Below are positions 1 to 64,000 of a DNA stretch of 64,000 bases, piece after piece. Positions within the stretch are counted from its first letter, which is position 1. The number at the start of each line of letters is the position of its first letter. A model generated the notes under the pieces. It did no database searches. It was not told where the DNA came from and worked only from the letters and a program-made list of their open reading frames with translations. The stretch comes from a virus. Location of the stretch: positions 62,001 through 126,000 of IMG/VR virus record IMGVR_UViG_3300022848_000777; one strand, given 5' to 3'. Both the position numbers and the translations under genes were made by a program.

Positions 1-1
1 C

Positions 2-262
2 GGATGTTTACAAATAAGACCTATCATGTTAGCTGAGTGTAATCGAATTCTAAAGATTCAAAACTCACCACACCGATATCTACCATCAGATAGATGGGAT
101 CGTGATAAATCAATAACTATATTTAAAATAGTATCTAATTACCATAACAAATACTCTACTTATGAATCTATTGCTCGGTTTTGGAATGGTGGGCCTAAAT
201 GGTCTAAGAAAAAACAGACTAAACTGTATTGGAATAAAGTAAAAAGAAACCTTAAAGTATGA
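2..262 (+). CDS. Lysozyme/transglycosylase-like protein, 5' partial
   Basis: The frame is open at the left window edge, so the true start lies outside; about 86 residues are visible. They contain GCLQI, then RYLPSDRWDRDKSI, then ARFWNGGPKW. This order resembles the C-terminal half of small transglycosylase-like proteins common in Bacteroidota and their phages, where a GxLQI segment follows the catalytic region and WNGGP sits near the end. The protein would cleave peptidoglycan at entry or lysis. The catalytic Glu would lie upstream and cannot be checked. The stop overlaps the next start (ATGA). The family call rests on motif recall. Confidence 0.6.
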   Translation, partial: GCLQIRPIMLAECNRILKIQNSPHRYLPSDRWDRDKSITIFKIVSNYHNKYSTYESIARFWNGGPKWSKKKQTKLYWNKVKRNLKV

Positions 263-654
263 AGATTGCAATAATAGGTGGTGAACGATATGATGATATT
301 AGGAAAATAAGAGAGTTTATCTTTAATATAAAGAAAAAGATAGGAACTGATATTAAAATTGTGACACGAGGGAAACGTGTGGGTTGTGAGTTTTGGGTGA
401 AAAAATATACACTTGAATTTGGATTAGATTATGCAGAGTATAATCCAGCCCATACACAAAGAACACTATATAGTGGTATGCCTGATGATTACTATGGGAA
501 AGTATATCACCCAACGCAACGATTACATCAATACGATTGTATTGTTAAGAATTGTAATAAAATAGTCTACTTCGGTGGAATTAAAAAAACTGAAAAAACC
601 CACTTTGAAAGGTTACTGAAACGATCGGGTAAGACAGTTGTTTACGTTAATTGA
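259..654 (+). CDS. SLOG/DUF2493-like nucleotide-binding protein
   Basis: 131 residues beginning MKIAIIGGERYDD, a Rossmann-like strand with a GGxxYxD loop as in SLOG/YspA-type proteins thought to bind nucleotides or nucleotide derivatives. The middle (KKYTLEFGLDYAEYNPAH) matches a form I recognise from Bacteroidota phages. It overlaps the preceding lysozyme-like gene by 4 bp and is probably co-transcribed with it. Substrate unknown. Confidence 0.5.
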   Translation: MKIAIIGGERYDDIRKIREFIFNIKKKIGTDIKIVTRGKRVGCEFWVKKYTLEFGLDYAEYNPAHTQRTLYSGMPDDYYGKVYHPTQRLHQYDCIVKNCNKIVYFGGIKKTEKTHFERLLKRSGKTVVYVN

Positions 655-689
655 ATAGAAAATAATACTTATATATAAAGTTACAATGT

Positions 690-1292
690 ATGAATAATAA
701 TAAAAGAAAAAAGCCATTAATACTACTTCTTTCAGATGATTTGAGATTACATAGTGGTATAGCCACTATGTCCCGTGAAATAGTATTTAATACTGTTAAG
801 AAATTTGATTGGATTCAAGTCGCAGCTGCCATCAACCACCCCGATAAGGGTAAATTCTTTGATATTTCAGATTCAGTTAAAAAAGAAACCAACATCCACG
901 ATGCGAACGTTAGATTAATACCCCATGATGGGTATGGGAATCAGGATTTAATAAGACAAATTCTCGCATCCGAACGTCCAGATGCAATATTGCATTTTAC
1001 AGATCCTAGATTTTGGGATTGGTTGTATGCTATGGAAGATGAAGTAAGAAGAGTCTGCCCGATAATGTATTATTCAATCTGGGATGATGGCCCTGATCCT
1101 GATTATAATCACCCATTCTATGGAAGTTGTGATGCTATATTTGGTATTTCAAAGCAATCATATGGTATTCACCACAGGGTACTTAAAAACAATAACGGAT
1201 CGGTTATACCATTAGATAGTGATGGGTCGGTAATTGGGAATTTTGATGAATTAGTAGATTGGAATGAAATTGAAGGTAAAAACTTATGGTAA
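690..1292 (+). CDS. Glycosyltransferase GT-B fold, N-terminal half (split gene)
   Basis: 200 residues forming only the N-terminal (acceptor) Rossmann domain of a GT4-like glycosyltransferase: LILLLSDDLRLHSGIATMSR at the start, then ILHFTDPRFWDW and PIMYYSIWDDGPD. The donor-binding half is the next ORF, in another frame and overlapping by 7 bp. Intact enzymes of this type have about 450-500 residues in one chain (compare the 440-residue neighbour at 2240). The halves may act as two chains made by termination-reinitiation at the ATGGTAA overlap, or the gene may be frameshifted. Confidence 0.7.
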   Translation: MNNNKRKKPLILLLSDDLRLHSGIATMSREIVFNTVKKFDWIQVAAAINHPDKGKFFDISDSVKKETNIHDANVRLIPHDGYGNQDLIRQILASERPDAILHFTDPRFWDWLYAMEDEVRRVCPIMYYSIWDDGPDPDYNHPFYGSCDAIFGISKQSYGIHHRVLKNNNGSVIPLDSDGSVIGNFDELVDWNEIEGKNLW

Positions 1293-2209
1293 TGAAAGAA
1301 AAGTATAGTAAACATTTAGAGGGTAATACAACATATACCGCATACATACCGCATGGTGTCTCAGCACAATTCAAACCAATACCTCACCTATGTGATGAGT
1401 ATTTAGAAGTGATGAAACTAAAAGAAAAGTTAGGTATAATTCTTAAAGACTTTGTAATTTTATTTAACAATAGAAATATTAGAAGAAAGCAGCCAGGAGA
1501 TTTAATACTAGCGTATAAGGAATTTTGTGATACCTTACCAAAAGAACAATCAGATAAATGTGTTTTACTAATGCATACTGAGCCTGTTGATATGAATGGT
1601 ACTGATATATTATCAATAGTAGATATGCTCTGCCCTGATTATGATGTTGTATTTACAATGACAAAATATGATACTCAGAATCTTAATCGTTTATATAATT
1701 TAGCAGATGTCACTTTAAACATTTCTTCAAATGAGGGTTTTGGATTGGCAACTGCTGAATCATTAGCATCAGGCACACCTATAATTGTTAACGTAACTGG
1801 TGGATTGCAAGATCAGTGTGGGTTTACTGTCAATGGTGAGTATTTGAATAAAATTGATTATGTGAATAAACCATCCCTGCATGATATAAAAAACCTACCT
1901 CATAATTTGAGTTGGGGTCGTTGGGTGAATCCAGTATGGCCGACAAACCGATCACTACAGGGATCACCCACTACACCTTATATTTTTGATGATAGGTGTT
2001 CATTTTTAGATGTTGCTAAGGCATTGCGAAAATGGTATGATACCGATGAAAGTGTAAGAATTGAATGTGGTATTGAGGGATCTGAATACGTAAAATTAGC
2101 AGAAGTTGGAATGAGTGCAGATCTTATGGGTGATAGATTTATAAATGCAATGGATACCGTTCTAAATGAATGGAAACCCAAAAAATCTATAGTAATTTGG
2201 AAAATATGA
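1286..2209 (+). CDS. Glycosyltransferase GT-B fold, C-terminal half (split gene)
   Basis: 307 residues with the donor-binding domain of a GT4-like enzyme. IPHGVS and FNNRNIRRKQPGDLI begin the domain, and near residue 150 the sequence EGFGLATAE gives the EX7E signature, followed by ASGTPIIVN. The start overlaps the end of the N-terminal half. It probably works with that half to transfer a sugar from a nucleotide-sugar donor. Acceptor unknown; the context implies a surface or virion glycan. Confidence 0.75.
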   Translation: MVMKEKYSKHLEGNTTYTAYIPHGVSAQFKPIPHLCDEYLEVMKLKEKLGIILKDFVILFNNRNIRRKQPGDLILAYKEFCDTLPKEQSDKCVLLMHTEPVDMNGTDILSIVDMLCPDYDVVFTMTKYDTQNLNRLYNLADVTLNISSNEGFGLATAESLASGTPIIVNVTGGLQDQCGFTVNGEYLNKIDYVNKPSLHDIKNLPHNLSWGRWVNPVWPTNRSLQGSPTTPYIFDDRCSFLDVAKALRKWYDTDESVRIECGIEGSEYVKLAEVGMSADLMGDRFINAMDTVLNEWKPKKSIVIWKI

Positions 2210-2239
2210 AATTAAAAGAAATAGATAATATTAAAAATA

Positions 2240-3562
2240 ATGGATAAGAAATACGTAGTTATATCAGCACCAGTAGCAACCAGAAGTGGTTATGGTGCAA
2301 GAAGTAGAGATTTTATAAGAGCATTAATTGAGGCAAAACCTGAATGGGATATTCACATCTTACCGCAACGATGGGGTTCAACACCAATGGATGCATTGGT
2401 AGAAAATGTTGATAGTGATTTAATCAATCGATTAATCCTAACTGGGAATTTACCTAAAAAACCAGATGTTTGGTTTCAGATAACAGTACCTAATGAATTT
2501 CAAGCAGTTGGTTATTATAACATCGGTGTAACTGCGGGTGTTGAGACTAGTATAATGCCTCCTGAGTGTATTGAGGGTATTAACCGAATGGATCAGATAA
2601 TTGTATCATCTGAATTTACTAAAACCGTTATTGAGCAAACTAACTTTGATAAAAAGGATAAAAATAGTGGCAAGATTGTTGGTAACTTGAAATCATCTAC
2701 TAAAATTGATGTCTTATTTGAGGGTATTAATACCGACATATATGATAATAAATCCGATAGTGAGCCTAGAGTGAATGATGCACTTTCTACTGTTAGTGAA
2801 GATTTCGCATTTCTATTTGTAGGCCATTGGTTGAAAGGTGATTTCAGAGAAGATAGAAAAAATGTAGGTGGTTTAATTTGGACTTTTCTCGAAACATTCA
2901 AAAATAAGAAAAATAGACCAGCTCTTATTTTAAAAACAAATAGTGGTGGAACATCATTGGTTGATCGTGTCGCAATTGAGAAGAAAATAAAAATTATAAA
3001 AGAAAGTATCGATGCTAGAACGTTACCAAATATATACTTAATCCATTCAGATTTGACTGATTCTGAAATGAATGCACTTTACAATCATAATAAAGTAAAG
3101 GCCCATGTTTCATTTACTCGTGGTGAGGGATTTGGTAGACCTTTGTTAGAAGCAACTATAAGTGGGAAACCTATAATCGTATCACAGTGGTCGGGTCCTG
3201 TTGATTTTTTACACCCAGAATATGTAACATTTGTAAAGGGAACATTCGATAAGGTACATTCATCAGCAGTTGATAATTTTATACTGAAAGATTCAGAATG
3301 GTTTACAATCGATTACAGTGAAGCTGGTGGGTATATGAGAGATGTAGTTAAAAATTACGATAAATACCTTGCATTATCAAGAAAGCATCGAAAATTCACT
3401 AAAGATAACTTCACATATACACATATGGTAGGTGTTATTTCTCAGTTAATACCAAACGAAGTTGGTGATAACGTACCAAAAAACGTACCGTTGCAATTAC
3501 CTAAATTGAAAAAAACAGAAACACCTAAGATACAATTACCTAAATTGAAAAAAATAAAATAA
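2240..3562 (+). CDS. GT4-family glycosyltransferase
   Basis: A full-length 440-residue GT-B glycosyltransferase. The N-terminus VISAPVATRSGYGARSRDF is the acceptor-domain loop; LFVGHWLKGDFREDRKNVGG begins the donor domain; EGFGRPLLE near residue 296 is the EX7E motif. The C-terminal tail repeats LPKLKK twice (about residues 418-438), a short basic proline-rich extension. It is intact, unlike the split pair upstream, and lies in the same operon. Confidence 0.85.
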   Translation: MDKKYVVISAPVATRSGYGARSRDFIRALIEAKPEWDIHILPQRWGSTPMDALVENVDSDLINRLILTGNLPKKPDVWFQITVPNEFQAVGYYNIGVTAGVETSIMPPECIEGINRMDQIIVSSEFTKTVIEQTNFDKKDKNSGKIVGNLKSSTKIDVLFEGINTDIYDNKSDSEPRVNDALSTVSEDFAFLFVGHWLKGDFREDRKNVGGLIWTFLETFKNKKNRPALILKTNSGGTSLVDRVAIEKKIKIIKESIDARTLPNIYLIHSDLTDSEMNALYNHNKVKAHVSFTRGEGFGRPLLEATISGKPIIVSQWSGPVDFLHPEYVTFVKGTFDKVHSSAVDNFILKDSEWFTIDYSEAGGYMRDVVKNYDKYLALSRKHRKFTKDNFTYTHMVGVISQLIPNEVGDNVPKNVPLQLPKLKKTETPKIQLPKLKKIK

Positions 3563-3565
3563 ATA

Positions 3566-4006
3566 ATGGGGTATTATACTGAGCATTTAAGTAAGACTAA
3601 AGAACCAAAGGTAGTGGCTACCAGTCGATTGGAGAGGGGTATGGTTGTTATTCTCAGATACAAACCAATCGATGAGATGGTATCAAAACCATACTTATTG
3701 TTTGTTTTACAACCTAAATTTCCGAAGGATTCTAAGGGAAAATTACACGCTCTTTCATTAGACAATGTAAAGCCTGAGGATTTTATGAAATTCGCAAAAG
3801 ATTATAATGAGGTAATGGCCACATCTACAAGAGTACGTAAACTAAACATACCAAAGTTAAAGATAGATAAATCTTCACGAAGATTCTATATTACAGAGAT
3901 AAAAAGTAACCCTGAATTTAAAGGAGCTTATAGGGTATTTGATTTAAAGAGAGTGGGTATCACATCAGCAGTTAATTACGATTACGGAAAATACGATAAT
4001 ATATGA
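3566..4006 (+). CDS. Conserved phage protein of unknown function
   Basis: 146 residues, starting 3 bp after the preceding glycosyltransferase and overlapping the next one by 4 bp. The segment RGMVVILRYKP...YLLFVLQPKF...LHALSLDNVKPEDF is rich in beta strands and reminiscent of small SH3-like barrels. I recognise the type from Bacteroidota phages but know no function. Its place inside a run of glycosyltransferases suggests a virion or glycan-related role. Confidence 0.6.
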   Translation: MGYYTEHLSKTKEPKVVATSRLERGMVVILRYKPIDEMVSKPYLLFVLQPKFPKDSKGKLHALSLDNVKPEDFMKFAKDYNEVMATSTRVRKLNIPKLKIDKSSRRFYITEIKSNPEFKGAYRVFDLKRVGITSAVNYDYGKYDNI

Positions 4007-4620
4007 AAATCAGTTACGCAATTACAGTCCACAATGAATTAGATTCGATACGAAATCTAATACCATATCTTTTAAAGAGAATCAAAAATTCAGATGAAAT
4101 AGTTGTTCTTATGGATGATAAGGGCCCTGAATCAGTTTGGAACTTTCTAATATCAATAGAACATTCTTTGGGGTGTTTAAATCGATTGAAATTTAATGAT
4201 GATTTTTCAGAGTGGAAGAATAAACTAAACTCAATGTGTTCGGGAGATTACATAATAAACATAGATGCAGATGAACTGCCTAGTGGGTTTTTAATTGAGC
4301 ATATACATGATGTATTAAAACTCAATAAAGATATTGATTTGATAGCAGTTCCTAGAATTAATATGGTTAGTGGGATAACCACAGATCATATCACCCAATG
4401 GAATTGGAAGATAAACGAAAAGGGTTGGATAAATTTCCCCGATTATCAGATGAGAATCTATAGAAATGATCCATCTATAAAATGGATCAACAAAGTGCAT
4501 GAAAAAATAGATGGGTATAAGACATCATCACTTTTACCAATGGAAGAAGTATGGGCATTTTTTCATTCAAAGGATATTGATATACAGGAGAAACAAAACA
4601 AATATTATAATGAATTATGA
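4003..4620 (+). CDS. GT2-family glycosyltransferase (GT-A fold)
   Basis: 205 residues. It opens with MKISYAITVHNEL, the nucleotide-binding strand of GT2 enzymes, and has NIDADE near residue 86, supplying the DxD metal and nucleotide-sugar site. VHEKIDG and WAFFHSK near the C-terminus resemble bacterial GT2 enzymes that extend LPS or capsule. Overlaps both neighbours by 4 bp, so translation is probably coupled. Confidence 0.8.
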   Translation: MKISYAITVHNELDSIRNLIPYLLKRIKNSDEIVVLMDDKGPESVWNFLISIEHSLGCLNRLKFNDDFSEWKNKLNSMCSGDYIINIDADELPSGFLIEHIHDVLKLNKDIDLIAVPRINMVSGITTDHITQWNWKINEKGWINFPDYQMRIYRNDPSIKWINKVHEKIDGYKTSSLLPMEEVWAFFHSKDIDIQEKQNKYYNEL

Positions 4621-5459
4621 TATTCTGGAGAACTTATAATAATAAAGTGTACTCAATTCAGGAAACCGACAAATTGGGATTCTCTACTAACGATCCATCA
4701 TATATACCTGATGAATATTTAGAAAATGGTGAATTTGTAATTCTAAGGACTGCATTTGGTGTGGGTGATTGGGGAATATTATCAGCTTTCCCTTTTAAAC
4801 TTAAAGAGAAATATCCAAACTGTAAGGTTTTAATACCATCACCAAAATTACTTAGAAATCTTTTCGGTGGACTGGAGAAAAACTGGAGTTCATGGGATGA
4901 TCCATTTAATGTAGTTCATACTATATTTGACAATAACCCCTACGTTGATGGGTTTATTGATTCCTTTGAAGGTGATGTTTTCAATGATCACTATCGAATA
5001 TATGGCACTGATGATGTGCCTTTAATGGAAGAAATCCTTCGATTCTGGCAGTTTGACAATTTCGATAATATCGAACCAGAATTATATTGGTCAAAAGAAG
5101 AATGTGAACTTGGTGATAAGATTATTAAAGAGCATTCTGATGGTATATTTGGCACTCTCCTTATATCGAATCGGTTTGATGGTGTGGGTATTGATAGAAT
5201 CCAAGATGTGATTGATCAATATGATTTACCCATGTTTTATTGGATTAAATCGCCTGAAATTGAAGGATTGGAATTTACAAAAGCTCTAGATATGAGGCAT
5301 GTGAATATTCGTATTCAATTATACATTAAAAGAAAAGCACAATTCAATGTAGGTAATCAATCAGGTGTTAATGATACGATTGCAAATTACACACCAACCT
5401 TCACGGTGGCACGGCCTAATCTCGGTTCTAATATAATCCATAATCAGAATTATTTATGA
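4617..5459 (+). CDS. GT-B-like (GT9-type) glycosyltransferase
   Basis: 280 residues. The sequence FVILRTAFGVGDWGILSAFP resembles the start of GT9/heptosyltransferase-type enzymes, and the C-terminal NVGNQSGVNDTIANY resembles their donor-site loop. The enzyme would transfer a sugar from an ADP- or other nucleotide-sugar. The assignment is by pattern only. Operonic, with 4-bp overlaps on both sides. Confidence 0.55.
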   Translation: MIFWRTYNNKVYSIQETDKLGFSTNDPSYIPDEYLENGEFVILRTAFGVGDWGILSAFPFKLKEKYPNCKVLIPSPKLLRNLFGGLEKNWSSWDDPFNVVHTIFDNNPYVDGFIDSFEGDVFNDHYRIYGTDDVPLMEEILRFWQFDNFDNIEPELYWSKEECELGDKIIKEHSDGIFGTLLISNRFDGVGIDRIQDVIDQYDLPMFYWIKSPEIEGLEFTKALDMRHVNIRIQLYIKRKAQFNVGNQSGVNDTIANYTPTFTVARPNLGSNIIHNQNYL

Positions 5460-6157
5460 AAATAGTAGTTTATACAGCAATTATAGGTGGGTATGATACA
5501 TTAACTGACCCATTGGTGAAGCCAGATGGTGTTGATTTTATTTGTTTTACTGATAGAGATATTAGTAGTGATGTATGGGAAATCCGAAAAGTTTTACCTT
5601 TATATGATGATAATACTCGAACTGCCAGAAAATACAAAACACTATCACATCGATATTTGAAAGGATATGATTGGTCAATTTGGGTAGATGGTAATATAAA
5701 AATAAAGTCGGATATTACAGAATTATGTACTGGTAATTCGTGTAAGACTTACGATCATATGAAAGTGATGGACAAGTGGAATTGTGTATATGATGAAGCT
5801 AATATGATAATTCAATATGGTGAAATTAATTCAAAAAAAACACCAGATCGGGGTATTTCTAATTGGAAAGATGACCCTACTGTAATTGAGAAACAAATGA
5901 GGTTGTATAAATCCATCGGATATCCATCAAACAACGGTCAAGCCACCACACCAATAGTAGTTAGAAATCATAATGATGTTGATGTAATAAAACATAACGA
6001 AGATTGGTGGGCTGAGATAAAGTATTATTCAAAACGTGATCAATTAAGTTTTAACTATGTTGCTTGGAAAAATGATTTCAATTTCACATATTTAGAAGGT
6101 GATTCTCGGTCTAATAAATACTTTATGAGTATGGGAAAGCATAGTGGTAGACAGTAG
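5456..6157 (+). CDS. DUF616-like glycosyltransferase
   Basis: 233 residues. MKIVVYTAIIGGYDTL, FICFTDRDI, RYLKGYDWSIWVDGNIKI and the RD(Q)LSFNYV segment near the C-terminus match the DUF616 pattern (GT-A-like proteins in bacterial polysaccharide clusters and plant MUCI70/TOD1). WVDGN would supply the DxG/DxD-like metal site. Overlaps the preceding gene by 4 bp. Confidence 0.75.
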   Translation: MKIVVYTAIIGGYDTLTDPLVKPDGVDFICFTDRDISSDVWEIRKVLPLYDDNTRTARKYKTLSHRYLKGYDWSIWVDGNIKIKSDITELCTGNSCKTYDHMKVMDKWNCVYDEANMIIQYGEINSKKTPDRGISNWKDDPTVIEKQMRLYKSIGYPSNNGQATTPIVVRNHNDVDVIKHNEDWWAEIKYYSKRDQLSFNYVAWKNDFNFTYLEGDSRSNKYFMSMGKHSGRQ

Positions 6158-6162
6158 TTAAT

Positions 6163-7155
6163 ATGAAACGTATATTATTTATAACATCACAATATCGGAC
6201 TGGTGAGAGAATTTATCCAATAATACCAAATCTTGCATCTGAGTATAATATTGATTTACTAAAAGTGTATCAGATGGCTGGTAATCATAAGTGGGTTGGT
6301 GATATTGACATGAGGCAAGTGTTTGATAAAAAATATTCAGAATACTTCCAGAATATATATCAACATAAGTGTGATGTATCAAACTATGATCTTATTATAT
6401 CCGATGATAATAGAAATAATGCAAAGACTAATCTAAAAGATGTGTATTCTAAAAAGAATTGTAAACTTATAGCGTTTGAGCATGGTAACTCTGAAAAACC
6501 CTATTTTAAACAAGGGCATATGGTTGTATTTGATAAATGTATGGTTTTCGGTAAAAAAGACATCATCCATAGTGATTGTATAGCTAGTGGTATACCCGCT
6601 AATGACACTCTTATTAACTATAAAAATATACCCAAAAAACATATATTAGTTATAGTTAACTTCTTAGGTAATAGAAGTTCACCGTTTAAGCAAAACTTTG
6701 ATGAATCCTTTTTCAAAAAGATTGATATATTAAACATACAAAAGCATTTTAATCTTATCGTAATTATAAAATTAAAGAGTAGGGCTAATGATGGTGGTTA
6801 TGCAGGAAATATCACATACCTACGTAAAATACTACCAGTTGGGTTAGATTATAAAATAGTAGTTGATACTGATAATGATAATAAACTAATATCGGAAAGT
6901 AAATGTGTTATTTCAGCACCATCGACTCTTGCATTTAAACCAATTCAGATTGGTATACCTACTGTTTTAATAAAAGGTACGGGCCAAGAGGGTAGCTTTT
7001 CTGATTACAATTATTTATTTGATATTAATACAAATATATTACCGCACCTATCACATAATATTAATAATAATGATTGGATATTAAATTCAATCGAAGGTGG
7101 TTTATTATTTAATAGTACTGATGTTGTGATTAGCACTATAAAGCAATTTATATAG
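6163..7155 (+). CDS. GT-B/CDP-glycerol-transferase-like protein
   Basis: 330 residues. KRILFITSQYRTGERIYPII is a GT-B N-terminal strand-loop, LIAFEHGNSEKPYF resembles the central HG loop, and VISAPSTLAFKPIQIGIPTV resembles the donor-binding helix of capsule or teichoic-type transferases (SxSTxxxEA-like, with the Glu replaced). It probably transfers a sugar or glycerol-phosphate in the glycan pathway. Family placement is tentative. Confidence 0.5.
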   Translation: MKRILFITSQYRTGERIYPIIPNLASEYNIDLLKVYQMAGNHKWVGDIDMRQVFDKKYSEYFQNIYQHKCDVSNYDLIISDDNRNNAKTNLKDVYSKKNCKLIAFEHGNSEKPYFKQGHMVVFDKCMVFGKKDIIHSDCIASGIPANDTLINYKNIPKKHILVIVNFLGNRSSPFKQNFDESFFKKIDILNIQKHFNLIVIIKLKSRANDGGYAGNITYLRKILPVGLDYKIVVDTDNDNKLISESKCVISAPSTLAFKPIQIGIPTVLIKGTGQEGSFSDYNYLFDINTNILPHLSHNINNNDWILNSIEGGLLFNSTDVVISTIKQFI

Positions 7156-7171
7156 TAAACAGTTAAAAAAT

Positions 7172-8134
7172 ATGAAAGAAAGTATAATAGTGTATGTTTC
7201 ATCTAGAAATAACTATGATATGGTTGAGGGTGCAGTTTTAAAAAATATTAAATTAAATGGTTATGAATTTGTCAATGTAGATGATGGTAGTAGTGATATT
7301 GAGATATCTAAAGGTAAAGAGCAATCAAAACGAATTGGATTCACATTCCTAGAAAATAAGAAGTGTGGGGTACAATACGCAACTCAAACAGTGATCGATT
7401 GGGTAAATGAAAATAGACCTAATTGTAAATACGTAGTTTGTTTTCAACATGACAACTACCCAATAACTGATAATTTCTTTGATTCGATGGAACATCAGGT
7501 TAAATTATTGGAAAATGAAAAAGTGGGTTTAATTGGATTTAATCACTTAGATAATGGATCTTACACAGGAGATGCATTGAAACGATATAATCGAAATGAA
7601 GATAATGTTAAGGGAATACTTGGGTTATGCCATTTAAGCATAAAGGATAATCGCAAACGATGGTTATGTCCCGTTAGACAGCCTGAGTTAATTAAACACA
7701 TTAAATTCAACCGACCATTTGCAATAGAATTCCCGATGTGGGCTGCACTTGGTATTAATGTAAAAGCATGGAATGATGTAATTAATCCCACAGAGGATTA
7801 CCAATTTCATTTATGGGCTCCTGATGTAGCATTTCAATTCAATTTCAAAAATTACATGTCAGTAATTCTGCCAAATTTATATTGTATGAATGATCAGAGC
7901 TTGAAATTGAAGTTTGGAATAGATGTGAATAGTGCTCATGGTGCTAAAGCTGGTAATAATTATCATTTTGGGGAATACGGCCCCCATTTGATTAATTTCA
8001 AAAAAAGATGGGGGTGGGATTATGAGAATGTAAAAGGAACATTCCCAATCGTAAAACATAAATATACTGGTACTCTAATAGATCAGTACTATACACACAA
8101 TATAAAAAACGGACCAATATGGGTAGGATATTAG
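7172..8134 (+). CDS. GT2-like glycosyltransferase
   Basis: 320 residues. IIVYVSSRNNYDMVEG and NVDDGSSDIEI match the GT-A nucleotide-binding start (DDGSxD), and CFQHDNYPITDNFF sits at the DxD-equivalent position as HDN. LWAPDVAFQFN and the long tail resemble phage and capsule GT2 proteins. Ends 16 bp inside the following epimerase gene. Confidence 0.7.
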   Translation: MKESIIVYVSSRNNYDMVEGAVLKNIKLNGYEFVNVDDGSSDIEISKGKEQSKRIGFTFLENKKCGVQYATQTVIDWVNENRPNCKYVVCFQHDNYPITDNFFDSMEHQVKLLENEKVGLIGFNHLDNGSYTGDALKRYNRNEDNVKGILGLCHLSIKDNRKRWLCPVRQPELIKHIKFNRPFAIEFPMWAALGINVKAWNDVINPTEDYQFHLWAPDVAFQFNFKNYMSVILPNLYCMNDQSLKLKFGIDVNSAHGAKAGNNYHFGEYGPHLINFKKRWGWDYENVKGTFPIVKHKYTGTLIDQYYTHNIKNGPIWVGY

Positions 8135-9066
8135 TAACAGGCTGCGCAGGCCTGATTGGAAGTCATGTAGTAGAAACGCTTTTAAAAGCAGATCATTATG
8201 TGATCGGAGTTGATGATTTAAGTTATGGATCGAATATGAATGGGCATCCGAACTTTAAATTTGTAAAAAGTAAAGTTCAAGATTTTACAAACGTAGGTGA
8301 ATTGGATGCAGTTTTCCATTTAGCAACACTAAAGAAAACATTCAGTGGGGTGAAATGTGATGCATCCGAAGTTATGATAAATAGTGTTACAATGGCAGAG
8401 AGGATTAAATCTATATGTAAATCAACGGGTGCATTCCTCATATTTAGTAGTACATCTGATGTGTATTCAAATTCAACCACATTCAATGAAACTGATAGAT
8501 TAACAATTGGCCCACCTAATATAAAACGGTATAGTTATGCTGTAACCAAATTATGGGAAGAACAGTATTATATGGATTTATTTAAAGAGGGTTATATTGA
8601 AGGATCAATTGCAAGAATATTCGGATGTACTAGCCCCAGAGCAGCCAAAGGGTGGAGTGGTGGTCATATCCCATTATTTTTACATAAGGCAATGCAAGGT
8701 GATGATATTATCATACATGGTGATGGTCTTCAAACGAGAAGTATTTGCCATGCAGAAAGTATATCTACTGGATTAATCCGAATGTATGATCGGAAGCAGT
8801 TGACCCGATCTGAGATATTTAATTTAGGTTCTGATAAACAAATGTCAGTTCGTGATGCAGCGGAATTAATTAATACAATCGCAGGGAATAACTCAAAAAT
8901 AAAATATATAAGTACCACTGAGGCATTTGGTGAATATCCTGAAATTCAGATAAGATTTGCCGACACGGATAAGGCTCGGAGAGTTTTAGGTGTTACTTTC
9001 GATGAGGAATTAATTGATATAGTAAACGAAATGATCAATATCTGGTCAGTTAGTAGTACCCACTAA
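8119..9066 (+). CDS. NAD-dependent sugar epimerase/dehydratase
   Basis: 315-residue extended short-chain dehydrogenase. The Rossmann signature is GCAGLIG (residues 8-14), followed by VDDLSYG. The catalytic Ser/Tyr/Lys are seen as SSTSDVY and YAVTK, and the C-terminal sugar-binding part has IHGDGLQTRS and NLGSDKQMS. Such enzymes interconvert UDP- or CDP-activated hexoses, so it probably makes a sugar donor for the surrounding transferases. The exact substrate cannot be read from the sequence. Confidence 0.85.
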   Translation: MGRILVTGCAGLIGSHVVETLLKADHYVIGVDDLSYGSNMNGHPNFKFVKSKVQDFTNVGELDAVFHLATLKKTFSGVKCDASEVMINSVTMAERIKSICKSTGAFLIFSSTSDVYSNSTTFNETDRLTIGPPNIKRYSYAVTKLWEEQYYMDLFKEGYIEGSIARIFGCTSPRAAKGWSGGHIPLFLHKAMQGDDIIIHGDGLQTRSICHAESISTGLIRMYDRKQLTRSEIFNLGSDKQMSVRDAAELINTIAGNNSKIKYISTTEAFGEYPEIQIRFADTDKARRVLGVTFDEELIDIVNEMINIWSVSSTH

Positions 9067-9085
9067 AATTTAAAGTAAAATTAAA

Positions 9086-10015
9086 TTGATGATAGATAGA
9101 AAAATAATAGTAATAACACCAATAAAGCATATAGTGGGTGCAGTTGAACTTTTACAATCAAAGGGTGATGTGATTTTTTATGAAGAAGCATCAAAAATGG
9201 ATGTGAGATCGATATTACTAAGTAGTGGTGTTAATACCATCTTATGTAATCCAAATCAACAAACGTATAAAATTGATAAGGAGTTATTAGATGGTACTGA
9301 TATTGATCTAATCAATACGTGCTCAACAGGAATGAACCACATCGATATCAAATATTGTGAGGATAGTGGTATTTTAATATATTCATTAACCAATGATATG
9401 GGGCTTATTAATGATTTACCATCTACATCTGAACTTGCATTTGGTTTACTTTTAGATTTGATGAGAAATATCACAAAATCAAATAATATTACAAAACGTG
9501 ATCTGAGTTGGGATTACCTACCATTCGTAGGGCAGCAGATGAAAGGTTATAGAGTGGGTATAGTGGGGTATGGTCGGCTTGGGAAGATGATGGCTGGGTA
9601 TTGTAGATCGTTTGATGCTACAGTGGATATCTACGACCCATATTCAAACGAATCAACTGTTGATACCTTAGAATCGTTATTTGATAAGTGTGATGCTGTG
9701 TCATTGCATGTCCATGTTAACGATGAGACTAAATATATGATCGATTACAAATTACTTTCCCGTAATGTTAAGTTTTTAGTAAATACATCTCGTGGTGAAA
9801 TTGTAAATGAATCCGATGTTGTCAGATCATTACAGGAATCTAAATTAATTGGATATGCATCTGATGTCATTGAAGATGAATTTGATGATATTAAAAATTC
9901 ACCACTCTTTCATTTGGAAAATTCAAAATTAAATTGTATAGTTACACCTCATATTGGGGGTATGACTATACAAGGACAAACAAAAGCCTATATGTGGGCA
10001 ATTAACAAACTGTAA
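9086..10015 (+). CDS. D-isomer-specific 2-hydroxyacid dehydrogenase
   Basis: 309 residues. GIVGYGRLGKMMAGY is the NAD-binding GxGxxG. The catalytic set is visible as Arg in NTSRGEIV, Glu in EDEFDDI and His in TPHIGG. This phosphoglycerate or hydroxypyruvate dehydrogenase-like fold is unusual in phages. Between an epimerase and NeuA/NeuB-like genes it may make or process a 2-keto/2-hydroxy acid used in nonulosonate-type glycan synthesis, which is inference from context. Confidence 0.8.
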   Translation: MMIDRKIIVITPIKHIVGAVELLQSKGDVIFYEEASKMDVRSILLSSGVNTILCNPNQQTYKIDKELLDGTDIDLINTCSTGMNHIDIKYCEDSGILIYSLTNDMGLINDLPSTSELAFGLLLDLMRNITKSNNITKRDLSWDYLPFVGQQMKGYRVGIVGYGRLGKMMAGYCRSFDATVDIYDPYSNESTVDTLESLFDKCDAVSLHVHVNDETKYMIDYKLLSRNVKFLVNTSRGEIVNESDVVRSLQESKLIGYASDVIEDEFDDIKNSPLFHLENSKLNCIVTPHIGGMTIQGQTKAYMWAINKL

Positions 10016-10020
10016 ATAAT

Positions 10021-10584
10021 ATGAAAGTATTAGTAATCATACCAGCAAAATTAGATTCCACTAGATTAGAAAAAAAGAATATCCGTGAGATTAATGGAAA
10101 GACATTAGTTGAGCATTCTATAGAATATGCATTGAATAGCAAGAATCAGATCCATGTGGTTGTTTCATCGGAAAGTTCGGAAGTTATGGAATCATTTGAA
10201 GGTAAGTATGGTGATATTGTGCAATTTCATAATAGAGATATATCCCTCTGTGGTGATGTGGAAGTTGTGGATGTGTATATGAGTGTACTTGCCGATAAAC
10301 CCACTGTTAATTATGATTTGGTAGTTGGATTGCAACCTGATAATCCTAATAGATGGCAGACATTAGATGATTGTATTGACTATATGTTGGAAAATAATTA
10401 CGATGATTTAGTTACTGTTAACCCTGAATATAAGAGAAGTGGATCAGTTCGTATTTTCAAATACCATTACTTAAAAAATGGGCAGGTTAGTAAACGACTA
10501 GGTTGTATAATGGACTCGGCTATTGATATACACACTGAGAGTGACCTAAATAAAACAAAACTAAAAATGAAAAATAATGATTAA
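10021..10584 (+). CDS. NeuA-like CMP-sugar (acylneuraminate) cytidylyltransferase
   Basis: 187 residues. VLVIIPAKLDSTRLEKKNIR matches the N-terminal nucleotide-binding loop of the KdsB/NeuA/PseF family (xIPARxxSxRLxxKN). YDLVVGLQPDNPNR occupies the substrate-site position (LQPTSP-like). Slightly shorter than typical NeuA (about 220-230). It would activate a nonulosonic acid with CTP. Overlaps the NeuB-like gene by 8 bp, so the two steps are likely co-expressed. Confidence 0.75.
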   Translation: MKVLVIIPAKLDSTRLEKKNIREINGKTLVEHSIEYALNSKNQIHVVVSSESSEVMESFEGKYGDIVQFHNRDISLCGDVEVVDVYMSVLADKPTVNYDLVVGLQPDNPNRWQTLDDCIDYMLENNYDDLVTVNPEYKRSGSVRIFKYHYLKNGQVSKRLGCIMDSAIDIHTESDLNKTKLKMKNND

Positions 10585-11374
10585 AGTAATAGCAGAATTA
10601 GGATGGAATCACGGTGGGGATATGAACCTAGCCAAAGAAATGATACTCGCTGCAAAAGAAAGTGGTGCAACATATGCGAAGTTTCAAAGTTGGTCTGTTA
10701 GTAAATTAAAACCAGGCAAATGGGATGTAGATGGTCGCCGTGAAATATATCAAAAAGCGGAACTAACAAAAGATCGACATATAGAGTTAATTGATTATTG
10801 TAACAAAGTTGGTATTAAGTTCTTATCAAGTGTATTCAGTATTAGAGATGCTGAATTATTATTTTCATTGGGATTGAAAGAAGTTAAAATTCCAAGTTTT
10901 GAATCTAGAAATATAGATCTTATAAAATATTGTAATGATAACTTCGATACTATATTCATGTCGACTGGTACATCGGAGCATCAAGAAATCGTATTCAGTG
11001 TTACACATATTAACAAAGCAAAGTTATACTTACTTCATTGTGTTTCAACGTACCCATGTAAACCAGAAATGGCTAACATATCACGGATGGGTGAATTCAA
11101 ATACCTATCAACGGTTGGATACTCAGATCACATTCAAGGAGTTGAATCGGCAAAAATAGCAATTGGTGAGGGTGCAATGGTTATCGAAAAGCATTTTACA
11201 ACCGATAATAACCTACCAGGTCGAGATAATGAATTCGCAATATTACCACATGAAATGAAAAACTTAACGGATTATATTAATATGAGAGATAAAATGTTAT
11301 TTCCTTTAGGGTCAAACTACCAATTGAGTGAATTGGATTCTAGGATAAATTATACTGGTAGATTTGATGCATAA
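10577..11374 (+). CDS. NeuB-family nonulosonate synthase, SAF domain missing
   Basis: 265-residue TIM-barrel of the NeuB/SpsE family. Visible are IAELGWNHGGDMNLAKEMI, AKFQSW, FLSSVF, KIPSFE, STGTSE, LLHCVSTYPC, VGYSDH and EKHFTTDNNLPGRDN, which follow the family order and include the metal and PEP-binding residues. It would condense PEP with an amino-hexose to give a sialic/pseudaminic-like acid. Typical NeuB has a C-terminal SAF antifreeze domain (~60-80 residues) that is absent here. Confidence 0.85.
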   Translation: MIKVIAELGWNHGGDMNLAKEMILAAKESGATYAKFQSWSVSKLKPGKWDVDGRREIYQKAELTKDRHIELIDYCNKVGIKFLSSVFSIRDAELLFSLGLKEVKIPSFESRNIDLIKYCNDNFDTIFMSTGTSEHQEIVFSVTHINKAKLYLLHCVSTYPCKPEMANISRMGEFKYLSTVGYSDHIQGVESAKIAIGEGAMVIEKHFTTDNNLPGRDNEFAILPHEMKNLTDYINMRDKMLFPLGSNYQLSELDSRINYTGRFDA

Positions 11375-11394
11375 TTTTAAAAAAAATAATTAAT

Positions 11395-12030
11395 ATGGTT
11401 AGTATTATACTTAGAAATAAAAATGAATTCAATCATATAGGATTTGCATTACAATCCATATGTGATTATATTCCCGATGCAGAGGTAATTGTTATTGATA
11501 ATAATTCAACCGATGATTCATTGGATTTGGTTGCATTATTTAATGATAGATTAAACATATCAGTGGTTGAGATATCCAATTATACTCCAGGTAAATCAAT
11601 TAATACGGCAGTTAAGATGTGTTCTAATGAAACTATATTGATTTTATCAGCACATTCTCAGATTACAGATATGGATGTTCCGTATGTGGTTGAGAAATTA
11701 AAAACCCACGCCGCTGTCTTTGGAAATCAAACACCAATTTATTATGGGAAACGGATCTCAAAACGATACATATGGTCTCATTTTACAGAAATTGAGACGG
11801 TAAATATGTGGTCATCAATTGAAGATAGACCATTCTTACATAATGCATTTTGTTTCTACAATAAAGCAGATTTAATGGATATTCCATTTGTTGAGAGTTA
11901 TTCTACTAAAGAAGATCGATATTGGGCCATATCCGCCTTATCAAAGAAAAAATCATATTTATATACACCATCAATAGGAGTGAATCATTATTATACCACC
12001 AATGGTGCAACGTGGAAGGGGATTGACTAA
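11395..12030 (+). CDS. GT2-family glycosyltransferase
   Basis: 211 residues. MVSIILRNKNEFNHIGFALQ starts a GT-A domain, VIDNNSTDDS binds the nucleotide, LILSAHSQI sits at the DxD position with AHS replacing the acidic pair (as in some phage GT2 enzymes), and KEDRYWA is the ED motif. The gene ends 29 bp inside the next ORF, which resembles only the C-terminal half of a GT-B enzyme. Confidence 0.75.
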   Translation: MVSIILRNKNEFNHIGFALQSICDYIPDAEVIVIDNNSTDDSLDLVALFNDRLNISVVEISNYTPGKSINTAVKMCSNETILILSAHSQITDMDVPYVVEKLKTHAAVFGNQTPIYYGKRISKRYIWSHFTEIETVNMWSSIEDRPFLHNAFCFYNKADLMDIPFVESYSTKEDRYWAISALSKKKSYLYTPSIGVNHYYTTNGATWKGID

Positions 12031-12580
12031 TCATAAAGATGTAAGGGTATTGCAATCACTTATGATAAGTGATGCTGTACCAGATGATATAATGAGGCCT
12101 GATGAACGTACTGGTATTATGATAGGTGGTAATATGAAATCGTGGTATGGTGGATTTGATTCGTTTATGTTAGCTAGTAGTGTTACTGATGATATACATC
12201 AACCTATGATGGGTCGACGTGCAGAAAGTGAAACATCACTGGGTATTAACCAATTACCTTATTTAGTGTGGCAGGATTGGATCACTGAATTGTCAAAAAG
12301 AAGGTTAGGTATTCATATGATGAGAACTCATGCAGCTGGAACTTTTTCGTTAAACTGTAGTTTCTTAGGAATTCCATCCATTGGATATGATACATTAGAT
12401 ACACAACGAATATTACACCCTAATTTATCAGTTAAAGATGGTGATATGGTTACTGCAAGACGGTTAGTAGATAAATTGTGGAATGATTTAGATTTCTACG
12501 AAGAAAATTGTATTTTAACAAAAGAATTATACATAAAACATTACAGTGAGAGTGTATTTAAACAGAAAATGAAGTTATGA
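12002..12580 (+). CDS. GT-B glycosyltransferase C-terminal domain fragment
   Basis: 192 residues. GIMIGGNMKSWYGGFDSF, RTHAAGTFSLNCSFLGIPSI and LDTQRILHPNLSVKDGD resemble the donor-binding half of phage GT-B enzymes, and no N-terminal half is present. The frame is open only from 11984, so it cannot extend upstream. It overlaps the preceding GT2 gene by 29 bp in the +1 frame; either ATG 12002 or ATG 12062 is the start. It may be a remnant, or be made as a frameshift fusion with the GT2 domain. Confidence 0.6.
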   Translation: MVQRGRGLTNHKDVRVLQSLMISDAVPDDIMRPDERTGIMIGGNMKSWYGGFDSFMLASSVTDDIHQPMMGRRAESETSLGINQLPYLVWQDWITELSKRRLGIHMMRTHAAGTFSLNCSFLGIPSIGYDTLDTQRILHPNLSVKDGDMVTARRLVDKLWNDLDFYEENCILTKELYIKHYSESVFKQKMKL

Positions 12581-13791
12581 TAAGTAAAAAAGATATAAGT
12601 TTTATTCAACCCAGTCGAAATAATTTAAAATATCTGAAATGGTCATATGATTCGATCAGAAAGAATGGTGGGCCCGATCCACATATATGTGTTGCAGATG
12701 ATTTTTCATCAGATGGGACCTGGGAATGGTGTCAATCTACAATGAAAATAGATCCAAACTTTCTAGCTATTAGAAATGAAGGGCCTGATAGATTAGGACA
12801 TACTATATTATATGATAGATTGATTAATGAAGTTGCACCTACAAAGATAGTTGGTATTTTCCACGCTGATATGTATCTTTGCCCAGGATCATTGGAATCT
12901 GTAATTGAGAACATAAAACCTAAAACAATTGTATCTTTAACTAGAATTGAACCACCATTACATCCTGATGGCCCTGAGAAGATTTTATTAGATTGTGGAA
13001 CTGAGCCAGAAACTTTTGATGAAGAAAAGTTATTAAATTCATTAAAAATCCCCGCCACTGGTAAGATCACAAATGGGATATTTGCCCCTTGGTTTTTGTA
13101 CAAAGATGATTTTCAAGAGATAGGTGGGCATGATGTATTATATGCACCACAATCTAAAGAAGATTCTGATATTTTCAATAGGTTTCAATTAAATGGGTGT
13201 GAGTTTGTACAAACCTGGGATGGGTGTGTGTATCATATGACTTGTAGGGGAAGTCGATTTAATCCAACAATCACCGAAGTTGGAATTGCATCGGATGAAT
13301 GGCAAAAGCAGAATATAAAATCCACAAGAAACTTTATTAGGAAATGGGGGCACTTTGTCAAACATGATACAATGATGAAACCAATCATACCACCTAAATA
13401 TGATATAGCATTTATAGTGGATAATTGTAGTAGTGAATTGATATCTTTATTGGAGCCGTGGTGTTCTGCAATATATCTAAAAGATAATAATGTAAAGTTG
13501 GTGGGTGATTATATTACATTAGAGCAACCAAATACTAAATTTAATCTAAAGACTCGGGTATCTCAGTTAGGTATTAATGATCCACATACTGAGCATGATA
13601 TTGTTGTAGAATTCGATTGTATGGGTGTGAGTAATTATATGTTTGAATTAATTACACAATTTTCAGAAATCTTAAACAGATCGGATTTAGAATCTGGTGA
13701 ATTTATTCTTGAGATATTTAAATTTACAGTGAATAGTGTAAAAACATATGAAACTGACCTGATTAATATAAATTCTAATATTTATAGGTAA
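12577..13791 (+). CDS. GT2-like glycosyltransferase with C-terminal extension
   Basis: 404 residues. The N-terminal ~270 form a GT-A domain (SFIQPSRNNLKYLKWSYDSI, CVADDFSSDGTWEW, GIFHADMYLCPGS with HAD at the metal site, QSKEDSDIFNRF as the ED motif). A further ~130 residues (from about DIAFIVDNCSSELI) form an extra domain of unknown role. Last gene of the glycan run; its end contains the TATTTATAGG motif that may start late transcription of the next gene. Confidence 0.75.
   Translation: MISKKDISFIQPSRNNLKYLKWSYDSIRKNGGPDPHICVADDFSSDGTWEWCQSTMKIDPNFLAIRNEGPDRLGHTILYDRLINEVAPTKIVGIFHADMYLCPGSLESVIENIKPKTIVSLTRIEPPLHPDGPEKILLDCGTEPETFDEEKLLNSLKIPATGKITNGIFAPWFLYKDDFQEIGGHDVLYAPQSKEDSDIFNRFQLNGCEFVQTWDGCVYHMTCRGSRFNPTITEVGIASDEWQKQNIKSTRNFIRKWGHFVKHDTMMKPIIPPKYDIAFIVDNCSSELISLLEPWCSAIYLKDNNVKLVGDYITLEQPNTKFNLKTRVSQLGINDPHTEHDIVVEFDCMGVSNYMFELITQFSEILNRSDLESGEFILEIFKFTVNSVKTYETDLININSNIYR
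13779..13788 (+). promoter_or_regulatory. TATTTATAGG motif (possible late promoter)
   Basis: The 10-mer lies at the end of the preceding gene, 19 bp before the ATG at 13808. Exact or near copies precede the genes at 15136, 20163, 30232, 35746 and 60869. Confidence 0.45.
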
Positions 13792-13807
13792 ATAAACGGT
13801 AATAACT

Positions 13808-14599
13808 ATGAGTGAATATAATTGGAAACATTGGATTTCCGAAGCTAACAATAGAAAACTTTACGATGAAAACCCACAACAAGCTTTAAGAGAGTACGGG
13901 TTTCAATTAAGTAAACGTCAACAGAAGTTTGATTATTATAAAACTTTAAATGAAGTGGCAAATGAAAATCAAACCGTACAGAATAGTGTTGGTATTGGTG
14001 GTAACACCTTTCTACCAGTTCCGCATTCAGGATATGGATTACTTTATAATTGGTTCGCCAGTGCAGATAGTCGTGGTATTGCACCCATTGGTTTTAGAAT
14101 TCCAACAGAAAGTGATTATGACGATATTATAAATAATTTCACCGCAGAAGAATTGAGAGCAGTATCGCCAATTTGGGATGGTACTAATTCATCGATGTTG
14201 AATTTATATCCATCTGGAATAAAAAATACTAATGGTTCTTTTGGTAATTTCACAAACGGATCTTTTAATTGGGCATCCAATGATGATGGTGATGATGCCG
14301 AAGTTTGGGGAACCGCAGCCACCTCAACAGTTGCAGCTGTTACTTATGACAAAAACGTTGGAGCCACAATTAGATGTGTATCAAGCAATGAGCCAGGAAA
14401 TGATGTGATCGAAGATGCATCAGGAAATGTCTATTCGTGGATTAAAATAGGATCTCTATATTGGTTGCAGCAGGCTTTGAAAACGACCAGATATAATAAC
14501 ACTGATGAAATTATAACAAATCTAAGTACATCTGATTGGGGATCGACATCAGTAGGTGCGTGGGATTATACAAATGGGGATAGGGATTTACTAACATAA
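13808..14599 (+). CDS. FISUMP-domain virion/adhesin-type protein
   Basis: 263 residues. The N-terminal ~70 are an attachment segment. From GYGLLYNWFASADSRGIAP and GFRIPTESDYDDI through the Trp/Gly-rich body to GAWDYTNGD the sequence follows the Fibrobacter succinogenes major paralogous (FISUMP) domain, found in Bacteroidota surface proteins and in tail-fibre or decoration proteins of their phages. Probably on the virion surface and involved in host contact. A TATTTATAGG motif lies 19 bp upstream. Confidence 0.75.
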   Translation: MSEYNWKHWISEANNRKLYDENPQQALREYGFQLSKRQQKFDYYKTLNEVANENQTVQNSVGIGGNTFLPVPHSGYGLLYNWFASADSRGIAPIGFRIPTESDYDDIINNFTAEELRAVSPIWDGTNSSMLNLYPSGIKNTNGSFGNFTNGSFNWASNDDGDDAEVWGTAATSTVAAVTYDKNVGATIRCVSSNEPGNDVIEDASGNVYSWIKIGSLYWLQQALKTTRYNNTDEIITNLSTSDWGSTSVGAWDYTNGDRDLLT

Positions 14600-14603
14600 T
14601 CTG

Positions 14604-14825
14604 ATGAAATATTATATAGAAGTAAAAGATGGTAATCATTTATCTATTGGAGAAAAATCATTTAAAAACTTTTGGACAGATCAGGGATATGATTTACTAT
14701 TAGAAATAGTTTTCAAAAAACCACATCTTATTGAATCAATGAAGATAAAAGATGAACAATCAAAAGAATATAATGTAGAAGAATTTATAGATTTTTTGGT
14801 AAATCTAAACGTAATACAAAATTAA
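14604..14825 (+). CDS. Hypothetical small protein
   Basis: 73 residues, 4 bp after the FISUMP gene and abutting the next ORF. No motif recognised. Coupled spacing suggests it belongs to the virion-gene operon, perhaps as a chaperone or accessory of the FISUMP protein. Confidence 0.6.
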   Translation: MKYYIEVKDGNHLSIGEKSFKNFWTDQGYDLLLEIVFKKPHLIESMKIKDEQSKEYNVEEFIDFLVNLNVIQN

Positions 14826-15038
14826 ATGGGAAAGATACCGATTAATATTGACTATGATCAAATTGATGATGAGTATGGTGGTACAGAGCCAATTAAAAAA
14901 TCCAAAAATGATGGTGGGGTGTATAAAGAAGATCCGTATGATCAAAACTTTCACGAATCACAAAGGGAATCTACTAGAGGTCGAAAGGGTGATACTCACA
15001 TCGGTATAGAAAAGAAAAGACGGAATTGGAACGGTTGA
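14826..15038 (+). CDS. Hypothetical highly charged small protein
   Basis: 70 residues, starting directly after the preceding stop. It is hydrophilic and low in complexity (DYDQIDDEYGGTEPIKK, then an Arg/Lys-rich tail), probably disordered. Function unknown. Confidence 0.55.
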   Translation: MGKIPINIDYDQIDDEYGGTEPIKKSKNDGGVYKEDPYDQNFHESQRESTRGRKGDTHIGIEKKRRNWNG

Positions 15039-15102
15039 GGTAAAAATCCCATCAATGAGGTGCCATCCATCATAGACCAGTGCGTTAAATAAAAATGTTC
15101 TA

Positions 15103-15110
15103 TATTTATA
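15103..15110 (+). promoter_or_regulatory. TATTTATA motif (possible late promoter)
   Basis: Eight-base match to the TATTTATAGG motif, 25 bp upstream of the ATG at 15136. Confidence 0.3.
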
Positions 15111-15135
15111 CTTAGGGTATTATTTAAAGGGTGAT

Positions 15136-15297
15136 ATGACATCTAAATGTAAATTATCGAAAGATCAATGGGAGTTTGTGTTATCTGTTAAGTTAGGACA
15201 CATACCACGTTCATCAGTGAGTATGCTTCAACGGAAGTTAGCTGATTCTACTGATGTTATTGATTTACGAAGGTACATAAAAAGTGCGGAAAATTAA
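15136..15297 (+). CDS. Small protein with KDQWEF motif
   Basis: 53 residues from ATG 15136. The N-terminal LSKDQWEFVL resembles the LTKRQWDFI start of the tandem paralogue family at 39.5-43 kb, but the rest is shorter and unrelated by eye. Possibly a distant member. It sits between virion-type genes and the cell-wall enzyme. Confidence 0.5.
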   Translation: MTSKCKLSKDQWEFVLSVKLGHIPRSSVSMLQRKLADSTDVIDLRRYIKSAEN

Positions 15298-15308
15298 AGA
15301 GATATCTT

Positions 15309-15908
15309 ATGAGTTATTATAGTTTAAAATTGATAAATAGAGCAGTGAAATCAAAAGGATATTCTTTTTTTACTGGTAAAAATTACGATGTAAATGTAAT
15401 TGGTGTACGTCGTAATCGAAGTAATGATATCACAAATGTATTTGATGATGTATTAACTATTTCATACAGAGGTTCAAATGGTAAGTGGAATTACCACGAA
15501 TATAAAGCAACTACTGATCCAGGAAAACATTGGATGAATCACCCGTTAAATTCAGATGGAACTGCAATTCTTGTTCCAGGTCAATATAGATCATCATACA
15601 AAATAGCCTTACATCAAGGTAAATATGAAGCATTATGCCAAAGAAAGCCCGTAAAGGTTTATAGGGATAATGATTTAGATAATGAGTATGATTTAGATCC
15701 AGATACTATTCAAAATGGATTGTTTGGTATAAACATACATAGGTCAAATCCGTATTCAGAATCATATTATGTAAATAAATGGTCGGCAGGTTGTCAGGTT
15801 TTCAAAAGAGTTAGTGATTTTGATAGATTTATGGGTATATTACATAACGCGGCATCTTTTTACGGTAATTCATTCACATACACATTAATAAACCATAGAG
15901 ATATATAA
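15309..15908 (+). CDS. Putative L,D-transpeptidase-like cell-wall enzyme
   Basis: 199 residues. The motif NIHRSN followed about 15 residues later by WSAGCQVF resembles the His...Ser-x-Gly-Cys catalytic segment of YkuD-like L,D-transpeptidases and related phage peptidoglycan enzymes. Upstream GTAILVPGQY and GKYEALCQRKPVKVYRD are compatible with that beta fold. It would act on murein at lysis or entry. The family assignment is inferred from the motif only. Confidence 0.5.
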   Translation: MSYYSLKLINRAVKSKGYSFFTGKNYDVNVIGVRRNRSNDITNVFDDVLTISYRGSNGKWNYHEYKATTDPGKHWMNHPLNSDGTAILVPGQYRSSYKIALHQGKYEALCQRKPVKVYRDNDLDNEYDLDPDTIQNGLFGINIHRSNPYSESYYVNKWSAGCQVFKRVSDFDRFMGILHNAASFYGNSFTYTLINHRDI

Positions 15909-15917
15909 GGTATTCTA

Positions 15918-18900
15918 ATGAATAAGATAGAACAAATAAAAAATATAATTGAAGAGGAATTAAATAATTTCAATTTCAATTTCGATGAAGTAACCATACT
16001 TGAAGCATATATACTATCAGAGGGTGATATCAGCAGAAAAAACATGCCACAGGTTGATAGTGATAATTTACCACAAGCTATTAAACTTGCATCCGATAAG
16101 GTTAAGGTTAGTAGTGAGAAAATAGCAGTTGGGAAATTAAAGAAATCACAGAAAGAACTTCATAAGAATAAGATAATTGGTATATCCAAATCATTCAAAA
16201 ATGCTAAAGATTTAAAACCATTAGTGATATCTTCTGATAATTTCATAGTAGATGGGCATCATAGATGGGCAGCTGCTATTTACAAATGGGGTGATGATGT
16301 ATTAATTCCTGTCATTAGAATAGGATTACCTAAGATCAAAGCAATTACATTATTTAACAACATAGCTGTTAAATTAAAACAACCGAAAAAAGAATCTATA
16401 GTAATTGAATCTATATCAACTTCTGATAAATTAAAAATCTATAATAATTTAAAGAAAGGTGACTTTGTTGACATAAAGTTTGATTCATCAATTAGAAAGG
16501 GTGATGATTACAAAACTTTCATAGTATCAAAGGGTAAAACCACAGTTGGTAAACGAAAAGTTGAACGAATTTCTCTTAAACTAAAAAGTGGAATTGCAGG
16601 TGGTAATCGATGTTTTCTCTATCACAGAAAAACAAACAACGGAAAAGATATGATTGAATTAGCCATTGGTGATATGGCGGCTAGCATAGTTGATATGAAA
16701 GCATCTGCAAATGAATCTCTTAATGAAGATGATCCATGTTGGGATGATTATAAAGTCGGATCTCCTAAAACAAAAACATCCTCTTCATCTGGTAAAAGAG
16801 TTAATAACTGCGTTCCTAAAAATGAATCTAAAAAAAAAAGCATAGTTGAGAATAATCGACGAATAAAAGTATTAGATGGGCACTTAACGGCACATGATAA
16901 GAAAGTTATTAACCAAATGATGGATAATAATATGGATTCAGGCAAAGTTGGCAAGAAGACATTCATCATTAAAGATTTAGGTGATGGTAAATATCACATT
17001 ACTCAAAAGATAAAAGACCGAGGAATGATTCCTGTTCCAGGATCAGCATTTAGAATATCAACACATATATCTAATATTATAGTTAAAGAGGCCATAACAG
17101 TACCAATTGAAATTGGTGATACTGTTCTTGGTGGTAAGTTCAAAAATAAGAAAATTGTGGTTAAGACTATAGATACGAATGAAAAAGGTGATATCACTAT
17201 AAATGGTAAGCCATTTATGAAATTCAGAATCCTAAAGGAAAGTAGTGGTGAATCAATTCAATGTCAAAGTTGTGATCATAACTGGGAACTTGAATTTGAT
17301 GATGATAGACCTTATCTATGTCACTCTTGTGGGTATGATCAATCAATGCAAAAAATAGATATTGTAGCATTTGAAGATTGGAAATCTCAAAACAAACAGA
17401 TATCAGAATTAAACGAAGTTCAATCAAAATTAAAATTGAGTATTCCAAAGAACGTATTAGATATACACAAGGCATTCAAAAAGGAAGGTAGGAAGTTATA
17501 CATTGTGGGTGGTGCAGTAAGGGATGCGATTCTAAAGCAGACCCCTAAAGATTTTGATTTAGCAACTGATGCTAAACCTGATGATGTTTTAGATATCGCT
17601 AAGAAGTATGGATTTAAAACAGCAGAAGTTGGTAAACAATTTGGTGTTGTCATAGTAAATGGTGAAGAGATCGCCACATTTCGAAAAGATATCGGTAAAG
17701 GTAGGCGGCCTGATGCAGTAGATTACACTGATATATATGGTGATGTTAAACGTAGAGATCTAACTATAAATGCACTATTCTATGATATAGATAGAAAGCA
17801 AATAGTTGATTTGGTAGGTGGTATCGCTGACTTAAAGAATAAATCGATTAAAACTGTCGGTGATGCAAAGGATAGATTTGATGAAGATCCATTACGAAAG
17901 TTAAGGGCTTTACGTTTTACTGCAAGAATTGGTGGTAGAATGGAAAAAGACACGGTTAATGCTATAAAAGATAACCCCGATATTAGTGGTGTCTCAGCCG
18001 AACGTATCCGTGATGAGTTTATTAAATCAATTAAGACTGCTAAATCATCTAAATCTTACCTAAAGATGGTAGATTCATTTAAAATGCTGAAACAGATACT
18101 ACCAAATGTCCGATATAATACGGACTTTATAGAAAATGGCAACTATAAATTAGTAATAGCAAATTTACTAAGAAAGAACACCGATGATTTGGTGTATAAA
18201 GTACTTAAAAAGTTAAAATACACAGATAAAGAATCATTAGATATCGCATTCTTAATAAAATTAGTGGGATTAAAATCCGATGATGTGTATAAGATGAAAA
18301 GGGCTCAGGTTAAAACAACATTAGAAATTGGCGAAATTATAGAATGGGGTAACATCATAGGAAGTGATTTGAAAAAGTTCGCTAATTTTAAATTAAGTTA
18401 TGGTGGTAACGATGTTAAATCACTTGGATTGAAAGGAAAGGATATTGGTGATAAAATTGAACAAATGGAAATTGAAAAGTACATAAATGAATCACTTAAA
18501 TCAGCAGGTATTAAAAACTTTAAAGATTTATTCAAAAAGATGCCATCTGATTTACAAAAGAGAGTTTATAACTTAAAGAATAGTGATCAGAGACGTGACT
18601 TTCATCCCGAAGGTAACGTATTAAAGCATACTATTGTGGTTGTCAATAGAGCAATAAAAGATGATGATATTGATATAGCATTGGCGGCAATGTTCCATGA
18701 TATAGGTAAAGATGAAACTGCATCTTCAAGTCTAAAAACACGTGGTACACAGCACTTAGGGCATGAGGCGGTTTCAGCATCATTGGTTAAGAAACATAAG
18801 AAATTTATTGAAGATGTTGGTGGGAATGCAGCTAATGTATTCTATATAGTTAAAAATCATATGAGAATAAAGAAAATGCCTGATATGCGAAAGAAAAAGC

Positions 18901-19328
18901 AGGATAAATTGAAATCATTTAGAGCATTTGATAAACTAAACAAATTCACTAAACATGATAGGGGTGGTTTCGATGAATCGAATATTAACGAAATGCCAAA
19001 AGCTGATCTAGAGAAAATAGATAAGTTTGCCGATACGCAGTTAAAACCAATTGATGTTGATTTAACAGGTGCACATTTCTTTGCAAGATTGAACGATCCT
19101 AGAAATAAAAAAGAGATATCCGTTGCGGAGTTAGTACGATTTTTCAAACAATTGGGTAGAAATAAAAAAGAATTCCTATCTCTACTTGATAAATATAAAT
19201 CGTTGGTAGCTACTGATGATAAGACCAACATAAACATACCATTTATGAAAAAATCCAACAGAGCTATAGCAAAAACGGTTATGAGGAAGCGGGACTTTAA
19301 ATCATCTGATAAGAAGATAACAATTTAA
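15918..19328 (+). CDS. Multidomain fusion: ParB-like, zinc ribbon, CCA-adding nucleotidyltransferase, HD
   Basis: 1136 residues. (1) About 40-160: ParB/sulfiredoxin-like segment with DNFIVDGHHRWAAA. (2) About 270-300: DPCWDDYKVGSPK...VNNCVPK, a Cys motif seen in large-phage structural proteins. (3) About 448-470: zinc ribbon CQSC...CHSC. (4) About 510-760: class II CCA-adding/poly(A) polymerase head, with IVGGAVRDAIL, the DxD pair in KDFDLAT and RRDLTINALFYD. (5) About 905-1000: HD domain with AMFHDIGKD. The class II domain would repair tRNA 3' ends. Domains 1-2 suggest processing from a structural or injected polyprotein, which is inference. Confidence 0.8.
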   Translation: MNKIEQIKNIIEEELNNFNFNFDEVTILEAYILSEGDISRKNMPQVDSDNLPQAIKLASDKVKVSSEKIAVGKLKKSQKELHKNKIIGISKSFKNAKDLKPLVISSDNFIVDGHHRWAAAIYKWGDDVLIPVIRIGLPKIKAITLFNNIAVKLKQPKKESIVIESISTSDKLKIYNNLKKGDFVDIKFDSSIRKGDDYKTFIVSKGKTTVGKRKVERISLKLKSGIAGGNRCFLYHRKTNNGKDMIELAIGDMAASIVDMKASANESLNEDDPCWDDYKVGSPKTKTSSSSGKRVNNCVPKNESKKKSIVENNRRIKVLDGHLTAHDKKVINQMMDNNMDSGKVGKKTFIIKDLGDGKYHITQKIKDRGMIPVPGSAFRISTHISNIIVKEAITVPIEIGDTVLGGKFKNKKIVVKTIDTNEKGDITINGKPFMKFRILKESSGESIQCQSCDHNWELEFDDDRPYLCHSCGYDQSMQKIDIVAFEDWKSQNKQISELNEVQSKLKLSIPKNVLDIHKAFKKEGRKLYIVGGAVRDAILKQTPKDFDLATDAKPDDVLDIAKKYGFKTAEVGKQFGVVIVNGEEIATFRKDIGKGRRPDAVDYTDIYGDVKRRDLTINALFYDIDRKQIVDLVGGIADLKNKSIKTVGDAKDRFDEDPLRKLRALRFTARIGGRMEKDTVNAIKDNPDISGVSAERIRDEFIKSIKTAKSSKSYLKMVDSFKMLKQILPNVRYNTDFIENGNYKLVIANLLRKNTDDLVYKVLKKLKYTDKESLDIAFLIKLVGLKSDDVYKMKRAQVKTTLEIGEIIEWGNIIGSDLKKFANFKLSYGGNDVKSLGLKGKDIGDKIEQMEIEKYINESLKSAGIKNFKDLFKKMPSDLQKRVYNLKNSDQRRDFHPEGNVLKHTIVVVNRAIKDDDIDIALAAMFHDIGKDETASSSLKTRGTQHLGHEAVSASLVKKHKKFIEDVGGNAANVFYIVKNHMRIKKMPDMRKKKQDKLKSFRAFDKLNKFTKHDRGGFDESNINEMPKADLEKIDKFADTQLKPIDVDLTGAHFFARLNDPRNKKEISVAELVRFFKQLGRNKKEFLSLLDKYKSLVATDDKTNINIPFMKKSNRAIAKTVMRKRDFKSSDKKITI

Positions 19329-19341
19329 TAACATAGTATGG

Positions 19342-19372
19342 TTTGATTTATCAAAATACTTTCGTATATTGT
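19342..19372 (+). promoter_or_regulatory. Bacteroidota-type promoter
   Basis: TTTG at 19342-19345, a 19-bp spacer, and TATATTGT at 19365-19372, 25 bp before the ATG at 19398. Confidence 0.6.
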
Positions 19373-19397
19373 TATTCAAATTGATATATATTTGCAT

Positions 19398-20099
19398 ATG
19401 TACGATAAAATTACAGGAGTAATCACAAAATCAGTAATGAGACAGATACGAAGGTGTATAGAACATAAACCAACAAAAATGGGTTGTTATCTTATCAGAA
19501 CTGACCCACCGATGGGTAAGGGGATTCATTATCTACTATCACATGATAATGATTCGATACACATAGGTGATTTTAAAGACAAAAAATCGAAGTTATCATT
19601 ATCAAGTTCACTAAAGATTAAAATATCAGATACGGTTCCTTCGGGTGATTTCTATATAAATGCATTCGCTGATGAAGGACTTTGGTGTGATTTGCAATTA
19701 TTAATTGCTGTAAACCCAACCGATGGTCATCAAATTCTAAGTAAAATAAATCCATATATAAGAGAAGCAGTGCGGCATGAAATAGAACATTTCACCCAAC
19801 GTGGTGATAATCTTAAAATTTCAAAGAAAATAAGACATAATAATTCCATACGGGCTAAGATCAATTCGGGATTGCTACCAGTGTATAGGTATCTAATACT
19901 ACCTGATGAGATTGATGCTAATATACATGGGTTATATGCTAAGGCTAAGAGTATTAAAGAACCTTATCAAATTGTAGTTGATAATCATTTAGATTTATTT
20001 GTAAAGGATGGTGATCTTACAGATCGTGAGAGAAGTATTGTGTATAGATCGTGGAAAAATCGAATTCCAAAAATAGGTGGAATTCCAAAATTGAATTGA
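19398..20099 (+). CDS. Zincin-like metallopeptidase
   Basis: 233 residues from ATG 19398 (a TTG two codons upstream is less likely). EAVRHEIEHFTQR contains HExxH (HEIEH), and PDEIDANIHGLY about 45 residues later could supply the third ligand (Glu or His). No signal peptide. Function may be proteolytic processing of a virion protein or degradation of a host target. It has its own promoter after the fusion gene. Confidence 0.65.
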   Translation: MYDKITGVITKSVMRQIRRCIEHKPTKMGCYLIRTDPPMGKGIHYLLSHDNDSIHIGDFKDKKSKLSLSSSLKIKISDTVPSGDFYINAFADEGLWCDLQLLIAVNPTDGHQILSKINPYIREAVRHEIEHFTQRGDNLKISKKIRHNNSIRAKINSGLLPVYRYLILPDEIDANIHGLYAKAKSIKEPYQIVVDNHLDLFVKDGDLTDRERSIVYRSWKNRIPKIGGIPKLN

Positions 20100-20138
20100 T
20101 TTAAAATCAGTATTGGTGAGTAATTAAATTTATTAACA

Positions 20139-20147
20139 TATTTATAG
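20139..20147 (+). promoter_or_regulatory. TATTTATAG motif (possible late promoter)
   Basis: Match to the TATTTATAGG motif 15 bp before the ATG at 20163. Confidence 0.4.
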
Positions 20148-20162
20148 ACATAAACAAAAACT

Positions 20163-20387
20163 ATGGATTACGAGAATCAAGCAATGTTAGTTACATATGG
20201 TATTTTGAAATCACCAGATTTTAAATGGGATGGTGATTGGCCTAATGAAATGAAAATAGCTTTACTTAAAATTCTGATTAACTATTTTGAAAAATCACAA
20301 GAATACGAACGATGTGTTCTTCTTCAAAATATGTTAGTTGATAGGGAGAATGATGGTGAATATAATGATAAAGCAATTGCAGAGTGA
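20163..20387 (+). CDS. Hypothetical small protein
   Basis: 74 residues, mostly helical and acidic at the C-terminus. No recognisable family. First gene of a tight block of four overlapping small genes that includes the ClpS-like adaptor. Confidence 0.55.
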   Translation: MDYENQAMLVTYGILKSPDFKWDGDWPNEMKIALLKILINYFEKSQEYERCVLLQNMLVDRENDGEYNDKAIAE

Positions 20388-20523
20388 TGTAATTAGAAAT
20401 GGTGATGATTTGATAGTATACCTTCGAACTGAAAATGATGTCAATATTGAGGCTCACCTTTGTAATGGGAGTGGGTTAATTGAAATAGTGCAGAAATTAC
20501 GTAAAAAGATACAATCTATATGA
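20365..20523 (+). CDS. Hypothetical small protein
   Basis: 52 residues if started at ATG 20365 (in-frame ATGs at 20350 and 20353 are alternatives). Overlaps the preceding gene and overlaps the ClpS-like gene by 4 bp (ATGA). No motif recognised. Confidence 0.5.
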   Translation: MIKQLQSDVIRNGDDLIVYLRTENDVNIEAHLCNGSGLIEIVQKLRKKIQSI

Positions 20524-20750
20524 AGTTAATAATGTTAAATGATGATATACATAGTTTCGAAGAGGTGATCTACCTGTTGGGTTCTTATTTAACATATCCC
20601 AAATCACAACTAATATCAATAGTATCTTTGGTGGATAATGTTGGGTGGTGTTCTGTAATGGAAAGTGAGAATACTGCTAGTATATCAGATGCAATGTCTT
20701 ATTTAACTAAACAGGGTTTATCTTTAAAAATAGAGGATTCGGATGTCTAA
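20520..20750 (+). CDS. ClpS-like adaptor (N-degron recognition)
   Basis: 76 residues. KLIMLNDDIHSFEEVIYLLG aligns with the ClpS core (LNDDxxxFxxV), and the following helix, VDNVGWCSVME strand and ISDAMSYLTKQGLSLKIE helix-strand keep the ClpS order. The Asn-Asp pair that binds the N-degron amino group is present, but the His usually found after the valine (VH) is Asp here. A phage ClpS could redirect host ClpAP to chosen substrates. The N-terminal extension of cellular ClpS is missing. Confidence 0.65.
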   Translation: MKLIMLNDDIHSFEEVIYLLGSYLTYPKSQLISIVSLVDNVGWCSVMESENTASISDAMSYLTKQGLSLKIEDSDV

Positions 20751-20901
20751 ATCAAAAGGACTAGGTGATGATATTAAAAAGATAACTAAGTTTACTAAAA
20801 TAGATAAACTTGCCGAATCAATTGCTAAATATATGGGTAAGGATGATTGTGGTTGTGATGGAAGGGCTGATAAACTAAATACTTGGAAACCATACAAATA
20901 A
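20743..20901 (+). CDS. Small phage protein with CGC...LN motif
   Basis: 52 residues from ATG 20743, overlapping the ClpS-like gene by 8 bp. KGLGDDIKKITKFTKIDK...DDCGCDGRADKLNTW is a compact pattern (GLGD, then CxC, then RxxxLN) that I recognise from Bacteroidota phages, often near structural genes. The cysteines may bind a metal. Function unknown. Confidence 0.6.
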   Translation: MSKSKGLGDDIKKITKFTKIDKLAESIAKYMGKDDCGCDGRADKLNTWKPYK

Positions 20902-20919
20902 AATTAATTAGGTGTAAAA

Positions 20920-22182
20920 ATGAAAATAAGCGAATATATTGAACGTGGGGTATTATCTAGGATAGTTGAGGAAACTGTATCTGTTAATTATATGAATAAG
21001 GATAAAGGATTTAAAGCTGATAAGAAAATATTCAAAGGTAAGAATGCATATGATAAAGCAGTGGCTTGGGCAAAAACGAACTTAGAAAAGTTTAATATGG
21101 ATAACATCAAATATGAATCATCAAATGTTGTCGAAGCTAAATCTGATGAGTATGCACTTGATTATAATGATGACAGACGACGATTCGCAGTTTATAAAGT
21201 AAATGGTGGTAAAGTAGTAGAATATTTCAAAAACGAAAAAGATGCTATAGACCATATGGATAAACTAAACTCATCAAAGAATGAATCAAATGATCGTATT
21301 GATGAAAAGTTAATTACATTTTCTAATAGATCACCGTATGGTCAAATAGTACTCTTAGCAGGTGGGGCTGGAAGTGGTAAGGGATTTGCAAGAGATAAAT
21401 TTATTGATTCAACGGGTTTCAAAGTCAGAGATGTTGATGAGATGAAAAAGGCACTTGGTAGGTTAGATAAACTAGGTAAGGTATCAATAGATGCCGTGTA
21501 TAAGAAATACGGTGGTAATTTAACACCAAAACAAGACAGACATATTCAAGAATTCGTTTTAAATAAGAACATGTCTATTTCAGATTTAGCTGACAACCTG
21601 AGCAACCCTGATAATGTAGCATCATTACATGCTATTGTTGATGCAATGGGTCTTAAAGATAAGTGGTTGGTTAATATGTTGAATGGAAAATCGAATAAAG
21701 AAACATTACCTAACTTAATGTTTGACATGACCGCTAAAAAGATAACCTCAGTAACCAATCTGATCAAACCTCTGGTAGATCGGGGTTATGATGCAAAAAA
21801 TATTCACTTAATATGGGTTCTATCAAATTACGAATTGGCAGTGGAGCGGAACAAAAAGAGACCTAGAGTAGTGCCAGATGATATGCAATTACAAACACAT
21901 GAAGGTGCAGCTGAAACAATTTGGGGTATATTAACTAAGGCAATACCAAAGGGATTAAATGGTAGAATTGATGTGATATTGGGTAACACCGAACATACTA
22001 TCAGACATAAAGATTCCAACGGTGATGAAATAGAAGATTCTATTAAAGGTTTTCTAGCATTACCAATCAAACCACAAGGAAAATCTATATTCCCTGAAAA
22101 GAATTGGAAGATGAGATTATATAGATGGGTACTTAAAAATGCACCTAAGAGTGTTGATGTACGATCTGATTCAGATAGTTAA
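20920..22182 (+). CDS. P-loop kinase (zeta-toxin/polynucleotide-kinase-like)
   Basis: 420 residues. Around residue 147 the Walker A loop is LLAGGAGSGKGFARDKF, followed by KVRDVDEMKK and, later, HLIWVLSNYELAVERNKKR with the arginines of a lid. The ~140-residue N-terminal part is unrelated and may be a virion-targeting segment. Zeta-type and polynucleotide kinases share this layout; phosphorylation of a nucleotide-sugar or an RNA end are both possible. With RtcB and RNA ligase downstream, an end-healing role is attractive but unproven. Confidence 0.6.
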   Translation: MKISEYIERGVLSRIVEETVSVNYMNKDKGFKADKKIFKGKNAYDKAVAWAKTNLEKFNMDNIKYESSNVVEAKSDEYALDYNDDRRRFAVYKVNGGKVVEYFKNEKDAIDHMDKLNSSKNESNDRIDEKLITFSNRSPYGQIVLLAGGAGSGKGFARDKFIDSTGFKVRDVDEMKKALGRLDKLGKVSIDAVYKKYGGNLTPKQDRHIQEFVLNKNMSISDLADNLSNPDNVASLHAIVDAMGLKDKWLVNMLNGKSNKETLPNLMFDMTAKKITSVTNLIKPLVDRGYDAKNIHLIWVLSNYELAVERNKKRPRVVPDDMQLQTHEGAAETIWGILTKAIPKGLNGRIDVILGNTEHTIRHKDSNGDEIEDSIKGFLALPIKPQGKSIFPEKNWKMRLYRWVLKNAPKSVDVRSDSDS

Positions 22183-22273
22183 CAATTCCTTAACATACTA
22201 AATTAGGATTAATCAAATCAAAACAGTACCTTTATTTTGTTGGGTTGAGGAAGTAACCTCACCAATTTAAAAT
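22179..22273 (+). promoter_or_regulatory. Promoter plus structured leader, copy a
   Basis: Starts with TTAACAATTCCTTAACAT. TTAG 22203-22206, 20-bp spacer, TACCTTTA 22227-22234. The transcript then begins with a TTGG..TGAGG / CCTCACCAA hairpin (about 22239-22265). The whole 95 bp is repeated exactly at 22526-22620. Confidence 0.8.
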
Positions 22274-22302
22274 TATGATATTTGAATCAAATTAATATCA
22301 AG

Positions 22303-22518
22303 ATGAAAAAAGGGCAAACGTTTAAAATAAAGCATTCAGATGGGATCATTATCACCGAAGTTGTGGATATTGTTAAAAATATAAGAGAATTAAAAGCGGT
22401 TAATGTTTACCATCATATCCGAAAAAATAGTATAATACACACCTATTCAGAAGTTCTAAAAACTACTCTAGTAGTTTGTGAATCTTGCGCTGTTTACGAT
22501 TTAAAAGAAATAGTATAA
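22303..22518 (+). CDS. Hypothetical small protein
   Basis: 71 residues from ATG 22303. No motif recognised; a beta-rich start (GQTFKIKHSDGIIITEVVDI) and two cysteines in VVCESCAVY. The gene is flanked by an exact 95-bp direct repeat, so it could be duplicated or lost by recombination. Confidence 0.6.
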   Translation: MKKGQTFKIKHSDGIIITEVVDIVKNIRELKAVNVYHHIRKNSIIHTYSEVLKTTLVVCESCAVYDLKEIV

Positions 22519-22525
22519 GAAAACG

Positions 22526-22620
22526 TTAACAATTCCTTAACATACTAAATTAGGATTAATCAAATCAAAACAGTACCTTTATTTTGTTGGGTTGAGGAAG
22601 TAACCTCACCAATTTAAAAT
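22526..22620 (+). promoter_or_regulatory. Promoter plus structured leader, copy b
   Basis: Exact copy of 22179-22273. TTAG 22550-22553, 20-bp spacer, TACCTTTA 22574-22581; drives the gene at 22629. Confidence 0.8.
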
Positions 22621-22628
22621 CCAAAGAT

Positions 22629-22844
22629 ATGAATTTGATTAAAAAAGAAGTTGTTGATTATTTGAAAATGATCGATGTACAACTGTCTAATAGAATGCAA
22701 GAATTATCAGAATTGGTTATAGAAAATAACATTGAATATGTTACTATCTCCGTACTTCGAAATACACTTCCTATTGATATAGTAAAGGAAATGCAGTGTA
22801 ACGTAGTTAGTTATCTATTTCAAATAGATAATAGTAATTCTTAA
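22629..22844 (+). CDS. Hypothetical small protein
   Basis: 71 residues, mainly helical, ending close to the next promoter. No recognisable family. Expressed from its own leader module. Confidence 0.55.
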   Translation: MNLIKKEVVDYLKMIDVQLSNRMQELSELVIENNIEYVTISVLRNTLPIDIVKEMQCNVVSYLFQIDNSNS

Positions 22845-22931
22845 CAATTCCTTAACATTGAATTTTTGATTATTCAGATATATTTCGTATCTTTACTATG
22901 TAATGATTGATAACCCCCAAATGATAAAAAT
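22841..22931 (+). promoter_or_regulatory. Promoter for the CobT-like gene (type 2 leader)
   Basis: TTAACAATTCCTTAACAT overlaps the stop of the preceding gene. TTTG 22865-22868, 19-bp spacer, TATCTTTA 22888-22895. The leader contains TAATGATTGATAACC, also found before the genes at 41803 and 56132. Confidence 0.65.
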
Positions 22932-25046
22932 ATGATGAAAACCGATAACAAATATAGTTCCTTTTGGGCTGATTGTTTCAAACGAAATGGCAGTGGATTG
23001 GATGATGCCGAATCTAAATCGAATGATTTGATTCAAATGGCATCTTATAAAAAATCCATTGCGAACTTTGTAGCAATAACAACCAATCAAAATATCCCTG
23101 TTGAGTTCAATCTTAGAGGTGATGGTTCTTATACTGATGGTAAGGTTGTTACTATTTCAGCTAAAATGGATAACAACCATTTTGATTCTACAGTAGGATT
23201 GGCATTGCATGAAGGTAGTCATGTTAAATTAACTAATTTCGAAATATTAGTAGATCTAAATTGTAGTAGATTTCCATCGAAAATTACCGATGATTTTATT
23301 TCTGATTTGCAAGTAAAATATGGACTTGATTTATTTAAAACTAACCGTTATATAAAAGGTATTGTAAAGAACCTTTTGAATGTAGTTGAAGATAGGCGTA
23401 TTGATAATTACATCTACTCTACGGCCCCTGGTTACAAAGGATACTACCAAGCAATGTATGATAGGTACTTTAATGACCCACTTATTGATAAGGCACTTCA
23501 ATCGAATTCGAAACGAGATTTGGATTGGGATTCTTATATGTTCCACATCATCAACATTGTTAACAAAAATAGAGATCTAGATGCGTTACCAGTTCTCAGA
23601 GATGTTTTTAACTTAATTGATTTGAGAAACATCGATAGATTAAAATCCACCACCGATGCCTATGAATTGGCAGGTGAAATCTTTGTGATGATCGAAAATA
23701 GTTTACCAACCCCCGATGAAGGTGAAGGTGAAGGTGAAGGTGAAGGTGAAGGTGAAGGTGAAGGTGAAGGTGAAGGTGAAGGTGACGGTCAAGGTGAAGG
23801 TGAGGGTGAAGGTGATGAACTAGACAAATCTACTGGTAACAGTGGTGGTGGTGGTGGTGCAACTTCCAAAAATGATTCTGATGAATTAGATGATTCTGAT
23901 GGAGATTCTGATGGGGGTAAAGCTAAAACCGAAACCGAAATTGGTAACGGTAAATCAGGTGGTTCTGGTTCAGATTTGCGTGATCTAAGTAAAAGGCAAG
24001 AATCTCAACTTGAAAAAAAGATAAAGAAGCAACACGAATTTCAGAACGGTGCTGTTAAAAAAACATCAGTTACTGCGGCTGAGAAAAAACGATTGGATGT
24101 GTTATCCGAAGCTGACATTACTCAAAAAATAGCAGGTAAGGATTATGATTCTAATCATCCGTCAAGATCCAATTCAACTCCAGTTTTGATTGTTAATAAC
24201 TTAACTAAATCACTTGTTAATGGTGATGTGATTGGAATGTTATCAGATGGTTATAAAACACCTGACATGATAGAGGCGGTCAATAAAGGTGTTCAATTGG
24301 GTATGGCACTTGGGCGAAGATTGAAAGTTCGATCTGAATCTAAAAGTTTGTTTACTACTAGATTGAATGCAGGTAAGATTGATAGGCGGTTAATAAATGA
24401 AATCGGTATGGGAAATGATAAAATATTCTCTACACTGAAAGTCGAGAATCGCAAAAAGGCATTCATTCACATTAGTATTGATGCAAGTTCCTCTATGAGT
24501 GGCGGGTTGTTTAGATCAGCACAAACGACCGCAGTGGCCATCGCAAAGGCAGCTTCGATGACTAACAATATGGATGTTGTTATTTCTTATAGAGCAGTTA
24601 AGTATAATGGTTCACATGAATATCCATTGGTATTGATGGCATATGATTCTAGAAAAGATAAGTTTTCAAAAATCACATCACTTTTTAAATATATTTCACC
24701 ACATGGTACAACTCCAGAAGGTCTGTGTTTTGAAGCTATTAAAAAGCAAATAACATCAACTGTTAATCCTGATACTGATAGTTACCTATTGAATATTTCA
24801 GATGGTATGCCTGGGTTTTCAAATAAAGATGTTTACTATACAGGCACCAACGCCATTGCACATACCAGATCTCAAATTAAATCTATTGAAAGAACTGGTG
24901 TTAAGATACTATCATACTTTGTTTCCTCTTATGGTAATAATGCTCAACTTCCCGCATTTCAACAAATGTATGGCAAGGCAGCAGAAGCAATTTCTCTTAA
25001 TGAACTTCAACCATTAGCACGGTCGCTGAATAAATTGTTTGAGTAA
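22932..25046 (+). CDS. CobT-like metallopeptidase/VWA-domain protein
   Basis: 704 residues. The N-terminal part has a zincin motif, LALHEGSHVKLT (HExxH), and VEDRRIDNYIY as in CobT-type proteins. A Gly-Glu linker covers about residues 263-295. The C-terminal VWA domain carries the MIDAS motif DASSSMS plus later Thr and Asp residues. CobT/VWA proteins work with a MoxR/CobS-type AAA+ ATPase; such a partner is encoded at 49918. Large phages often carry this pair. A chelatase role is unlikely without cobalamin genes, so remodelling or proteolysis of a protein target is more plausible. Confidence 0.8.
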   Translation: MMKTDNKYSSFWADCFKRNGSGLDDAESKSNDLIQMASYKKSIANFVAITTNQNIPVEFNLRGDGSYTDGKVVTISAKMDNNHFDSTVGLALHEGSHVKLTNFEILVDLNCSRFPSKITDDFISDLQVKYGLDLFKTNRYIKGIVKNLLNVVEDRRIDNYIYSTAPGYKGYYQAMYDRYFNDPLIDKALQSNSKRDLDWDSYMFHIINIVNKNRDLDALPVLRDVFNLIDLRNIDRLKSTTDAYELAGEIFVMIENSLPTPDEGEGEGEGEGEGEGEGEGEGEGDGQGEGEGEGDELDKSTGNSGGGGGATSKNDSDELDDSDGDSDGGKAKTETEIGNGKSGGSGSDLRDLSKRQESQLEKKIKKQHEFQNGAVKKTSVTAAEKKRLDVLSEADITQKIAGKDYDSNHPSRSNSTPVLIVNNLTKSLVNGDVIGMLSDGYKTPDMIEAVNKGVQLGMALGRRLKVRSESKSLFTTRLNAGKIDRRLINEIGMGNDKIFSTLKVENRKKAFIHISIDASSSMSGGLFRSAQTTAVAIAKAASMTNNMDVVISYRAVKYNGSHEYPLVLMAYDSRKDKFSKITSLFKYISPHGTTPEGLCFEAIKKQITSTVNPDTDSYLLNISDGMPGFSNKDVYYTGTNAIAHTRSQIKSIERTGVKILSYFVSSYGNNAQLPAFQQMYGKAAEAISLNELQPLARSLNKLFE
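23716..23814 (+). repeat. Hexanucleotide repeat (GGTGAA)n inside the CobT-like gene
   Basis: About 16 units, the first ~11 perfect, encoding alternating Gly-Glu. Unit length is a multiple of three, so slippage changes linker length without breaking the frame. Confidence 0.9.
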
Positions 25047-25071
25047 TCTGATGGGGGTTAGATTATAAATC

Positions 25072-25102
25072 AATGAGGACATCTTCGGATGTTCTCATTT
25101 TT
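25072..25102 (+). terminator. Intrinsic terminator after the CobT-like gene
   Basis: A 12-bp stem (25072-25083 with 25088-25099, one G-T pair) closed by a TTCG tetraloop and followed by a T run. Confidence 0.85.
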
Positions 25103-25177
25103 AAAAATCTCTTAGCATTGAAAATTGGGATTAATCAAAGCAAACCCGTGAAACGCTTTATTTAAATTAACACTTAG

Positions 25178-26569
<1,392 letters not shown>

Positions 26570-26570
26570 C

Positions 26571-26668
26571 AATTCCTTAACATTGAAAGCTTGGATATCC
26601 CAAGCTTTTTTCGTACATTTATTTTGTTGAGTTGGGGAAGTAACCTCATCAATTTAAAATTCAAAGAT
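26571..26668 (+). promoter_or_regulatory. Superimposed terminator and promoter with structured leader
   Basis: Hairpin AAAGCTTGG/CCAAGCTTT plus T run (26586-26611) sits in the promoter: CTTG 26590-26593, 20-bp spacer, TACATTTA 26614-26621. The leader hairpin GTTGGGGAAGTAACCTCATC follows. Near-identical to the module at 62951-63052. Confidence 0.8.
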
Positions 26669-26881
26669 ATGAAGTGGGTTAAACCAAGTGAACGAAATCC
26701 AGATGGTGTTTATTCATTTAAAACTATAAGTGAATGGGTGGCGGTTAAGTTCTTTAGTGAGTACAATAAAAAAGAGGTTACAGGAAGTGCAAGATACTGC
26801 CATGACAGAAATCAGTGGTTTATATCTGGTGGTCACGTCAATGGTGAGAAAATCGTAATTGAATGGTTAGATGAGGTATAA
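26669..26881 (+). CDS. Hypothetical small protein
   Basis: 70 residues from ATG 26669; upstream in-frame ATGs lie in the promoter and leader and are not used. Trp-rich (MKWVKPSERNPDGVYSFKTISEWVAVKFF), with a CHDRNQWFISGG segment. Family unknown. Confidence 0.6.
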   Translation: MKWVKPSERNPDGVYSFKTISEWVAVKFFSEYNKKEVTGSARYCHDRNQWFISGGHVNGEKIVIEWLDEV

Positions 26882-26911
26882 GCAATGTTAACGAATTAAA
26901 AAATTAATACT

Positions 26912-27478
26912 ATGAAAAAGCACTTTTATTTTATGTTTGATGGGATGAAATTCAAACTTGGTACGAAGCACTTAATTCTATCACCAACGAGGTCAATTTG
27001 TATTAATCATGTAGCAGCGGCAAGTATCATTAAACAATACGTTAAGGCGAAGTTCCCTGATGTGTTAGTTTCTACCGCAAGTGAGAGTTATAGTATGGGT
27101 TGTTCAGCCAGAGCTTATATTTCTCACAAAGATGGTCGAGGAATAAATAAATCTGCTTACGATGATGTTCGTAATTTTGCTAAAAAGTTTCAAATGGGTA
27201 ATTTCAATGGAATGACCGATTCATATGAGTATAATGCAGATACTCTAAGCACTGATAGTGGTATGCATATTGATGCTTACACAAAATACATCAGCGTTGA
27301 AAATGAACCAAAGTTTGGAACTGTTGCACACATTATGAACTCTATAAAAGAACGTACTTCTATTAGTTCACAATATGCAGGTGGTGCTGTTTCTTTAGAC
27401 CAAGCAATCAAGGATTGTTCTTCATTCGCATCTGATAAAATAATTCAAACCGCAGTAGCAGAACTAGAAAAATTATAA
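26912..27478 (+). CDS. LPD29-domain-like protein
   Basis: 188 residues. SIIKQYVKAKFPDVLVSTASESYSMGCSARAYISHKDG and the following FAKKFQMGNFNGMTDSYEY match the LPD29 pattern (large polyvalent protein-associated domain 29), found in phages and conjugative elements and suspected to act against host restriction or defence. No catalytic residues are known to me. Confidence 0.6.
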   Translation: MKKHFYFMFDGMKFKLGTKHLILSPTRSICINHVAAASIIKQYVKAKFPDVLVSTASESYSMGCSARAYISHKDGRGINKSAYDDVRNFAKKFQMGNFNGMTDSYEYNADTLSTDSGMHIDAYTKYISVENEPKFGTVAHIMNSIKERTSISSQYAGGAVSLDQAIKDCSSFASDKIIQTAVAELEKL

Positions 27479-27482
27479 AAAT

Positions 27483-27662
27483 ATGATAGAGATAACAATT
27501 TTAGCAGCAGTAATTATTGTAGTTGTACTAAACACTATACTAGATCACTTATTTAATTGGTGGATACGGGAATGGGACGATGATTCGTGCATCGTAGTAA
27601 TTAGTGTTTATATGTTTAAATTTGTGATTTTATTTGGAATTCTATTCGAAATATTAAAATAG
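27483..27662 (+). CDS. Small membrane protein
   Basis: 59 residues with two hydrophobic segments (about residues 3-22 and 39-58) separated by a charged WIREWDDDSC turn. Probably a hairpin inner-membrane protein. Function unknown. Confidence 0.6.
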   Translation: MIEITILAAVIIVVVLNTILDHLFNWWIREWDDDSCIVVISVYMFKFVILFGILFEILK

Positions 27663-27664
27663 AT

Positions 27665-28117
27665 ATGAATATAGATACATCTGTAGAATTTGAGGTAGCT
27701 AAATTAGCAAAAGAACATGGATTTGATTGGAGAACCCGATGGTATTATCAGCATGCATTAACAGAACGGATTCATCCCGAAGATGGTGCAGCAGGGCCAT
27801 TTGGATGGAAACTTGGTGAAACTAGCCTACAGATTGGGCATTTTATTAATTTCTGTAAACTTAGTGATTTAACTAATGAAAGTTGGTTTCAATGTTCAGC
27901 ACCATATAGGCATGAAATTGAAAATTGGCTTAGAGTAGAATGTGGTATTCACTTGATGCATCGACCATTTTTTGATTCCATAGATGGTGATAAATATGTA
28001 TGTGATGTTATCAGACGATGTGATGGTAGGGTAATAAAATCAAGTCGATATGGTGATTATGTAGATGCATTTGATGAGGGATTGTTGAATTCATTCAAGC
28101 TGATTGCATTAAAATAA
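27665..28117 (+). CDS. Hypothetical protein, paralogue of the gene at 45585
   Basis: 150 residues. It shares with the 45585 product the start (VEFEVAKLAKEHGF vs IEFETARLAKEKGF), a central AP...E.WLR..., and an end (YVDAFDEGLLNSFKLI vs TYEEALEKGLMEALKII). The family is widespread in Bacteroidota phages, without known function as far as I can tell. Confidence 0.65.
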   Translation: MNIDTSVEFEVAKLAKEHGFDWRTRWYYQHALTERIHPEDGAAGPFGWKLGETSLQIGHFINFCKLSDLTNESWFQCSAPYRHEIENWLRVECGIHLMHRPFFDSIDGDKYVCDVIRRCDGRVIKSSRYGDYVDAFDEGLLNSFKLIALK

Positions 28118-28126
28118 CATTCTAAA

Positions 28127-28158
28127 TTAGGAATTCTAATCTATAATTCGTATATTGT
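28127..28158 (+). promoter_or_regulatory. Bacteroidota-type promoter
   Basis: TTAG 28127-28130, 20-bp spacer, TATATTGT 28151-28158; ATG of the nucleotidase is 35 bp downstream. Confidence 0.7.
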
Positions 28159-28192
28159 ACTTGTAATAAGTGATGATAACGAAACAAAATAA

Positions 28193-28663
28193 ATGAAAAA
28201 AATTGTATATTTCGACATGGATGGCGTACTAGTCGATTTCAAATCCGCCATTGATAAACTAAAAATCAGAGATGAACTTATCGTTCAAAAATATGGAGAT
28301 GATGTTGATAATATACCTGGCATTTTCTCAATGATGGAACCGATTGTGGAAATGGTTGATCTATTCAACCGTATGGTATGTGATGATAAATTCGATTGTT
28401 ATGTACTTTCTACACCACCTTGGGGCAATCCCTCTGCTTGGACTGACAAACTAATTTGGATTAAAAAATACCTTCCTCTAGCTCACAAACGACTAATACT
28501 ATCACATAATAAAAACCTATGTGCTGGTGATTATTTGATAGATGATCGAACGGCAAATGGGGTAGGTCAATTCAAAGGTAAACTTATTCAGTATGGTGCA
28601 TCTGATTTCCAAAACGCATCTCACGTCGAAGATTATATATATAGCAATGAAGAAGCATATTAG
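28193..28663 (+). CDS. 5'(3')-deoxyribonucleotidase (NT5C-like, HAD fold)
   Basis: 156 residues. YFDMDGVLVDF is HAD motif I with both catalytic Asp residues, LSTPPW is motif II, and LIDDRTANG is motif IV. Length and order match the short phage nucleotidases that dephosphorylate deoxynucleoside monophosphates. It probably tunes dNTP pools together with thymidylate synthase (33154). It overlaps the RNA ligase start by 17 bp. Confidence 0.8.
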   Translation: MKKIVYFDMDGVLVDFKSAIDKLKIRDELIVQKYGDDVDNIPGIFSMMEPIVEMVDLFNRMVCDDKFDCYVLSTPPWGNPSAWTDKLIWIKKYLPLAHKRLILSHNKNLCAGDYLIDDRTANGVGQFKGKLIQYGASDFQNASHVEDYIYSNEEAY

Positions 28664-29687
28664 TTACCCAAAAATTCCTCAATTTAGAAACATAGTTTCA
28701 AATATTAATAGAGAAGTTGCATTTACTGGCTTAGATGCAAATGGTGATGCTATTTACGATCCATCAATTAAAAAACCCACTTTAACATTTAAAGGAACCG
28801 TTAAATTACATGGAACTAATGCAGGTGTTTGTTTTAATTCTGAAAATGGATTTTGGATACAATCCAGAGAGAACATAATTACAGTTGAAAAAGATAATGC
28901 TGGTTTTGCATTTTTTGCAGAAGGCTATAAAATACAACTATGTTCTTTATTAGATGATTTAATTGATGAAAACCAAATAGACACTAAAATATATACGGTT
29001 TCCATTTATGGTGAGTGGGCAGGAAAGGGTATTCAAAAAGGTGTGGGTATATCTCAATTAGAGAAAGCATTTTATGTGTTTGGTGTGAAAATATCCAAAA
29101 CAAATGATCCTAAGTTTAATGCATATTGGATTGATTCAAGTAATGTTAGAAATGTAGAATATCGAATATTCAACGTAGAAGATTATGAAACATATTCTGT
29201 TGATGTAGACCTTAATATGCCGCAATTGGCTCAAAATAAGTTTGCTGAGATAACTAATACGGTAGAAGATGAATGTCCAATATCTAAGGCGTTTGGTATT
29301 GATAATGGATTAGGTGAGGGTGTCGTATGGAGTACTGAATACAAAGGAACCGTTCATAGATTTAAAGTAAAGGGTGATAAGCATTCAGTAACAAAAGTTA
29401 AAAAGCTTGCCAGCATCGATGTCGAAAAGTTAAACTCAATTCAGGATTTTGTTGAATATTCTGTTACTGAAAATAGATTTAATCAAGCCATCGAAATCGT
29501 TTTTGGTAAGGAACCATTGGATGTAAGAAAAATGGGTGATTTTATAAGGTGGGTTGTTAATGATATTTCATCAGAAGAAATGGACACAATGATAAAAAAC
29601 GGATTAGAGCCGAAAGATGTGAATAAGTACATATCTAATAAAGTTAGAGAAATGTTCTTTGAAGCACAAAATTCACGTGAATTTTAA
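28647..29687 (+). CDS. RNA ligase (covalent nucleotidyltransferase, Rnl2-like)
   Basis: 346 residues from ATG 28647, inside the nucleotidase end; longer in-frame starts would lie further in that gene. Motif I is KLHGTNAG with the AMP-accepting Lys; motif III YGEWAG, motif IV EGVVWS and motif V RFKVKG follow in order. The C-terminal ~100 helical residues form a separate domain. It would seal 3'-OH/5'-PO4 breaks in RNA, complementing RtcB. Motif I (KxHGT) is the variant of some Rnl2-type ligases. Confidence 0.8.
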   Translation: MKKHISYPKIPQFRNIVSNINREVAFTGLDANGDAIYDPSIKKPTLTFKGTVKLHGTNAGVCFNSENGFWIQSRENIITVEKDNAGFAFFAEGYKIQLCSLLDDLIDENQIDTKIYTVSIYGEWAGKGIQKGVGISQLEKAFYVFGVKISKTNDPKFNAYWIDSSNVRNVEYRIFNVEDYETYSVDVDLNMPQLAQNKFAEITNTVEDECPISKAFGIDNGLGEGVVWSTEYKGTVHRFKVKGDKHSVTKVKKLASIDVEKLNSIQDFVEYSVTENRFNQAIEIVFGKEPLDVRKMGDFIRWVVNDISSEEMDTMIKNGLEPKDVNKYISNKVREMFFEAQNSREF

Positions 29688-29727
29688 TACTTAACTACAT
29701 TTTAAATGGCAGTTATAAAATCAAAAA

Positions 29728-30207
29728 ATGAAAGTAGTTAGGAATGTAAATAAAGGTAAACGTAGGACACGTAAGCACCATTACACCATTGGCACCGCAG
29801 TTGTTTTCAAATGGGATGGGTTTAGGGATTATGGGTACATCGGTGATCTAACTAATACCAACGATGGTTATTCGACATACACAATTAGATCAACTGGTTC
29901 AATTGGTTGCATATACCATGAAATGGAAATGGATGATGCGAGTGATCCATATAGCTATCTATCATCAATTTTAACTAAATCAATATCGCAGAGGGAATTG
30001 GATAATATATCCAAACATAAACAAAATCGAATAGAACTCACAAAATCTGGTACTCCAGGTGAAATATTCACAAGATTTAAAGTTAAAAAGAACTCAACTA
30101 CTAAAAAGAAAAAAACTATTAAAAAGAGCACCAAATCGGAGTTAGATGCGGCCATTCAAAAGCAGAAAGATTTTATTGATGGTAGTGTCAATAAGTTTTG
30201 GAATTGA
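29728..30207 (+). CDS. Hypothetical basic protein
   Basis: 159 residues. N-terminal ~75 look like a small beta barrel (IGTAVVFKWDGFRDYGYIGDL); the C-terminal part is very Lys/Thr/Ser-rich (about residues 112-140) and probably binds nucleic acid or is disordered. Family unknown. Confidence 0.55.
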   Translation: MKVVRNVNKGKRRTRKHHYTIGTAVVFKWDGFRDYGYIGDLTNTNDGYSTYTIRSTGSIGCIYHEMEMDDASDPYSYLSSILTKSISQRELDNISKHKQNRIELTKSGTPGEIFTRFKVKKNSTTKKKKTIKKSTKSELDAAIQKQKDFIDGSVNKFWN

Positions 30208-30218
30208 TTTAATTTTGA

Positions 30219-30228
30219 TATTTATAGG
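30219..30228 (+). promoter_or_regulatory. TATTTATAGG motif (possible late promoter)
   Basis: Exact 10-mer 3 bp upstream of the HNH gene ATG; if this is a promoter the transcript would be nearly leaderless or use a later start. Confidence 0.4.
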
Positions 30229-30231
30229 TAT

Positions 30232-30837
30232 ATGAGTGAATGGAAAAAAGGACAAATACTATCTAATGGGTATGTTATAGGTAAAGGTAGGACACCACTG
30301 AACCTAACAGAAGCTCAAATTAGATATGCTATGAAGAATAGTAAATCAAACTCAGAGGCAGCTAGGTTTCTTAATGTATCGACATCTACGTATTGGAAAT
30401 ATTCAAGACAATATACAGATGAAGAAAGTGGAGAAACTTTATGGGCAGTCCATAGTAATAAGACAGGTAAGGGTGTAAAACGAACGTATATCAATTCTAA
30501 ATACAACTTGAATGATATATTAGAAGGTAAGCATCCAAATTACCCTGTTTATAAATTGAAACAACGGTTAATAAAGAATTCCCATGTTATAAACTTCCCA
30601 TATGAGTGCCATAATTGTAGGTATAATGAAAAAAGAATCATAGATGATAAAATGCCATTGGTGTTAGATCATTTAGATGATGATTGGCATAATCATAGAA
30701 GAGAAAACATCAGATTTCTATGTTACAATTGCTATCATAATTTAAAAGGTAATTTGCGTGGAAGTCAACCACAATGGAGAATCGCGCAAATCACACAAGC
30801 AAAGAAAACATCAGAAAACAAAAATAAAAAAAGTTAA
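30232..30837 (+). CDS. HNH endonuclease with N-terminal HTH
   Basis: 201 residues. N-terminal helix-turn-helix (TEAQIRYAMKNSKSNSEAAR), then CHNC...LDHLDDDWHNHRRENIRFLCYNCY, an HNH domain with two CxxC knuckles. This layout is typical of free-standing phage homing endonucleases. It stands alone between a hypothetical gene and groEL; no intron boundary is visible. Confidence 0.75.
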   Translation: MSEWKKGQILSNGYVIGKGRTPLNLTEAQIRYAMKNSKSNSEAARFLNVSTSTYWKYSRQYTDEESGETLWAVHSNKTGKGVKRTYINSKYNLNDILEGKHPNYPVYKLKQRLIKNSHVINFPYECHNCRYNEKRIIDDKMPLVLDHLDDDWHNHRRENIRFLCYNCYHNLKGNLRGSQPQWRIAQITQAKKTSENKNKKS

Positions 30838-30843
30838 AATAAA

Positions 30844-30875
30844 TTTGGAAAATCGGAATAGATTCCGTATATTGT
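30844..30875 (+). promoter_or_regulatory. groEL promoter
   Basis: TTTG 30844-30847, 20-bp spacer, TATATTGT 30868-30875. The spacer contains the perfect inverted repeat CGGAAT/ATTCCG, a possible operator. Confidence 0.75.
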
Positions 30876-30921
30876 GAGAAGAATTTAATACTTATTAATA
30901 AACAACAAAAAAAGAAGTTAT

Positions 30922-32550
30922 ATGCATAAACAAGTTATATCAGGAGATTCAGCGAGAGCTAAGCTATTAGAGGGTGTTAATGATTTAGCAAATACCGTAG
31001 GTGGTACATTAGGGCCCAGAGGGCGAAATGTTATTATACAAAAGAAAAACGGAAGTCCGTATATCACCAAAGATGGTGTAACTGTAGCTAAAGAAATATC
31101 ATTCGAAGATGCAGCTAAGAACTTAGGTTCTGAGGCGATTAAGGAAGCTGCACAACAAACCGCAGATGCAGCGGGGGATGGAACTACAACCTCAACTGTT
31201 TTGGCTCAAGCAATATTCAAAAATGGTTTTGAACTGGTTGAAGCTGGTGCAAACCCAATTGAACTTAAACGTGGTATGGATATCGCAGTATCTCATATTG
31301 TTAGAGAATTGAAGTCGATGTCTAAGAAAATTGATTCAAATGATTTCTTACAATCAATCGCTACTATTTCAGCAAATAATGATTCTGCAATTGGAGAAAT
31401 GATCGCAGAAGCACTTAGTGAAGTTGGAAGGGATGGTATCATATCAGTACAAGAGGGTTCTTCTAATGAAACTGAGTTAGAAATCGTAGAGGGGCTTGAA
31501 TTTGATAGGGGATATCTTTCACACTTTTTTATGAATGATAAAGATAAGTTGGCTTGTATACTATCCAATGTTAAGGTATTGTTATTTGATGGATCTATAT
31601 CAAATATGGATGATGTTATACCATTATTAGAAACATGCCACGGTAAGGGTGATGCAATTGCAATAATTGCACATAATGTGGAAGGGCAGGCACTCGCTAC
31701 TATGGTAGTAAATGCAGCAAGGGCTGGATTGCAAGTTGTAGCCGTAAAAGCTCCTGGCTTCGGATCAGATAGAACTGAGATTCTAAAGGATATGGCGGCT
31801 CTCACAGGTGCTACTTTAATATCAAAGGAAATTGGTATAGGGATGGATGAGGTAACGTATGACCACTTAGGGCAATGTGATAGAATTGTATCACAAAAAA
31901 CTAAGACTGCTCTTATCGGTGGTAAAGGTACTGCCGATTCTATTAATGATAGAGTTGAATTTATTAAGAAACAAAAAGATAAATCAGATTCAGATTTCGA
32001 AAAAGGTAAGTTGGAGAGTAGATTATCTAAGTTAGTTGGTGGTGTTGCTATAATTAAAGTCGGTGCTCAATCTGAAATTGAAATGAAGGAGAAGAAAGAT
32101 AGAACTGATGATGCTGTTTTAGCAATCAAAGCTGCTATCGAAGAAGGAATTGTGCCAGGTGGTGGATCTGCCTTACTTCATTGTATGCAGTGTGCAGATG
32201 GGAGTTTATTAACACGAGATAAATTAAAGGGATATGATATCGTATTCGAAGCATGTAAGGCTCCATTTAAGAGAATAATGGAGAACGCTGGGTTAGACTC
32301 TTCCCAATTACTCAATGAATTTGATTTAATTAATCGAAGTCTTGATAGTACTAATTCAATGGGTTATGATGTTGTATCTGAAAAGTTTACCGATTTAGTG
32401 GTATTAGGTATAATCGATCCAACTAAAGTGACTCGTACTGCACTTGAGAAAGCAGTGTCGGTTGCAGGTACATTGCTAACTACCGAATCGATGGTAATAT
32501 TCGATAAAGAATCAGAAGAAAAAACAAATAACAATTCAATAGATCAATAA
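30922..32550 (+). CDS. groEL: GroEL-type chaperonin
   Basis: 542 residues, full chaperonin length. TLGPRGRNVIIQ, DGVTVAKEI, AGDGTTTSTVLAQ (ATP site, catalytic Asp), VKAPGFG and GGVAIIKVGAQSE are all in family positions. The usual GGM-rich C-terminal tail is replaced by a polar EEKTNNNSIDQ. No GroES is encoded nearby; it may use the host GroES or work alone, as described for some phage chaperonins. Likely folds capsid or other phage proteins. Confidence 0.95.
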   Translation: MHKQVISGDSARAKLLEGVNDLANTVGGTLGPRGRNVIIQKKNGSPYITKDGVTVAKEISFEDAAKNLGSEAIKEAAQQTADAAGDGTTTSTVLAQAIFKNGFELVEAGANPIELKRGMDIAVSHIVRELKSMSKKIDSNDFLQSIATISANNDSAIGEMIAEALSEVGRDGIISVQEGSSNETELEIVEGLEFDRGYLSHFFMNDKDKLACILSNVKVLLFDGSISNMDDVIPLLETCHGKGDAIAIIAHNVEGQALATMVVNAARAGLQVVAVKAPGFGSDRTEILKDMAALTGATLISKEIGIGMDEVTYDHLGQCDRIVSQKTKTALIGGKGTADSINDRVEFIKKQKDKSDSDFEKGKLESRLSKLVGGVAIIKVGAQSEIEMKEKKDRTDDAVLAIKAAIEEGIVPGGGSALLHCMQCADGSLLTRDKLKGYDIVFEACKAPFKRIMENAGLDSSQLLNEFDLINRSLDSTNSMGYDVVSEKFTDLVVLGIIDPTKVTRTALEKAVSVAGTLLTTESMVIFDKESEEKTNNNSIDQ

Positions 32551-32563
32551 TTAAACAAAACAC

Positions 32564-33157
32564 ATGAAAGCTTTAAAACAAATAGTATCTTACATTAATT
32601 GGCAACAATTCGCAATGTCTGACTCACACTATAAATTACCTAAAACACTATGTTCAACCTTTTGGTTAACATTGATTGGGGTAATTACAATACCACTAAC
32701 TTGGATAGGTAATTTTTGGAATCTCATACGATGTAGATTCAGAATCGGATACCAAGATAACGACAAAATTAATTTTGTGGCAGGGGCTGGTATTAATCTT
32801 GTATTAGTCGCGTTTGGAAAACTTTTAGATATTCTAGCATATCCCGCCTATAATATAATCACAGAGGTTGAGTTTTTGGCGAGCCCATTGTTAGGTTACT
32901 TTAAATTAATTGGAAGTGGTCTTTTATTTTGTATTCCATTTGGTATTACTATACTATTACTTTATCTTTTTATTGCAGGTATAATATCTATTGCAAGCTG
33001 GATATCTAATTTCTTTGAAGATAAGAATATCGGTTCCAAATCAGATAAAGATAGTAATCTAATTGCATCTACTTTAAAAGGAATGCATTCCATTAAGAAT
33101 AAATATTGTCCAATTATTGAATGGGATGATGTTATAAAGAGTGATAAATACAAATGA
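32564..33157 (+). CDS. Membrane protein of unknown function
   Basis: 197 residues. Hydrophobic segments near residues 30-50, 68-92 and 115-145; charged ends. It overlaps thyA by 4 bp. Function unknown; co-transcription with groEL and thyA is likely. Confidence 0.65.
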   Translation: MKALKQIVSYINWQQFAMSDSHYKLPKTLCSTFWLTLIGVITIPLTWIGNFWNLIRCRFRIGYQDNDKINFVAGAGINLVLVAFGKLLDILAYPAYNIITEVEFLASPLLGYFKLIGSGLLFCIPFGITILLLYLFIAGIISIASWISNFFEDKNIGSKSDKDSNLIASTLKGMHSIKNKYCPIIEWDDVIKSDKYK

Positions 33158-34215
33158 ACAATTTAGATGAAACATATCAAATCCTATTAACTGACATCTT
33201 AGAACATGGTGTTACTAAAGAAGATAGGACTGGTACAGGAACTCTTAGTGTATTTGGAAGGCAAATCAGACATAAAATGTCTGATGGCTTTCCATTACTT
33301 ACTACTAAGAAAATGGCTTGGAAACAAATCGTAACTGAATTGCTATGGTTTTTAAGAGGTGATACAAATATTCAATCTTTACTGAAAGATGGTAATAATA
33401 TTTGGGTAGGTGATGCTTATAAGAAATACCAAGGAAATCAATTAAAAGGTAAGAATGTAGATAAAGTATTATCAAAAGAAGAATTCATTAACAAAATCAA
33501 AACAGATGATGAATTTGCAAAAATGTGGGGTGAATTGGGCCCTATCTATGGTAAGCAGTGGAGAGATTGGGGAAGTGGGATTGACCAAATTCAAAATCTA
33601 ATCAATGATCTAAACAACAATCCTGATAGTAGAAGAATGGTGGTTAATGCTTGGAACGTATCTGATATCGATAAAATGACATTACCACCATGTCACTATG
33701 GTTTTCAAGTTTATACAAGGGAATTAAGTACTCAAGAAAGATGGGATTATTATAGAAATGGAGCTCATGGTAGACCTATTAAAATGGTTAATTTCATTAT
33801 CAACAGAGATGAAAAAGATAATTCCCACATTCGTGTTTGGTTAGATAGATATGCTGACTTTGCCCCAACAAGAGCAATATCCTTAATGTGGAATCAACGG
33901 TCAGTTGATACATTCTTAGGTTTACCATTTAATATAGCATCTTATGGGTTGTTATTAGAGATTTTGGCTAAAATGGTGAATATGGTACCCGAAGAATTAA
34001 TTGGTAACTTAGGTGACACGCATCTCTATTCAAATCACATAGATGCTGCAACAGAATTACTTTCTAGAAAGAATAAATATAAATTACCTAAGTTAGATAT
34101 TAAACTTCATATGCTAAATGTTCCCTCATTCAAACCTGAGTGGTGGGTGTATGATGATTTTGAAATCCAAGGTTATGAATCATATCCGTCTATTAAAGCA
34201 AAGTTATCTAACTGA
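33154..34215 (+). CDS. thyA: Thymidylate synthase
   Basis: 353 residues. RTGTGTLSVFG, ELLWFLRGDTN, PIYGKQWRDW, RRMVVNAWN and the active-site Cys in LPPCHYGFQ are present, as is SYDIG-equivalent MWNQRSVDTFLGLPFN. A ~30-residue insertion (about residues 88-118) makes it longer than bacterial ThyA (~264). Converts dUMP to dTMP with methylenetetrahydrofolate. Works with the nucleotidase at 28193 in phage pyrimidine supply. Confidence 0.95.
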   Translation: MNNLDETYQILLTDILEHGVTKEDRTGTGTLSVFGRQIRHKMSDGFPLLTTKKMAWKQIVTELLWFLRGDTNIQSLLKDGNNIWVGDAYKKYQGNQLKGKNVDKVLSKEEFINKIKTDDEFAKMWGELGPIYGKQWRDWGSGIDQIQNLINDLNNNPDSRRMVVNAWNVSDIDKMTLPPCHYGFQVYTRELSTQERWDYYRNGAHGRPIKMVNFIINRDEKDNSHIRVWLDRYADFAPTRAISLMWNQRSVDTFLGLPFNIASYGLLLEILAKMVNMVPEELIGNLGDTHLYSNHIDAATELLSRKNKYKLPKLDIKLHMLNVPSFKPEWWVYDDFEIQGYESYPSIKAKLSN

Positions 34216-34219
34216 TATA

Positions 34220-34672
34220 ATGAGAAATATATTATTAGTTATTTTAATGGCATTTAATGTGACATTAGTTCAATCACAGAACACAAGTGTAATACATCTT
34301 CCACAAATTGGAACAGTGTATAGTGAAACCAATGGGGAACTTACTAAAATTCTCACATCAGATATATTGAAGTTAGAATACCAATGGTGGGTATTGAATG
34401 AATTTGATTTGACTTTATTTGTCGCCTACGATTCAAGTAAATATCAATTATTGAGGTTAAAATCAGATTACAACCTCAATAATTATGAGGGATATCCTGA
34501 TAGCATATCCATTGAACCAATCGATACCATATACCTTGCTAAAACATATCCATACATCTCATTAACATATAATACATTTTATGAAGTTTGGTTATTTACG
34601 AGAGAAACTAAAGTTGATTCAATTAAGAGATGGTGGTTTATTACCGAATCAAATAAAAATAAATTAAGATGA
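34220..34672 (+). CDS. Secreted hypothetical protein
   Basis: 150 residues from ATG 34220, just after thyA. The N-terminus MRNILLVILMAFNVTLVQSQ is a clear signal peptide with likely cleavage after SQ or QS. The mature part is beta-rich with many Tyr and Trp residues and no known motif. Periplasmic or outer-membrane acting. Confidence 0.65.
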   Translation: MRNILLVILMAFNVTLVQSQNTSVIHLPQIGTVYSETNGELTKILTSDILKLEYQWWVLNEFDLTLFVAYDSSKYQLLRLKSDYNLNNYEGYPDSISIEPIDTIYLAKTYPYISLTYNTFYEVWLFTRETKVDSIKRWWFITESNKNKLR

Positions 34673-34911
34673 AAATAGAAACACTTAGATTACAAATAGA
34701 GAAAATAAAGATTACATCAATAGACCAAAAGCGAATTCAATCTGAAGTCTTAGGTCTATTGGATATGTATGAACTTGATAATAGAGAGGCCATTGGGCCA
34801 GAAAAAGTAAATCCATTTAATTTTATAGATACCACCGATGATGGGAATCGTGATTGTACTATGGATAATTACTTAGTTTTAGAATATAAATTAGAAGATT
34901 ATAAAAAATAA
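34669..34911 (+). CDS. Hypothetical small protein
   Basis: 80 residues overlapping the preceding gene by 4 bp (ATGA). Helical N-terminus, acidic C-terminus. No recognised family. Confidence 0.55.
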   Translation: MKIETLRLQIEKIKITSIDQKRIQSEVLGLLDMYELDNREAIGPEKVNPFNFIDTTDDGNRDCTMDNYLVLEYKLEDYKK

Positions 34912-34915
34912 TAAT

Positions 34916-35206
34916 ATGAGATCAGAAATAGAAGTTCACAATATATTCGGGAAGAGTATAACACATCAATTAGTTGATAATGCAGCTTGGTTGGTTGTAA
35001 GTGAGGGTAGGTCTACATGGGCTTACACTAATGATAAGAGAAAATGTCTAGGTATTATGAAAAATGGAATGCCTGATATTGCCACTTCGGTGAACGTAGA
35101 ATCCGTATCAAACCATGATATGATAACATTACTCAATCACTTTCATTGCTCTGTTAATAACACTAAAAAATTCAAAGAGAATGTTTTTCGATTACACAAT
35201 ATTTGA
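34916..35206 (+). CDS. Hypothetical small protein
   Basis: 96 residues. Beta-rich start (AAWLVVSEGRSTWAYTND) and a His/Cys-containing end (LLNHFHCSVNN). No family recognised. Confidence 0.5.
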   Translation: MRSEIEVHNIFGKSITHQLVDNAAWLVVSEGRSTWAYTNDKRKCLGIMKNGMPDIATSVNVESVSNHDMITLLNHFHCSVNNTKKFKENVFRLHNI

Positions 35207-35327
35207 TAACCGATATGTAGCAAGGCCGCATGATTTCTTTGAGTATATAACTATCATAGGTGCATTGACATTTTACACCGATGTGACTGTTGAATCATGG
35301 GCGAATTTAATTGAATCTGTATCTTAA
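35181..35327 (+). CDS. Hypothetical very small protein
   Basis: 48 residues from ATG 35181, overlapping the preceding gene by 26 bp. Aromatic-rich (MFFDYTIFDNRYVARPHDFFEYITI). Kept because it fills the gap before the next gene; otherwise unsupported. Confidence 0.4.
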   Translation: MFFDYTIFDNRYVARPHDFFEYITIIGALTFYTDVTVESWANLIESVS

Positions 35328-35333
35328 TTTGAT

Positions 35334-35711
35334 ATGAATGCTACTTGTGGTATTTTAATAAACGGAGATCGAATATTGATAGTTAAATTATCGGAGCAAA
35401 CTGATTGGTTATTACCATGTGGTGAAATCACCAATGGTGTTGATGATTCTATAAAAAAGTTAATGTTAGATAAATTAAACATATCAGTCCGACCACTTCA
35501 TGCCATTAGACCACATGAGAAAAATAATCTAATAACTCACCCGATGGTATTGGAGTATATTGAGGGGGCTCCTGAGTTTAAGGGGTACACTCATTTGAAA
35601 TTTGTGAATAAATCAGAATCAAAGAAAGTGCGAATTGATATCCTACACAGGAGTATTGTTGCAACTTTCTTTGATTCATATAGTATCTTTCTAAGAAAGG
35701 ATAGAAACTAA
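35334..35711 (+). CDS. Degenerate NUDIX-like protein
   Basis: 125 residues. ILINGDRILIVKLSEQTDWL and LPCGEITNGVDDSIKKLMLD follow the layout of a NUDIX domain (WxLPGGxxxxGE...), but the acidic catalytic REUxEE residues are missing. If related, it would be a binding or scaffold protein, not a hydrolase. Confidence 0.35.
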   Translation: MNATCGILINGDRILIVKLSEQTDWLLPCGEITNGVDDSIKKLMLDKLNISVRPLHAIRPHEKNNLITHPMVLEYIEGAPEFKGYTHLKFVNKSESKKVRIDILHRSIVATFFDSYSIFLRKDRN

Positions 35712-35720
35712 TAATTTTAA

Positions 35721-35730
35721 TATTTATATA
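35721..35730 (+). promoter_or_regulatory. TATTTATA motif (possible late promoter)
   Basis: Eight-base match 15 bp before the ATG at 35746; an AAAGGA stretch lies between. Confidence 0.35.
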
Positions 35731-35745
35731 AAAGGACATATCATT

Positions 35746-36069
35746 ATGGCAGAAATAACATTAACAATATATCAAGCACAAATATTCAATATGGTTGAAG
35801 GGTACTTTTCTTCAAAGGGGTATCTTGGTGAAGATTTGTTTGAGGATACCTATGTATTACAAAAACGACTTGCCGATTATATAACAAATAACGTATCGCT
35901 AAATAGTGGTAATGATGATTCTGAGATTGTAGCTAATAGAGTATACAATGCGGTATTAAACATTCAGTTTGATAGGCCAAATGCAGGTGGTGGTGTGGAT
36001 GATCGTATAAATCCAAATCCAACGGGTAATGATAATCCAACCGAAGAATCATCAACGAATCGAAACTAA
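35746..36069 (+). CDS. Hypothetical protein with disordered tail
   Basis: 107 residues. A helical ~75-residue domain (IYQAQIFNMVEGYFSSKGYL) is followed by a Gly/Asn/Pro-rich tail. The late-type motif upstream suggests a virion-associated role; function unknown. Confidence 0.5.
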   Translation: MAEITLTIYQAQIFNMVEGYFSSKGYLGEDLFEDTYVLQKRLADYITNNVSLNSGNDDSEIVANRVYNAVLNIQFDRPNAGGGVDDRINPNPTGNDNPTEESSTNRN

Positions 36070-36087
36070 CTTAAAAAGAAACTTGCA

Positions 36088-36678
36088 ATGTCAACTCACC
36101 ATATTGCTACACCGCAGGTTAAATACACCTATGGGTGTATAATGTTATATGTAAAGTATTATAACCTACAGTTCACTCACACATGGATACCTGAAAAGCA
36201 CATATTTAATGATACTTCTAATATGTATGGGCTTGAATCATACCCACACATTACACTTCTAAGTAATGTTTTGGCTGGGGTTAGTAGAAGTACAGTAGAG
36301 AATGTCTTAAATAAGATTAACCTACCACCGAATCTCAAACTTGAAACAAAATTGAGCAGGTTCGATGCAAACTCAAAGGGGGCAGTTCCGCTGAAATTTG
36401 ATGTAATCGAATCAGATACCACTAATCAGTTGAATGATATTCATAAACTCTTAAAAGAGGAAATTCCAAATGAGTGTGAATATGATGAGTATCACCCACA
36501 TATGACAATTGGATATGTAAAGGATAGGCATAGTAATCATTATGGTAATAATTCAGATGGTAAAAATATCATATCCCATACACTCAAAGCAAAGAACAAA
36601 AAGTATCAAATATTAGATACCATATACCCAGTCTATTCGACACCCAATGGTGATGTTTGGATAATTAATAACAATTAA
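36088..36678 (+). CDS. 2H phosphoesterase (LigT/CPD-like)
   Basis: 196 residues. Two HxT motifs about 80 residues apart, HITLLSNV and HMTIGYVK, are the hallmark of the 2H superfamily, which opens 2',3'-cyclic phosphates on RNA or degrades 2',5'-oligoadenylates and cyclic-nucleotide signals. With RtcB, RNA ligase and cREC in the same genome it could heal RNA ends; alternatively it could cleave a host anti-phage cyclic nucleotide. Confidence 0.75.
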   Translation: MSTHHIATPQVKYTYGCIMLYVKYYNLQFTHTWIPEKHIFNDTSNMYGLESYPHITLLSNVLAGVSRSTVENVLNKINLPPNLKLETKLSRFDANSKGAVPLKFDVIESDTTNQLNDIHKLLKEEIPNECEYDEYHPHMTIGYVKDRHSNHYGNNSDGKNIISHTLKAKNKKYQILDTIYPVYSTPNGDVWIINNN

Positions 36679-36691
36679 TTAACATTAGACA

Positions 36692-36723
36692 CTTGGAAAT
36701 TTCATTCTTTTTTCGTATATTGT
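36692..36723 (+). promoter_or_regulatory. Bacteroidota-type promoter
   Basis: CTTG 36692-36695, 20-bp spacer, TATATTGT 36716-36723; preceded by a TTAACAT element. Confidence 0.7.
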
Positions 36724-36772
36724 TACTGTAATAAAAGATAGGATATAAAGAAACAACGAGAATAATAAAGTG

Positions 36773-37276
36773 ATGACAAACAAAGAAAGAGCATTAATGG
36801 TGGCAGAAGTAGCACACCGCAATCAAACCTATGATATATACCCATACACATATCATGTTAAACGAGTTGCAAATCGAGCTGAATCTTTAGGGTATGATGA
36901 GGCTATTGTGATTTCATGTATATTACATGACACATTAGAAGATACTGATCTTTCGTATAAAGATCTTAGAAAGGCATTTGGTGTGGAAGTGGCGGAGATT
37001 GTATATTGTGTTACTGATGAACTAGGCCGTAATCGTATTGAAAAGAAACAAAAGACATTTCCGAAAATAAAATCTAATTGGAAGGCCACAGTTGTTAAGA
37101 TATGTGATCGAATTGAAAATGTAACTCAATCACTGCAATATAATGAAGCAAAGCTTAAAATGTATAAAAGTGAGCATAAATATTTTGTTGAGGCAATATC
37201 CAATCCACATCACCCACAAGATGAGGTGGGTAAGGCTTGGGGAGTGTTAAATGATTTAATGAATACAAATAAATAA
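36773..37276 (+). CDS. HD-domain (p)ppGpp hydrolase-like protein (MESH1/SpoT type)
   Basis: 167 residues from ATG 36773. AHRNQTYDIYPYTYHV, CILHDTLEDTD, TDELGRNRIEK and KICDRIENV match the hydrolase half of RelA/SpoT proteins (His, HD, ED and later Asp metal ligands). It lacks synthetase and regulatory domains, as in small alarmone hydrolases. It may lower host ppGpp during infection. Own promoter upstream. Confidence 0.8.
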   Translation: MTNKERALMVAEVAHRNQTYDIYPYTYHVKRVANRAESLGYDEAIVISCILHDTLEDTDLSYKDLRKAFGVEVAEIVYCVTDELGRNRIEKKQKTFPKIKSNWKATVVKICDRIENVTQSLQYNEAKLKMYKSEHKYFVEAISNPHHPQDEVGKAWGVLNDLMNTNK

Positions 37277-37292
37277 TAAAAATAATAAAAAT

Positions 37293-37565
37293 ATGAAAAA
37301 GGTAGTATTGTTTGCAATGGTCGTAGCAATGACCGTATTGGGATCATCTTGTACGGAGAATACAAGAGCACGTTCATTTGGTGGAACTCAGGAAATTGAA
37401 CTAAAAGAAAATGAACGATTTGTGAATATAACTTGGAAAGATTCTGATTTGTGGGTGGTGACCGAAGACACTTTAACTGGTATTGGATATGCTAGAGAGA
37501 GATCAAGGTATGGTGTGTTAGAAGGCACGGTTATTATAAAAAGAAAAGGTACTACAGGCCTATAA
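37293..37565 (+). CDS. Small lipoprotein
   Basis: 90 residues. A signal peptide ends in the lipobox LGSSC (Cys 20), so the mature protein should be lipidated and membrane-anchored. The rest is beta-rich. Phage lipoproteins often block superinfection, but nothing here shows that directly. Confidence 0.7.
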   Translation: MKKVVLFAMVVAMTVLGSSCTENTRARSFGGTQEIELKENERFVNITWKDSDLWVVTEDTLTGIGYARERSRYGVLEGTVIIKRKGTTGL

Positions 37566-37583
37566 CTAAAATGATTGAAACTG

Positions 37584-37760
37584 ATGTTTAACGAAAACCC
37601 GTGGCACGAGCACCCCACTACGATACCATACCTAATAGATAGACAGTATGAAGTGATGTTAAAGGGTGGGGAAATTGAAGAAGACACCTTTACAGGATTT
37701 AATTGGTACAATTATGATTGGACTGATATAATCGCATGGCGATACTTAACAAATTCTTAA
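37584..37760 (+). CDS. Hypothetical small protein
   Basis: 58 residues from ATG 37584 (TTG 37575 is an alternative). Aromatic-rich C-terminus (FNWYNYDWTDIIAWRYL). Family unknown. Confidence 0.45.
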   Translation: MFNENPWHEHPTTIPYLIDRQYEVMLKGGEIEEDTFTGFNWYNYDWTDIIAWRYLTNS

Positions 37761-37762
37761 TA

Positions 37763-38005
37763 ATGATAATAATGAGAGGACTTATAATGGCATTTATCAT
37801 CACATTTTTTGAAATCATAATTGTAATTATGATCACCTTAATTATATTAATGATTATCTGTTTTGTGGAATGGAATACTGATTCAGTCGATTGGGTTATT
37901 AATTGGTTAACCGAACCGTGGGGTAGGGGTGCTAGAATTAGTATCTGTATTCTATTTGCATTTAATTGGTTTATCGGATTTGTCAGTGCAGCATTTGTGG
38001 ATTAA
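37763..38005 (+). CDS. Small membrane protein
   Basis: 80 residues from ATG 37763. A long hydrophobic segment (about residues 6-36) and a second near 58-76, with an acidic loop between. Possibly a holin-sized two-helix protein, but no lysis context is evident. Confidence 0.55.
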   Translation: MIIMRGLIMAFIITFFEIIIVIMITLIILMIICFVEWNTDSVDWVINWLTEPWGRGARISICILFAFNWFIGFVSAAFVD

Positions 38006-38030
38006 AATAATATTAACATAAATAAAAAAT

Positions 38031-38570
38031 ATGAATAAGTATAAGAAGTTTGTTAAGGAGTTATTTAATAGCTCAACTGAGTTGAGAAATAGTATTAATG
38101 ATAAATTTCCAGGGGAATTTTCATCTAATGGTTTGATATCAAATAAGTGGCATGAAATACTACACTCTGGTGGTGCATTGTTTTATTATAATGGTGATTC
38201 AACCAATTACGGTTTCAGATCTAATGGTGCTTGGACATCATACGTTGTTGATCTTGGTGATCGGGTAGAGGCTAATGTAGTTTCAACTGATATAGTATTA
38301 CCCAAACTAATAAAATTGGCAACTCGATTGGGGTATGTAGAGGGGGCTAACGTAGATCTATTTGAACTTACTGGTGATACACTGTTAAGAAATTGTCGCA
38401 TCACATCAAATGAAGTAAACTATGATGAAGATAAGGATATACTTGTGATTGGTGGTTCGACGGTTTACCGACAAGGTAGATGGATGCCAAAAATAATGAC
38501 AGATATTAGAATGTCAGAAATATCAGAGAAGTTTAAGGTTCCCGTTTTATCTATAAACATCATACCTTAG
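38031..38570 (+). CDS. Hypothetical protein
   Basis: 179 residues, mixed alpha/beta, not recognised. Starts 25 bp after the membrane protein and is followed 5 bp later by the next gene. Confidence 0.6.
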   Translation: MNKYKKFVKELFNSSTELRNSINDKFPGEFSSNGLISNKWHEILHSGGALFYYNGDSTNYGFRSNGAWTSYVVDLGDRVEANVVSTDIVLPKLIKLATRLGYVEGANVDLFELTGDTLLRNCRITSNEVNYDEDKDILVIGGSTVYRQGRWMPKIMTDIRMSEISEKFKVPVLSINIIP

Positions 38571-38575
38571 TAACA

Positions 38576-38962
38576 ATGAGAATATTAGCAAATTTAATTA
38601 TGTGCCCCGATGGAACCATACTCCAGTCACACCATCGGCATGATTTTAAATCACATATAGATGAAAATGGTCGATATAGTATGGTCGATGGTGGAATTGA
38701 TTATCTTAAACGTGGTGGTGAGTTTATTGAGATGTCGATACATGAAGGTGACCCTTTCATATTAATACGTAGGTATATTTGTAGAATAAATAAAGACAAA
38801 GACGGTCTAGGTATACCAGTACATACCCCACTTTTCCAAATGGATATTGAGTGGTTAAAAACCCTAGTCGATTGGTTAGAGAGAAATCAACCCGACAATC
38901 CTTATAGAGAATATTACATAAAGGAGATTGAATGGCGGGAAAATGAACCTACATCTAAATAA
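38576..38962 (+). CDS. Hypothetical protein
   Basis: 128 residues. NLIMCPDGTILQSHHRHDFKSH and MVDGGIDYLKRGG form a pattern I associate with uncharacterised phage proteins. No function inferred. Confidence 0.6.
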   Translation: MRILANLIMCPDGTILQSHHRHDFKSHIDENGRYSMVDGGIDYLKRGGEFIEMSIHEGDPFILIRRYICRINKDKDGLGIPVHTPLFQMDIEWLKTLVDWLERNQPDNPYREYYIKEIEWRENEPTSK

Positions 38963-38984
38963 AAATAACGAGCAATTTTAAATA

Positions 38985-39305
38985 ATGAAACGATTCAATA
39001 ACCTATTTGCCAACACATCTATTGTTAGGGAATACAAAGCTGAACCAAAGAGTTCATTATACACATCTATGTTAGAAAACTTTGTATACGGATTACTAGG
39101 TTCTATATTGGTGGTGTTTATATCACAGAAGCAAGATATGATGGTTCTGATTGGATATATGATGTATTATTTCTACGTTGGTAAGGTCATCAATCGACCG
39201 AAGTACGTAACATCACTTGGTAAGTTCATAGTATTTCCAATACCAACTACATTAGGAGCCTTCATAGGGTATAAATTAGCTTATTTACTAACAGATTTTA
39301 TATAA
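38985..39305 (+). CDS. Membrane protein, three segments
   Basis: 106 residues with hydrophobic stretches at about 32-46, 52-68 and 82-103. Shares its last base with the start of the next small gene. Function unknown. Confidence 0.6.
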   Translation: MKRFNNLFANTSIVREYKAEPKSSLYTSMLENFVYGLLGSILVVFISQKQDMMVLIGYMMYYFYVGKVINRPKYVTSLGKFIVFPIPTTLGAFIGYKLAYLLTDFI

Positions 39306-39472
39306 TGAAAAAGATAATAATTTACGAATATCAGTTAAAACTAATTGAACATGCATTAAGAATGACATCTAATATTCATAAGAGTTCGGATGGGATTACA
39401 TCATTTGATAGGGTAGTACGAAACGCATGGGGATTTTCCCAAAATGCATTGGCAGAATCGGATACGGAATAA
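39305..39472 (+). CDS. Hypothetical small protein
   Basis: 55 residues from ATG 39305, overlapping the membrane-protein stop by 1 bp. Helical N-terminus, Ser-rich C-terminus. Not recognised. Confidence 0.5.
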   Translation: MKKIIIYEYQLKLIEHALRMTSNIHKSSDGITSFDRVVRNAWGFSQNALAESDTE

Positions 39473-39509
39473 GTAAGATTCATCTAAATTTAACAATTCC
39501 TTAACATTA

Positions 39510-39544
39510 AAAGATTGATATATCAGTCTTTTTTCTTATATTGT
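39510..39544 (+). promoter_or_regulatory. Superimposed hairpin terminator and promoter
   Basis: Hairpin AAGATTGATA/TATCAGTCTT plus T run covers 39511-39534. ATTG 39514-39517, 19-bp spacer, TATATTGT 39537-39544. Preceded by TTAACAATTCCTTAACAT. The transcript start is only a few bases before ATG 39548. Confidence 0.65.
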
Positions 39545-39547
39545 AGT

Positions 39548-39880
39548 ATGGATTTAATAACAAAAACTCAGTATGATTACTTATATAAACTAGCAACAAA
39601 AGGCAAACGTAGGCGGAATCGGTATTATTTGAATGTGCTTTCAAAAGTTAATCCTCAATCCATTATGTTTGAAATAACGGATGTAGATGCTCATATAACG
39701 GATGCAGATGCTCATATACGTGATACTGGAATCAATGTAGTATTCGAATCGGATGTGTGTATTAATTCAAGGTGGCTTTTCAGATTAACTGACGTTGGAA
39801 AACGAACTTTGCCATTAGAATGTCGAAATGCACTTCGTGAAGTATTTGATAGTGAAGAACATAACAGATGTGGATTTTAA
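39548..39880 (+). CDS. QWDF-family small protein, member 1
   Basis: 110 residues from ATG 39548. Starts ITKTQYDYLYKLA (family TxxQ[WY][DE][FY]) and ends LPLECRNALREVFD (family LRxxW[DN]). A 21-bp tandem duplication encodes ITD(V/A)DAH twice near residue 45. First of about eight tandem paralogues. Confidence 0.65.
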   Translation: MDLITKTQYDYLYKLATKGKRRRNRYYLNVLSKVNPQSIMFEITDVDAHITDADAHIRDTGINVVFESDVCINSRWLFRLTDVGKRTLPLECRNALREVFDSEEHNRCGF

Positions 39881-39904
39881 ATTTACTTTAAATAAGGAAA
39901 TATA

Positions 39905-40306
39905 ATGACATTACTTTGGCTTGATGATATGAGAAACCCATTCATTGATAACTGGTTGCGAGATTACGCACCACGATTTATTGATGAAGAAGTGATTTGG
40001 GTTAGGAGTTACTTAGAATTCACCGATTGGATCAATACTAATGGATTGCCTGATATGATATGTTTTGATCACGATTTAGGTGAGGACGTTGCTAGAGATA
40101 AAGTATCCAATGGACTGAGTAAACGACAAGCTAGGATTCAAAAACGTGAAACAATTAGTGGATTTGAGTGTGCCAAATGGTTAGTTGATTATTGTATTGA
40201 TAATAATGATGAATTACCACAATGGTCTGTGCAAAGTGCAAACCCCGTAGGAAGGGATAATATAAATGGGTTGCTTAACAATTACCGTAACCATTGTAGT
40301 GAATGA
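39905..40306 (+). CDS. cREC (cyclic-phosphate processing receiver-like) protein
   Basis: 133 residues. LLWLDDMRNPF, then GLPDMICFDHDLGED, SGFECAKWLVDYC and VQSANPVGRDNI follow the cREC pattern described in RNA-repair gene clusters (receiver-like fold with conserved LDDxRxP and DHDLG). Predicted to act on RNA terminal or cyclic phosphates. Fits with RtcB, RNA ligase and 2H phosphoesterase in this phage. The biochemical role is a family prediction. Confidence 0.7.
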   Translation: MTLLWLDDMRNPFIDNWLRDYAPRFIDEEVIWVRSYLEFTDWINTNGLPDMICFDHDLGEDVARDKVSNGLSKRQARIQKRETISGFECAKWLVDYCIDNNDELPQWSVQSANPVGRDNINGLLNNYRNHCSE

Positions 40307-40312
40307 TACGAT

Positions 40313-40624
40313 ATGATAAACCATAGCAAAAATATACTCTTAGATAATACACAGTGGGAATTTCTATATGGTCTAGTAGAACATAGCGGGCCCACTTATG
40401 TAAAAGATCTCACAGGTAATTCTTCAATTAAATTTAATTATCACGGTTTTGGTGTAGATAGTATCATAAAACCTTATATATGGATGTATGTGTACAAGCA
40501 CGGTCAGTCATATCAGTATAAAATTAAACAAAACCATGCCCAACGCCATATAAATGGATCTCAAATCCCACTTTTACTTAAATACACATTAAGAAGTCTA
40601 TGGAACAAAAAACATTTAAATTAA
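40313..40624 (+). CDS. QWDF-family small protein, member 2
   Basis: 103 residues. LLDNTQWEFLYGLV at the start and IPLLLKYTLRSLWNKKH at the end match the family. The middle is divergent. Starts 6 bp after the cREC gene. Confidence 0.65.
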   Translation: MINHSKNILLDNTQWEFLYGLVEHSGPTYVKDLTGNSSIKFNYHGFGVDSIIKPYIWMYVYKHGQSYQYKIKQNHAQRHINGSQIPLLLKYTLRSLWNKKHLN

Positions 40625-40664
40625 CTGAGGAACAATTTCTAAATAAGGTATAATAATTACAGAT

Positions 40665-40931
40665 ATGCTCACACAAATCCAATGGGATTATATGGAAAGT
40701 TTAAGTAAATCAGATGGTCGAAGTCATGCTTATATATTATCAAATAATAAACGTGTCTATTTAATACAATCCACTAATGAACCCCATCGATTAACGTTTT
40801 ATATTGATCAAGGAGCCGTAACTGGACCATCATACTCAGTTGTAAGTAGATCGGTGAATCACCACGCCCTCACACGGGAAGTTAGAGAAATAATGCATGA
40901 AATTTGGGAACTTAACAATAAAGATGAATAA
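40665..40931 (+). CDS. QWDF-family small protein, member 3
   Basis: 88 residues. MLTQIQWDYMESLSKSDG start and LTREVREIMHEIWELNN end. Overlaps member 4 by 8 bp. Confidence 0.65.
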   Translation: MLTQIQWDYMESLSKSDGRSHAYILSNNKRVYLIQSTNEPHRLTFYIDQGAVTGPSYSVVSRSVNHHALTREVREIMHEIWELNNKDE

Positions 40932-41217
40932 TTCAACATTATTAACAAAAAAACAATATGATTGGATGTCTCAGATGTCTAAAGTGTATAATGTAGAACC
41001 ACCACTTATCCAATTCAGCTCTTTCAAATTGGGTATATTTACTGGATTATCGGGTCGTATTTACGTTAGAATCGAAAAAGCTGATCATCAGATGTTGTTA
41101 TATTCATTCGAAGAAGATCAAATTGGAGACCGTAGAATGCCACCAATCGTGAAATCGTGTTTAAATGAATATTGGACTCGTTGGAAATTTAAATTAAAAT
41201 TAAAACAAATATTATGA
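40924..41217 (+). CDS. QWDF-family small protein, member 4
   Basis: 97 residues from ATG 40924. LLTKKQYDWMSQMSK start and MPPIVKSCLNEYWTRWK end. Overlaps the next gene by 4 bp. Confidence 0.65.
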   Translation: MNNSTLLTKKQYDWMSQMSKVYNVEPPLIQFSSFKLGIFTGLSGRIYVRIEKADHQMLLYSFEEDQIGDRRMPPIVKSCLNEYWTRWKFKLKLKQIL

Positions 41218-41555
41218 AAATTGTAACAACAGATTACCCCTGTGGAATCAACACAGATGGTCAGAATTTTTATGTAGAGACTGAAATGGTTCGGGATTTA
41301 GATGGTGGCTTTAATGCATGGAAGATGAGGAAAGAACGATTTATAGATGCAAATGAAACTGTAGACGGAATTATATTGTATGATATTACACCTATTACGA
41401 TAGATCATTACAATTACAATACGGGTCTTCAAATTAGATATGCGTACAGTGTAGTTGATGTTAAAGATAAAGTGGTAACGGAAACAATTACAGAAACAAC
41501 GACCGTGACTGAAATCACATATGAATCTAAACCTTCAATAGTGAGCCTCAGATAA
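41214..41555 (+). CDS. Hypothetical protein
   Basis: 113 residues, beta-rich, with a Thr/Glu-rich stretch (TETITETTTVTEIT) near the C-terminus. Not a QWDF-family member. No known family. Confidence 0.55.
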   Translation: MKIVTTDYPCGINTDGQNFYVETEMVRDLDGGFNAWKMRKERFIDANETVDGIILYDITPITIDHYNYNTGLQIRYAYSVVDVKDKVVTETITETTTVTEITYESKPSIVSLR

Positions 41556-41584
41556 AAACTAAGGTAAATAATCCAATCAAACCT

Positions 41585-41725
41585 GTGTGGGATGAAGATG
41601 AAGTATATACATTATGCTTAAAGTCATATCTACGGGGTCTTTCAGATGCATCATCACATTTCTTTAAAGAAACATTTAGTAAACTTATAGAAGTTCTTAT
41701 GTCGAAGAAGTTAACAAAATCTTAA
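41585..41725 (+). CDS. Possible small CDS without ATG start
   Basis: In this frame codons from GTG 41585 to TAA 41723 read as a plausible acidic then basic 46-residue protein (VWDEDEVYTLCLKSYL...), but no ATG is available except near the end. It may be a remnant whose start was lost. It ends at the TTAACAT element of the next promoter. Confidence 0.3.
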   Translation: MWDEDEVYTLCLKSYLRGLSDASSHFFKETFSKLIEVLMSKKLTKS

Positions 41726-41734
41726 CATAGGAGA

Positions 41735-41766
41735 TTTGGATACCTCATTTAAGTTCCGTACATTGC
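41735..41766 (+). promoter_or_regulatory. Bacteroidota-type promoter (type 2 leader)
   Basis: TTTG 41735-41738, 20-bp spacer, TACATTGC 41759-41766. The leader has the TAATGATTAATAA element seen also at 22900 and 56099. Confidence 0.7.
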
Positions 41767-41802
41767 CTCTGTAATGATTAATAATCATCTAATAATAAAG
41801 AT

Positions 41803-42108
41803 ATGGTATTAAATGATATGGTGAATACGATTTTAACAAAACGACAATGGGATTTTATAAAATGGGCCGCTGATAACGATCACAATCAATTCTATAGTGG
41901 TGATTTCAGAGTAGAACTGAAAAACACACCCATCTTTCTACCAACCGAAGTCATAGAAATTAGATTAATATCTGGTTCTGGAGAAAAAGAACGTAGTTAT
42001 ACCTTTTACGCTCGTGATACAGAGTATATCGATTCTCTCATTAGATCTGACATGATATTCGCACTAAAAAGAATGTGGAATTATCATCGAAGAAATGGAA
42101 ACATATAA
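41803..42108 (+). CDS. QWDF-family small protein, member 5
   Basis: 101 residues. ILTKRQWDFIKWAADND start, central VIEIRLISGSGEKERSYTF, and IRSDMIFALKRMWNYHR end. Together with members 6 and 7 it defines the family best. Confidence 0.75.
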   Translation: MVLNDMVNTILTKRQWDFIKWAADNDHNQFYSGDFRVELKNTPIFLPTEVIEIRLISGSGEKERSYTFYARDTEYIDSLIRSDMIFALKRMWNYHRRNGNI

Positions 42109-42119
42109 TTAATTATATA

Positions 42120-42416
42120 ATGACGGTAATGCCTGATTTAACAAAACGACAGTGGGATTTTATAAATAGCAACCACCCAATGTGCTTGCCACCTTACTTT
42201 GGCCGTGATTTCGATTTGATCTCCAAGATTAAATATTTATCACCCTTAAACATAAGGGTTATAGAACTTGAATTAAGAATTGGCACGGGGGAATATGAAT
42301 CTAGTAGAACACTCATTACTGCCGATCCAGTAGATGGAACCACTCATATTCCAGATAATTTCAAAACAGCACTAAGAGAAATGTGGGATTTTCACAACCT
42401 ATATGGTAACATATAA
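42120..42416 (+). CDS. QWDF-family small protein, member 6
   Basis: 98 residues from ATG 42120 (ATG 42129 also possible). DLTKRQWDFINSNH start, VIELELRIGTGEYESSRTL centre, IPDNFKTALREMWDFHN end. Shares the GTTHIPD segment with member 7. Confidence 0.75.
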   Translation: MTVMPDLTKRQWDFINSNHPMCLPPYFGRDFDLISKIKYLSPLNIRVIELELRIGTGEYESSRTLITADPVDGTTHIPDNFKTALREMWDFHNLYGNI

Positions 42417-42423
42417 TAATTTT

Positions 42424-42732
42424 ATGAGCATGGTAATGAGTACTCCTTTAACAAAACGACAGTGGGATTTTATAAAGAACTATCATAAAGCGACACATAA
42501 TAGTGGTGTTTACTATGGTGTTGAGTTCACTCTAATCTTTAGGATTTCACATACACCAACCAATTATAGCTATATGGTGGAAGTTGAATTAATAACTGAT
42601 GGTAATGGTAGTAAATTCAGTAAAAGACTGAGTTTTTGCGATCCCACTCAAGGAACCACTCATATTCCAGATGATATGAAATCCGCCCTAAGAAAAATGT
42701 GGGATTATCTTAACCCAATTTTCGATAAATAA
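42424..42732 (+). CDS. QWDF-family small protein, member 7
   Basis: 102 residues from ATG 42424 (42430 and 42436 are alternatives). PLTKRQWDFIKNYHK start, MVEVELITDGNGSKFSKRL centre, IPDDMKSALRKMWDYLN end. Closest to member 6, so probably a recent duplication. Confidence 0.75.
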   Translation: MSMVMSTPLTKRQWDFIKNYHKATHNSGVYYGVEFTLIFRISHTPTNYSYMVEVELITDGNGSKFSKRLSFCDPTQGTTHIPDDMKSALRKMWDYLNPIFDK

Positions 42733-42742
42733 TAGTTTTCTT

Positions 42743-43036
42743 ATGAATGATAGAGCAACAGCTGAATATTTAACCTCAACACAGTGGGATTTCTTAGAGA
42801 TGTTGATGAAGAGTGGTTGGAATTTCCTTCCTCTAAATGGTAATGAATATATTAAAATAGAATGGGTCGATTTCCCCCCAACTGAAATGATGTTAGATAT
42901 TATTTTATTAATTGATGGTGTAGTTAAATATCAATGGAGAATAGGCCGATATTTGGCCAATTCTAATCAATATCTGGAGCATAATTTGAGAATGACACTT
43001 AGAGACTTATGGGATGAAGTTAATGGTAATAAATAA
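42743..43036 (+). CDS. QWDF-family small protein, member 8
   Basis: 97 residues. YLTSTQWDFLEMLMKSG start, MMLDIILLIDGVVKYQWRI centre, LEHNLRMTLRDLWDEVN end. Last of the tandem array. Confidence 0.7.
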   Translation: MNDRATAEYLTSTQWDFLEMLMKSGWNFLPLNGNEYIKIEWVDFPPTEMMLDIILLIDGVVKYQWRIGRYLANSNQYLEHNLRMTLRDLWDEVNGNK

Positions 43037-43053
43037 ATGAAAACAAAGTTAAA

Positions 43054-43296
43054 ATGGAAATAATAGCAGAATTAATGGGAATTGGTATTGGGGCAATTTT
43101 AGTTGGGGTGGTATTTCTAATATTCATCCCATATCGAGTGGGTGAATTTTTAGTATATAATTATATTGGTAAACCGCATGGTGCAAGCGATAATATGAAG
43201 TGGATATATAAATACTTAATAGGATTGGTCGCGGTTGTGATTTTAACATCAGTTTGTTTGGGTGTTGGGTATGGATTAATAGAATTAATAAAATGA
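43054..43296 (+). CDS. Small membrane protein, two segments
   Basis: 80 residues. Hydrophobic helices at about 8-28 and 53-77; a YxxxxxGKPHG loop between. Overlaps the next gene by 4 bp. Confidence 0.6.
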   Translation: MEIIAELMGIGIGAILVGVVFLIFIPYRVGEFLVYNYIGKPHGASDNMKWIYKYLIGLVAVVILTSVCLGVGYGLIELIK

Positions 43297-43586
43297 GCGG
43301 ATTAAAAGAAAAAATAGAAAGGCACCTTGAGTGGGCAAATAAAAGGCTTAAACTTCAAGGAAAAGAGTTAGATGAAACTCAGATTGAGATATTGCAGTTT
43401 GCTATAGTAAGTGGGTTCACATGCTTAACAGATAAGCAATTCAGTGAGGATATTGAAGAAGCAATTCGAGATGGTGAGATGGTTTCTTACGGGCCCGAAG
43501 GGGCCTACGACTATTTTAGTCAAGAAATTGCATTGGATAATGTTATGGGAGCGATCAATGATCGGTTAAGTGGTACAAATGAATAA
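43293..43586 (+). CDS. Hypothetical small protein
   Basis: 97 residues from ATG 43293 (ATGA overlap). Helical and charged, with YGPEGAYDYFSQEIALD near the C-terminus. Family unknown. Confidence 0.55.
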   Translation: MSGLKEKIERHLEWANKRLKLQGKELDETQIEILQFAIVSGFTCLTDKQFSEDIEEAIRDGEMVSYGPEGAYDYFSQEIALDNVMGAINDRLSGTNE

Positions 43587-43604
43587 ATTTAAAAAGAGTC
43601 AGAA

Positions 43605-43814
43605 ATGAAAAAGTATTATTTCATAAATTATGCAATTGATATACCAGGTCAACGTATTTACTATGGTAGGGATTTGGTAGATCAAACCCCATTCCAATAT
43701 GCGATGCATTATACAGAGCTCAATGGTCTTTCTAAAAAAAGAATCATCCTATCCTCTTATGAGATAGAACCTAGTGAATATAGAATGTATAAAGAATTAA
43801 TAAACGATGAGTAA
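43605..43814 (+). CDS. Hypothetical small protein
   Basis: 69 residues, Tyr-rich, overlapped at its end by the next start. Not recognised. Confidence 0.5.
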   Translation: MKKYYFINYAIDIPGQRIYYGRDLVDQTPFQYAMHYTELNGLSKKRIILSSYEIEPSEYRMYKELINDE

Positions 43815-43986
43815 AATGGAGAAAGTAATAGAACTTAAAGAGACCCATCTAAGACGAATTAGAACAGTTAACAAAATGATAGATAACCCATTGACTCCAA
43901 AAGAACGTAGAGATAGATTGGAAGCAAAACTACACACTTACAAATGCTTTATAGTAGAACTAGAGGATATATGTGGGGATCAATAA
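43807..43986 (+). CDS. Hypothetical small basic protein
   Basis: 59 residues from ATG 43807 (ATG 43816 possible). Helical, Arg/Lys-rich, single Cys near each end of the last helix. Not recognised. Confidence 0.5.
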   Translation: MSKMEKVIELKETHLRRIRTVNKMIDNPLTPKERRDRLEAKLHTYKCFIVELEDICGDQ

Positions 43987-44019
43987 GAAGATTCCTTAAC
44001 ATAACCTTAACATTGAAAA

Positions 44020-44095
44020 TTAGGCTTAGTGTACTCAATTTCGTATTTTTGTCTTGTTGGGTTGATAACGAAGTCAGCTCGTTAATTTAAGAATT
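44020..44095 (+). promoter_or_regulatory. Promoter plus structured leader
   Basis: TTAG 44020-44023, 20-bp spacer, TATTTTTG 44044-44051. The leader begins TTGTTGGGTTGATAACGAAG, a variant of the conserved GTTGGGTTG leader with different stem bases. Confidence 0.7.
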
Positions 44096-44302
44096 ATGAT
44101 AGTAGATCAAAAGCAAAGTGCCATTAAAGAAATTAGAAGTAAATCAATTCAGACGGAGGCGGTTGTAGAATCTATACATCCTGAACGTTATACTCATGAA
44201 GATGAGGAACTAAACGAAATATACGATGATGTCATCATATACGATGACTTTCCTGAACTCTACGAAGATGATGGGTATCTAGGATTGGATACCGATTACT
44301 AA
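44096..44302 (+). CDS. Hypothetical acidic protein
   Basis: 68 residues, very acidic in the second half (DDVIIYDDFPELYEDDGY). Such acidic phage proteins can mimic DNA, but no family is recognised. Confidence 0.5.
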   Translation: MIVDQKQSAIKEIRSKSIQTEAVVESIHPERYTHEDEELNEIYDDVIIYDDFPELYEDDGYLGLDTDY

Positions 44303-44328
44303 TATTAGTAACCCAATAAAAAGAAATT

Positions 44329-44841
44329 ATGAAAGCTAATAAAATAAAAAAAGACGTAAACTCATTTCGATTGAAAGCAATCAATGTGGCTTGTGCTACT
44401 TCGGGATATCAACCATCGTGTGTTGAATATGTATCACTCGATGAAGATGGTATTCGTGTGGTTTTCGACAACCCATTTGGTTTTGGTGATGATGACTACG
44501 ATACAGATACTATCGGTGTTTTATATGAAGATTTAGATAGAGATATCTTCGAACTTATTATAGAACGTATCAAAAATGAGGAAGAAACAAAAGAGCTTGC
44601 TAAAGAAGCAGAAGTGAGTACAAAGATGAATACTAAAGAGAATGAAATAATGCTTCTTAAAGAAGATTTAGAATGTGTTCATATGTACTTAGATGATATG
44701 GACACACCGAGGAAGGATGTTAATGGTAATGTGTATAGTATCGTTGGTAGAATTGAATGTAATAGGAGTGAGCAAATATCAAAAGATAATTTTATAAAGG
44801 CGGTACATACCCTAGGTTTATTTTCATATAAAACGAAATGA
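44329..44841 (+). CDS. Hypothetical protein
   Basis: 170 residues. Acidic N-terminal domain, then a coiled-coil-like stretch (about 85-120) and a mixed C-terminal part. Not recognised. Confidence 0.55.
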   Translation: MKANKIKKDVNSFRLKAINVACATSGYQPSCVEYVSLDEDGIRVVFDNPFGFGDDDYDTDTIGVLYEDLDRDIFELIIERIKNEEETKELAKEAEVSTKMNTKENEIMLLKEDLECVHMYLDDMDTPRKDVNGNVYSIVGRIECNRSEQISKDNFIKAVHTLGLFSYKTK

Positions 44842-44842
44842 T

Positions 44843-45103
44843 ATGACACCATTAGAAAAAGCAAAAGAGCTAATAGAGCACTATAAGCAGATACATGATA
44901 CTGATTATGAAATGGAAGCTTATGGAATGATCCCTTTAATGAAGAAACATGAACTTAGTGAATGTGCTAATATATGTGTGGATATGATAATAAAGACATT
45001 AAATGGGCCACAGTTCCAATATAAAGTGAAATCCGAGATAGATTATTGGAATGAGGTGAAGGTGGAGATATCAACTTTTGAAGACCGTTTTACATCATTG
45101 TGA
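44843..45103 (+). CDS. Hypothetical small phage protein
   Basis: 86 residues. TPLEKAKELIEHYKQ...ALECANI-like CANICVDMIIKTL and YWNEVKVEI give the pattern of a very common uncharacterised family in Bacteroidota phages. Overlaps the next gene by 4 bp. Confidence 0.6.
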   Translation: MTPLEKAKELIEHYKQIHDTDYEMEAYGMIPLMKKHELSECANICVDMIIKTLNGPQFQYKVKSEIDYWNEVKVEISTFEDRFTSL

Positions 45104-45309
45104 AATTGCAGGGAATGATAAAAAGAATAAATTGTAAACACAATGACAATGGGGCTTGGTGTACTAACATCAATGTTAAACGATCATTATTTGGTATTGG
45201 AGCAAGATGTTGTTCAGAGTATAATGATAAAGAATGTAATCTAAAGGAGTTAAGAGCAAAGAAAGGAAACCCACCACCAAGACCGACATCAATTAAAATA
45301 GATAAATAA
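45100..45309 (+). CDS. Cys-rich (zinc-binding?) small phage protein
   Basis: 69 residues. CKHNDNGAWCTNINVKRSLF and GARCCSEYNDKEC supply a Cys/His set that could bind zinc. The pattern recurs in Bacteroidota phages. Function unknown. Confidence 0.6.
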   Translation: MKLQGMIKRINCKHNDNGAWCTNINVKRSLFGIGARCCSEYNDKECNLKELRAKKGNPPPRPTSIKIDK

Positions 45310-45341
45310 AAGAATAAAAACTAACATAAAAACAAAGACAA

Positions 45342-45572
45342 ATGGGAAAAGTTATTTTTATAGGTGAAGGGCCTACAGGTGAAAAGCCAGTTGAGTTTAC
45401 GCATCGTTCAAATGGAACGACGGGTTGGGTTAAATTGAGTACCACACCAATAATTCGTGGGCAAGTAATATACCTTGGCGCGTGTGATTATGATGGTGAT
45501 ATGTTTGCGGTGAAATGGGATTCAGGGTCTATTGACATTTATAAAGGACACCTCAATTCAGGAAATTTCTAA
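45342..45572 (+). CDS. Hypothetical small beta-rich protein
   Basis: 76 residues. VIYLGACDYDGDMFAVKWDSG looks like a small SH3-like or OB-like barrel. Not recognised. Confidence 0.5.
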   Translation: MGKVIFIGEGPTGEKPVEFTHRSNGTTGWVKLSTTPIIRGQVIYLGACDYDGDMFAVKWDSGSIDIYKGHLNSGNF

Positions 45573-45584
45573 GCAAAAGATAAA

Positions 45585-45992
45585 ATGAAAGATACACTTA
45601 TAGAATTTGAAACCGCAAGGTTAGCTAAAGAAAAAGGGTTTAAAAATAAAAGTAATTATTACAATGGTGCTGGAGAGTTAATAATTCCTAATCATAACCA
45701 TTCTAATAATATGATGCAAAGATTTAGATTTGAAGCACCAACTCAATCATTATTACAGAAATGGTTAAGAAAAAAATATGATATTTATGTTGAAGTAGCT
45801 CTAGATTATGGATACTATAACGATGCCGATGTAAAAGAAACCTATGGCATTCATGGATTTGTGTTTGAAATAGTAAATAAAGGCAAGGAAAAAACCGAGG
45901 ATTCTCAGCTTTATAAAACATACGAAGAAGCATTAGAGAAAGGATTAATGGAAGCATTAAAAATAATAGATATTCAAACAAATAACAACTAA
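45585..45992 (+). CDS. Hypothetical protein, paralogue of the gene at 27665
   Basis: 135 residues. IEFETARLAKEKGF, APTQSLLQKWLRKKYDIYV and TYEEALEKGLMEALKII follow a widespread uncharacterised family of Bacteroidota phages. It probably binds a partner protein; no catalytic residues are evident. Confidence 0.65.
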   Translation: MKDTLIEFETARLAKEKGFKNKSNYYNGAGELIIPNHNHSNNMMQRFRFEAPTQSLLQKWLRKKYDIYVEVALDYGYYNDADVKETYGIHGFVFEIVNKGKEKTEDSQLYKTYEEALEKGLMEALKIIDIQTNNN

Positions 45993-46003
45993 CAACTAAC
46001 AGT

Positions 46004-46216
46004 ATGGACAAGTTCAATCAGTTAACAGATGAATGTATATCAAGATCCCTTAATTGTTCAATAACTTATCAAAGGATAAACGACTTCTCAGTTGAAATAT
46101 ACAAGGGTTATGGATCTAACTATGGAATAGTATTTTACACCGATGGTCATATTAATCCAAAAAAGGCTATTAAAAAAGCATTACAATTTCTTTCGAAGCG
46201 AACAGGAGTAGAGTAG
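46004..46216 (+). CDS. Hypothetical small protein
   Basis: 70 residues, last gene before the gene-free block. Not recognised. Confidence 0.5.
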   Translation: MDKFNQLTDECISRSLNCSITYQRINDFSVEIYKGYGSNYGIVFYTDGHINPKKAIKKALQFLSKRTGVE

Positions 46217-46800
46217 AGAGTGCATCGGAATTAGCAGATGGGGACATAGTTGTAGCATAAATCAACGATATCTATCAGAATACATACATATACCACTCAT
46301 AAAGAGATATTACGAAAACGAGTCATATATGTGTGTTTACGTTATTCATAATTTTAGGGGATTGTTATTATCAGACTAATAATATATCAGTACATTCATT
46401 GCGGATATGACAATCTCCATTAAAAAACAACAAAGGGTATGGTAAGGGTGGGAACACTAAACCATTCAGGAATAGGGTAGCATACTACACATTCTTTTCG
46501 ATTTGGCAAAAAAAATCCAATAGAAAAACTCTATTAGCTGATAGACACCCTCTATCACGTCAATTTACATAGATATTATCTATCACATAGACAGCCTCTA
46601 TGGATATTCCCGTGCCGCAAATCCTGTATTGATAGTATGTAACTGCTGATTATCAGTGAGTTAGACTACTTTGATGGCTTATAGGGATAGAATCAAAATC
46701 GCAATTAGGGCCATCCAGTGGGGTTTCGGTGCATAATTCACTATTTTGGGGTGATTCATATAGATAAATAGTATGAGAATCTGAGCCATCAAAAGAAAAT
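46217..46800. other. Gene-free stretch, left part
   Basis: No credible ORF on either strand. It holds short scattered repeats: an isolated AAATCCAATAG element (~46513), GATAG/CTATC inverted repeats (~46541-46585) and a 24-base segment beginning GACTACTTTGATGG (46664) repeated at 46997. It leads into the promoter array. Confidence 0.6.
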
Positions 46801-46810
46801 GGCTTAATAA

Positions 46811-47590
46811 TTTGGCTATTTCAATTATTATTCGTACCTTTGTAGGGAATTTGGTGTTAATTTTCGAAAATCGGTAGGAATCCAATAATGACTAAAGATT
46901 AATTTGGCCATTTCAACTATTATTCGTATCTTTAGAGGGGGGCTTGATGCTAAATTTATTATAAAACAACCAATACAGGCGATCTATTGGGGTGGAGACT
47001 ACTTTGATGGCTTATAGAGACGAGGAAATTGTTTAGAAATCCAAAATGGCTATATATCACCCTCTGACTATGCTGCGACATCAATAAAATCTATTAGAAA
47101 TCCAATAGAGTGGTGTGATTATCAGTATATTACAGTAATCAGAATGGCATAAGAATCCAATAGTATCTCAGTGCGCCGTAGGAATCCAATAATGACTAAT
47201 TATTGATTTGGATATCTCAATTATTTTTCGTAACTTAGGATGGGATGGTCATGCGACTGAATTATTAATATGGCATGGGAATCCAATAATGACTAAAGAT
47301 TAATTTGGCCATTTCAATTATTTTTCGTAACTTAGGATGGGATGGTCATGCGACTTAATTTGTGATCTGCCGTAGGAATCCAATAATGGCTAAAGATTGA
47401 TAGGAATCCAATAGTGGTTATCTATTAATAGGAATCCAATAATGGCTAAAAATTGATTTGGCCATCTCGATTATTTTTCGTAACTTTGGATGGGACGGTC
47501 ACCTCACGTGTCCAGTTGGGAATCCAATAATGGCTAAAAATTGATTTGGTTAATTCAATTATTTTTCGTAACTTTGGATGGGACGGTCAC
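46811..47590 (+). repeat. Tandem promoter/GGAATCCAATAAT repeat array
   Basis: Six units, each with TTTG, exactly 20 bp, and TAnnTTNG: -33/-7 pairs at 46811/46835, 46903/46927, 47207/47231, 47304/47328, 47457/47481 and 47545/47569. Five are preceded by RGGAATCCAATAATGRCTAA (46876, 47180, 47277, 47430, 47518); extra copies without a promoter lie at 47374 and 47402, and shorter ones at 47035, 47096 and 47151. The last four promoters are followed by GGATGGGAYGGTCA. No ORF of gene size follows any of them. Could be an array of small-RNA genes, a transcription-factor or polymerase sink, or an iteron-type replication origin. Confidence 0.75.
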
Positions 47591-47675
47591 TACCCGTATC
47601 CCGACCGATCGATACATAACAAATTATAATATTATATAACATGAATATATCGATATCATCTATTCGCATTATAAA

Positions 47676-47707
47676 TTAGGTAATTATTGATATTATCCGT
47701 ATATTGC
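47676..47707 (+). promoter_or_regulatory. Bacteroidota-type promoter
   Basis: TTAG 47676-47679, 20-bp spacer, TATATTGC 47700-47707. Long purine-rich leader (about 85 nt) to ATG 47793. Confidence 0.65.
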
Positions 47708-47792
47708 AATGTAAGATTGAGAAATCGTTAAGAGAGAAAGTTAAGAGAGTGTTATTAAGTTTATAAACCACACTAACTAAATTGATTAAACT

Positions 47793-47969
47793 ATGAGAGT
47801 AACAATATCAATCGGAGATCGAATTTATGAGCAAGGAACTCATCGATCAGCACTCATATATGAAGTGATTAGTCCAACTCATAGTGTGCCAGTCTTTGAT
47901 CCTACAGTGGAGCAACGAAGATTATTAAGAATTGAAGTATTGAATTTAGAAACTAATCCAAAACGATAA
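47793..47969 (+). CDS. Hypothetical small protein
   Basis: 58 residues from ATG 47793. Beta-rich (MRVTISIGDRIYEQG). Its stop overlaps the next ATG by 1 bp (TAATG). Not recognised. Confidence 0.5.
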   Translation: MRVTISIGDRIYEQGTHRSALIYEVISPTHSVPVFDPTVEQRRLLRIEVLNLETNPKR

Positions 47970-48151
47970 TGAACACTCCAAAACTTTCATTAAACCAACT
48001 CAAGTCTAATTACCTTTTGTTACGAGGTCAATACCTTTCCACTGCACCAATGAATGAAATCGAAATTGACACTCTATGGTCAACATGGGCAGAACTTCAA
48101 AAGTTAGGTTGGAATTGGGCTAAGATCGAAGATAGCCAACTAAGAGATTAA
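47969..48151 (+). CDS. Hypothetical small protein
   Basis: 60 residues, helical, Trp-rich C-terminus (LWSTWAELQKLGWNWAKI). Translationally coupled to the preceding gene. Not recognised. Confidence 0.5.
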   Translation: MNTPKLSLNQLKSNYLLLRGQYLSTAPMNEIEIDTLWSTWAELQKLGWNWAKIEDSQLRD

Positions 48152-48175
48152 TTAACAATTTGGTAACATACTAAA

Positions 48176-48257
48176 TTAGGATATCATATCATCTATTATT
48201 ACCTTAGTGGTGTTGGGTTGAGAGAGTAATCCTTCCCAATTAAAAATCATCAGAATT
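48176..48257 (+). promoter_or_regulatory. Promoter plus structured leader
   Basis: TTAG 48176-48179, 20-bp spacer, TACCTTAG 48200-48207. The leader hairpin has TGGG...CCCA, covarying with the GAGG/CCTC version at 22239. Preceded by a TTAACAATTTGGTAACAT element. Confidence 0.75.
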
Positions 48258-48578
48258 ATGGAAAAGCTAATGAGATCATCAAATGGAGATTACAACTATC
48301 ACTTTCGATGGTGTAACGAAGAAGGTTTCTACGTTGGATTTAATGATGTATGGGCACCTAATAAAAAAGTGGCTGTGAAATTAGCGAGGGCTATGGAAAC
48401 CAAAGCACATTGGGCAGCATGGGATGGGATGAAATACATTACAGTTCCAAATGAAATTGTGAATGGTGAGCATTGCTTCCGTATGAAAGGGATGTATGTA
48501 GTGACTAGCTCGATGAAGCGAGCAACACACAAACATTCAAAATTGATGACTCGAATAGGTAATATGTTAACTTATTAA
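48258..48578 (+). CDS. Hypothetical protein
   Basis: 106 residues, basic, with several Trp and His (HFRWCNEEGFYVGFNDVWAP, THKHSKL). Not recognised. Expressed from its own leader module. Confidence 0.55.
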   Translation: MEKLMRSSNGDYNYHFRWCNEEGFYVGFNDVWAPNKKVAVKLARAMETKAHWAAWDGMKYITVPNEIVNGEHCFRMKGMYVVTSSMKRATHKHSKLMTRIGNMLTY

Positions 48579-48585
48579 AACAACT

Positions 48586-48774
48586 ATGATAAGATATATA
48601 GTAAAGGACGTTGAAAAAAACAAGTATTACGCTGGGGATAGTTACGGCTGTGGTTGGTGTGATAGGCAGAGAATGGCTGACACATTTGAAACTAAAGAAC
48701 TTGCAATGATTTTTTTAGATGGAGAGCCTTACTCATGGTATGCAATTGAAGAAATTTACATAGTATGTCGTTAG
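48586..48774 (+). CDS. Hypothetical small protein
   Basis: 62 residues. KYYAGDSYGCGWCDRQRMAD contains CxxC; the rest is helical. Not recognised. Confidence 0.5.
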   Translation: MIRYIVKDVEKNKYYAGDSYGCGWCDRQRMADTFETKELAMIFLDGEPYSWYAIEEIYIVCR

Positions 48775-48806
48775 TATTAAACTTAACAATTTGGTAACAT
48801 ACTAAA

Positions 48807-48885
48807 TTAGGATATGATAACAGCTACCCGTACCTTAGTGGTGTTGGGTTGGGGAAGTAACCCCCTCATTTAAAAACTATCAGAT
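48807..48885 (+). promoter_or_regulatory. Promoter plus structured leader
   Basis: TTAG 48807-48810, 20-bp spacer, TACCTTAG 48831-48838. Leader hairpin with GGGG/CCCC in the stem. Confidence 0.75.
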
Positions 48886-49125
48886 ATGAATTTTAAACCA
48901 CTATATCAATTTTGCGACAAGTACGATATTCCACTATCCGAAGCGACTTCTATTACCAACTTGACACTTATCGTAAATAACCGAGTGATGTCAAATCTAA
49001 GTGATATGCACGGTCTTATACCAACACACAGTAAGCTAAATGCAATGAAGGATTTTATTTCAGCATTTAACACAGCAATCAAAGTAGCAACGTGTACCAA
49101 CATATACCAACGTTCACATAATTAA
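48886..49125 (+). CDS. Hypothetical small protein
   Basis: 79 residues, helical. Not recognised. Followed 12 bp later by the next gene. Confidence 0.5.
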   Translation: MNFKPLYQFCDKYDIPLSEATSITNLTLIVNNRVMSNLSDMHGLIPTHSKLNAMKDFISAFNTAIKVATCTNIYQRSHN

Positions 49126-49137
49126 AAATTCAAAAAT

Positions 49138-49410
49138 ATGACATTTAAAGACTTTTTAAAAAAGCATGATTTTACTCCAATGGATTTAGTAAATCCTGAG
49201 TTGATGGATATCATAGTAAACAGTTACGGTGCTGAGTGTAAAAATGAAGGCATGGTGGCGATATTAGATATTGTAGAGGAAAAGCAAACAGAAGTAGAGG
49301 CGGTATTAGATATTGTAGAGGGAAAGCAAAACGACCTAAAGGAAATCGAGGATACTGAGATATTCGATGATGATGCGGATTCAGCAATGTATAATCACTA
49401 CGTCAGTTAA
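49138..49410 (+). CDS. Hypothetical acidic protein with internal repeat
   Basis: 90 residues. ILDIVEEKQTEVEAV and VLDIVEGKQNDLKEI are a tandem duplication of about 15 residues (42-bp unit near 49259-49345). Acidic helical C-terminus. Not recognised. Confidence 0.5.
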   Translation: MTFKDFLKKHDFTPMDLVNPELMDIIVNSYGAECKNEGMVAILDIVEEKQTEVEAVLDIVEGKQNDLKEIEDTEIFDDDADSAMYNHYVS

Positions 49411-49430
49411 CAATTTGGTAACATACTAAA

Positions 49431-49509
49431 TTAGGATATATCGAATATATTCATTATCTTTATTTTGTTGGGTTGAGAGAGTAATCCTTCCCATTTAAAA
49501 ACCCCCATT
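49431..49509 (+). promoter_or_regulatory. Promoter plus structured leader
   Basis: TTAG 49431-49434, 20-bp spacer, TATCTTTA 49455-49462; leader hairpin TGGG/CCCA. Confidence 0.75.
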
Positions 49510-49680
49510 ATGAAAGAAGTTATCAATAACATTGAAGTTGAGTTAAGTGGTTCGATAGTTTACATCAACAATCTCAATGGTGATTTGCTCAGAGCAATCG
49601 ATGTTAATCCCAATTCAGCGGTCACTGATTATAAGAACTTGGTAATTCGATTAAAGAAAGCTAACAAGCATTACATTTAA
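49510..49680 (+). CDS. Hypothetical small protein
   Basis: 56 residues from ATG 49510. Mixed strand/helix. Its stop overlaps the TTAACAAT element of the next promoter. Not recognised. Confidence 0.5.
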   Translation: MKEVINNIEVELSGSIVYINNLNGDLLRAIDVNPNSAVTDYKNLVIRLKKANKHYI

Positions 49681-49700
49681 CAATCTATTAACATTGGAAA

Positions 49701-49772
49701 TTAGGATATGATAGTAATTATGCGTATCTTAGTGGTGTTGAGTGAGTGACTAACCCTTTAAAGATATTAATT
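49701..49772 (+). promoter_or_regulatory. Promoter plus structured leader
   Basis: TTAG 49701-49704, 20-bp spacer, TATCTTAG 49725-49732; leader starts GTGTTGAGTGAGTGACTAAC, the most divergent copy. Confidence 0.7.
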
Positions 49773-49898
49773 ATGATAGACTATAATTTACTAAATGATG
49801 AAGATGATGATTTAACAATCAGTAAGTTTGAAGCGGCCACCGCAATTGGATTGGTGGTATTTTTTGTAGTAACGACAATATTAAATAACATAACATAA
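49773..49898 (+). CDS. Very small membrane protein
   Basis: 41 residues. Acidic N-terminus (NDEDDDLTISKFE) and one C-terminal hydrophobic helix (about residues 20-38). Leads into the MoxR-like gene. Confidence 0.5.
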   Translation: MIDYNLLNDEDDDLTISKFEAATAIGLVVFFVVTTILNNIT

Positions 49899-49917
49899 CC
49901 CAATTAAAAATTTAATT

Positions 49918-51243
49918 ATGAAATCACAAAGATTTGTTTATTTAAAAGCAGTACGTGAAAATGATATCATCTATTTGGTAGATGAGGTCGGTCACCAATA
50001 CAACGTTCCTATTATCAATGAATTTGGTAGTAAGGAATATAAACGTGCAGTAGCAGCTGTTAATTCTCCTGATCGGTTCTGTATTAAGGCCCGATGTAAA
50101 GGTACACTATCCAGCGGCGAATTGACATTTGGTAAATTTCCAGCAGCCAAGTATACTGAGTGTAATGTAGTTTCCAATTTTGATTTACCAGCAGGTGGAC
50201 TTGATCAATATTTGGTTGGTGAAAAGGTAGTTGAAACCGATGAAGTGGAAACACCAACAGAACCAATAGTAACTACAGCAGTAGGTGTTGGTGAAGATGT
50301 ATTAGGATTCATTCATAATGAAGCTAGCAAATTGAAACCCGAAATGCTTTTCATCGATGAACTGAAATGGAAATACCTGATAAGAAATATTATCAGAGGT
50401 AAGAACATTATGATGACTGGCCCCGCAGGTAGTGGTAAGACAATGGCAGCAAAGGCAGCGGCATCAGCAATCGAGGGGTATAACACTGAAATCTTTAACT
50501 TAGGTTCGACACAAGACCCACGAGCGACTCTAATTGGTAATACCCAATTTGAAGCTAAGACAGGAACCGTCTTTAACCAATCACCATTTGTTAAAGCAAT
50601 TCAACGACCTAATACAGTAATCGTATTGGATGAGTTGAGTAGAGCACATCCAGAAGCTCACAATATTCTGATGACAGTATTGGATCAAGAACAAAGATAC
50701 CTTCGATTGGATGAGGCACCTGATGCACCAATCATCAATGTAGCAGATGGTGTATCATTCATCGCATCAGCAAACATTGGTAATGAGTATACTGCCACTC
50801 GACAAATCGATGCAGCACTACGAGATCGTTTCACAGTAATCGAAATGGAAACGTTGACCGCAGCAGAGGAAACGGCACTACTCAAAATGATCTACCCTGA
50901 TGTTAGAGTTAAGACATTAGAATCGATTGGTGAGATAACCAGTATGACTAGAGCAGAGGTTAAAAAAGAATCAGCTAAGTTATCATCAGGTCTATCAACT
51001 AGAACAGCAGTAGAGATAGGTAGTCTAATCTCAGATGGGTTTACTTTAGAAGAAGCAGCAACCATCACAATATATCCAGAGTACGAAGATGTAGGTGGGG
51101 CAGAGATGAGTGAGCGAGTATACATTAAGCAATATGTTCAAAAGTTTATTGAGGCAGATGAAGAAGATCTATTCGCAATAGGTGAGGGGTATGCAGTTAA
51201 ATCACCATCAGTAGATGCGGGTAATCTTAATAATCCTTTTTAA
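49918..51243 (+). CDS. MoxR/CobS-like AAA+ ATPase
   Basis: 441 residues. Walker A is TGPAGSGKTMAAKAA (about residue 163), Walker B VIVLDELSRAHP, sensor 1 FIASANIGNEYT and the arginine finger region DAALRDRF. The N-terminal ~130 residues form a separate domain. This is the CobS/MoxR partner type for the CobT-like metallopeptidase/VWA protein at 22932; the two would form an ATP-driven remodelling complex. Confidence 0.85.
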   Translation: MKSQRFVYLKAVRENDIIYLVDEVGHQYNVPIINEFGSKEYKRAVAAVNSPDRFCIKARCKGTLSSGELTFGKFPAAKYTECNVVSNFDLPAGGLDQYLVGEKVVETDEVETPTEPIVTTAVGVGEDVLGFIHNEASKLKPEMLFIDELKWKYLIRNIIRGKNIMMTGPAGSGKTMAAKAAASAIEGYNTEIFNLGSTQDPRATLIGNTQFEAKTGTVFNQSPFVKAIQRPNTVIVLDELSRAHPEAHNILMTVLDQEQRYLRLDEAPDAPIINVADGVSFIASANIGNEYTATRQIDAALRDRFTVIEMETLTAAEETALLKMIYPDVRVKTLESIGEITSMTRAEVKKESAKLSSGLSTRTAVEIGSLISDGFTLEEAATITIYPEYEDVGGAEMSERVYIKQYVQKFIEADEEDLFAIGEGYAVKSPSVDAGNLNNPF

Positions 51244-51284
51244 TTATTATAATATTACAATTGGGTTGTGATAAATAACGTAGG

Positions 51285-51320
51285 TGCCACTCCCCCCAGT
51301 AAGTAAGGGGGGGGGCGGCA
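51285..51320 (+). other. GC-rich hairpin after the MoxR-like gene
   Basis: TGCC/GGCA plus a C6/G9 tract form a strong stem, a striking base composition for this genome. No T run follows directly, so it may be a transcript-stabilising or weak terminator structure. Confidence 0.55.
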
Positions 51321-51420
51321 TTAACGTGTAACCAAAGAAAAAAAGACGCGAACCAAATCGGGCATTATCGACCCCCGTTGTGAGGCTACTTTTTCTCCCT
51401 AGGTAAAACCCTTCTGTAAA

Positions 51421-51439
51421 GCTTGTGTATCACACAAGC
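51421..51439 (+). other. Perfect 8-bp hairpin
   Basis: GCTTGTGT and ACACAAGC with a 3-nt loop, just upstream of the first attC-like site. The 51244-51503 interval otherwise holds no gene. Confidence 0.5.
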
Positions 51440-51460
51440 AGTATTTAATTAACAAGCAGA

Positions 51461-51509
51461 AGCCTTAAAAATAGCCTAAACTAGCTTTTGTTTTTATATT
51501 TTGTTAGGC
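51461..51509 (+). other. attC-like site 0 (compact)
   Basis: Ends in GTTAGGC (51503-51509), an exact GTTRRRY box; cleavage would fall between 51503 and 51504. L boxes CTAAACTAG and TATATTTT resemble those of the site at 57408. Confidence 0.55.
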
Positions 51510-51519
51510 ACAGTTTATT

Positions 51520-51663
51520 ATGGACTACGAAGAAAGAGCAGAACACGAAATTGAACTGATAGAACAAGACGAAACATTAAGTGAAAAGAAAAAGTCTCAA
51601 GCAATAGAAGATGTTATACAAGAACTCCGAGAAGAACTCGAAGACCATAAAAACGGTAGGTAA
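51520..51663 (+). CDS. Cassette-borne small acidic helical protein
   Basis: 47 residues from ATG 51520, nearly all charged helix (EERAEHEIELIEQDE...). The cassette begins TTAGGCACA and its end box reads TGTGCCTAA, 9 of 9 complementary, with a perfect RYYYAAC box (GCCTAAC 51677-51683). Function unknown. Confidence 0.6.
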   Translation: MDYEERAEHEIELIEQDETLSEKKKSQAIEDVIQELREELEDHKNGR

Positions 51664-51697
51664 TAATTTTTATTGTGCCTAACATAAAATAACAGAT

Positions 51698-51982
51698 ATG
51701 AAAAATAGTAATTTAGCATTATACGGAATACAGTCAAATATGGTAGGAGCAGAAACCTACGCACAAGCTGGCGACTTTGAGTTGTCTACGAAAATACATA
51801 TCGTTGATGTCTTATTAGCCAACGGAAGTCATTTACATATAGAATGTAATACTGAGGCACAAGCTAGAAGTATCTTGTCGACTTTATACTACTACTCTGT
51901 TAACGGTAATGATAACAACGTTGTAGAATTTGACTTTGACTTTACATTAAACTACTTGCCGATTGAACTTGCACTCAAATAA
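51698..51982 (+). CDS. Hypothetical protein in cassette region
   Basis: 94 residues. VLLANGSHLHIECNTEAQAR is the only distinctive segment. The right half of the preceding attC is missing, so the cassette boundary here is lost. Not recognised. Confidence 0.55.
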   Translation: MKNSNLALYGIQSNMVGAETYAQAGDFELSTKIHIVDVLLANGSHLHIECNTEAQARSILSTLYYYSVNGNDNNVVEFDFDFTLNYLPIELALK

Positions 51983-52010
51983 ACAAATAAACACAATAAA
52001 TTTTTAAGAT

Positions 52011-52148
52011 ATGGAAGAATTGCTATTAAAGAATCAATTAGTTATAATGGAAGCTATGGTTAAGAATAGATTCAATCAAGACAAAGATGGATTGATAAAA
52101 CAGATTAAAATAATAAAAGAATTCTTAATTAATATTGAACAAATTTGA
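52011..52148 (+). CDS. Hypothetical small helical protein
   Basis: 45 residues from ATG 52011, a single long amphipathic helix by appearance. Closely followed by another small helical gene; the pair could act together. Not recognised. Confidence 0.4.
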   Translation: MEELLLKNQLVIMEAMVKNRFNQDKDGLIKQIKIIKEFLINIEQI

Positions 52149-52151
52149 ATT

Positions 52152-52319
52152 ATGGGTAAAATGACAAAAATGACAAAAATTGATGCGGCAATAAGAGATA
52201 CCACATTATATTTTAGGAGAGCAGAAGAGAGTATAATGTTGCTAATGAGAGAGAAGAAAGTTTTACAAGAAAGGCTTAGTGCTCTTGAAGAGATAAAAGA
52301 TAGCGACCAATATGAATAA
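52152..52319 (+). CDS. Hypothetical small coiled-coil protein
   Basis: 55 residues from ATG 52152. Begins with MTKMTK repeats, then a coiled-coil-like helix (AEESIMLLMREKKVLQERL). Not recognised. Confidence 0.45.
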   Translation: MGKMTKMTKIDAAIRDTTLYFRRAEESIMLLMREKKVLQERLSALEEIKDSDQYE

Positions 52320-52363
52320 TTTTTTTGTAACTTTAACGGATTGAATAATAACAAAACTTAATT

Positions 52364-52771
52364 ATGAAATTACACGAAATTATTGAAGTACACGACAAAC
52401 CTTATTTTAGAAAAATGAGAGTAGAGAGTGGATTTATGTACAATTTTTGGGATGTAGAAAAGGATGACTACCAACAAGAATGGACTTTTGTGCCATACTC
52501 AAGCGAACTGGTTAAAAATTTCGAACACCGCATAGATACAACGGTAGGACTTTGGGCAACCGATGGGCCTGATTTAATCACAACTAAAAATACGAGAGAA
52601 GAATCAATAAAATGGTGGGATAGTTTAGGTTCAAACCCATTACTAGGGTTAATTGAAAAAGGTGAATTAACTACTAAGTATTTTGGCCCTGATAGAATCC
52701 CTGAATTATTAACTGGAAGAGAAATTGAAAAAATGTACGTATCTGAAAATGAAGATGACGTATATGTGTAG
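52364..52771 (+). CDS. Hypothetical protein
   Basis: 135 residues, mixed alpha/beta, acidic end. Not recognised. Its 3' flank, TTTTTACCCGACTAAATAAA, recurs after the gene at 53141. Confidence 0.55.
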   Translation: MKLHEIIEVHDKPYFRKMRVESGFMYNFWDVEKDDYQQEWTFVPYSSELVKNFEHRIDTTVGLWATDGPDLITTKNTREESIKWWDSLGSNPLLGLIEKGELTTKYFGPDRIPELLTGREIEKMYVSENEDDVYV

Positions 52772-52799
52772 TTTTTACCCGACTAAATAAAACCGAATT

Positions 52800-53108
52800 A
52801 TGGAAGAATTATTAAAAAAAATAGGGCAGTTGCAGTATGAAATCAGTATATTAGATATTGATGAAGAGACATTAACAGGTGTTGATATTAGAACAGAAGA
52901 ATTAAAAGAGATGATAATCCAAGGGCAAGCATTACCTATAGATAGTGTTAACGTTTCGTTTGAATACGAAATGTTTATAAATGATAAAGGAACACCATTT
53001 GAAATGAACACTTGGATACCAATATCCAACGATAGAATTAAGGATGTTAGCAGGATAGATGAATACATTGAAAACGGTTTATTAAGAAAAATAGTTAATA
53101 AACGCTAA
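52800..53108 (+). CDS. Hypothetical protein
   Basis: 102 residues, acidic, mixed fold. The stop codon lies inside an R''-type box (CGCTAAC 53103-53109) followed by TTGGGCTATG, as in cassettes, but the right half of the site is missing. Confidence 0.55.
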   Translation: MEELLKKIGQLQYEISILDIDEETLTGVDIRTEELKEMIIQGQALPIDSVNVSFEYEMFINDKGTPFEMNTWIPISNDRIKDVSRIDEYIENGLLRKIVNKR

Positions 53109-53140
53109 CGATTGGGCTATGAATTTTAAAAAATACGGTT

Positions 53141-53263
53141 ATGGAAACTAAATATTATATAGCGATTGGACTTTTATTAATATCGATGGTGCTAACTTTT
53201 TTTGTACCGCTTTGGTTTGAATTAAGAGAGCACAAAAAGTGGATGAAAAGGAACGATTTTTAA
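53141..53263 (+). CDS. Very small membrane protein
   Basis: 40 residues with one hydrophobic helix (about 5-26) and a basic C-terminus (HKKWMKRNDF). Not recognised. Confidence 0.5.
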   Translation: METKYYIAIGLLLISMVLTFFVPLWFELREHKKWMKRNDF

Positions 53264-53294
53264 TTTTTACCCGACTAAATAAATAACTAAACAA

Positions 53295-53567
53295 ATGGTA
53301 GCAATAGAGTATTTTGATAGATATAGTAGCACAGCAAATGAGCCCGATATAATGGGTAGATGGGCAAGAACGGCCATCTATAAAAACATCAGAATAGCTT
53401 GGATAAGTAGAATAGAAAATAAAGATGAAATTATTTTTAGTGTTTCTTGCCATTTCCCAACAATGCAGAACGATACAGCAAACGAACATAAACTATGTTT
53501 TAGTTTGGATGAAGCAAAAGAGTTTGTACAAGATCGCTGGGAATGGTTCTTAAATGAGGTTTCTTAA
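53295..53567 (+). CDS. Hypothetical protein
   Basis: 90 residues, mixed fold. Its end overlaps an R''-type box (CTTAAAC 53563-53569) followed by AAGGCTATG. Not recognised. Confidence 0.5.
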   Translation: MVAIEYFDRYSSTANEPDIMGRWARTAIYKNIRIAWISRIENKDEIIFSVSCHFPTMQNDTANEHKLCFSLDEAKEFVQDRWEWFLNEVS

Positions 53568-53607
53568 ACGTTAAGGCTATGTGTAGTGCCAAAATTTTAA
53601 AATAAAA

Positions 53608-53639
53608 TTAGGTAGTTCAACATATTATTCGTATATTTA
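53608..53639 (+). promoter_or_regulatory. Promoter of the structured RNA
   Basis: TTAG 53608-53611, 20-bp spacer, TATATTTA 53632-53639. Confidence 0.7.
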
Positions 53640-53644
53640 CAAGA

Positions 53645-54125
53645 TGTATAGAAGTCGGCAGCGAATCGACTAATACATTACAGACATTCTTGTACGTCCA
53701 ATAGCCTTTGTGCTGTATCGCTCGGAATGTTTAATTGAAAGCCGCTAGAGAGGGTTCTTAGAAAGCGGCACGGGTTTGCGAAAGGAACGCCCACTAAGAA
53801 GGTTTATTACACAACCTATAGAGTTCTGAGCATCGGATTGTAATTAAACGAAGCACCTAATAACGAAGGCTCAATGAAGGTTAAGCATATCGTTTAAAGG
53901 TATCGCCCTACGTAGTTTCGCAACGAACTTCTTAGGGATTGCTATACCTTTAACTCAGGTCTAAATCAGGTATAGCATAGTATTTAAAGTGTACACTAAC
54001 TAGTTTTTCTTTAGATTGGGTGGTAATTGTAAAAAATTACAACAATAAACTTGTGTAGTATAATTTAATTGATTACATTGGTCAAAGATAAGGGGGAAAC
54101 TTAACCCAATAGTGAATTAAATTAA
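53645..54125 (+). ncRNA. Candidate large structured RNA in the cassette array
   Basis: About 480 nt without a credible ORF, behind a good promoter. Helices seen: GCCGCT/AGCGGC (53741/53764), a loop-to-3' pseudoknot TTCTTAG/CTAAGAA (53755/53794), a long-range GTTTAATT/AATTAAAC (53729/53842), a 10-bp stem (53894-53903 with 53944-53953) extended by CCCTA/TAGGG, an alternative GCTATACC/GGTATAGC (53941/53969) that excludes that stem, TAATTTAATT/AATTAAATTA (54061/54115) and ATTGGG/CCCAAT (54015/54105). It ends where the attC at 54126 starts. No tmRNA, RNase P or group I hallmark was seen. Confidence 0.6.
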
Positions 54126-54193
54126 ATAAAACGGTTTGGCTATGATGTCGGTTTTTATTTTTCTTAAAAACTGCATTATAGGTGGTGTTATAC
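54126..54193 (+). other. attC-like site A
   Basis: R'' ATAAAAC, L'' GTTTGGCTATG, long imperfect hairpin, R' GTTATAC (54187-54193). Exchange point 54187/54188. Confidence 0.75.
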
Positions 54194-54242
54194 CCTGTTT
54201 TTGAGCGTTGGATAAAATAATTTACAGAAAAGTGTATTTTTA

Positions 54243-54274
54243 TTTGGTGGTTAATACAGAATGCTGTATATTTG
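54243..54274 (+). promoter_or_regulatory. Cassette-borne promoter
   Basis: TTTG 54243-54246, 20-bp spacer, TATATTTG 54267-54274, a perfect Bacteroidota consensus inside the cassette that starts at 54188. Confidence 0.8.
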
Positions 54275-54302
54275 TAGTATAATAATTAAAACAAAAGAAA
54301 TT

Positions 54303-54500
54303 ATGACAACCCAAGAAATGAACAACAAGGTAATAGTAAGAGCAAAAGAACTTTTAACAATACCACAAGTGCAAAAAGAATACCAATCAAAAGAAAATGA
54401 AGCAGAAGCAAAAGATTGGATTTTACACCAAGCACTAATAACTCTTATGTATTCTCACGAAGAAAGAATGGAGATGCTAAAGAAAAAACAAGCAGCATAA
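54303..54500 (+). CDS. Cassette-borne small protein (first of pair)
   Basis: 65 residues from ATG 54303, helical and charged. Shares one base with the next gene (TAATG). The two-gene cassette with its own promoter recalls toxin-antitoxin cassettes, but neither protein is recognised as such. Confidence 0.6.
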   Translation: MTTQEMNNKVIVRAKELLTIPQVQKEYQSKENEAEAKDWILHQALITLMYSHEERMEMLKKKQAA

Positions 54501-54658
54501 TGAGCAAAGACCTAATAAAATGGAGTGAACTGAGCCGCAAATTAAGCGGTTCAGACAACTCTATACGACATAATAAAATACCTAAAAAGTATGAACGCAA
54601 AGTAAATCGTTTACTGTGGATTCTCGATTTGTGGGAGCGTTGGGCAAATAGGGTATAA
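54500..54658 (+). CDS. Cassette-borne small basic protein (second of pair)
   Basis: 52 residues. IKWSELSRKLSGSDNSIRHN and KKYERKVNRLLWILDLWERW suggest a small helix-turn-helix-like DNA-binding fold. The stop TAA lies within the R'' box (GTATAAC 54653-54659) of the following attC, as is usual for cassettes. Confidence 0.6.
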   Translation: MSKDLIKWSELSRKLSGSDNSIRHNKIPKKYERKVNRLLWILDLWERWANRV

Positions 54659-54747
54659 CGTTTAGTATATGGTTTTGTAAGCCATAGCAGAAATTTACAA
54701 TTGAAAAAGAATATTAATTGGCTTATAAACTATATACAGTGTTATAG
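54653..54747 (+). other. attC-like site B
   Basis: R'' GTATAAC, R' GTTATAG (54741-54747). Inner arms GTAAGCC/GGCTTAT and TATATGG/CTATATA pair. Exchange point 54741/54742. Confidence 0.75.
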
Positions 54748-54777
54748 TGAGTTTTTAAGTCATAAAATAACACAATA

Positions 54778-54936
54778 ATGAAAACACATAAAGTAATTGA
54801 CGTAACAACAATAAATGAAAACTCCTTATTTTACGGAACGATAGGGGAGTGTTATGAATGGAAAGTTGAGCAAGGATTTGGGTACAAAGTATTGCCATTA
54901 TCAAAAGAGGAGAAATCTTTAGCTAATTCACTATAA
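54778..54936 (+). CDS. Cassette-borne small protein
   Basis: 52 residues from ATG 54778. HKVIDVTTINENSLFYGTIG and GECYEWKVEQGFGYKVLPLS suggest a small beta-rich protein. The cassette's first nine bases (54742-54750) are the reverse complement of 54928-54936; the stop sits in the R'' box. Function unknown. Confidence 0.65.
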   Translation: MKTHKVIDVTTINENSLFYGTIGECYEWKVEQGFGYKVLPLSKEEKSLANSL

Positions 54937-55002
54937 CGTTTGGCTATGTGTGGAAACTATATCTTAATTATTGCTAATGCTAAGTATAAAACCAGTAACG
55001 AC
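54931..55002 (+). other. Degenerate attC-like site C
   Basis: R'' CTATAAC and GTTTGGCTATG are intact; the right side reads ATAAAACCAGTAACGA, where the GTT box is corrupted (GTAACGA). Confidence 0.45.
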
Positions 55003-55278
55003 ATGAAGGAAAAAATTGATGAATTAATGGATAGGTTTGATGAAGGGAATATGTGTATAGATGACTTACACGGTGAGTTATTGGATTTATACAATGTTAC
55101 CCCTCGTTTTTTTGTGGCTTTGGTGTACCAAAATGTAGGGGCTACAATGTTAAGAACCTTAGTTACAAAATGTGACAACAAAGATGAGGCGTTAGGCAAA
55201 GCCATAAAATACTTTGCAGAAGAAACAAAAGGTTATGGCTTAGTAATGAAAACAGTTACTTCTCCAAATGGGGGGTAA
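55003..55278 (+). CDS. Hypothetical protein in cassette region
   Basis: 91 residues from ATG 55003; earlier in-frame starts lie in the attC-like site. Helical start, then FFVALVYQNVGATMLRTLVTK. Not recognised. Confidence 0.55.
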   Translation: MKEKIDELMDRFDEGNMCIDDLHGELLDLYNVTPRFFVALVYQNVGATMLRTLVTKCDNKDEALGKAIKYFAEETKGYGLVMKTVTSPNGG

Positions 55279-55364
55279 TGGTTTGGCTATGAATTGAAGC
55301 CAAGTAAAAATGTTCAATTCAATTACAAATCTTCATAGGCTTTTATTTATAGTCTGTGTTATAA
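55274..55364 (+). other. attC-like site D
   Basis: R'' GGTAATG (AATG instead of AAC), GTTTGGCTATG, arms TTGAAGCC/AGGCTTTT, R' GTTATAA (55358-55364). Exchange point 55358/55359. Confidence 0.7.
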
Positions 55365-55375
55365 AACGTTTTATT

Positions 55376-55597
55376 ATGATTGCAAAAATTAAAAAGGACT
55401 TAAAAAATAAAGGGTACAAGACACCTAAAGTAAAGTACAATAGATTGAATACTCATTCAATTTCTTATGAAGTTGCACTGAATGAAGCAGACAAATCAAG
55501 TGCTTGGGACGGACATTATTTTGTAGGAGAAGAGGGAACAGGAAATTCCAAAGAAGCAATGATTGAGGATTGGAACTCTTTTGTAAATGATTTATAA
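55376..55597 (+). CDS. Cassette-borne small protein
   Basis: 73 residues from ATG 55376. Basic N-terminal half, then a DKSSAWDGHYFVGEEGTG loop and helix. Cassette ends 55359-55365 and 55591-55597 are complementary over 7 bp; the stop lies in the R'' box TTATAAC. Not recognised. Confidence 0.6.
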   Translation: MIAKIKKDLKNKGYKTPKVKYNRLNTHSISYEVALNEADKSSAWDGHYFVGEEGTGNSKEAMIEDWNSFVNDL

Positions 55598-55620
55598 CGT
55601 TTAGGCTAAAAACAGTAAAG

Positions 55621-55941
55621 ATGAAGAACGAAATAAAAAACTTGATATATAAACACTTTGAACCTAAAGATGTGGGAATGGGAATTATAAATTGTATACA
55701 CGAAGATAAAGACGTTGATAAATTAGCAGAAAGCTTAGTTGATTTATTTTCTATACCCGTTGTTAGTAATTGGGTTGCGATCGAAAGTGATGAAAAACCC
55801 AAAAGATTTACAGAAGTTATGGTTAAGTACACAAACGGAATAACGGCAATTGCCGTGTTTGATGGTGATGGGCGGTTTTATATCGAAAAAGATGACAGGG
55901 ATATAACAGATATAGTTTTTGAATGGCATAATCTACCATAA
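55621..55941 (+). CDS. Hypothetical protein in cassette region
   Basis: 106 residues. The C-terminal WVAIESDEKPKRFTEVMVKY and GDGRFYIEK...EWHNLP pattern is that of the DUF551-like segment (W.p....P...V.... Y.......H W.pLP) common in phage and mobile-element proteins. Function unknown. Confidence 0.6.
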   Translation: MKNEIKNLIYKHFEPKDVGMGIINCIHEDKDVDKLAESLVDLFSIPVVSNWVAIESDEKPKRFTEVMVKYTNGITAIAVFDGDGRFYIEKDDRDITDIVFEWHNLP

Positions 55942-55946
55942 TTACG

Positions 55947-55970
55947 GGTAATGGTTAAACTATGTTATAG
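55947..55970 (+). other. Collapsed attC-like site F
   Basis: R'' GGTAATG, GTTAAACTATG and R' GTTATAG abut directly; the variable middle and left-over right arm are deleted. Confidence 0.4.
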
Positions 55971-56000
55971 GAATAATTTTACGGATTAAAAACTAAAACA

Positions 56001-56069
56001 ATGGAAAGACTAATGATGATAATAGCAACACTTTGGCAGGAATTAAAAAAAGATTGGAAACGTTGGTAG
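56001..56069 (+). CDS. Possible 22-residue peptide
   Basis: ATG 56001 to TAG 56069, helical and Trp/Lys-rich (TLWQELKKDWKRW). Preceded by the ACGGATTAAAAACTAAAA leader found before other cassette genes. Its end overlaps the next promoter. Weak. Confidence 0.3.
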   Translation: MERLMMIIATLWQELKKDWKRW

Positions 56070-56131
56070 CGTATGGGTTTATCCGTATATTACCTCTATA
56101 ATGATTGATAACCACCTAACAATAAAAATAT
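56062..56131 (+). promoter_or_regulatory. Promoter with type 2 leader
   Basis: GTTG 56062-56065, 20-bp spacer, TATATTAC 56086-56093; leader TAATGATTGATAACCACC as at 22900. Marks a return to phage-style regulation. Confidence 0.65.
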
Positions 56132-56275
56132 ATGGATTTTAGAGTAGAATATAGACATAGAGGAATACTTGAATATGTACATTTATCTAGCTGTGAAAAT
56201 ATAATGGATGCACTGCATAAATTCTATGAAGCACATGGAATAAGCACAGAGATTAATAAAATAGAACGTTGGTAA
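56132..56275 (+). CDS. Hypothetical small protein
   Basis: 47 residues from ATG 56132. Mixed fold, His-rich start. Not recognised. Confidence 0.5.
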   Translation: MDFRVEYRHRGILEYVHLSSCENIMDALHKFYEAHGISTEINKIERW

Positions 56276-56291
56276 AAATTTATTAACAGTG

Positions 56292-56326
56292 AAGGTTGGT
56301 TTATCCAACTTTTTTTTGTATATTAC
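56292..56326 (+). promoter_or_regulatory. Superimposed hairpin terminator and promoter
   Basis: GTTGG/CCAAC hairpin with T8 (56292-56317) lies in the spacer: GTTG 56295-56298, 20 bp, TATATTAC 56319-56326. Confidence 0.65.
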
Positions 56327-56351
56327 AACATAGAAAAAACACAATATCGAT

Positions 56352-56690
56352 ATGAAAGCAGAAATGTACCAAATACTATTTGATGTAGAAAATAAAAACC
56401 TCACATCTGAACAAGCTCAAGTTCAGTTATGTGAGTTATTAAGTTTACTTAATACCGCCCATCTAAATTCCTATGACACTTATTCAGGCGATGCTTTACA
56501 TAAAATCCCGTTTGGACTTTATGAGATATTTTGGAAATCAGGGGGGTCATCCCTTGCAAGTGTTGGTAATATGCACGATGGTGTGAGGTGGATCGCACCT
56601 AGTAACTGGACATCAGCGACTTCACCAACGGGTAGAATGGATAAACACGCAGATTCAATCGAGCGAATGGTTCTTTTGTATGGTACGTAA
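56352..56690 (+). CDS. Hypothetical protein
   Basis: 112 residues, helical N-terminus then a WKSGGSSLASVGNMHDGVRW segment. Stop overlaps the next ATG by one base. Not recognised. Confidence 0.55.
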   Translation: MKAEMYQILFDVENKNLTSEQAQVQLCELLSLLNTAHLNSYDTYSGDALHKIPFGLYEIFWKSGGSSLASVGNMHDGVRWIAPSNWTSATSPTGRMDKHADSIERMVLLYGT

Positions 56691-56824
56691 TGGTAATAGA
56701 TAAAAACAAAGTAATAATAACACAACCAAGAATGTTATGTACGTGTTGCTATACAGAAAACTGCAAAGGTGAGTGCTGGATAACAATTAGATTTTATAGA
56801 TGGATAATGCGGGTATTAAATTAA
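56690..56824 (+). CDS. Small Cys-rich protein
   Basis: 44 residues from ATG 56690. CTCCYTENCKGEC holds five Cys and may bind zinc. Translationally coupled to the preceding gene. Confidence 0.5.
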   Translation: MVIDKNKVIITQPRMLCTCCYTENCKGECWITIRFYRWIMRVLN

Positions 56825-56834
56825 AATATATAAA

Positions 56835-56999
56835 ATGGAATTAGAAGAACAACTTCAAATAGTAAAGGAATTACTTGAAGCAACACAAGAACTTCAGGGA
56901 GAGTACCAAGATGGTTGGGATAACAGTATTGAAGGGGGTGAAAGGCTTTTGGAGTACCTACAACACAAATTTGATTATGAAAACAATTGTTTAACATGA
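56835..56999 (+). CDS. Small helical protein
   Basis: 54 residues from ATG 56835, acidic, coiled-coil-like (EEQLQIVKELLEATQELQ). Overlaps the next gene by 4 bp (ATGA). Not recognised. Confidence 0.5.
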   Translation: MELEEQLQIVKELLEATQELQGEYQDGWDNSIEGGERLLEYLQHKFDYENNCLT

Positions 57000-57190
57000 G
57001 ACACCAAATAGAATTACAAAGATTAGAAGTGTGGGCAAATAAACAAGAGATACTATATGCTTCATGTACTAAATCTAAAAAGAAACTGTACGTTTTAATG
57101 AGTAATAAATTTAAAGTGTATAGTAAAGGTAAATTAGTATATGAAACAATAATCGCATCAGCAGCAGTAGAGGCTTACAACGAACTTTAA
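56996..57190 (+). CDS. Hypothetical small protein
   Basis: 64 residues from ATG 56996 (a TTG three codons earlier is less likely). Helical start then beta strands. Not recognised. Confidence 0.5.
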   Translation: MRHQIELQRLEVWANKQEILYASCTKSKKKLYVLMSNKFKVYSKGKLVYETIIASAAVEAYNEL

Positions 57191-57219
57191 TTATACCCAA
57201 CCCCGCAAAAACCCAAACA

Positions 57220-57408
57220 ATGATAGACATCGACTTAATATCAAACATAGTAATAGGTGGCATAGACCAAGAAGACTTTCCTGACTTCTGCGATTCCTAC
57301 ATAGAATCAGGAACCTACAAAAGCAGAGATCTAACAGATATCGAGTTAGATGAGATAAACGAAGACTCGGCTTTTGTTTACGAGAAAACTATTGAATCTA
57401 TGTATTAG
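57220..57408 (+). CDS. Small acidic protein
   Basis: 62 residues, strongly acidic (NIVIGGIDQEDFPDFCDSY). GGIDxxDxPDFxDSYI is a pattern I have seen in phage small proteins. Followed directly by an attC-like site, so it may be the distal gene of a cassette whose start is lost. Confidence 0.55.
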   Translation: MIDIDLISNIVIGGIDQEDFPDFCDSYIESGTYKSRDLTDIELDEINEDSAFVYEKTIESMY

Positions 57409-57466
57409 CTAATGACTAAACTATGTTTTGGTTGTTTTTACAACTTAAATATAGATTTTGTTAGCA
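57408..57466 (+). other. attC-like site G
   Basis: R'' GCTAATG, ACTAAACTATG, arms GGTTGT/ACAACT, R' GTTAGCA (57460-57466). Exchange point 57460/57461. Confidence 0.75.
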
Positions 57467-57500
57467 TTAGTACGGATTATTAACTAAAAAAATAAATAGA

Positions 57501-57752
57501 ATGAAAAAATTCAACATTAATGATTATATCTATATCCAGATAACAGAATTAGGATGGAAACACTTAGAGAAAACAGTAGGTAGTGAATACATAAAACATT
57601 GTATTAACGCTGACGGGTATAAAAAAGAGATAGATAACGAAACGTGGCATAGACTACAAGCGCATGACGTGTTTAGTTTATTACCTATGGGAACAGGATT
57701 TAATTTATTATACAATCCAAACGTAATGTTTGATGGGGATGCGTTAAAGTAG
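57501..57752 (+). CDS. Cassette-borne small protein
   Basis: 83 residues. Helical start (QITELGWKHLEKTVGSEYIK) then a LQAHDVFSLLPMGTG segment. Cassette ends 57461-57469 and 57756-57764 are perfectly complementary. Shares its 5' leader (TAGTACGGATTATTAA) with the methyltransferase cassette. Function unknown. Confidence 0.65.
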   Translation: MKKFNINDYIYIQITELGWKHLEKTVGSEYIKHCINADGYKKEIDNETWHRLQAHDVFSLLPMGTGFNLLYNPNVMFDGDALK

Positions 57753-57758
57753 TATTAA

Positions 57759-57820
57759 TGCTAACGTTAAGGGTATGGTGTCGTTTGCTTTTCGCAAATG
57801 CACTATAACCAGTGTTGTGC
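57759..57820 (+). other. attC-like site H
   Basis: R'' TGCTAAC, GTTAAGGGTATGG, inner arms GTTTGC/GCAAAT, R' GTTGTGC (57814-57820). Exchange point 57814/57815. Confidence 0.8.
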
Positions 57821-57855
57821 ATAGTACGGATTATTAAAAACTAAAATTAAATAGA

Positions 57856-58599
57856 ATGGAAATAAACAAAATATATAATGAAAATTGCCTTGATACAATG
57901 GCGAAAATGGAAGATAACTTTATTGACTTAATAGTTACATCACCACCTTATTTTAATGCTAAAGAATATTCACAATATGATAGCGTTTCAGAATATATGA
58001 GACAAATGAAAGATATTTTCTTAGAAACTGAAAGGGTGATTAAAGAGGGTAGGATGTGTGTTATAAATATTAGCCCTGTACTTGTTGCTAGGGAAAAAAG
58101 AAGTAAACAAAGCTATAGAATACCATTACCTTATTATTTTGTGCCTATGATGGAGGAAATAGGCTTTGAGTTTTTAGAGGACATTATATGGGAAAAGCCA
58201 GAAGGTGCTGCTGCAAATAGAAACGGTGGTTTTTTTAGGAGTAGAAAACCATTAGCATACAAGCCTAATATAGTTACAGAATATATATTAGTATTTAAGA
58301 AAAAGTCAAATTTATTAATAGATAAGTATTTAAAAAACAATAGCCTTGTTAGTGATGGTTATGAAAGGAGTAATATTTGGAAAATACAACCACAAACGAA
58401 AAGTAAGCGCCCAGCACCTTTCCCTGATGAAATTGCTGACAAATTAATAAAATACTATTCGTATGAAAATGATTTAGTTTATGACCCGTTTATGGGAAGT
58501 GGAACAACTGCAAAGATGGCTAAACTAAATAATAGAGATTTCATAGGTAGTGAAATGGTTGAGGATTACTGTGTAATTGCAAATGAACGATTAAAATAG
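57856..58599 (+). CDS. Cassette-borne DNA methyltransferase (class beta, SPPY)
   Basis: 247 residues. Motif IV TSPPYFN at about residue 34 precedes motif I DPFMGSGTTAK (about 208), the beta-class order; SPPY is typical of N4-cytosine (or N6-adenine) enzymes. A target-recognition segment lies between. No restriction partner is present. Cassette ends 57815-57823 and 58603-58611 are perfectly complementary. It may protect phage DNA or act as a passenger. Confidence 0.85.
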   Translation: MEINKIYNENCLDTMAKMEDNFIDLIVTSPPYFNAKEYSQYDSVSEYMRQMKDIFLETERVIKEGRMCVINISPVLVAREKRSKQSYRIPLPYYFVPMMEEIGFEFLEDIIWEKPEGAAANRNGGFFRSRKPLAYKPNIVTEYILVFKKKSNLLIDKYLKNNSLVSDGYERSNIWKIQPQTKSKRPAPFPDEIADKLIKYYSYENDLVYDPFMGSGTTAKMAKLNNRDFIGSEMVEDYCVIANERLK

Positions 58600-58605
58600 T
58601 ATTAT

Positions 58606-58658
58606 GCACAACACAAGGCTAAACTGTCGTTTTCAATACAGTTTAGTTAATGTTATCT
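58606..58658 (+). other. attC-like site I
   Basis: R'' GCACAAC, perfect 9-bp arm CTAAACTGT/ACAGTTTAG (58619-58627, 58638-58646), R' GTTATCT (58652-58658). Exchange point 58652/58653. Confidence 0.7.
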
Positions 58659-58683
58659 TTTGTTAATAAGTAAACTAAAAATT

Positions 58684-59040
58684 ATGAAAACAATTAATTT
58701 ATTTGGCAAAGAAATGCCAATTGAGAAAGAATACGAAGCAGCAGTTTGTGTATGGGAAACGATTGGTTCAAGTATTGATGATTATGAAGATGTTAAAATA
58801 AAACTAGGACAGAAAATATATAATATTAAAATATTGGAAACTGGTAGTATTATTTTTACAACATCACCAGATAGTAAAATTAATATGGTGACAATGTTTC
58901 CTCAAATGTTTGGATTTCCAAGCGATGAGCAACTAATTGAAGTTAAAAATTTAGAAGATATTATAAGCAAATCACATGATAAAATAAATGATATTTATAA
59001 TAGTATTGAACGAACTGGTTATACTGATATACCGTTTTAA
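58684..59040 (+). CDS. Hypothetical cassette-region protein
   Basis: 118 residues from ATG 58684. Mixed fold, NLFGKEMPIEKEY start. Not recognised. The cassette start TTATCTTTTG has no complementary R'' downstream, so the boundary is decayed. Confidence 0.55.
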   Translation: MKTINLFGKEMPIEKEYEAAVCVWETIGSSIDDYEDVKIKLGQKIYNIKILETGSIIFTTSPDSKINMVTMFPQMFGFPSDEQLIEVKNLEDIISKSHDKINDIYNSIERTGYTDIPF

Positions 59041-59051
59041 AACTAAATATT

Positions 59052-59252
59052 ATGAATGAAGATATTATAAAATTAAAAAACTTGATTGAAGAGTATGAAG
59101 AACTTTGTGAAGAATCTGAACAAATGAGCAAAGATTGGGAAAGTGGTTCTGAATGTGAATCGGCAATGGCAGACCCTAGCGACAAATATATGAAGGGTAT
59201 GCAGATTGAAGAAAAGCGCAATGAAATTAAGAGTGTCTTAAATACACTCTAA
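59052..59252 (+). CDS. Small acidic helical protein
   Basis: 66 residues, acidic coiled-coil-like N-terminus (LKNLIEEYEELCEESEQMS). The stop lies in an R''-like CTCTAAC box (59247-59253). Not recognised. Confidence 0.5.
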   Translation: MNEDIIKLKNLIEEYEELCEESEQMSKDWESGSECESAMADPSDKYMKGMQIEEKRNEIKSVLNTL

Positions 59253-59284
59253 CGTTGAGTATAACAATTAAAAATAGATAAATT

Positions 59285-60226
59285 ATGAGTGTAAATTTTT
59301 TAAGTAAGGCTAACAGACAATTAATAATCGACCAATACTCAAGTAATAAACCACGTAAACAAGTTCAAGATGAACTAAGTGTATTTCTTAAAGTAACTCG
59401 TAGAACTATTAGGAGATACGCTAAAGAATTAAACTTAGGAATTAAAGCATCTCAATTAGTAGATGATAAAATTATGGTTTACGATATTGAGACAAGTCGA
59501 ACAGAGGCAACCGTTTGGTGGACTGGTAAACAGTACATAAACCATAAGCAATTAAGAACAGAACCTAAAATGATTAGTGTTGCTTGGAAGTGGCTAGGTC
59601 AAGACGAAGTGCATTATCTAACTTGGGATAAAAACCATTGCGACAAGAAAATGTTAGAATCGTTTTTAAAGCATTATAATAAGGCATCTATGGTAATAGG
59701 TCAGAACAATAATTCATTTGATAATAAGTGGGTTAATACACGTGCAGCAAAGCATAAGTTACGAGTTGATAGATATGTAAAGTCCTTTGATATTTACAGA
59801 ATGGCAAAACGATATTTTAGATTACCAAGTTTCTCAATGGCTTATATGGCTAAGTACTTTGGATTAACATTAAAGCAATCTCACGAAGGTACACATATGT
59901 GGGATATGATTGAGTACGGTAGTAAAGCCGAACAAGCTGAGTACTTAGGTAAAATGGTGGATTATAACAAAGGGGATATTGTAACTACTGAGGAATTGTA
60001 TATGACTTTAAAACCTTATTTTGGTAGTGTAACTAATAATGCAGTTAAGCGAGGTTTACCTAAATGGGCGTGTCCTGTGAGTGGTTGTGTAGAAGTTAGG
60101 TTATTAAAAACTATTTTTACAGAGCAAGGAACAGTACAAAGGATTTTGTTTTGTGATGAGAGCCAACACCAATATAAGGTAAGTAATAAGTCTTATATGG
60201 ATTTCTTACAACGTAAAATGATATAA
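59285..60226 (+). CDS. DnaQ/RNase H-like 3'-5' exonuclease with HTH
   Basis: 313 residues. N-terminal HTH-like part (QLIIDQYSSNKPRKQVQDEL, TRRTIRRYAKEL). From residue 60 VYDIETS gives the first acidic pair, GQNNNSFDNKW the second (Exo II), and VDYNKGDIVTTEELY the last Asp, matching the DnaQ-like/RNase_H_2 fold. Between, DIYRMAKRYFRLPSFSMAYM is conserved in the YprB-type branch. Probably a 3'-5' nuclease; substrate unknown. Followed by a strong terminator. Confidence 0.7.
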   Translation: MSVNFLSKANRQLIIDQYSSNKPRKQVQDELSVFLKVTRRTIRRYAKELNLGIKASQLVDDKIMVYDIETSRTEATVWWTGKQYINHKQLRTEPKMISVAWKWLGQDEVHYLTWDKNHCDKKMLESFLKHYNKASMVIGQNNNSFDNKWVNTRAAKHKLRVDRYVKSFDIYRMAKRYFRLPSFSMAYMAKYFGLTLKQSHEGTHMWDMIEYGSKAEQAEYLGKMVDYNKGDIVTTEELYMTLKPYFGSVTNNAVKRGLPKWACPVSGCVEVRLLKTIFTEQGTVQRILFCDESQHQYKVSNKSYMDFLQRKMI

Positions 60227-60240
60227 AATAATATAGTATT

Positions 60241-60271
60241 AAAACCCGATAATTAACAATATCGGGTTTTT
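60241..60271 (+). terminator. Intrinsic terminator
   Basis: 11-bp perfect stem (60241-60251 with 60260-60270, AAAACCCGATA) and a T run. It closes the cassette-array transcription. Confidence 0.9.
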
Positions 60272-60281
60272 AAATGTTAAA

Positions 60282-60313
60282 TTTGTTTATATGGTTTATT
60301 TGTTGTAAATTTG
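60282..60313 (+). promoter_or_regulatory. Bacteroidota-type promoter
   Basis: TTTG 60282-60285, 20-bp spacer, TAAATTTG 60306-60313, a perfect consensus match. Confidence 0.8.
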
Positions 60314-60348
60314 AGATAAAGAACACAGAACGAATGTGAATAATCAAA

Positions 60349-60639
60349 ATGATGAAGTGGATAAAAATAAATAAAGACACTAAGATAAAACCATATGTTA
60401 AGATAGCATTTTTAACAAACCACATTATGTTTCCAGATAATGCTTATTTTGGAATATATAGTGATGTAACAAAAGAATATCATACTGATGGCAAAACCTT
60501 CGAAAGAGATGAAGTTACTCACTTCTTCTATGTGGAGAAGGTTGGTGTGTTGGACTTGAGTATTATGCAAAAGCAGTTTAATGAAATACTAGATAATCTT
60601 AGCCAAAAAGACATTAAAGATGGGGCTGATGGGGGTTAA
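60349..60639 (+). CDS. Hypothetical small protein
   Basis: 96 residues, beta-rich with HFFYVEKVG; not recognised. First gene after the terminator/promoter pair. Confidence 0.55.
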   Translation: MMKWIKINKDTKIKPYVKIAFLTNHIMFPDNAYFGIYSDVTKEYHTDGKTFERDEVTHFFYVEKVGVLDLSIMQKQFNEILDNLSQKDIKDGADGG

Positions 60640-60654
60640 TAAAACTAATTAATT

Positions 60655-60798
60655 ATGGGAATGGATATAGACTTTATAGCAGCCGACCAAGCAATAGATA
60701 AGTTGAAAAAGAAACTTAGTAGTATTGACCACGGAGAAAGAGAAAAGATAGCAGACGAGATAATACTTGCAGTAGATAAAATATGTAAAGAAAACTAA
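60655..60798 (+). CDS. Hypothetical small helical protein
   Basis: 47 residues from ATG 60655, helical and charged. Not recognised. Precedes the late-type motif. Confidence 0.45.
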   Translation: MGMDIDFIAADQAIDKLKKKLSSIDHGEREKIADEIILAVDKICKEN

Positions 60799-60817
60799 TG
60801 AATAATTAATAAATATG

Positions 60818-60827
60818 TATTTATAGG
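60818..60827 (+). promoter_or_regulatory. TATTTATAGG motif (possible late promoter)
   Basis: Exact 10-mer, 41 bp upstream of the esterase ATG. Confidence 0.45.
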
Positions 60828-60868
60828 TAGATGTTAATAAACAATCTGATAACCTAAAACCCTATACT

Positions 60869-61822
60869 ATGATAACTCAACTACCTGATGAATCAAAAAT
60901 TCCCAACATTCCAAACAAATATCAAAAAGCAGTAGACTTTTATATGGATGTAATCTATGATGATCGTGGGGATGGGAGAGGAAAGCTCGACCTATATCGA
61001 CCCGCTAATGTAACAGGTGTAACCCCCTGTCTTATTTATATTCACGGTGGTGGTTTTGTTAGTGGTGATAAAAGTGCAATTATCCGATCAGCATTCAATG
61101 ACTTACTTAAAAAATGCATTATGAGTGGTATCTCCATTATCTCAATAAACTACACCCTCACTAACAAATTATCAGATTCTCAGGGAATTGGTAGAGCTAT
61201 AGACTCGATTGGTGAGGCATTAAAAGAAATTAAACTTAGTACTGATATATTACAGATTGACCCAGACAATATAGGATATTGGGGATCGAGTGCTGGTGGA
61301 TATGCCGCAATGTGGTATTCTATGAAAGAATTTGGAACCATTGAAAACCCAATCAAAGGTAAGTTCGCCATTTCGTTCAAACCAAATGCTACAATGAATT
61401 TATTCAAAATTGAAGAATTGGGATTACTGGGGCCTGATGTGACATTAAATAGTGTATTACAAGATGCTGAATTAGCAGAGGCGTGTGTTCCTTGGTTTGG
61501 ATTAAACGCAATTCCACAATCGGTAACGGATTTACAACCAGGTTTGGGGATTATGGAAAAGTACGATCCATATTTTCAAGAAATGTTCACATCAACGGCA
61601 AGTCCATTCTATTGTGTTATTGATGCTCCTGATGAGTTACCTGCTGAAAAAGTAGAGTACGTTCATAACCCAGCTAATGGTGCTGCATTAGAAAAAGCAT
61701 ATCGTGAAGCTGGAGCCACTGCATATGTATGGGGTACTAATAATATAAATCCAGTAGATTCATTACCACCAACAGGAAGACCTGGATTAGTAGAATGGAT
61801 GTTGGGGCAGTTTAACATATAA
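60869..61822 (+). CDS. Alpha/beta-hydrolase esterase (HSL-like)
   Basis: 317 residues. IYIHGGGFVSGDK is the oxyanion-hole HGGG and YWGSSAGGYAA the nucleophile GxSxG (Ser near residue 138). Catalytic Asp and His should lie after residue 240 but cannot be fixed by eye. No signal peptide. With a glycosidase next door and a possible late promoter upstream, a virion-associated deacetylase or esterase acting on capsule is plausible. Confidence 0.75.
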   Translation: MITQLPDESKIPNIPNKYQKAVDFYMDVIYDDRGDGRGKLDLYRPANVTGVTPCLIYIHGGGFVSGDKSAIIRSAFNDLLKKCIMSGISIISINYTLTNKLSDSQGIGRAIDSIGEALKEIKLSTDILQIDPDNIGYWGSSAGGYAAMWYSMKEFGTIENPIKGKFAISFKPNATMNLFKIEELGLLGPDVTLNSVLQDAELAEACVPWFGLNAIPQSVTDLQPGLGIMEKYDPYFQEMFTSTASPFYCVIDAPDELPAEKVEYVHNPANGAALEKAYREAGATAYVWGTNNINPVDSLPPTGRPGLVEWMLGQFNI

Positions 61823-61841
61823 TATAAAACACAAAAATAAA

Positions 61842-62942
61842 ATGGCAAAATTCGGTTGGAATACAAAGGGAACTCTAGGAGTTCCAAAATTGAAATCTTT
61901 TAGTGATTTTCTTAAAGATAATGATATAAAAGATATATGGTTACGAATACAAGGTGGTACTATATCTCAAAAAGAATATAACGTAGATTGGAAAGATTCA
62001 GATATTCAAGCATGGGGGGATTTATATAAAGCAAATCCAACAGTTAATCTAGTGTTTGTTATTAATATGAATGAACTTCCTGAGAACATAAAATTACTTT
62101 TTAATAGATTTTTAGCAGTAGGATGTAAGTTTGCTTTTATTGAATTTGGAAATGAGCAGTATCAACATAAATATAGACTTTCTAAAGACAAACCCGAAGT
62201 GACACCCCGTACAAAAGCAATGACTCCTGAAAAGTATTTAAATTTATGCGATCAATACCTTGCACAATTCATTGGATATGATTTAGCGTTTCAACTCGCA
62301 CCAAACAAAGGTACAAACATAGATCAGTTTTACAATAACTGGAATGATGTAGTTCTTAATTACACAAAGAATATGCCTACAGTAAATTATACGATGCACG
62401 TGTATGCAAATGCTGGCTTTCGTTGGGAATTAATTTCTGAAATACAAGAAAAAATTAAAAATAAGTTCTTAGCTATTACTGAATTTGGTGCAGCCGATGC
62501 TGCTGATGGTGAGCAAAATGATCTATCAGAAGAAGAAGTTTTTAAAATGATTCAAGATGTTGCTAATATTCTAAGCGAAGAATTAAGAATTCAAGACATT
62601 GCATTTGATCAAGTACTATGGGTTCCTTGGGAAACTACTGCAATTGCTTTTAAAGATGGACAACTTACACCTAAAGGACAATTAGTTTTAGATGCATTTA
62701 CACCAGAAGTTGTTGATGTAGAGGAACCAGTAGAACCAACTATTATTGTATTAACTTCATATTGGTCAACTTATCAAAGAACTTTTTGGGGTAGATTAAA
62801 AGTATATCAAGAATTAAGCTTTTCAGATGATTCCGTTATCCATAACGTTGTTAAATTTAATAGAAGAAAGGGTAACGGTAAAGTAATAACTAATAAGCAT
62901 TTAGGGAAAACATTTGAAGAAATAGAAAAATTAATATCGTAA
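61842..62942 (+). CDS. Clan GH-A-like glycosidase with C-terminal extension
   Basis: 366 residues. A TIM-barrel-like N-terminal ~290 contains FIEFGNEQ (Asn-Glu, acid/base position) and LAITEFGA (Glu, nucleophile position) in the clan GH-A arrangement. After a Val/Glu/Pro linker (~285-300) a ~65-residue domain follows (TSYWSTYQRTFWGRLKVYQE). Pairs with the upstream esterase, possibly as receptor- or capsule-degrading tail enzymes. Confidence 0.65.
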   Translation: MAKFGWNTKGTLGVPKLKSFSDFLKDNDIKDIWLRIQGGTISQKEYNVDWKDSDIQAWGDLYKANPTVNLVFVINMNELPENIKLLFNRFLAVGCKFAFIEFGNEQYQHKYRLSKDKPEVTPRTKAMTPEKYLNLCDQYLAQFIGYDLAFQLAPNKGTNIDQFYNNWNDVVLNYTKNMPTVNYTMHVYANAGFRWELISEIQEKIKNKFLAITEFGAADAADGEQNDLSEEEVFKMIQDVANILSEELRIQDIAFDQVLWVPWETTAIAFKDGQLTPKGQLVLDAFTPEVVDVEEPVEPTIIVLTSYWSTYQRTFWGRLKVYQELSFSDDSVIHNVVKFNRRKGNGKVITNKHLGKTFEEIEKLIS

Positions 62943-62950
62943 ATAAACCT

Positions 62951-63052
62951 TAACAATTCCTTAACATTAAAAGCTTGGACATCCCAAGCTTTTTTCGTAT
63001 CTTTATTTTGTTGGGTTGGGGAAGTAACCTCACCAATTTAAAATTCAAAGAT
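62951..63052 (+). promoter_or_regulatory. Superimposed terminator and promoter with structured leader
   Basis: TTAACAATTCCTTAACAT (62951), hairpin AAAGCTTGG/CCAAGCTTT with T run (62971-62996), CTTG 62975-62978, 20-bp spacer, TATCTTTA 62999-63006, then the GTTGGGTTGGGG leader hairpin. Confidence 0.8.
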
Positions 63053-63220
63053 ATGACATTTTATTTAGCTAATTATGATGGTAAATCGTACTTGAAGCGT
63101 GGTAAACGTGGGGTTATAACTGAGGTAACTACTGGAAAAGAGTTCACCAGTTTAGGTGAAAATCCAATTTCATATGGAATGGCAATGGCATTTGAAACAG
63201 CAGTAAAACTTAAAATATAA
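63053..63220 (+). CDS. Hypothetical small protein
   Basis: 55 residues from ATG 63053; upstream in-frame ATGs lie in the promoter. Basic, beta-rich start (MTFYLANYDGKSYLKRGKRG). Not recognised. Confidence 0.55.
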   Translation: MTFYLANYDGKSYLKRGKRGVITEVTTGKEFTSLGENPISYGMAMAFETAVKLKI

Positions 63221-63224
63221 TATT

Positions 63225-63620
63225 ATGAGAACGATAGTAACTAACAAAATTCAATCAGTGGATACCAGACCACCAAGATTAATTTATTCTTTATTGGAGT
63301 GTGAAACTGTTTTTCGTGAGTATAAGAAAACCGCATGGTATCGATCTGACATCAAAGAGGGGTTTTACAAAGTAGAGATATTTCACAGTGGGCAATCTTA
63401 TTTAGGAATCGAAAATCCGCTCGGGGAAAACGAATCTGTTTATTTTGATAAAATCAAAAGAAAAGTTATGAGAAAACCAACTACTATTGTTACTATGGTA
63501 TCAGGCAAATCTTATACTTTTTCGTTTTTGACGGAAACCGATGCAAAGGATTACTCAGATTTTGTAAAAAAATCCATCTCCAATGGAGATATTACGTTTT
63601 TGGAATTACCTAAAAGATAA
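63225..63620 (+). CDS. Hypothetical protein
   Basis: 131 residues, beta-rich, basic. Not recognised. Operonic with neighbours (4-6 bp spacing). Confidence 0.55.
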   Translation: MRTIVTNKIQSVDTRPPRLIYSLLECETVFREYKKTAWYRSDIKEGFYKVEIFHSGQSYLGIENPLGENESVYFDKIKRKVMRKPTTIVTMVSGKSYTFSFLTETDAKDYSDFVKKSISNGDITFLELPKR

Positions 63621-63626
63621 TGTGTT

Positions 63627-63908
63627 ATGAAAAATCAAACAAATAAAATAGATTTAAGAAACTGTGAGACTGGGGATTTGTTATTTAGCTCATTAGGTGC
63701 TAGATTGGTGTATATTCGACCTACTAATGATGATGAGTACTTAGATCACTTAGTTAAGTATATCAATATTCCAAATGTGAAATGTGGTTATAACTGTTTT
63801 GGAACTAGAACACATGATGGATTCACTTTCGCAAAGAATAGAAAGCCCGAAACTGATCACGATATTATTGAAGTAATTAAAGTAAAGGACTTATTTGGTA
63901 AAAATTAA
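63627..63908 (+). CDS. Hypothetical small protein
   Basis: 93 residues. Begins DLRNCETGDLLFSSLGARLVY, a small beta-barrel-like pattern, with KCGYNCFGTRTHDGFTF in the middle. Not recognised. Confidence 0.55.
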   Translation: MKNQTNKIDLRNCETGDLLFSSLGARLVYIRPTNDDEYLDHLVKYINIPNVKCGYNCFGTRTHDGFTFAKNRKPETDHDIIEVIKVKDLFGKN

Positions 63909-63914
63909 AATATA

Positions 63915-64000
63915 TGAAAAAATTAAGAAAATTAAAAGTGGGTATGTTAGTAGCATCAACTAGACCACTTAGGGAATGTGGGGATCGGTATTGCATTGGA
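63915..64000 (+). CDS. Hypothetical protein, 3' partial
   Basis: Starts at ATG 63915 and runs off the right edge (28 complete codons visible). Begins MKKLRKLKVGMLVASTRPLR, similar in style to the preceding small protein. Not recognised. Confidence 0.5.

What the first reader, a model, noticed from the sequence alone, without database searches (positions are those of the whole stretch)
53645..54125. Candidate large structured RNA ending at an attC site
A 480-nt ORF-free stretch behind a consensus promoter has long complementary segments including a pseudoknot (53755-53761 with 53794-53800) and two mutually exclusive stems sharing 53941-53948. It abuts the attC at 54126, so it may be a non-coding cassette. 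Large ornate RNAs (such as the ROOL and GOLLD classes) are known from phages; I could not match it to one.
Basis: partly seen in the sequence, partly recalled or inferred. Interest (0 to 1): 0.78.

Follow-up and report, generated by a model that had tools for sequence, protein, structure and literature searches.

The report
Orphan promoter-driven phage noncoding RNA candidate
A flavobacterial phage carries a roughly 350-480 nt stretch that codes for no protein, sits behind one of the phage's own promoters and can fold in two competing ways, so it is probably a noncoding RNA gene, but it has no detectable relatives and its structure and function remain unproven.

Summary
The observation mostly holds. 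Window 53568-54302 has no plausible ORF. A promoter at 53608-53640 matches a motif found 27 times on the coding strand of this 174,750-bp phage record (2 on the other strand, 1.6 in shuffles); the motif also precedes its tRNA blocks and its GOLLD RNA. The listed helices are real: six perfect >=8-bp complementary pairs in 53641-54016 against 1.1 expected (4 of 2000 shuffles reach six), four of them forming a chain of mutually exclusive helices. GC is raised (42% against 33%).

It is not ROOL, GOLLD, tmRNA, tRNA or any other Rfam family, although the genome carries a true GOLLD, a tmRNA and 28 tRNAs 15-24 kb downstream. The only homologue found is in a near-identical record, so covariation could not be tested. 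Searches covered 51 phage records and samples of about 400 Bacteroidota genomes each, with BLAST and two single-sequence covariance models. Folding energy is unremarkable (z -1.8).

The region is an integron-like cassette array: the upstream neighbour gene is an attC-flanked cassette elsewhere, and 54126-54196 is a real inverted repeat. 'Non-coding cassette' is possible but unproven. Best reading: an orphan, phage-transcribed structured RNA of unknown class (confidence 0.5).

The parts
53608..53640 (+). Phage-type promoter (TTAGG ... CGTATATTTAC), predicted start about 53645
   Evidence: 27 matches of the general pattern on +, 2 on -, 1.6 in shuffles; similar promoters before genes and tRNAs in related phages
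53645..54125 (+). Candidate noncoding RNA; the helix-rich part ends near 53995-54016, true 3' end unknown
   Evidence: No ORF, GC 0.42 against 0.33, helix excess, no terminator found
53643..53679 (+). 5' hairpin at the predicted start site
   Evidence: Pair probability 0.83-0.92; z -2.98
53720..53831 (+). Predicted four-way junction holding three hairpins (53741-53769, 53772-53792, 53800-53817)
   Evidence: modelled as R1
53755..53800 (+). Possible pseudoknot 53755-53761 with 53794-53800 (7 bp)
   Evidence: Perfect complement in the sequence, but 7-bp matches are expected by chance
53794..53935 (+). Competing 8-bp pairing 53794-53801 with 53928-53935
53729..53849 (+). H1: 53729-53736 with 53842-53849 (8 bp); excludes H2
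53844..53897 (+). H2: 53844-53851 with 53890-53897 (8 bp); excludes H1 and overlaps H3
53894..53953 (+). H3: 53894-53903 with 53944-53953 (10 bp); excludes H4
   Evidence: best fold with H3 -88.6 kcal/mol
53940..53977 (+). H4: 53940-53949 with 53968-53977 (10 bp); excludes H3
   Evidence: best fold with H4 -91.0 kcal/mol
53295..53567 (+). Upstream neighbour ORF (90 aa); occurs elsewhere as an attC-flanked cassette gene
53560..53641 (+). Degenerate attC-like left half, overlapped by the promoter
   Evidence: Weak inverted repeat, z -1.25
54126..54196 (+). attC-like inverted repeat
   Evidence: z -3.62, 0 of 300 shuffles fold as well; outer boxes pair at 5 of 7 positions
54243..54500 (+). Separate promoter (54243) and downstream ORF 54303-54500
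   Evidence: in L368 a homologue occurs with its promoter but without the RNA

Best explanation
53645 to about 54000-54125 is a stand-alone noncoding RNA gene of the phage. Shown in sequence: a promoter of the phage's own type stands in front of it and it has no coding capacity. Inferred: the transcript exists and folds into a 5' hairpin, a four-way junction and a 3' part that can take two nearly equal folds (H3 or H4), and it acts in trans as a structured RNA during infection, for example by binding a host or phage protein or RNA. It lies in an integron-like cassette region, so it may have been gained with, or be, an ORF-less cassette.
For: Promoter family (27 on +, 2 on -, 1.6 in shuffles), also before tRNA blocks and GOLLD in this phage. 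No coding capacity. GC 0.42, top half percent of windows. Six perfect >=8-bp complementary pairs against 1.1 expected, 4 of 2000 shuffles. Two near-equal folds, -91.0 and -88.6 kcal/mol. The downstream ORF has its own promoter, so a 650-nt leader is not needed.
Against: No divergent homologue and so no covariation. Overall folding energy near chance (z -1.80) and the reverse strand folds better. The helix excess was examined after the fact, and 2 of 464 genome tiles reach a similar excess. No terminator. No transcript data.
Confidence: 0.5

Rival explanations
1. A promoter followed by non-functional cassette debris: transcription may start here, but the sequence has no selected structure and is a spacer left by cassette gain and loss.
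For: Cassette-type surroundings with a degenerate attC on the left; no homologues; folding energy near chance.
Against: Raised GC and balanced G/C in an AT-rich phage; excess of long perfect helices with mutually exclusive chains; a well-formed phage promoter kept in front of it.
Confidence: 0.25
2. A long structured leader or attenuator that controls the following cassette genes (54303 onwards) by switching between H3 and H4.
For: Two exclusive stems of similar stability; genes follow on the same strand.
Against: No terminator hairpin with a U-run at either stem; the next ORF lies about 320 nt beyond H4 and has its own promoter; in L368 a homologue of that ORF occurs with its promoter but without this RNA.
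Confidence: 0.13
3. A DNA-level element (recombination or replication site) rather than an RNA.
For: Many inverted repeats, next to attC-like sites; the reverse strand folds as well or better.
Against: Phage promoter directly in front; no tyrosine recombinase in the record; no GC-skew switch here.
Confidence: 0.07
4. A diverged member of a known RNA class such as ROOL, GOLLD, HEARO, tmRNA or RNase P RNA.
For: Size and branching resemble such RNAs; the genome carries GOLLD and tmRNA.
Against: No Rfam match at gathering, and only chance-level ones up to E 10 with permissive filters, while this phage's GOLLD and tmRNA are found easily.
Confidence: 0.05

Closest known systems
GOLLD (RF02032) and ROOL large ornate phage RNAs
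   Same: Large, ORF-free, phage-encoded and promoter-driven; a true GOLLD lies in the same genome behind the same promoter type
   Different: No match to either family model; not near the tRNA island, whereas both are described as often near tRNA islands (PMC12286853); no covariation evidence
ORF-less integron gene cassettes (PMC6557892) and attC sites in phages (PMC9892861)
   Same: Lies between attC-like repeats, next to an ORF that is a cassette gene elsewhere
   Different: Left site degenerate; no integrase in the record; unit not seen elsewhere; promoter is of the phage's own type
Riboswitches and attenuators
   Same: Two overlapping helices of similar stability
   Different: No terminator stem with U-run, no match to a known ligand-binding class, and not directly ahead of a start codon

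Membership tests
GOLLD RNA (RF02032) | Match to the family covariance model above gathering | tested here: not met
   No hit in the window; the only hit in the record is at G000 139663-140146
ROOL, HEARO, OLE, RNase P RNA, group I intron (Rfam 15) | Match to the family covariance model above gathering | tested here: not met
tmRNA / tRNA | ARAGORN or Rfam match | tested here: not met
Integron gene cassette | attC inverted repeat at the cassette's downstream end | tested here: inconclusive
   54126-54196 is a strong inverted repeat, but its outer boxes pair at only 5 of 7 positions and depart from the canonical core
Integron gene cassette | Clean left boundary at the end of the preceding attC | tested here: not met
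   The preceding site is degenerate and overlapped by the promoter
Integron gene cassette | Neighbouring genes are cassettes in other genomes | tested here: met
   ORF 53295-53567 is followed by attC hairpins in L361 and L365
Integron | Integron integrase (tyrosine recombinase) | tested here: not met
   No PF00589 match in the record
Riboswitch/attenuator | Known class, or terminator/antiterminator pair before a gene | tested here: not met
Structured noncoding RNA family | Compensatory changes in predicted helices across homologues | tested here: inconclusive
   Only one other, identical, copy found
Stand-alone transcribed RNA gene | Discrete transcript | not testable with these tools
   No RNA-seq available; only the promoter motif

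The most novel reading that the evidence does not exclude
A new class of bistable phage noncoding RNA that moves as an ORF-less integron cassette and is expressed alongside GOLLD, tmRNA and a large tRNA set by a flavobacterial phage.
Probability: 0.1. Interest if true: 0.75.

Novelty: new member of a known kind. Interest (0 to 1): 0.4.

Why it matters
If transcribed, it would be a phage RNA gene outside all described families, in a genome that also carries GOLLD. It would be another sign that large phages use RNA-only functions widely, and a case for testing whether integron-type cassettes can carry structured RNAs. At present it is a good experimental candidate, not a discovery.

Tried and rejected
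Exact patterns of 15-18 nt from several parts of the RNA gave only the near-identical record plus chance matches: flank comparison and the best cases read by eye (L200, L255, L247) showed no supporting similarity. L355, found with model R1 (E 0.008 in one of 398 genomes), aligns mainly at a terminator-like hairpin between ORFs. The noncoding stretch of L071 behind a similar promoter reads as unusual tRNA genes on inspection, and L014 2675 precedes a tRNA gene; neither resembles the candidate. Decayed-gene reading: the six stop-masked frames have no PHROG match. Paralogue within the phage: none. blastn in phages and plasmids: none for the RNA; the wider array matched only at the 51445 element and at the promoter region near 54186. 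The 7-bp pseudoknot on its own was rejected as evidence. A first attempt to constrain H3 used the wrong register and was redone.

Full report
Source. The window is bases 62001-126000 of a 174,750-bp IMG/VR virus record. The host is probably a flavobacterium: one element of the cassette region (51445-51522) is 90% identical to Cellulophaga phage phi46:3 and also matches Tenacibaculum phage JQ, and the region near 54186 resembles Flavobacterium phages.

The observation. The stretch 53568-54302 is free of plausible genes. A promoter motif lies at 53608-53640. A general form of it (TTWGG-N16-21-YGTANNTT) occurs 27 times on the coding strand of the record, twice on the other strand and 1.6 times in dinucleotide shuffles, almost always with the same total length. 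It stands before protein genes and also before tRNA blocks, a ~150-nt RNA-like unit with a terminator-like end at 135.5 kb, and the GOLLD RNA. Relatives have similar promoters before genes and tRNAs. Transcription from about 53645 is therefore the best-supported part of the finding. It is still a prediction.

Structure. In 53641-54016 there are six perfect complementary pairs of at least 8 bp; shuffles average 1.1, and 4 of 2000 reach six. Four of them form a chain in which each excludes the next: 53729-53736/53842-53849, 53844-53851/53890-53897, 53894-53903/53944-53953, 53940-53949/53968-53977. The best folds containing the third or the fourth differ by only 2.4 kcal/mol (-88.6 and -91.0). 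Robustly predicted local helices are a 5' hairpin at the start site and three hairpins inside a four-way junction. Against this, total folding energy is near chance (z -1.80 for the whole; the best sliding window here is -2.6), the reverse strand scores better than the forward one, and the helix excess was chosen after the fact: 2 of 464 genome tiles have an excess of at least 5. The phage's own tmRNA and GOLLD also have modest scores (-1.4 and -2.0), so energy neither supports nor refutes. GC content is 0.42 against a window mean of 0.33, in the top half percent of 300-nt windows.

Identity. Rfam 15 gives no match, and ARAGORN none. The same genome does hold a genuine GOLLD (184.7 bits, G000 139663-140146, with a tRNA-Leu inside), a tmRNA and 28 tRNA-type calls in all by ARAGORN and Rfam, 15-24 kb further on. 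The tools thus recognise such RNAs in this phage, and the candidate is not one of them. Published GOLLD and ROOL RNAs are described as often encoded near tRNA islands (PMC12286853); the candidate is not.

Homologues. The only other copy is in IMGVR_UViG_3300023240_001391, 100% identical over the region. Nothing was found in phages or plasmids by blastn, in 50 records of related phages by blastn, in those and the own record with two single-sequence covariance models, in 34 and 400 bacterial genomes by blastn (the three matches are short and one, L342, was read and lies in coding sequence), or in 398 and 396 Bacteroidota genomes with the models. Exact patterns gave only chance contexts. Single-sequence models are weak and the genome sets are samples, so absence is not proof. 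With no divergent relative, covariation cannot be assessed. This is the main limit of the case.

Cassette context. Genes between about 51.5 and 56 kb are separated by repeats with a common left part (AACGTTTGGCTATG-like). Three full inverted repeats lie at 54126-54196, 54653-54747 and 55272-55361, the first folding better than all 300 shuffles. The repeat word AACGNTTGGCTATG is absent from the related phage loci fetched. The ORF just upstream of the candidate (53295-53567) occurs in other contigs as an attC-flanked cassette gene (L361, L365). The ORF downstream (54303) has its own promoter and occurs with it in L368, without the RNA. The record has no tyrosine recombinase. attC sites in phages are known (PMC9892861), and ORF-less cassettes with promoter activity are known (PMC6557892). 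The candidate may therefore be an ORF-less cassette, but its left boundary site is degenerate, its promoter is of the phage's own type, and no second copy of the unit was found.

Mechanism. My preferred reading is a stand-alone, trans-acting structured RNA transcribed from about 53645 (0.5). Shown: promoter motif, no coding capacity, excess complementarity. Inferred: transcript, fold, function. A leader or attenuator reading is less likely because no terminator or adjacent gene fits. Cassette debris behind a promoter remains a serious rival (0.25).

Verdict. It is an orphan RNA candidate that needs transcript data; interest 0.4.

Noticed in passing
G000 139663-140146 (outside the window; L348 13763-14246): A genuine GOLLD RNA (184.7 bits) with tRNA-Leu(CAG) inside it, in a block with 27 other ARAGORN calls including a tmRNA; among 43 records searched only this phage and its near-identical twin have GOLLD.
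   Followed up: partly
window 46217-47792: A 1.6-kb ORF-free stretch with six tandem-like copies of the phage promoter, most followed by similar leader sequence (GGATGGGAYGGTCA...) and 'GGAATCCAATAATGGCTAA' repeats; possibly an array of short RNAs or promoter decoys.
   Followed up: partly
G000 135820-135934 (L348 9920-10034); L014 3759-3857, L068 4736-4829, L029 2196-2292, L061 4652-4748: A conserved ~95-nt RNA-like element in the tRNA arrays (AGTGAARCT ... GTAACCYCGAAAGACCCGAAG, then a T-run) with five pairs showing changes on both sides among five sequences; no Rfam hit at gathering where scanned.
   Followed up: partly
G000 135452-135630: Promoter, about 150 nt of noncoding sequence closed by ACACATCA/TGATGTGT and a run of seven T: a likely small RNA.
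   Followed up: no
window 51244-51519: GC-rich noncoding stretch with CCCCCC/GGGGGG and CTTGTGT/ACACAAG hairpins between the ATPase gene and the cassette array; its end (51445-51522) is 90% identical to Cellulophaga phage phi46:3.
   Followed up: partly
L008 6507-6832, L043 7003-7328, L052 888-1214: Related phages encode short tmRNAs with tag peptide GNTS(Y/L)AMAA, a few kb upstream of the ATPase gene.
   Followed up: no
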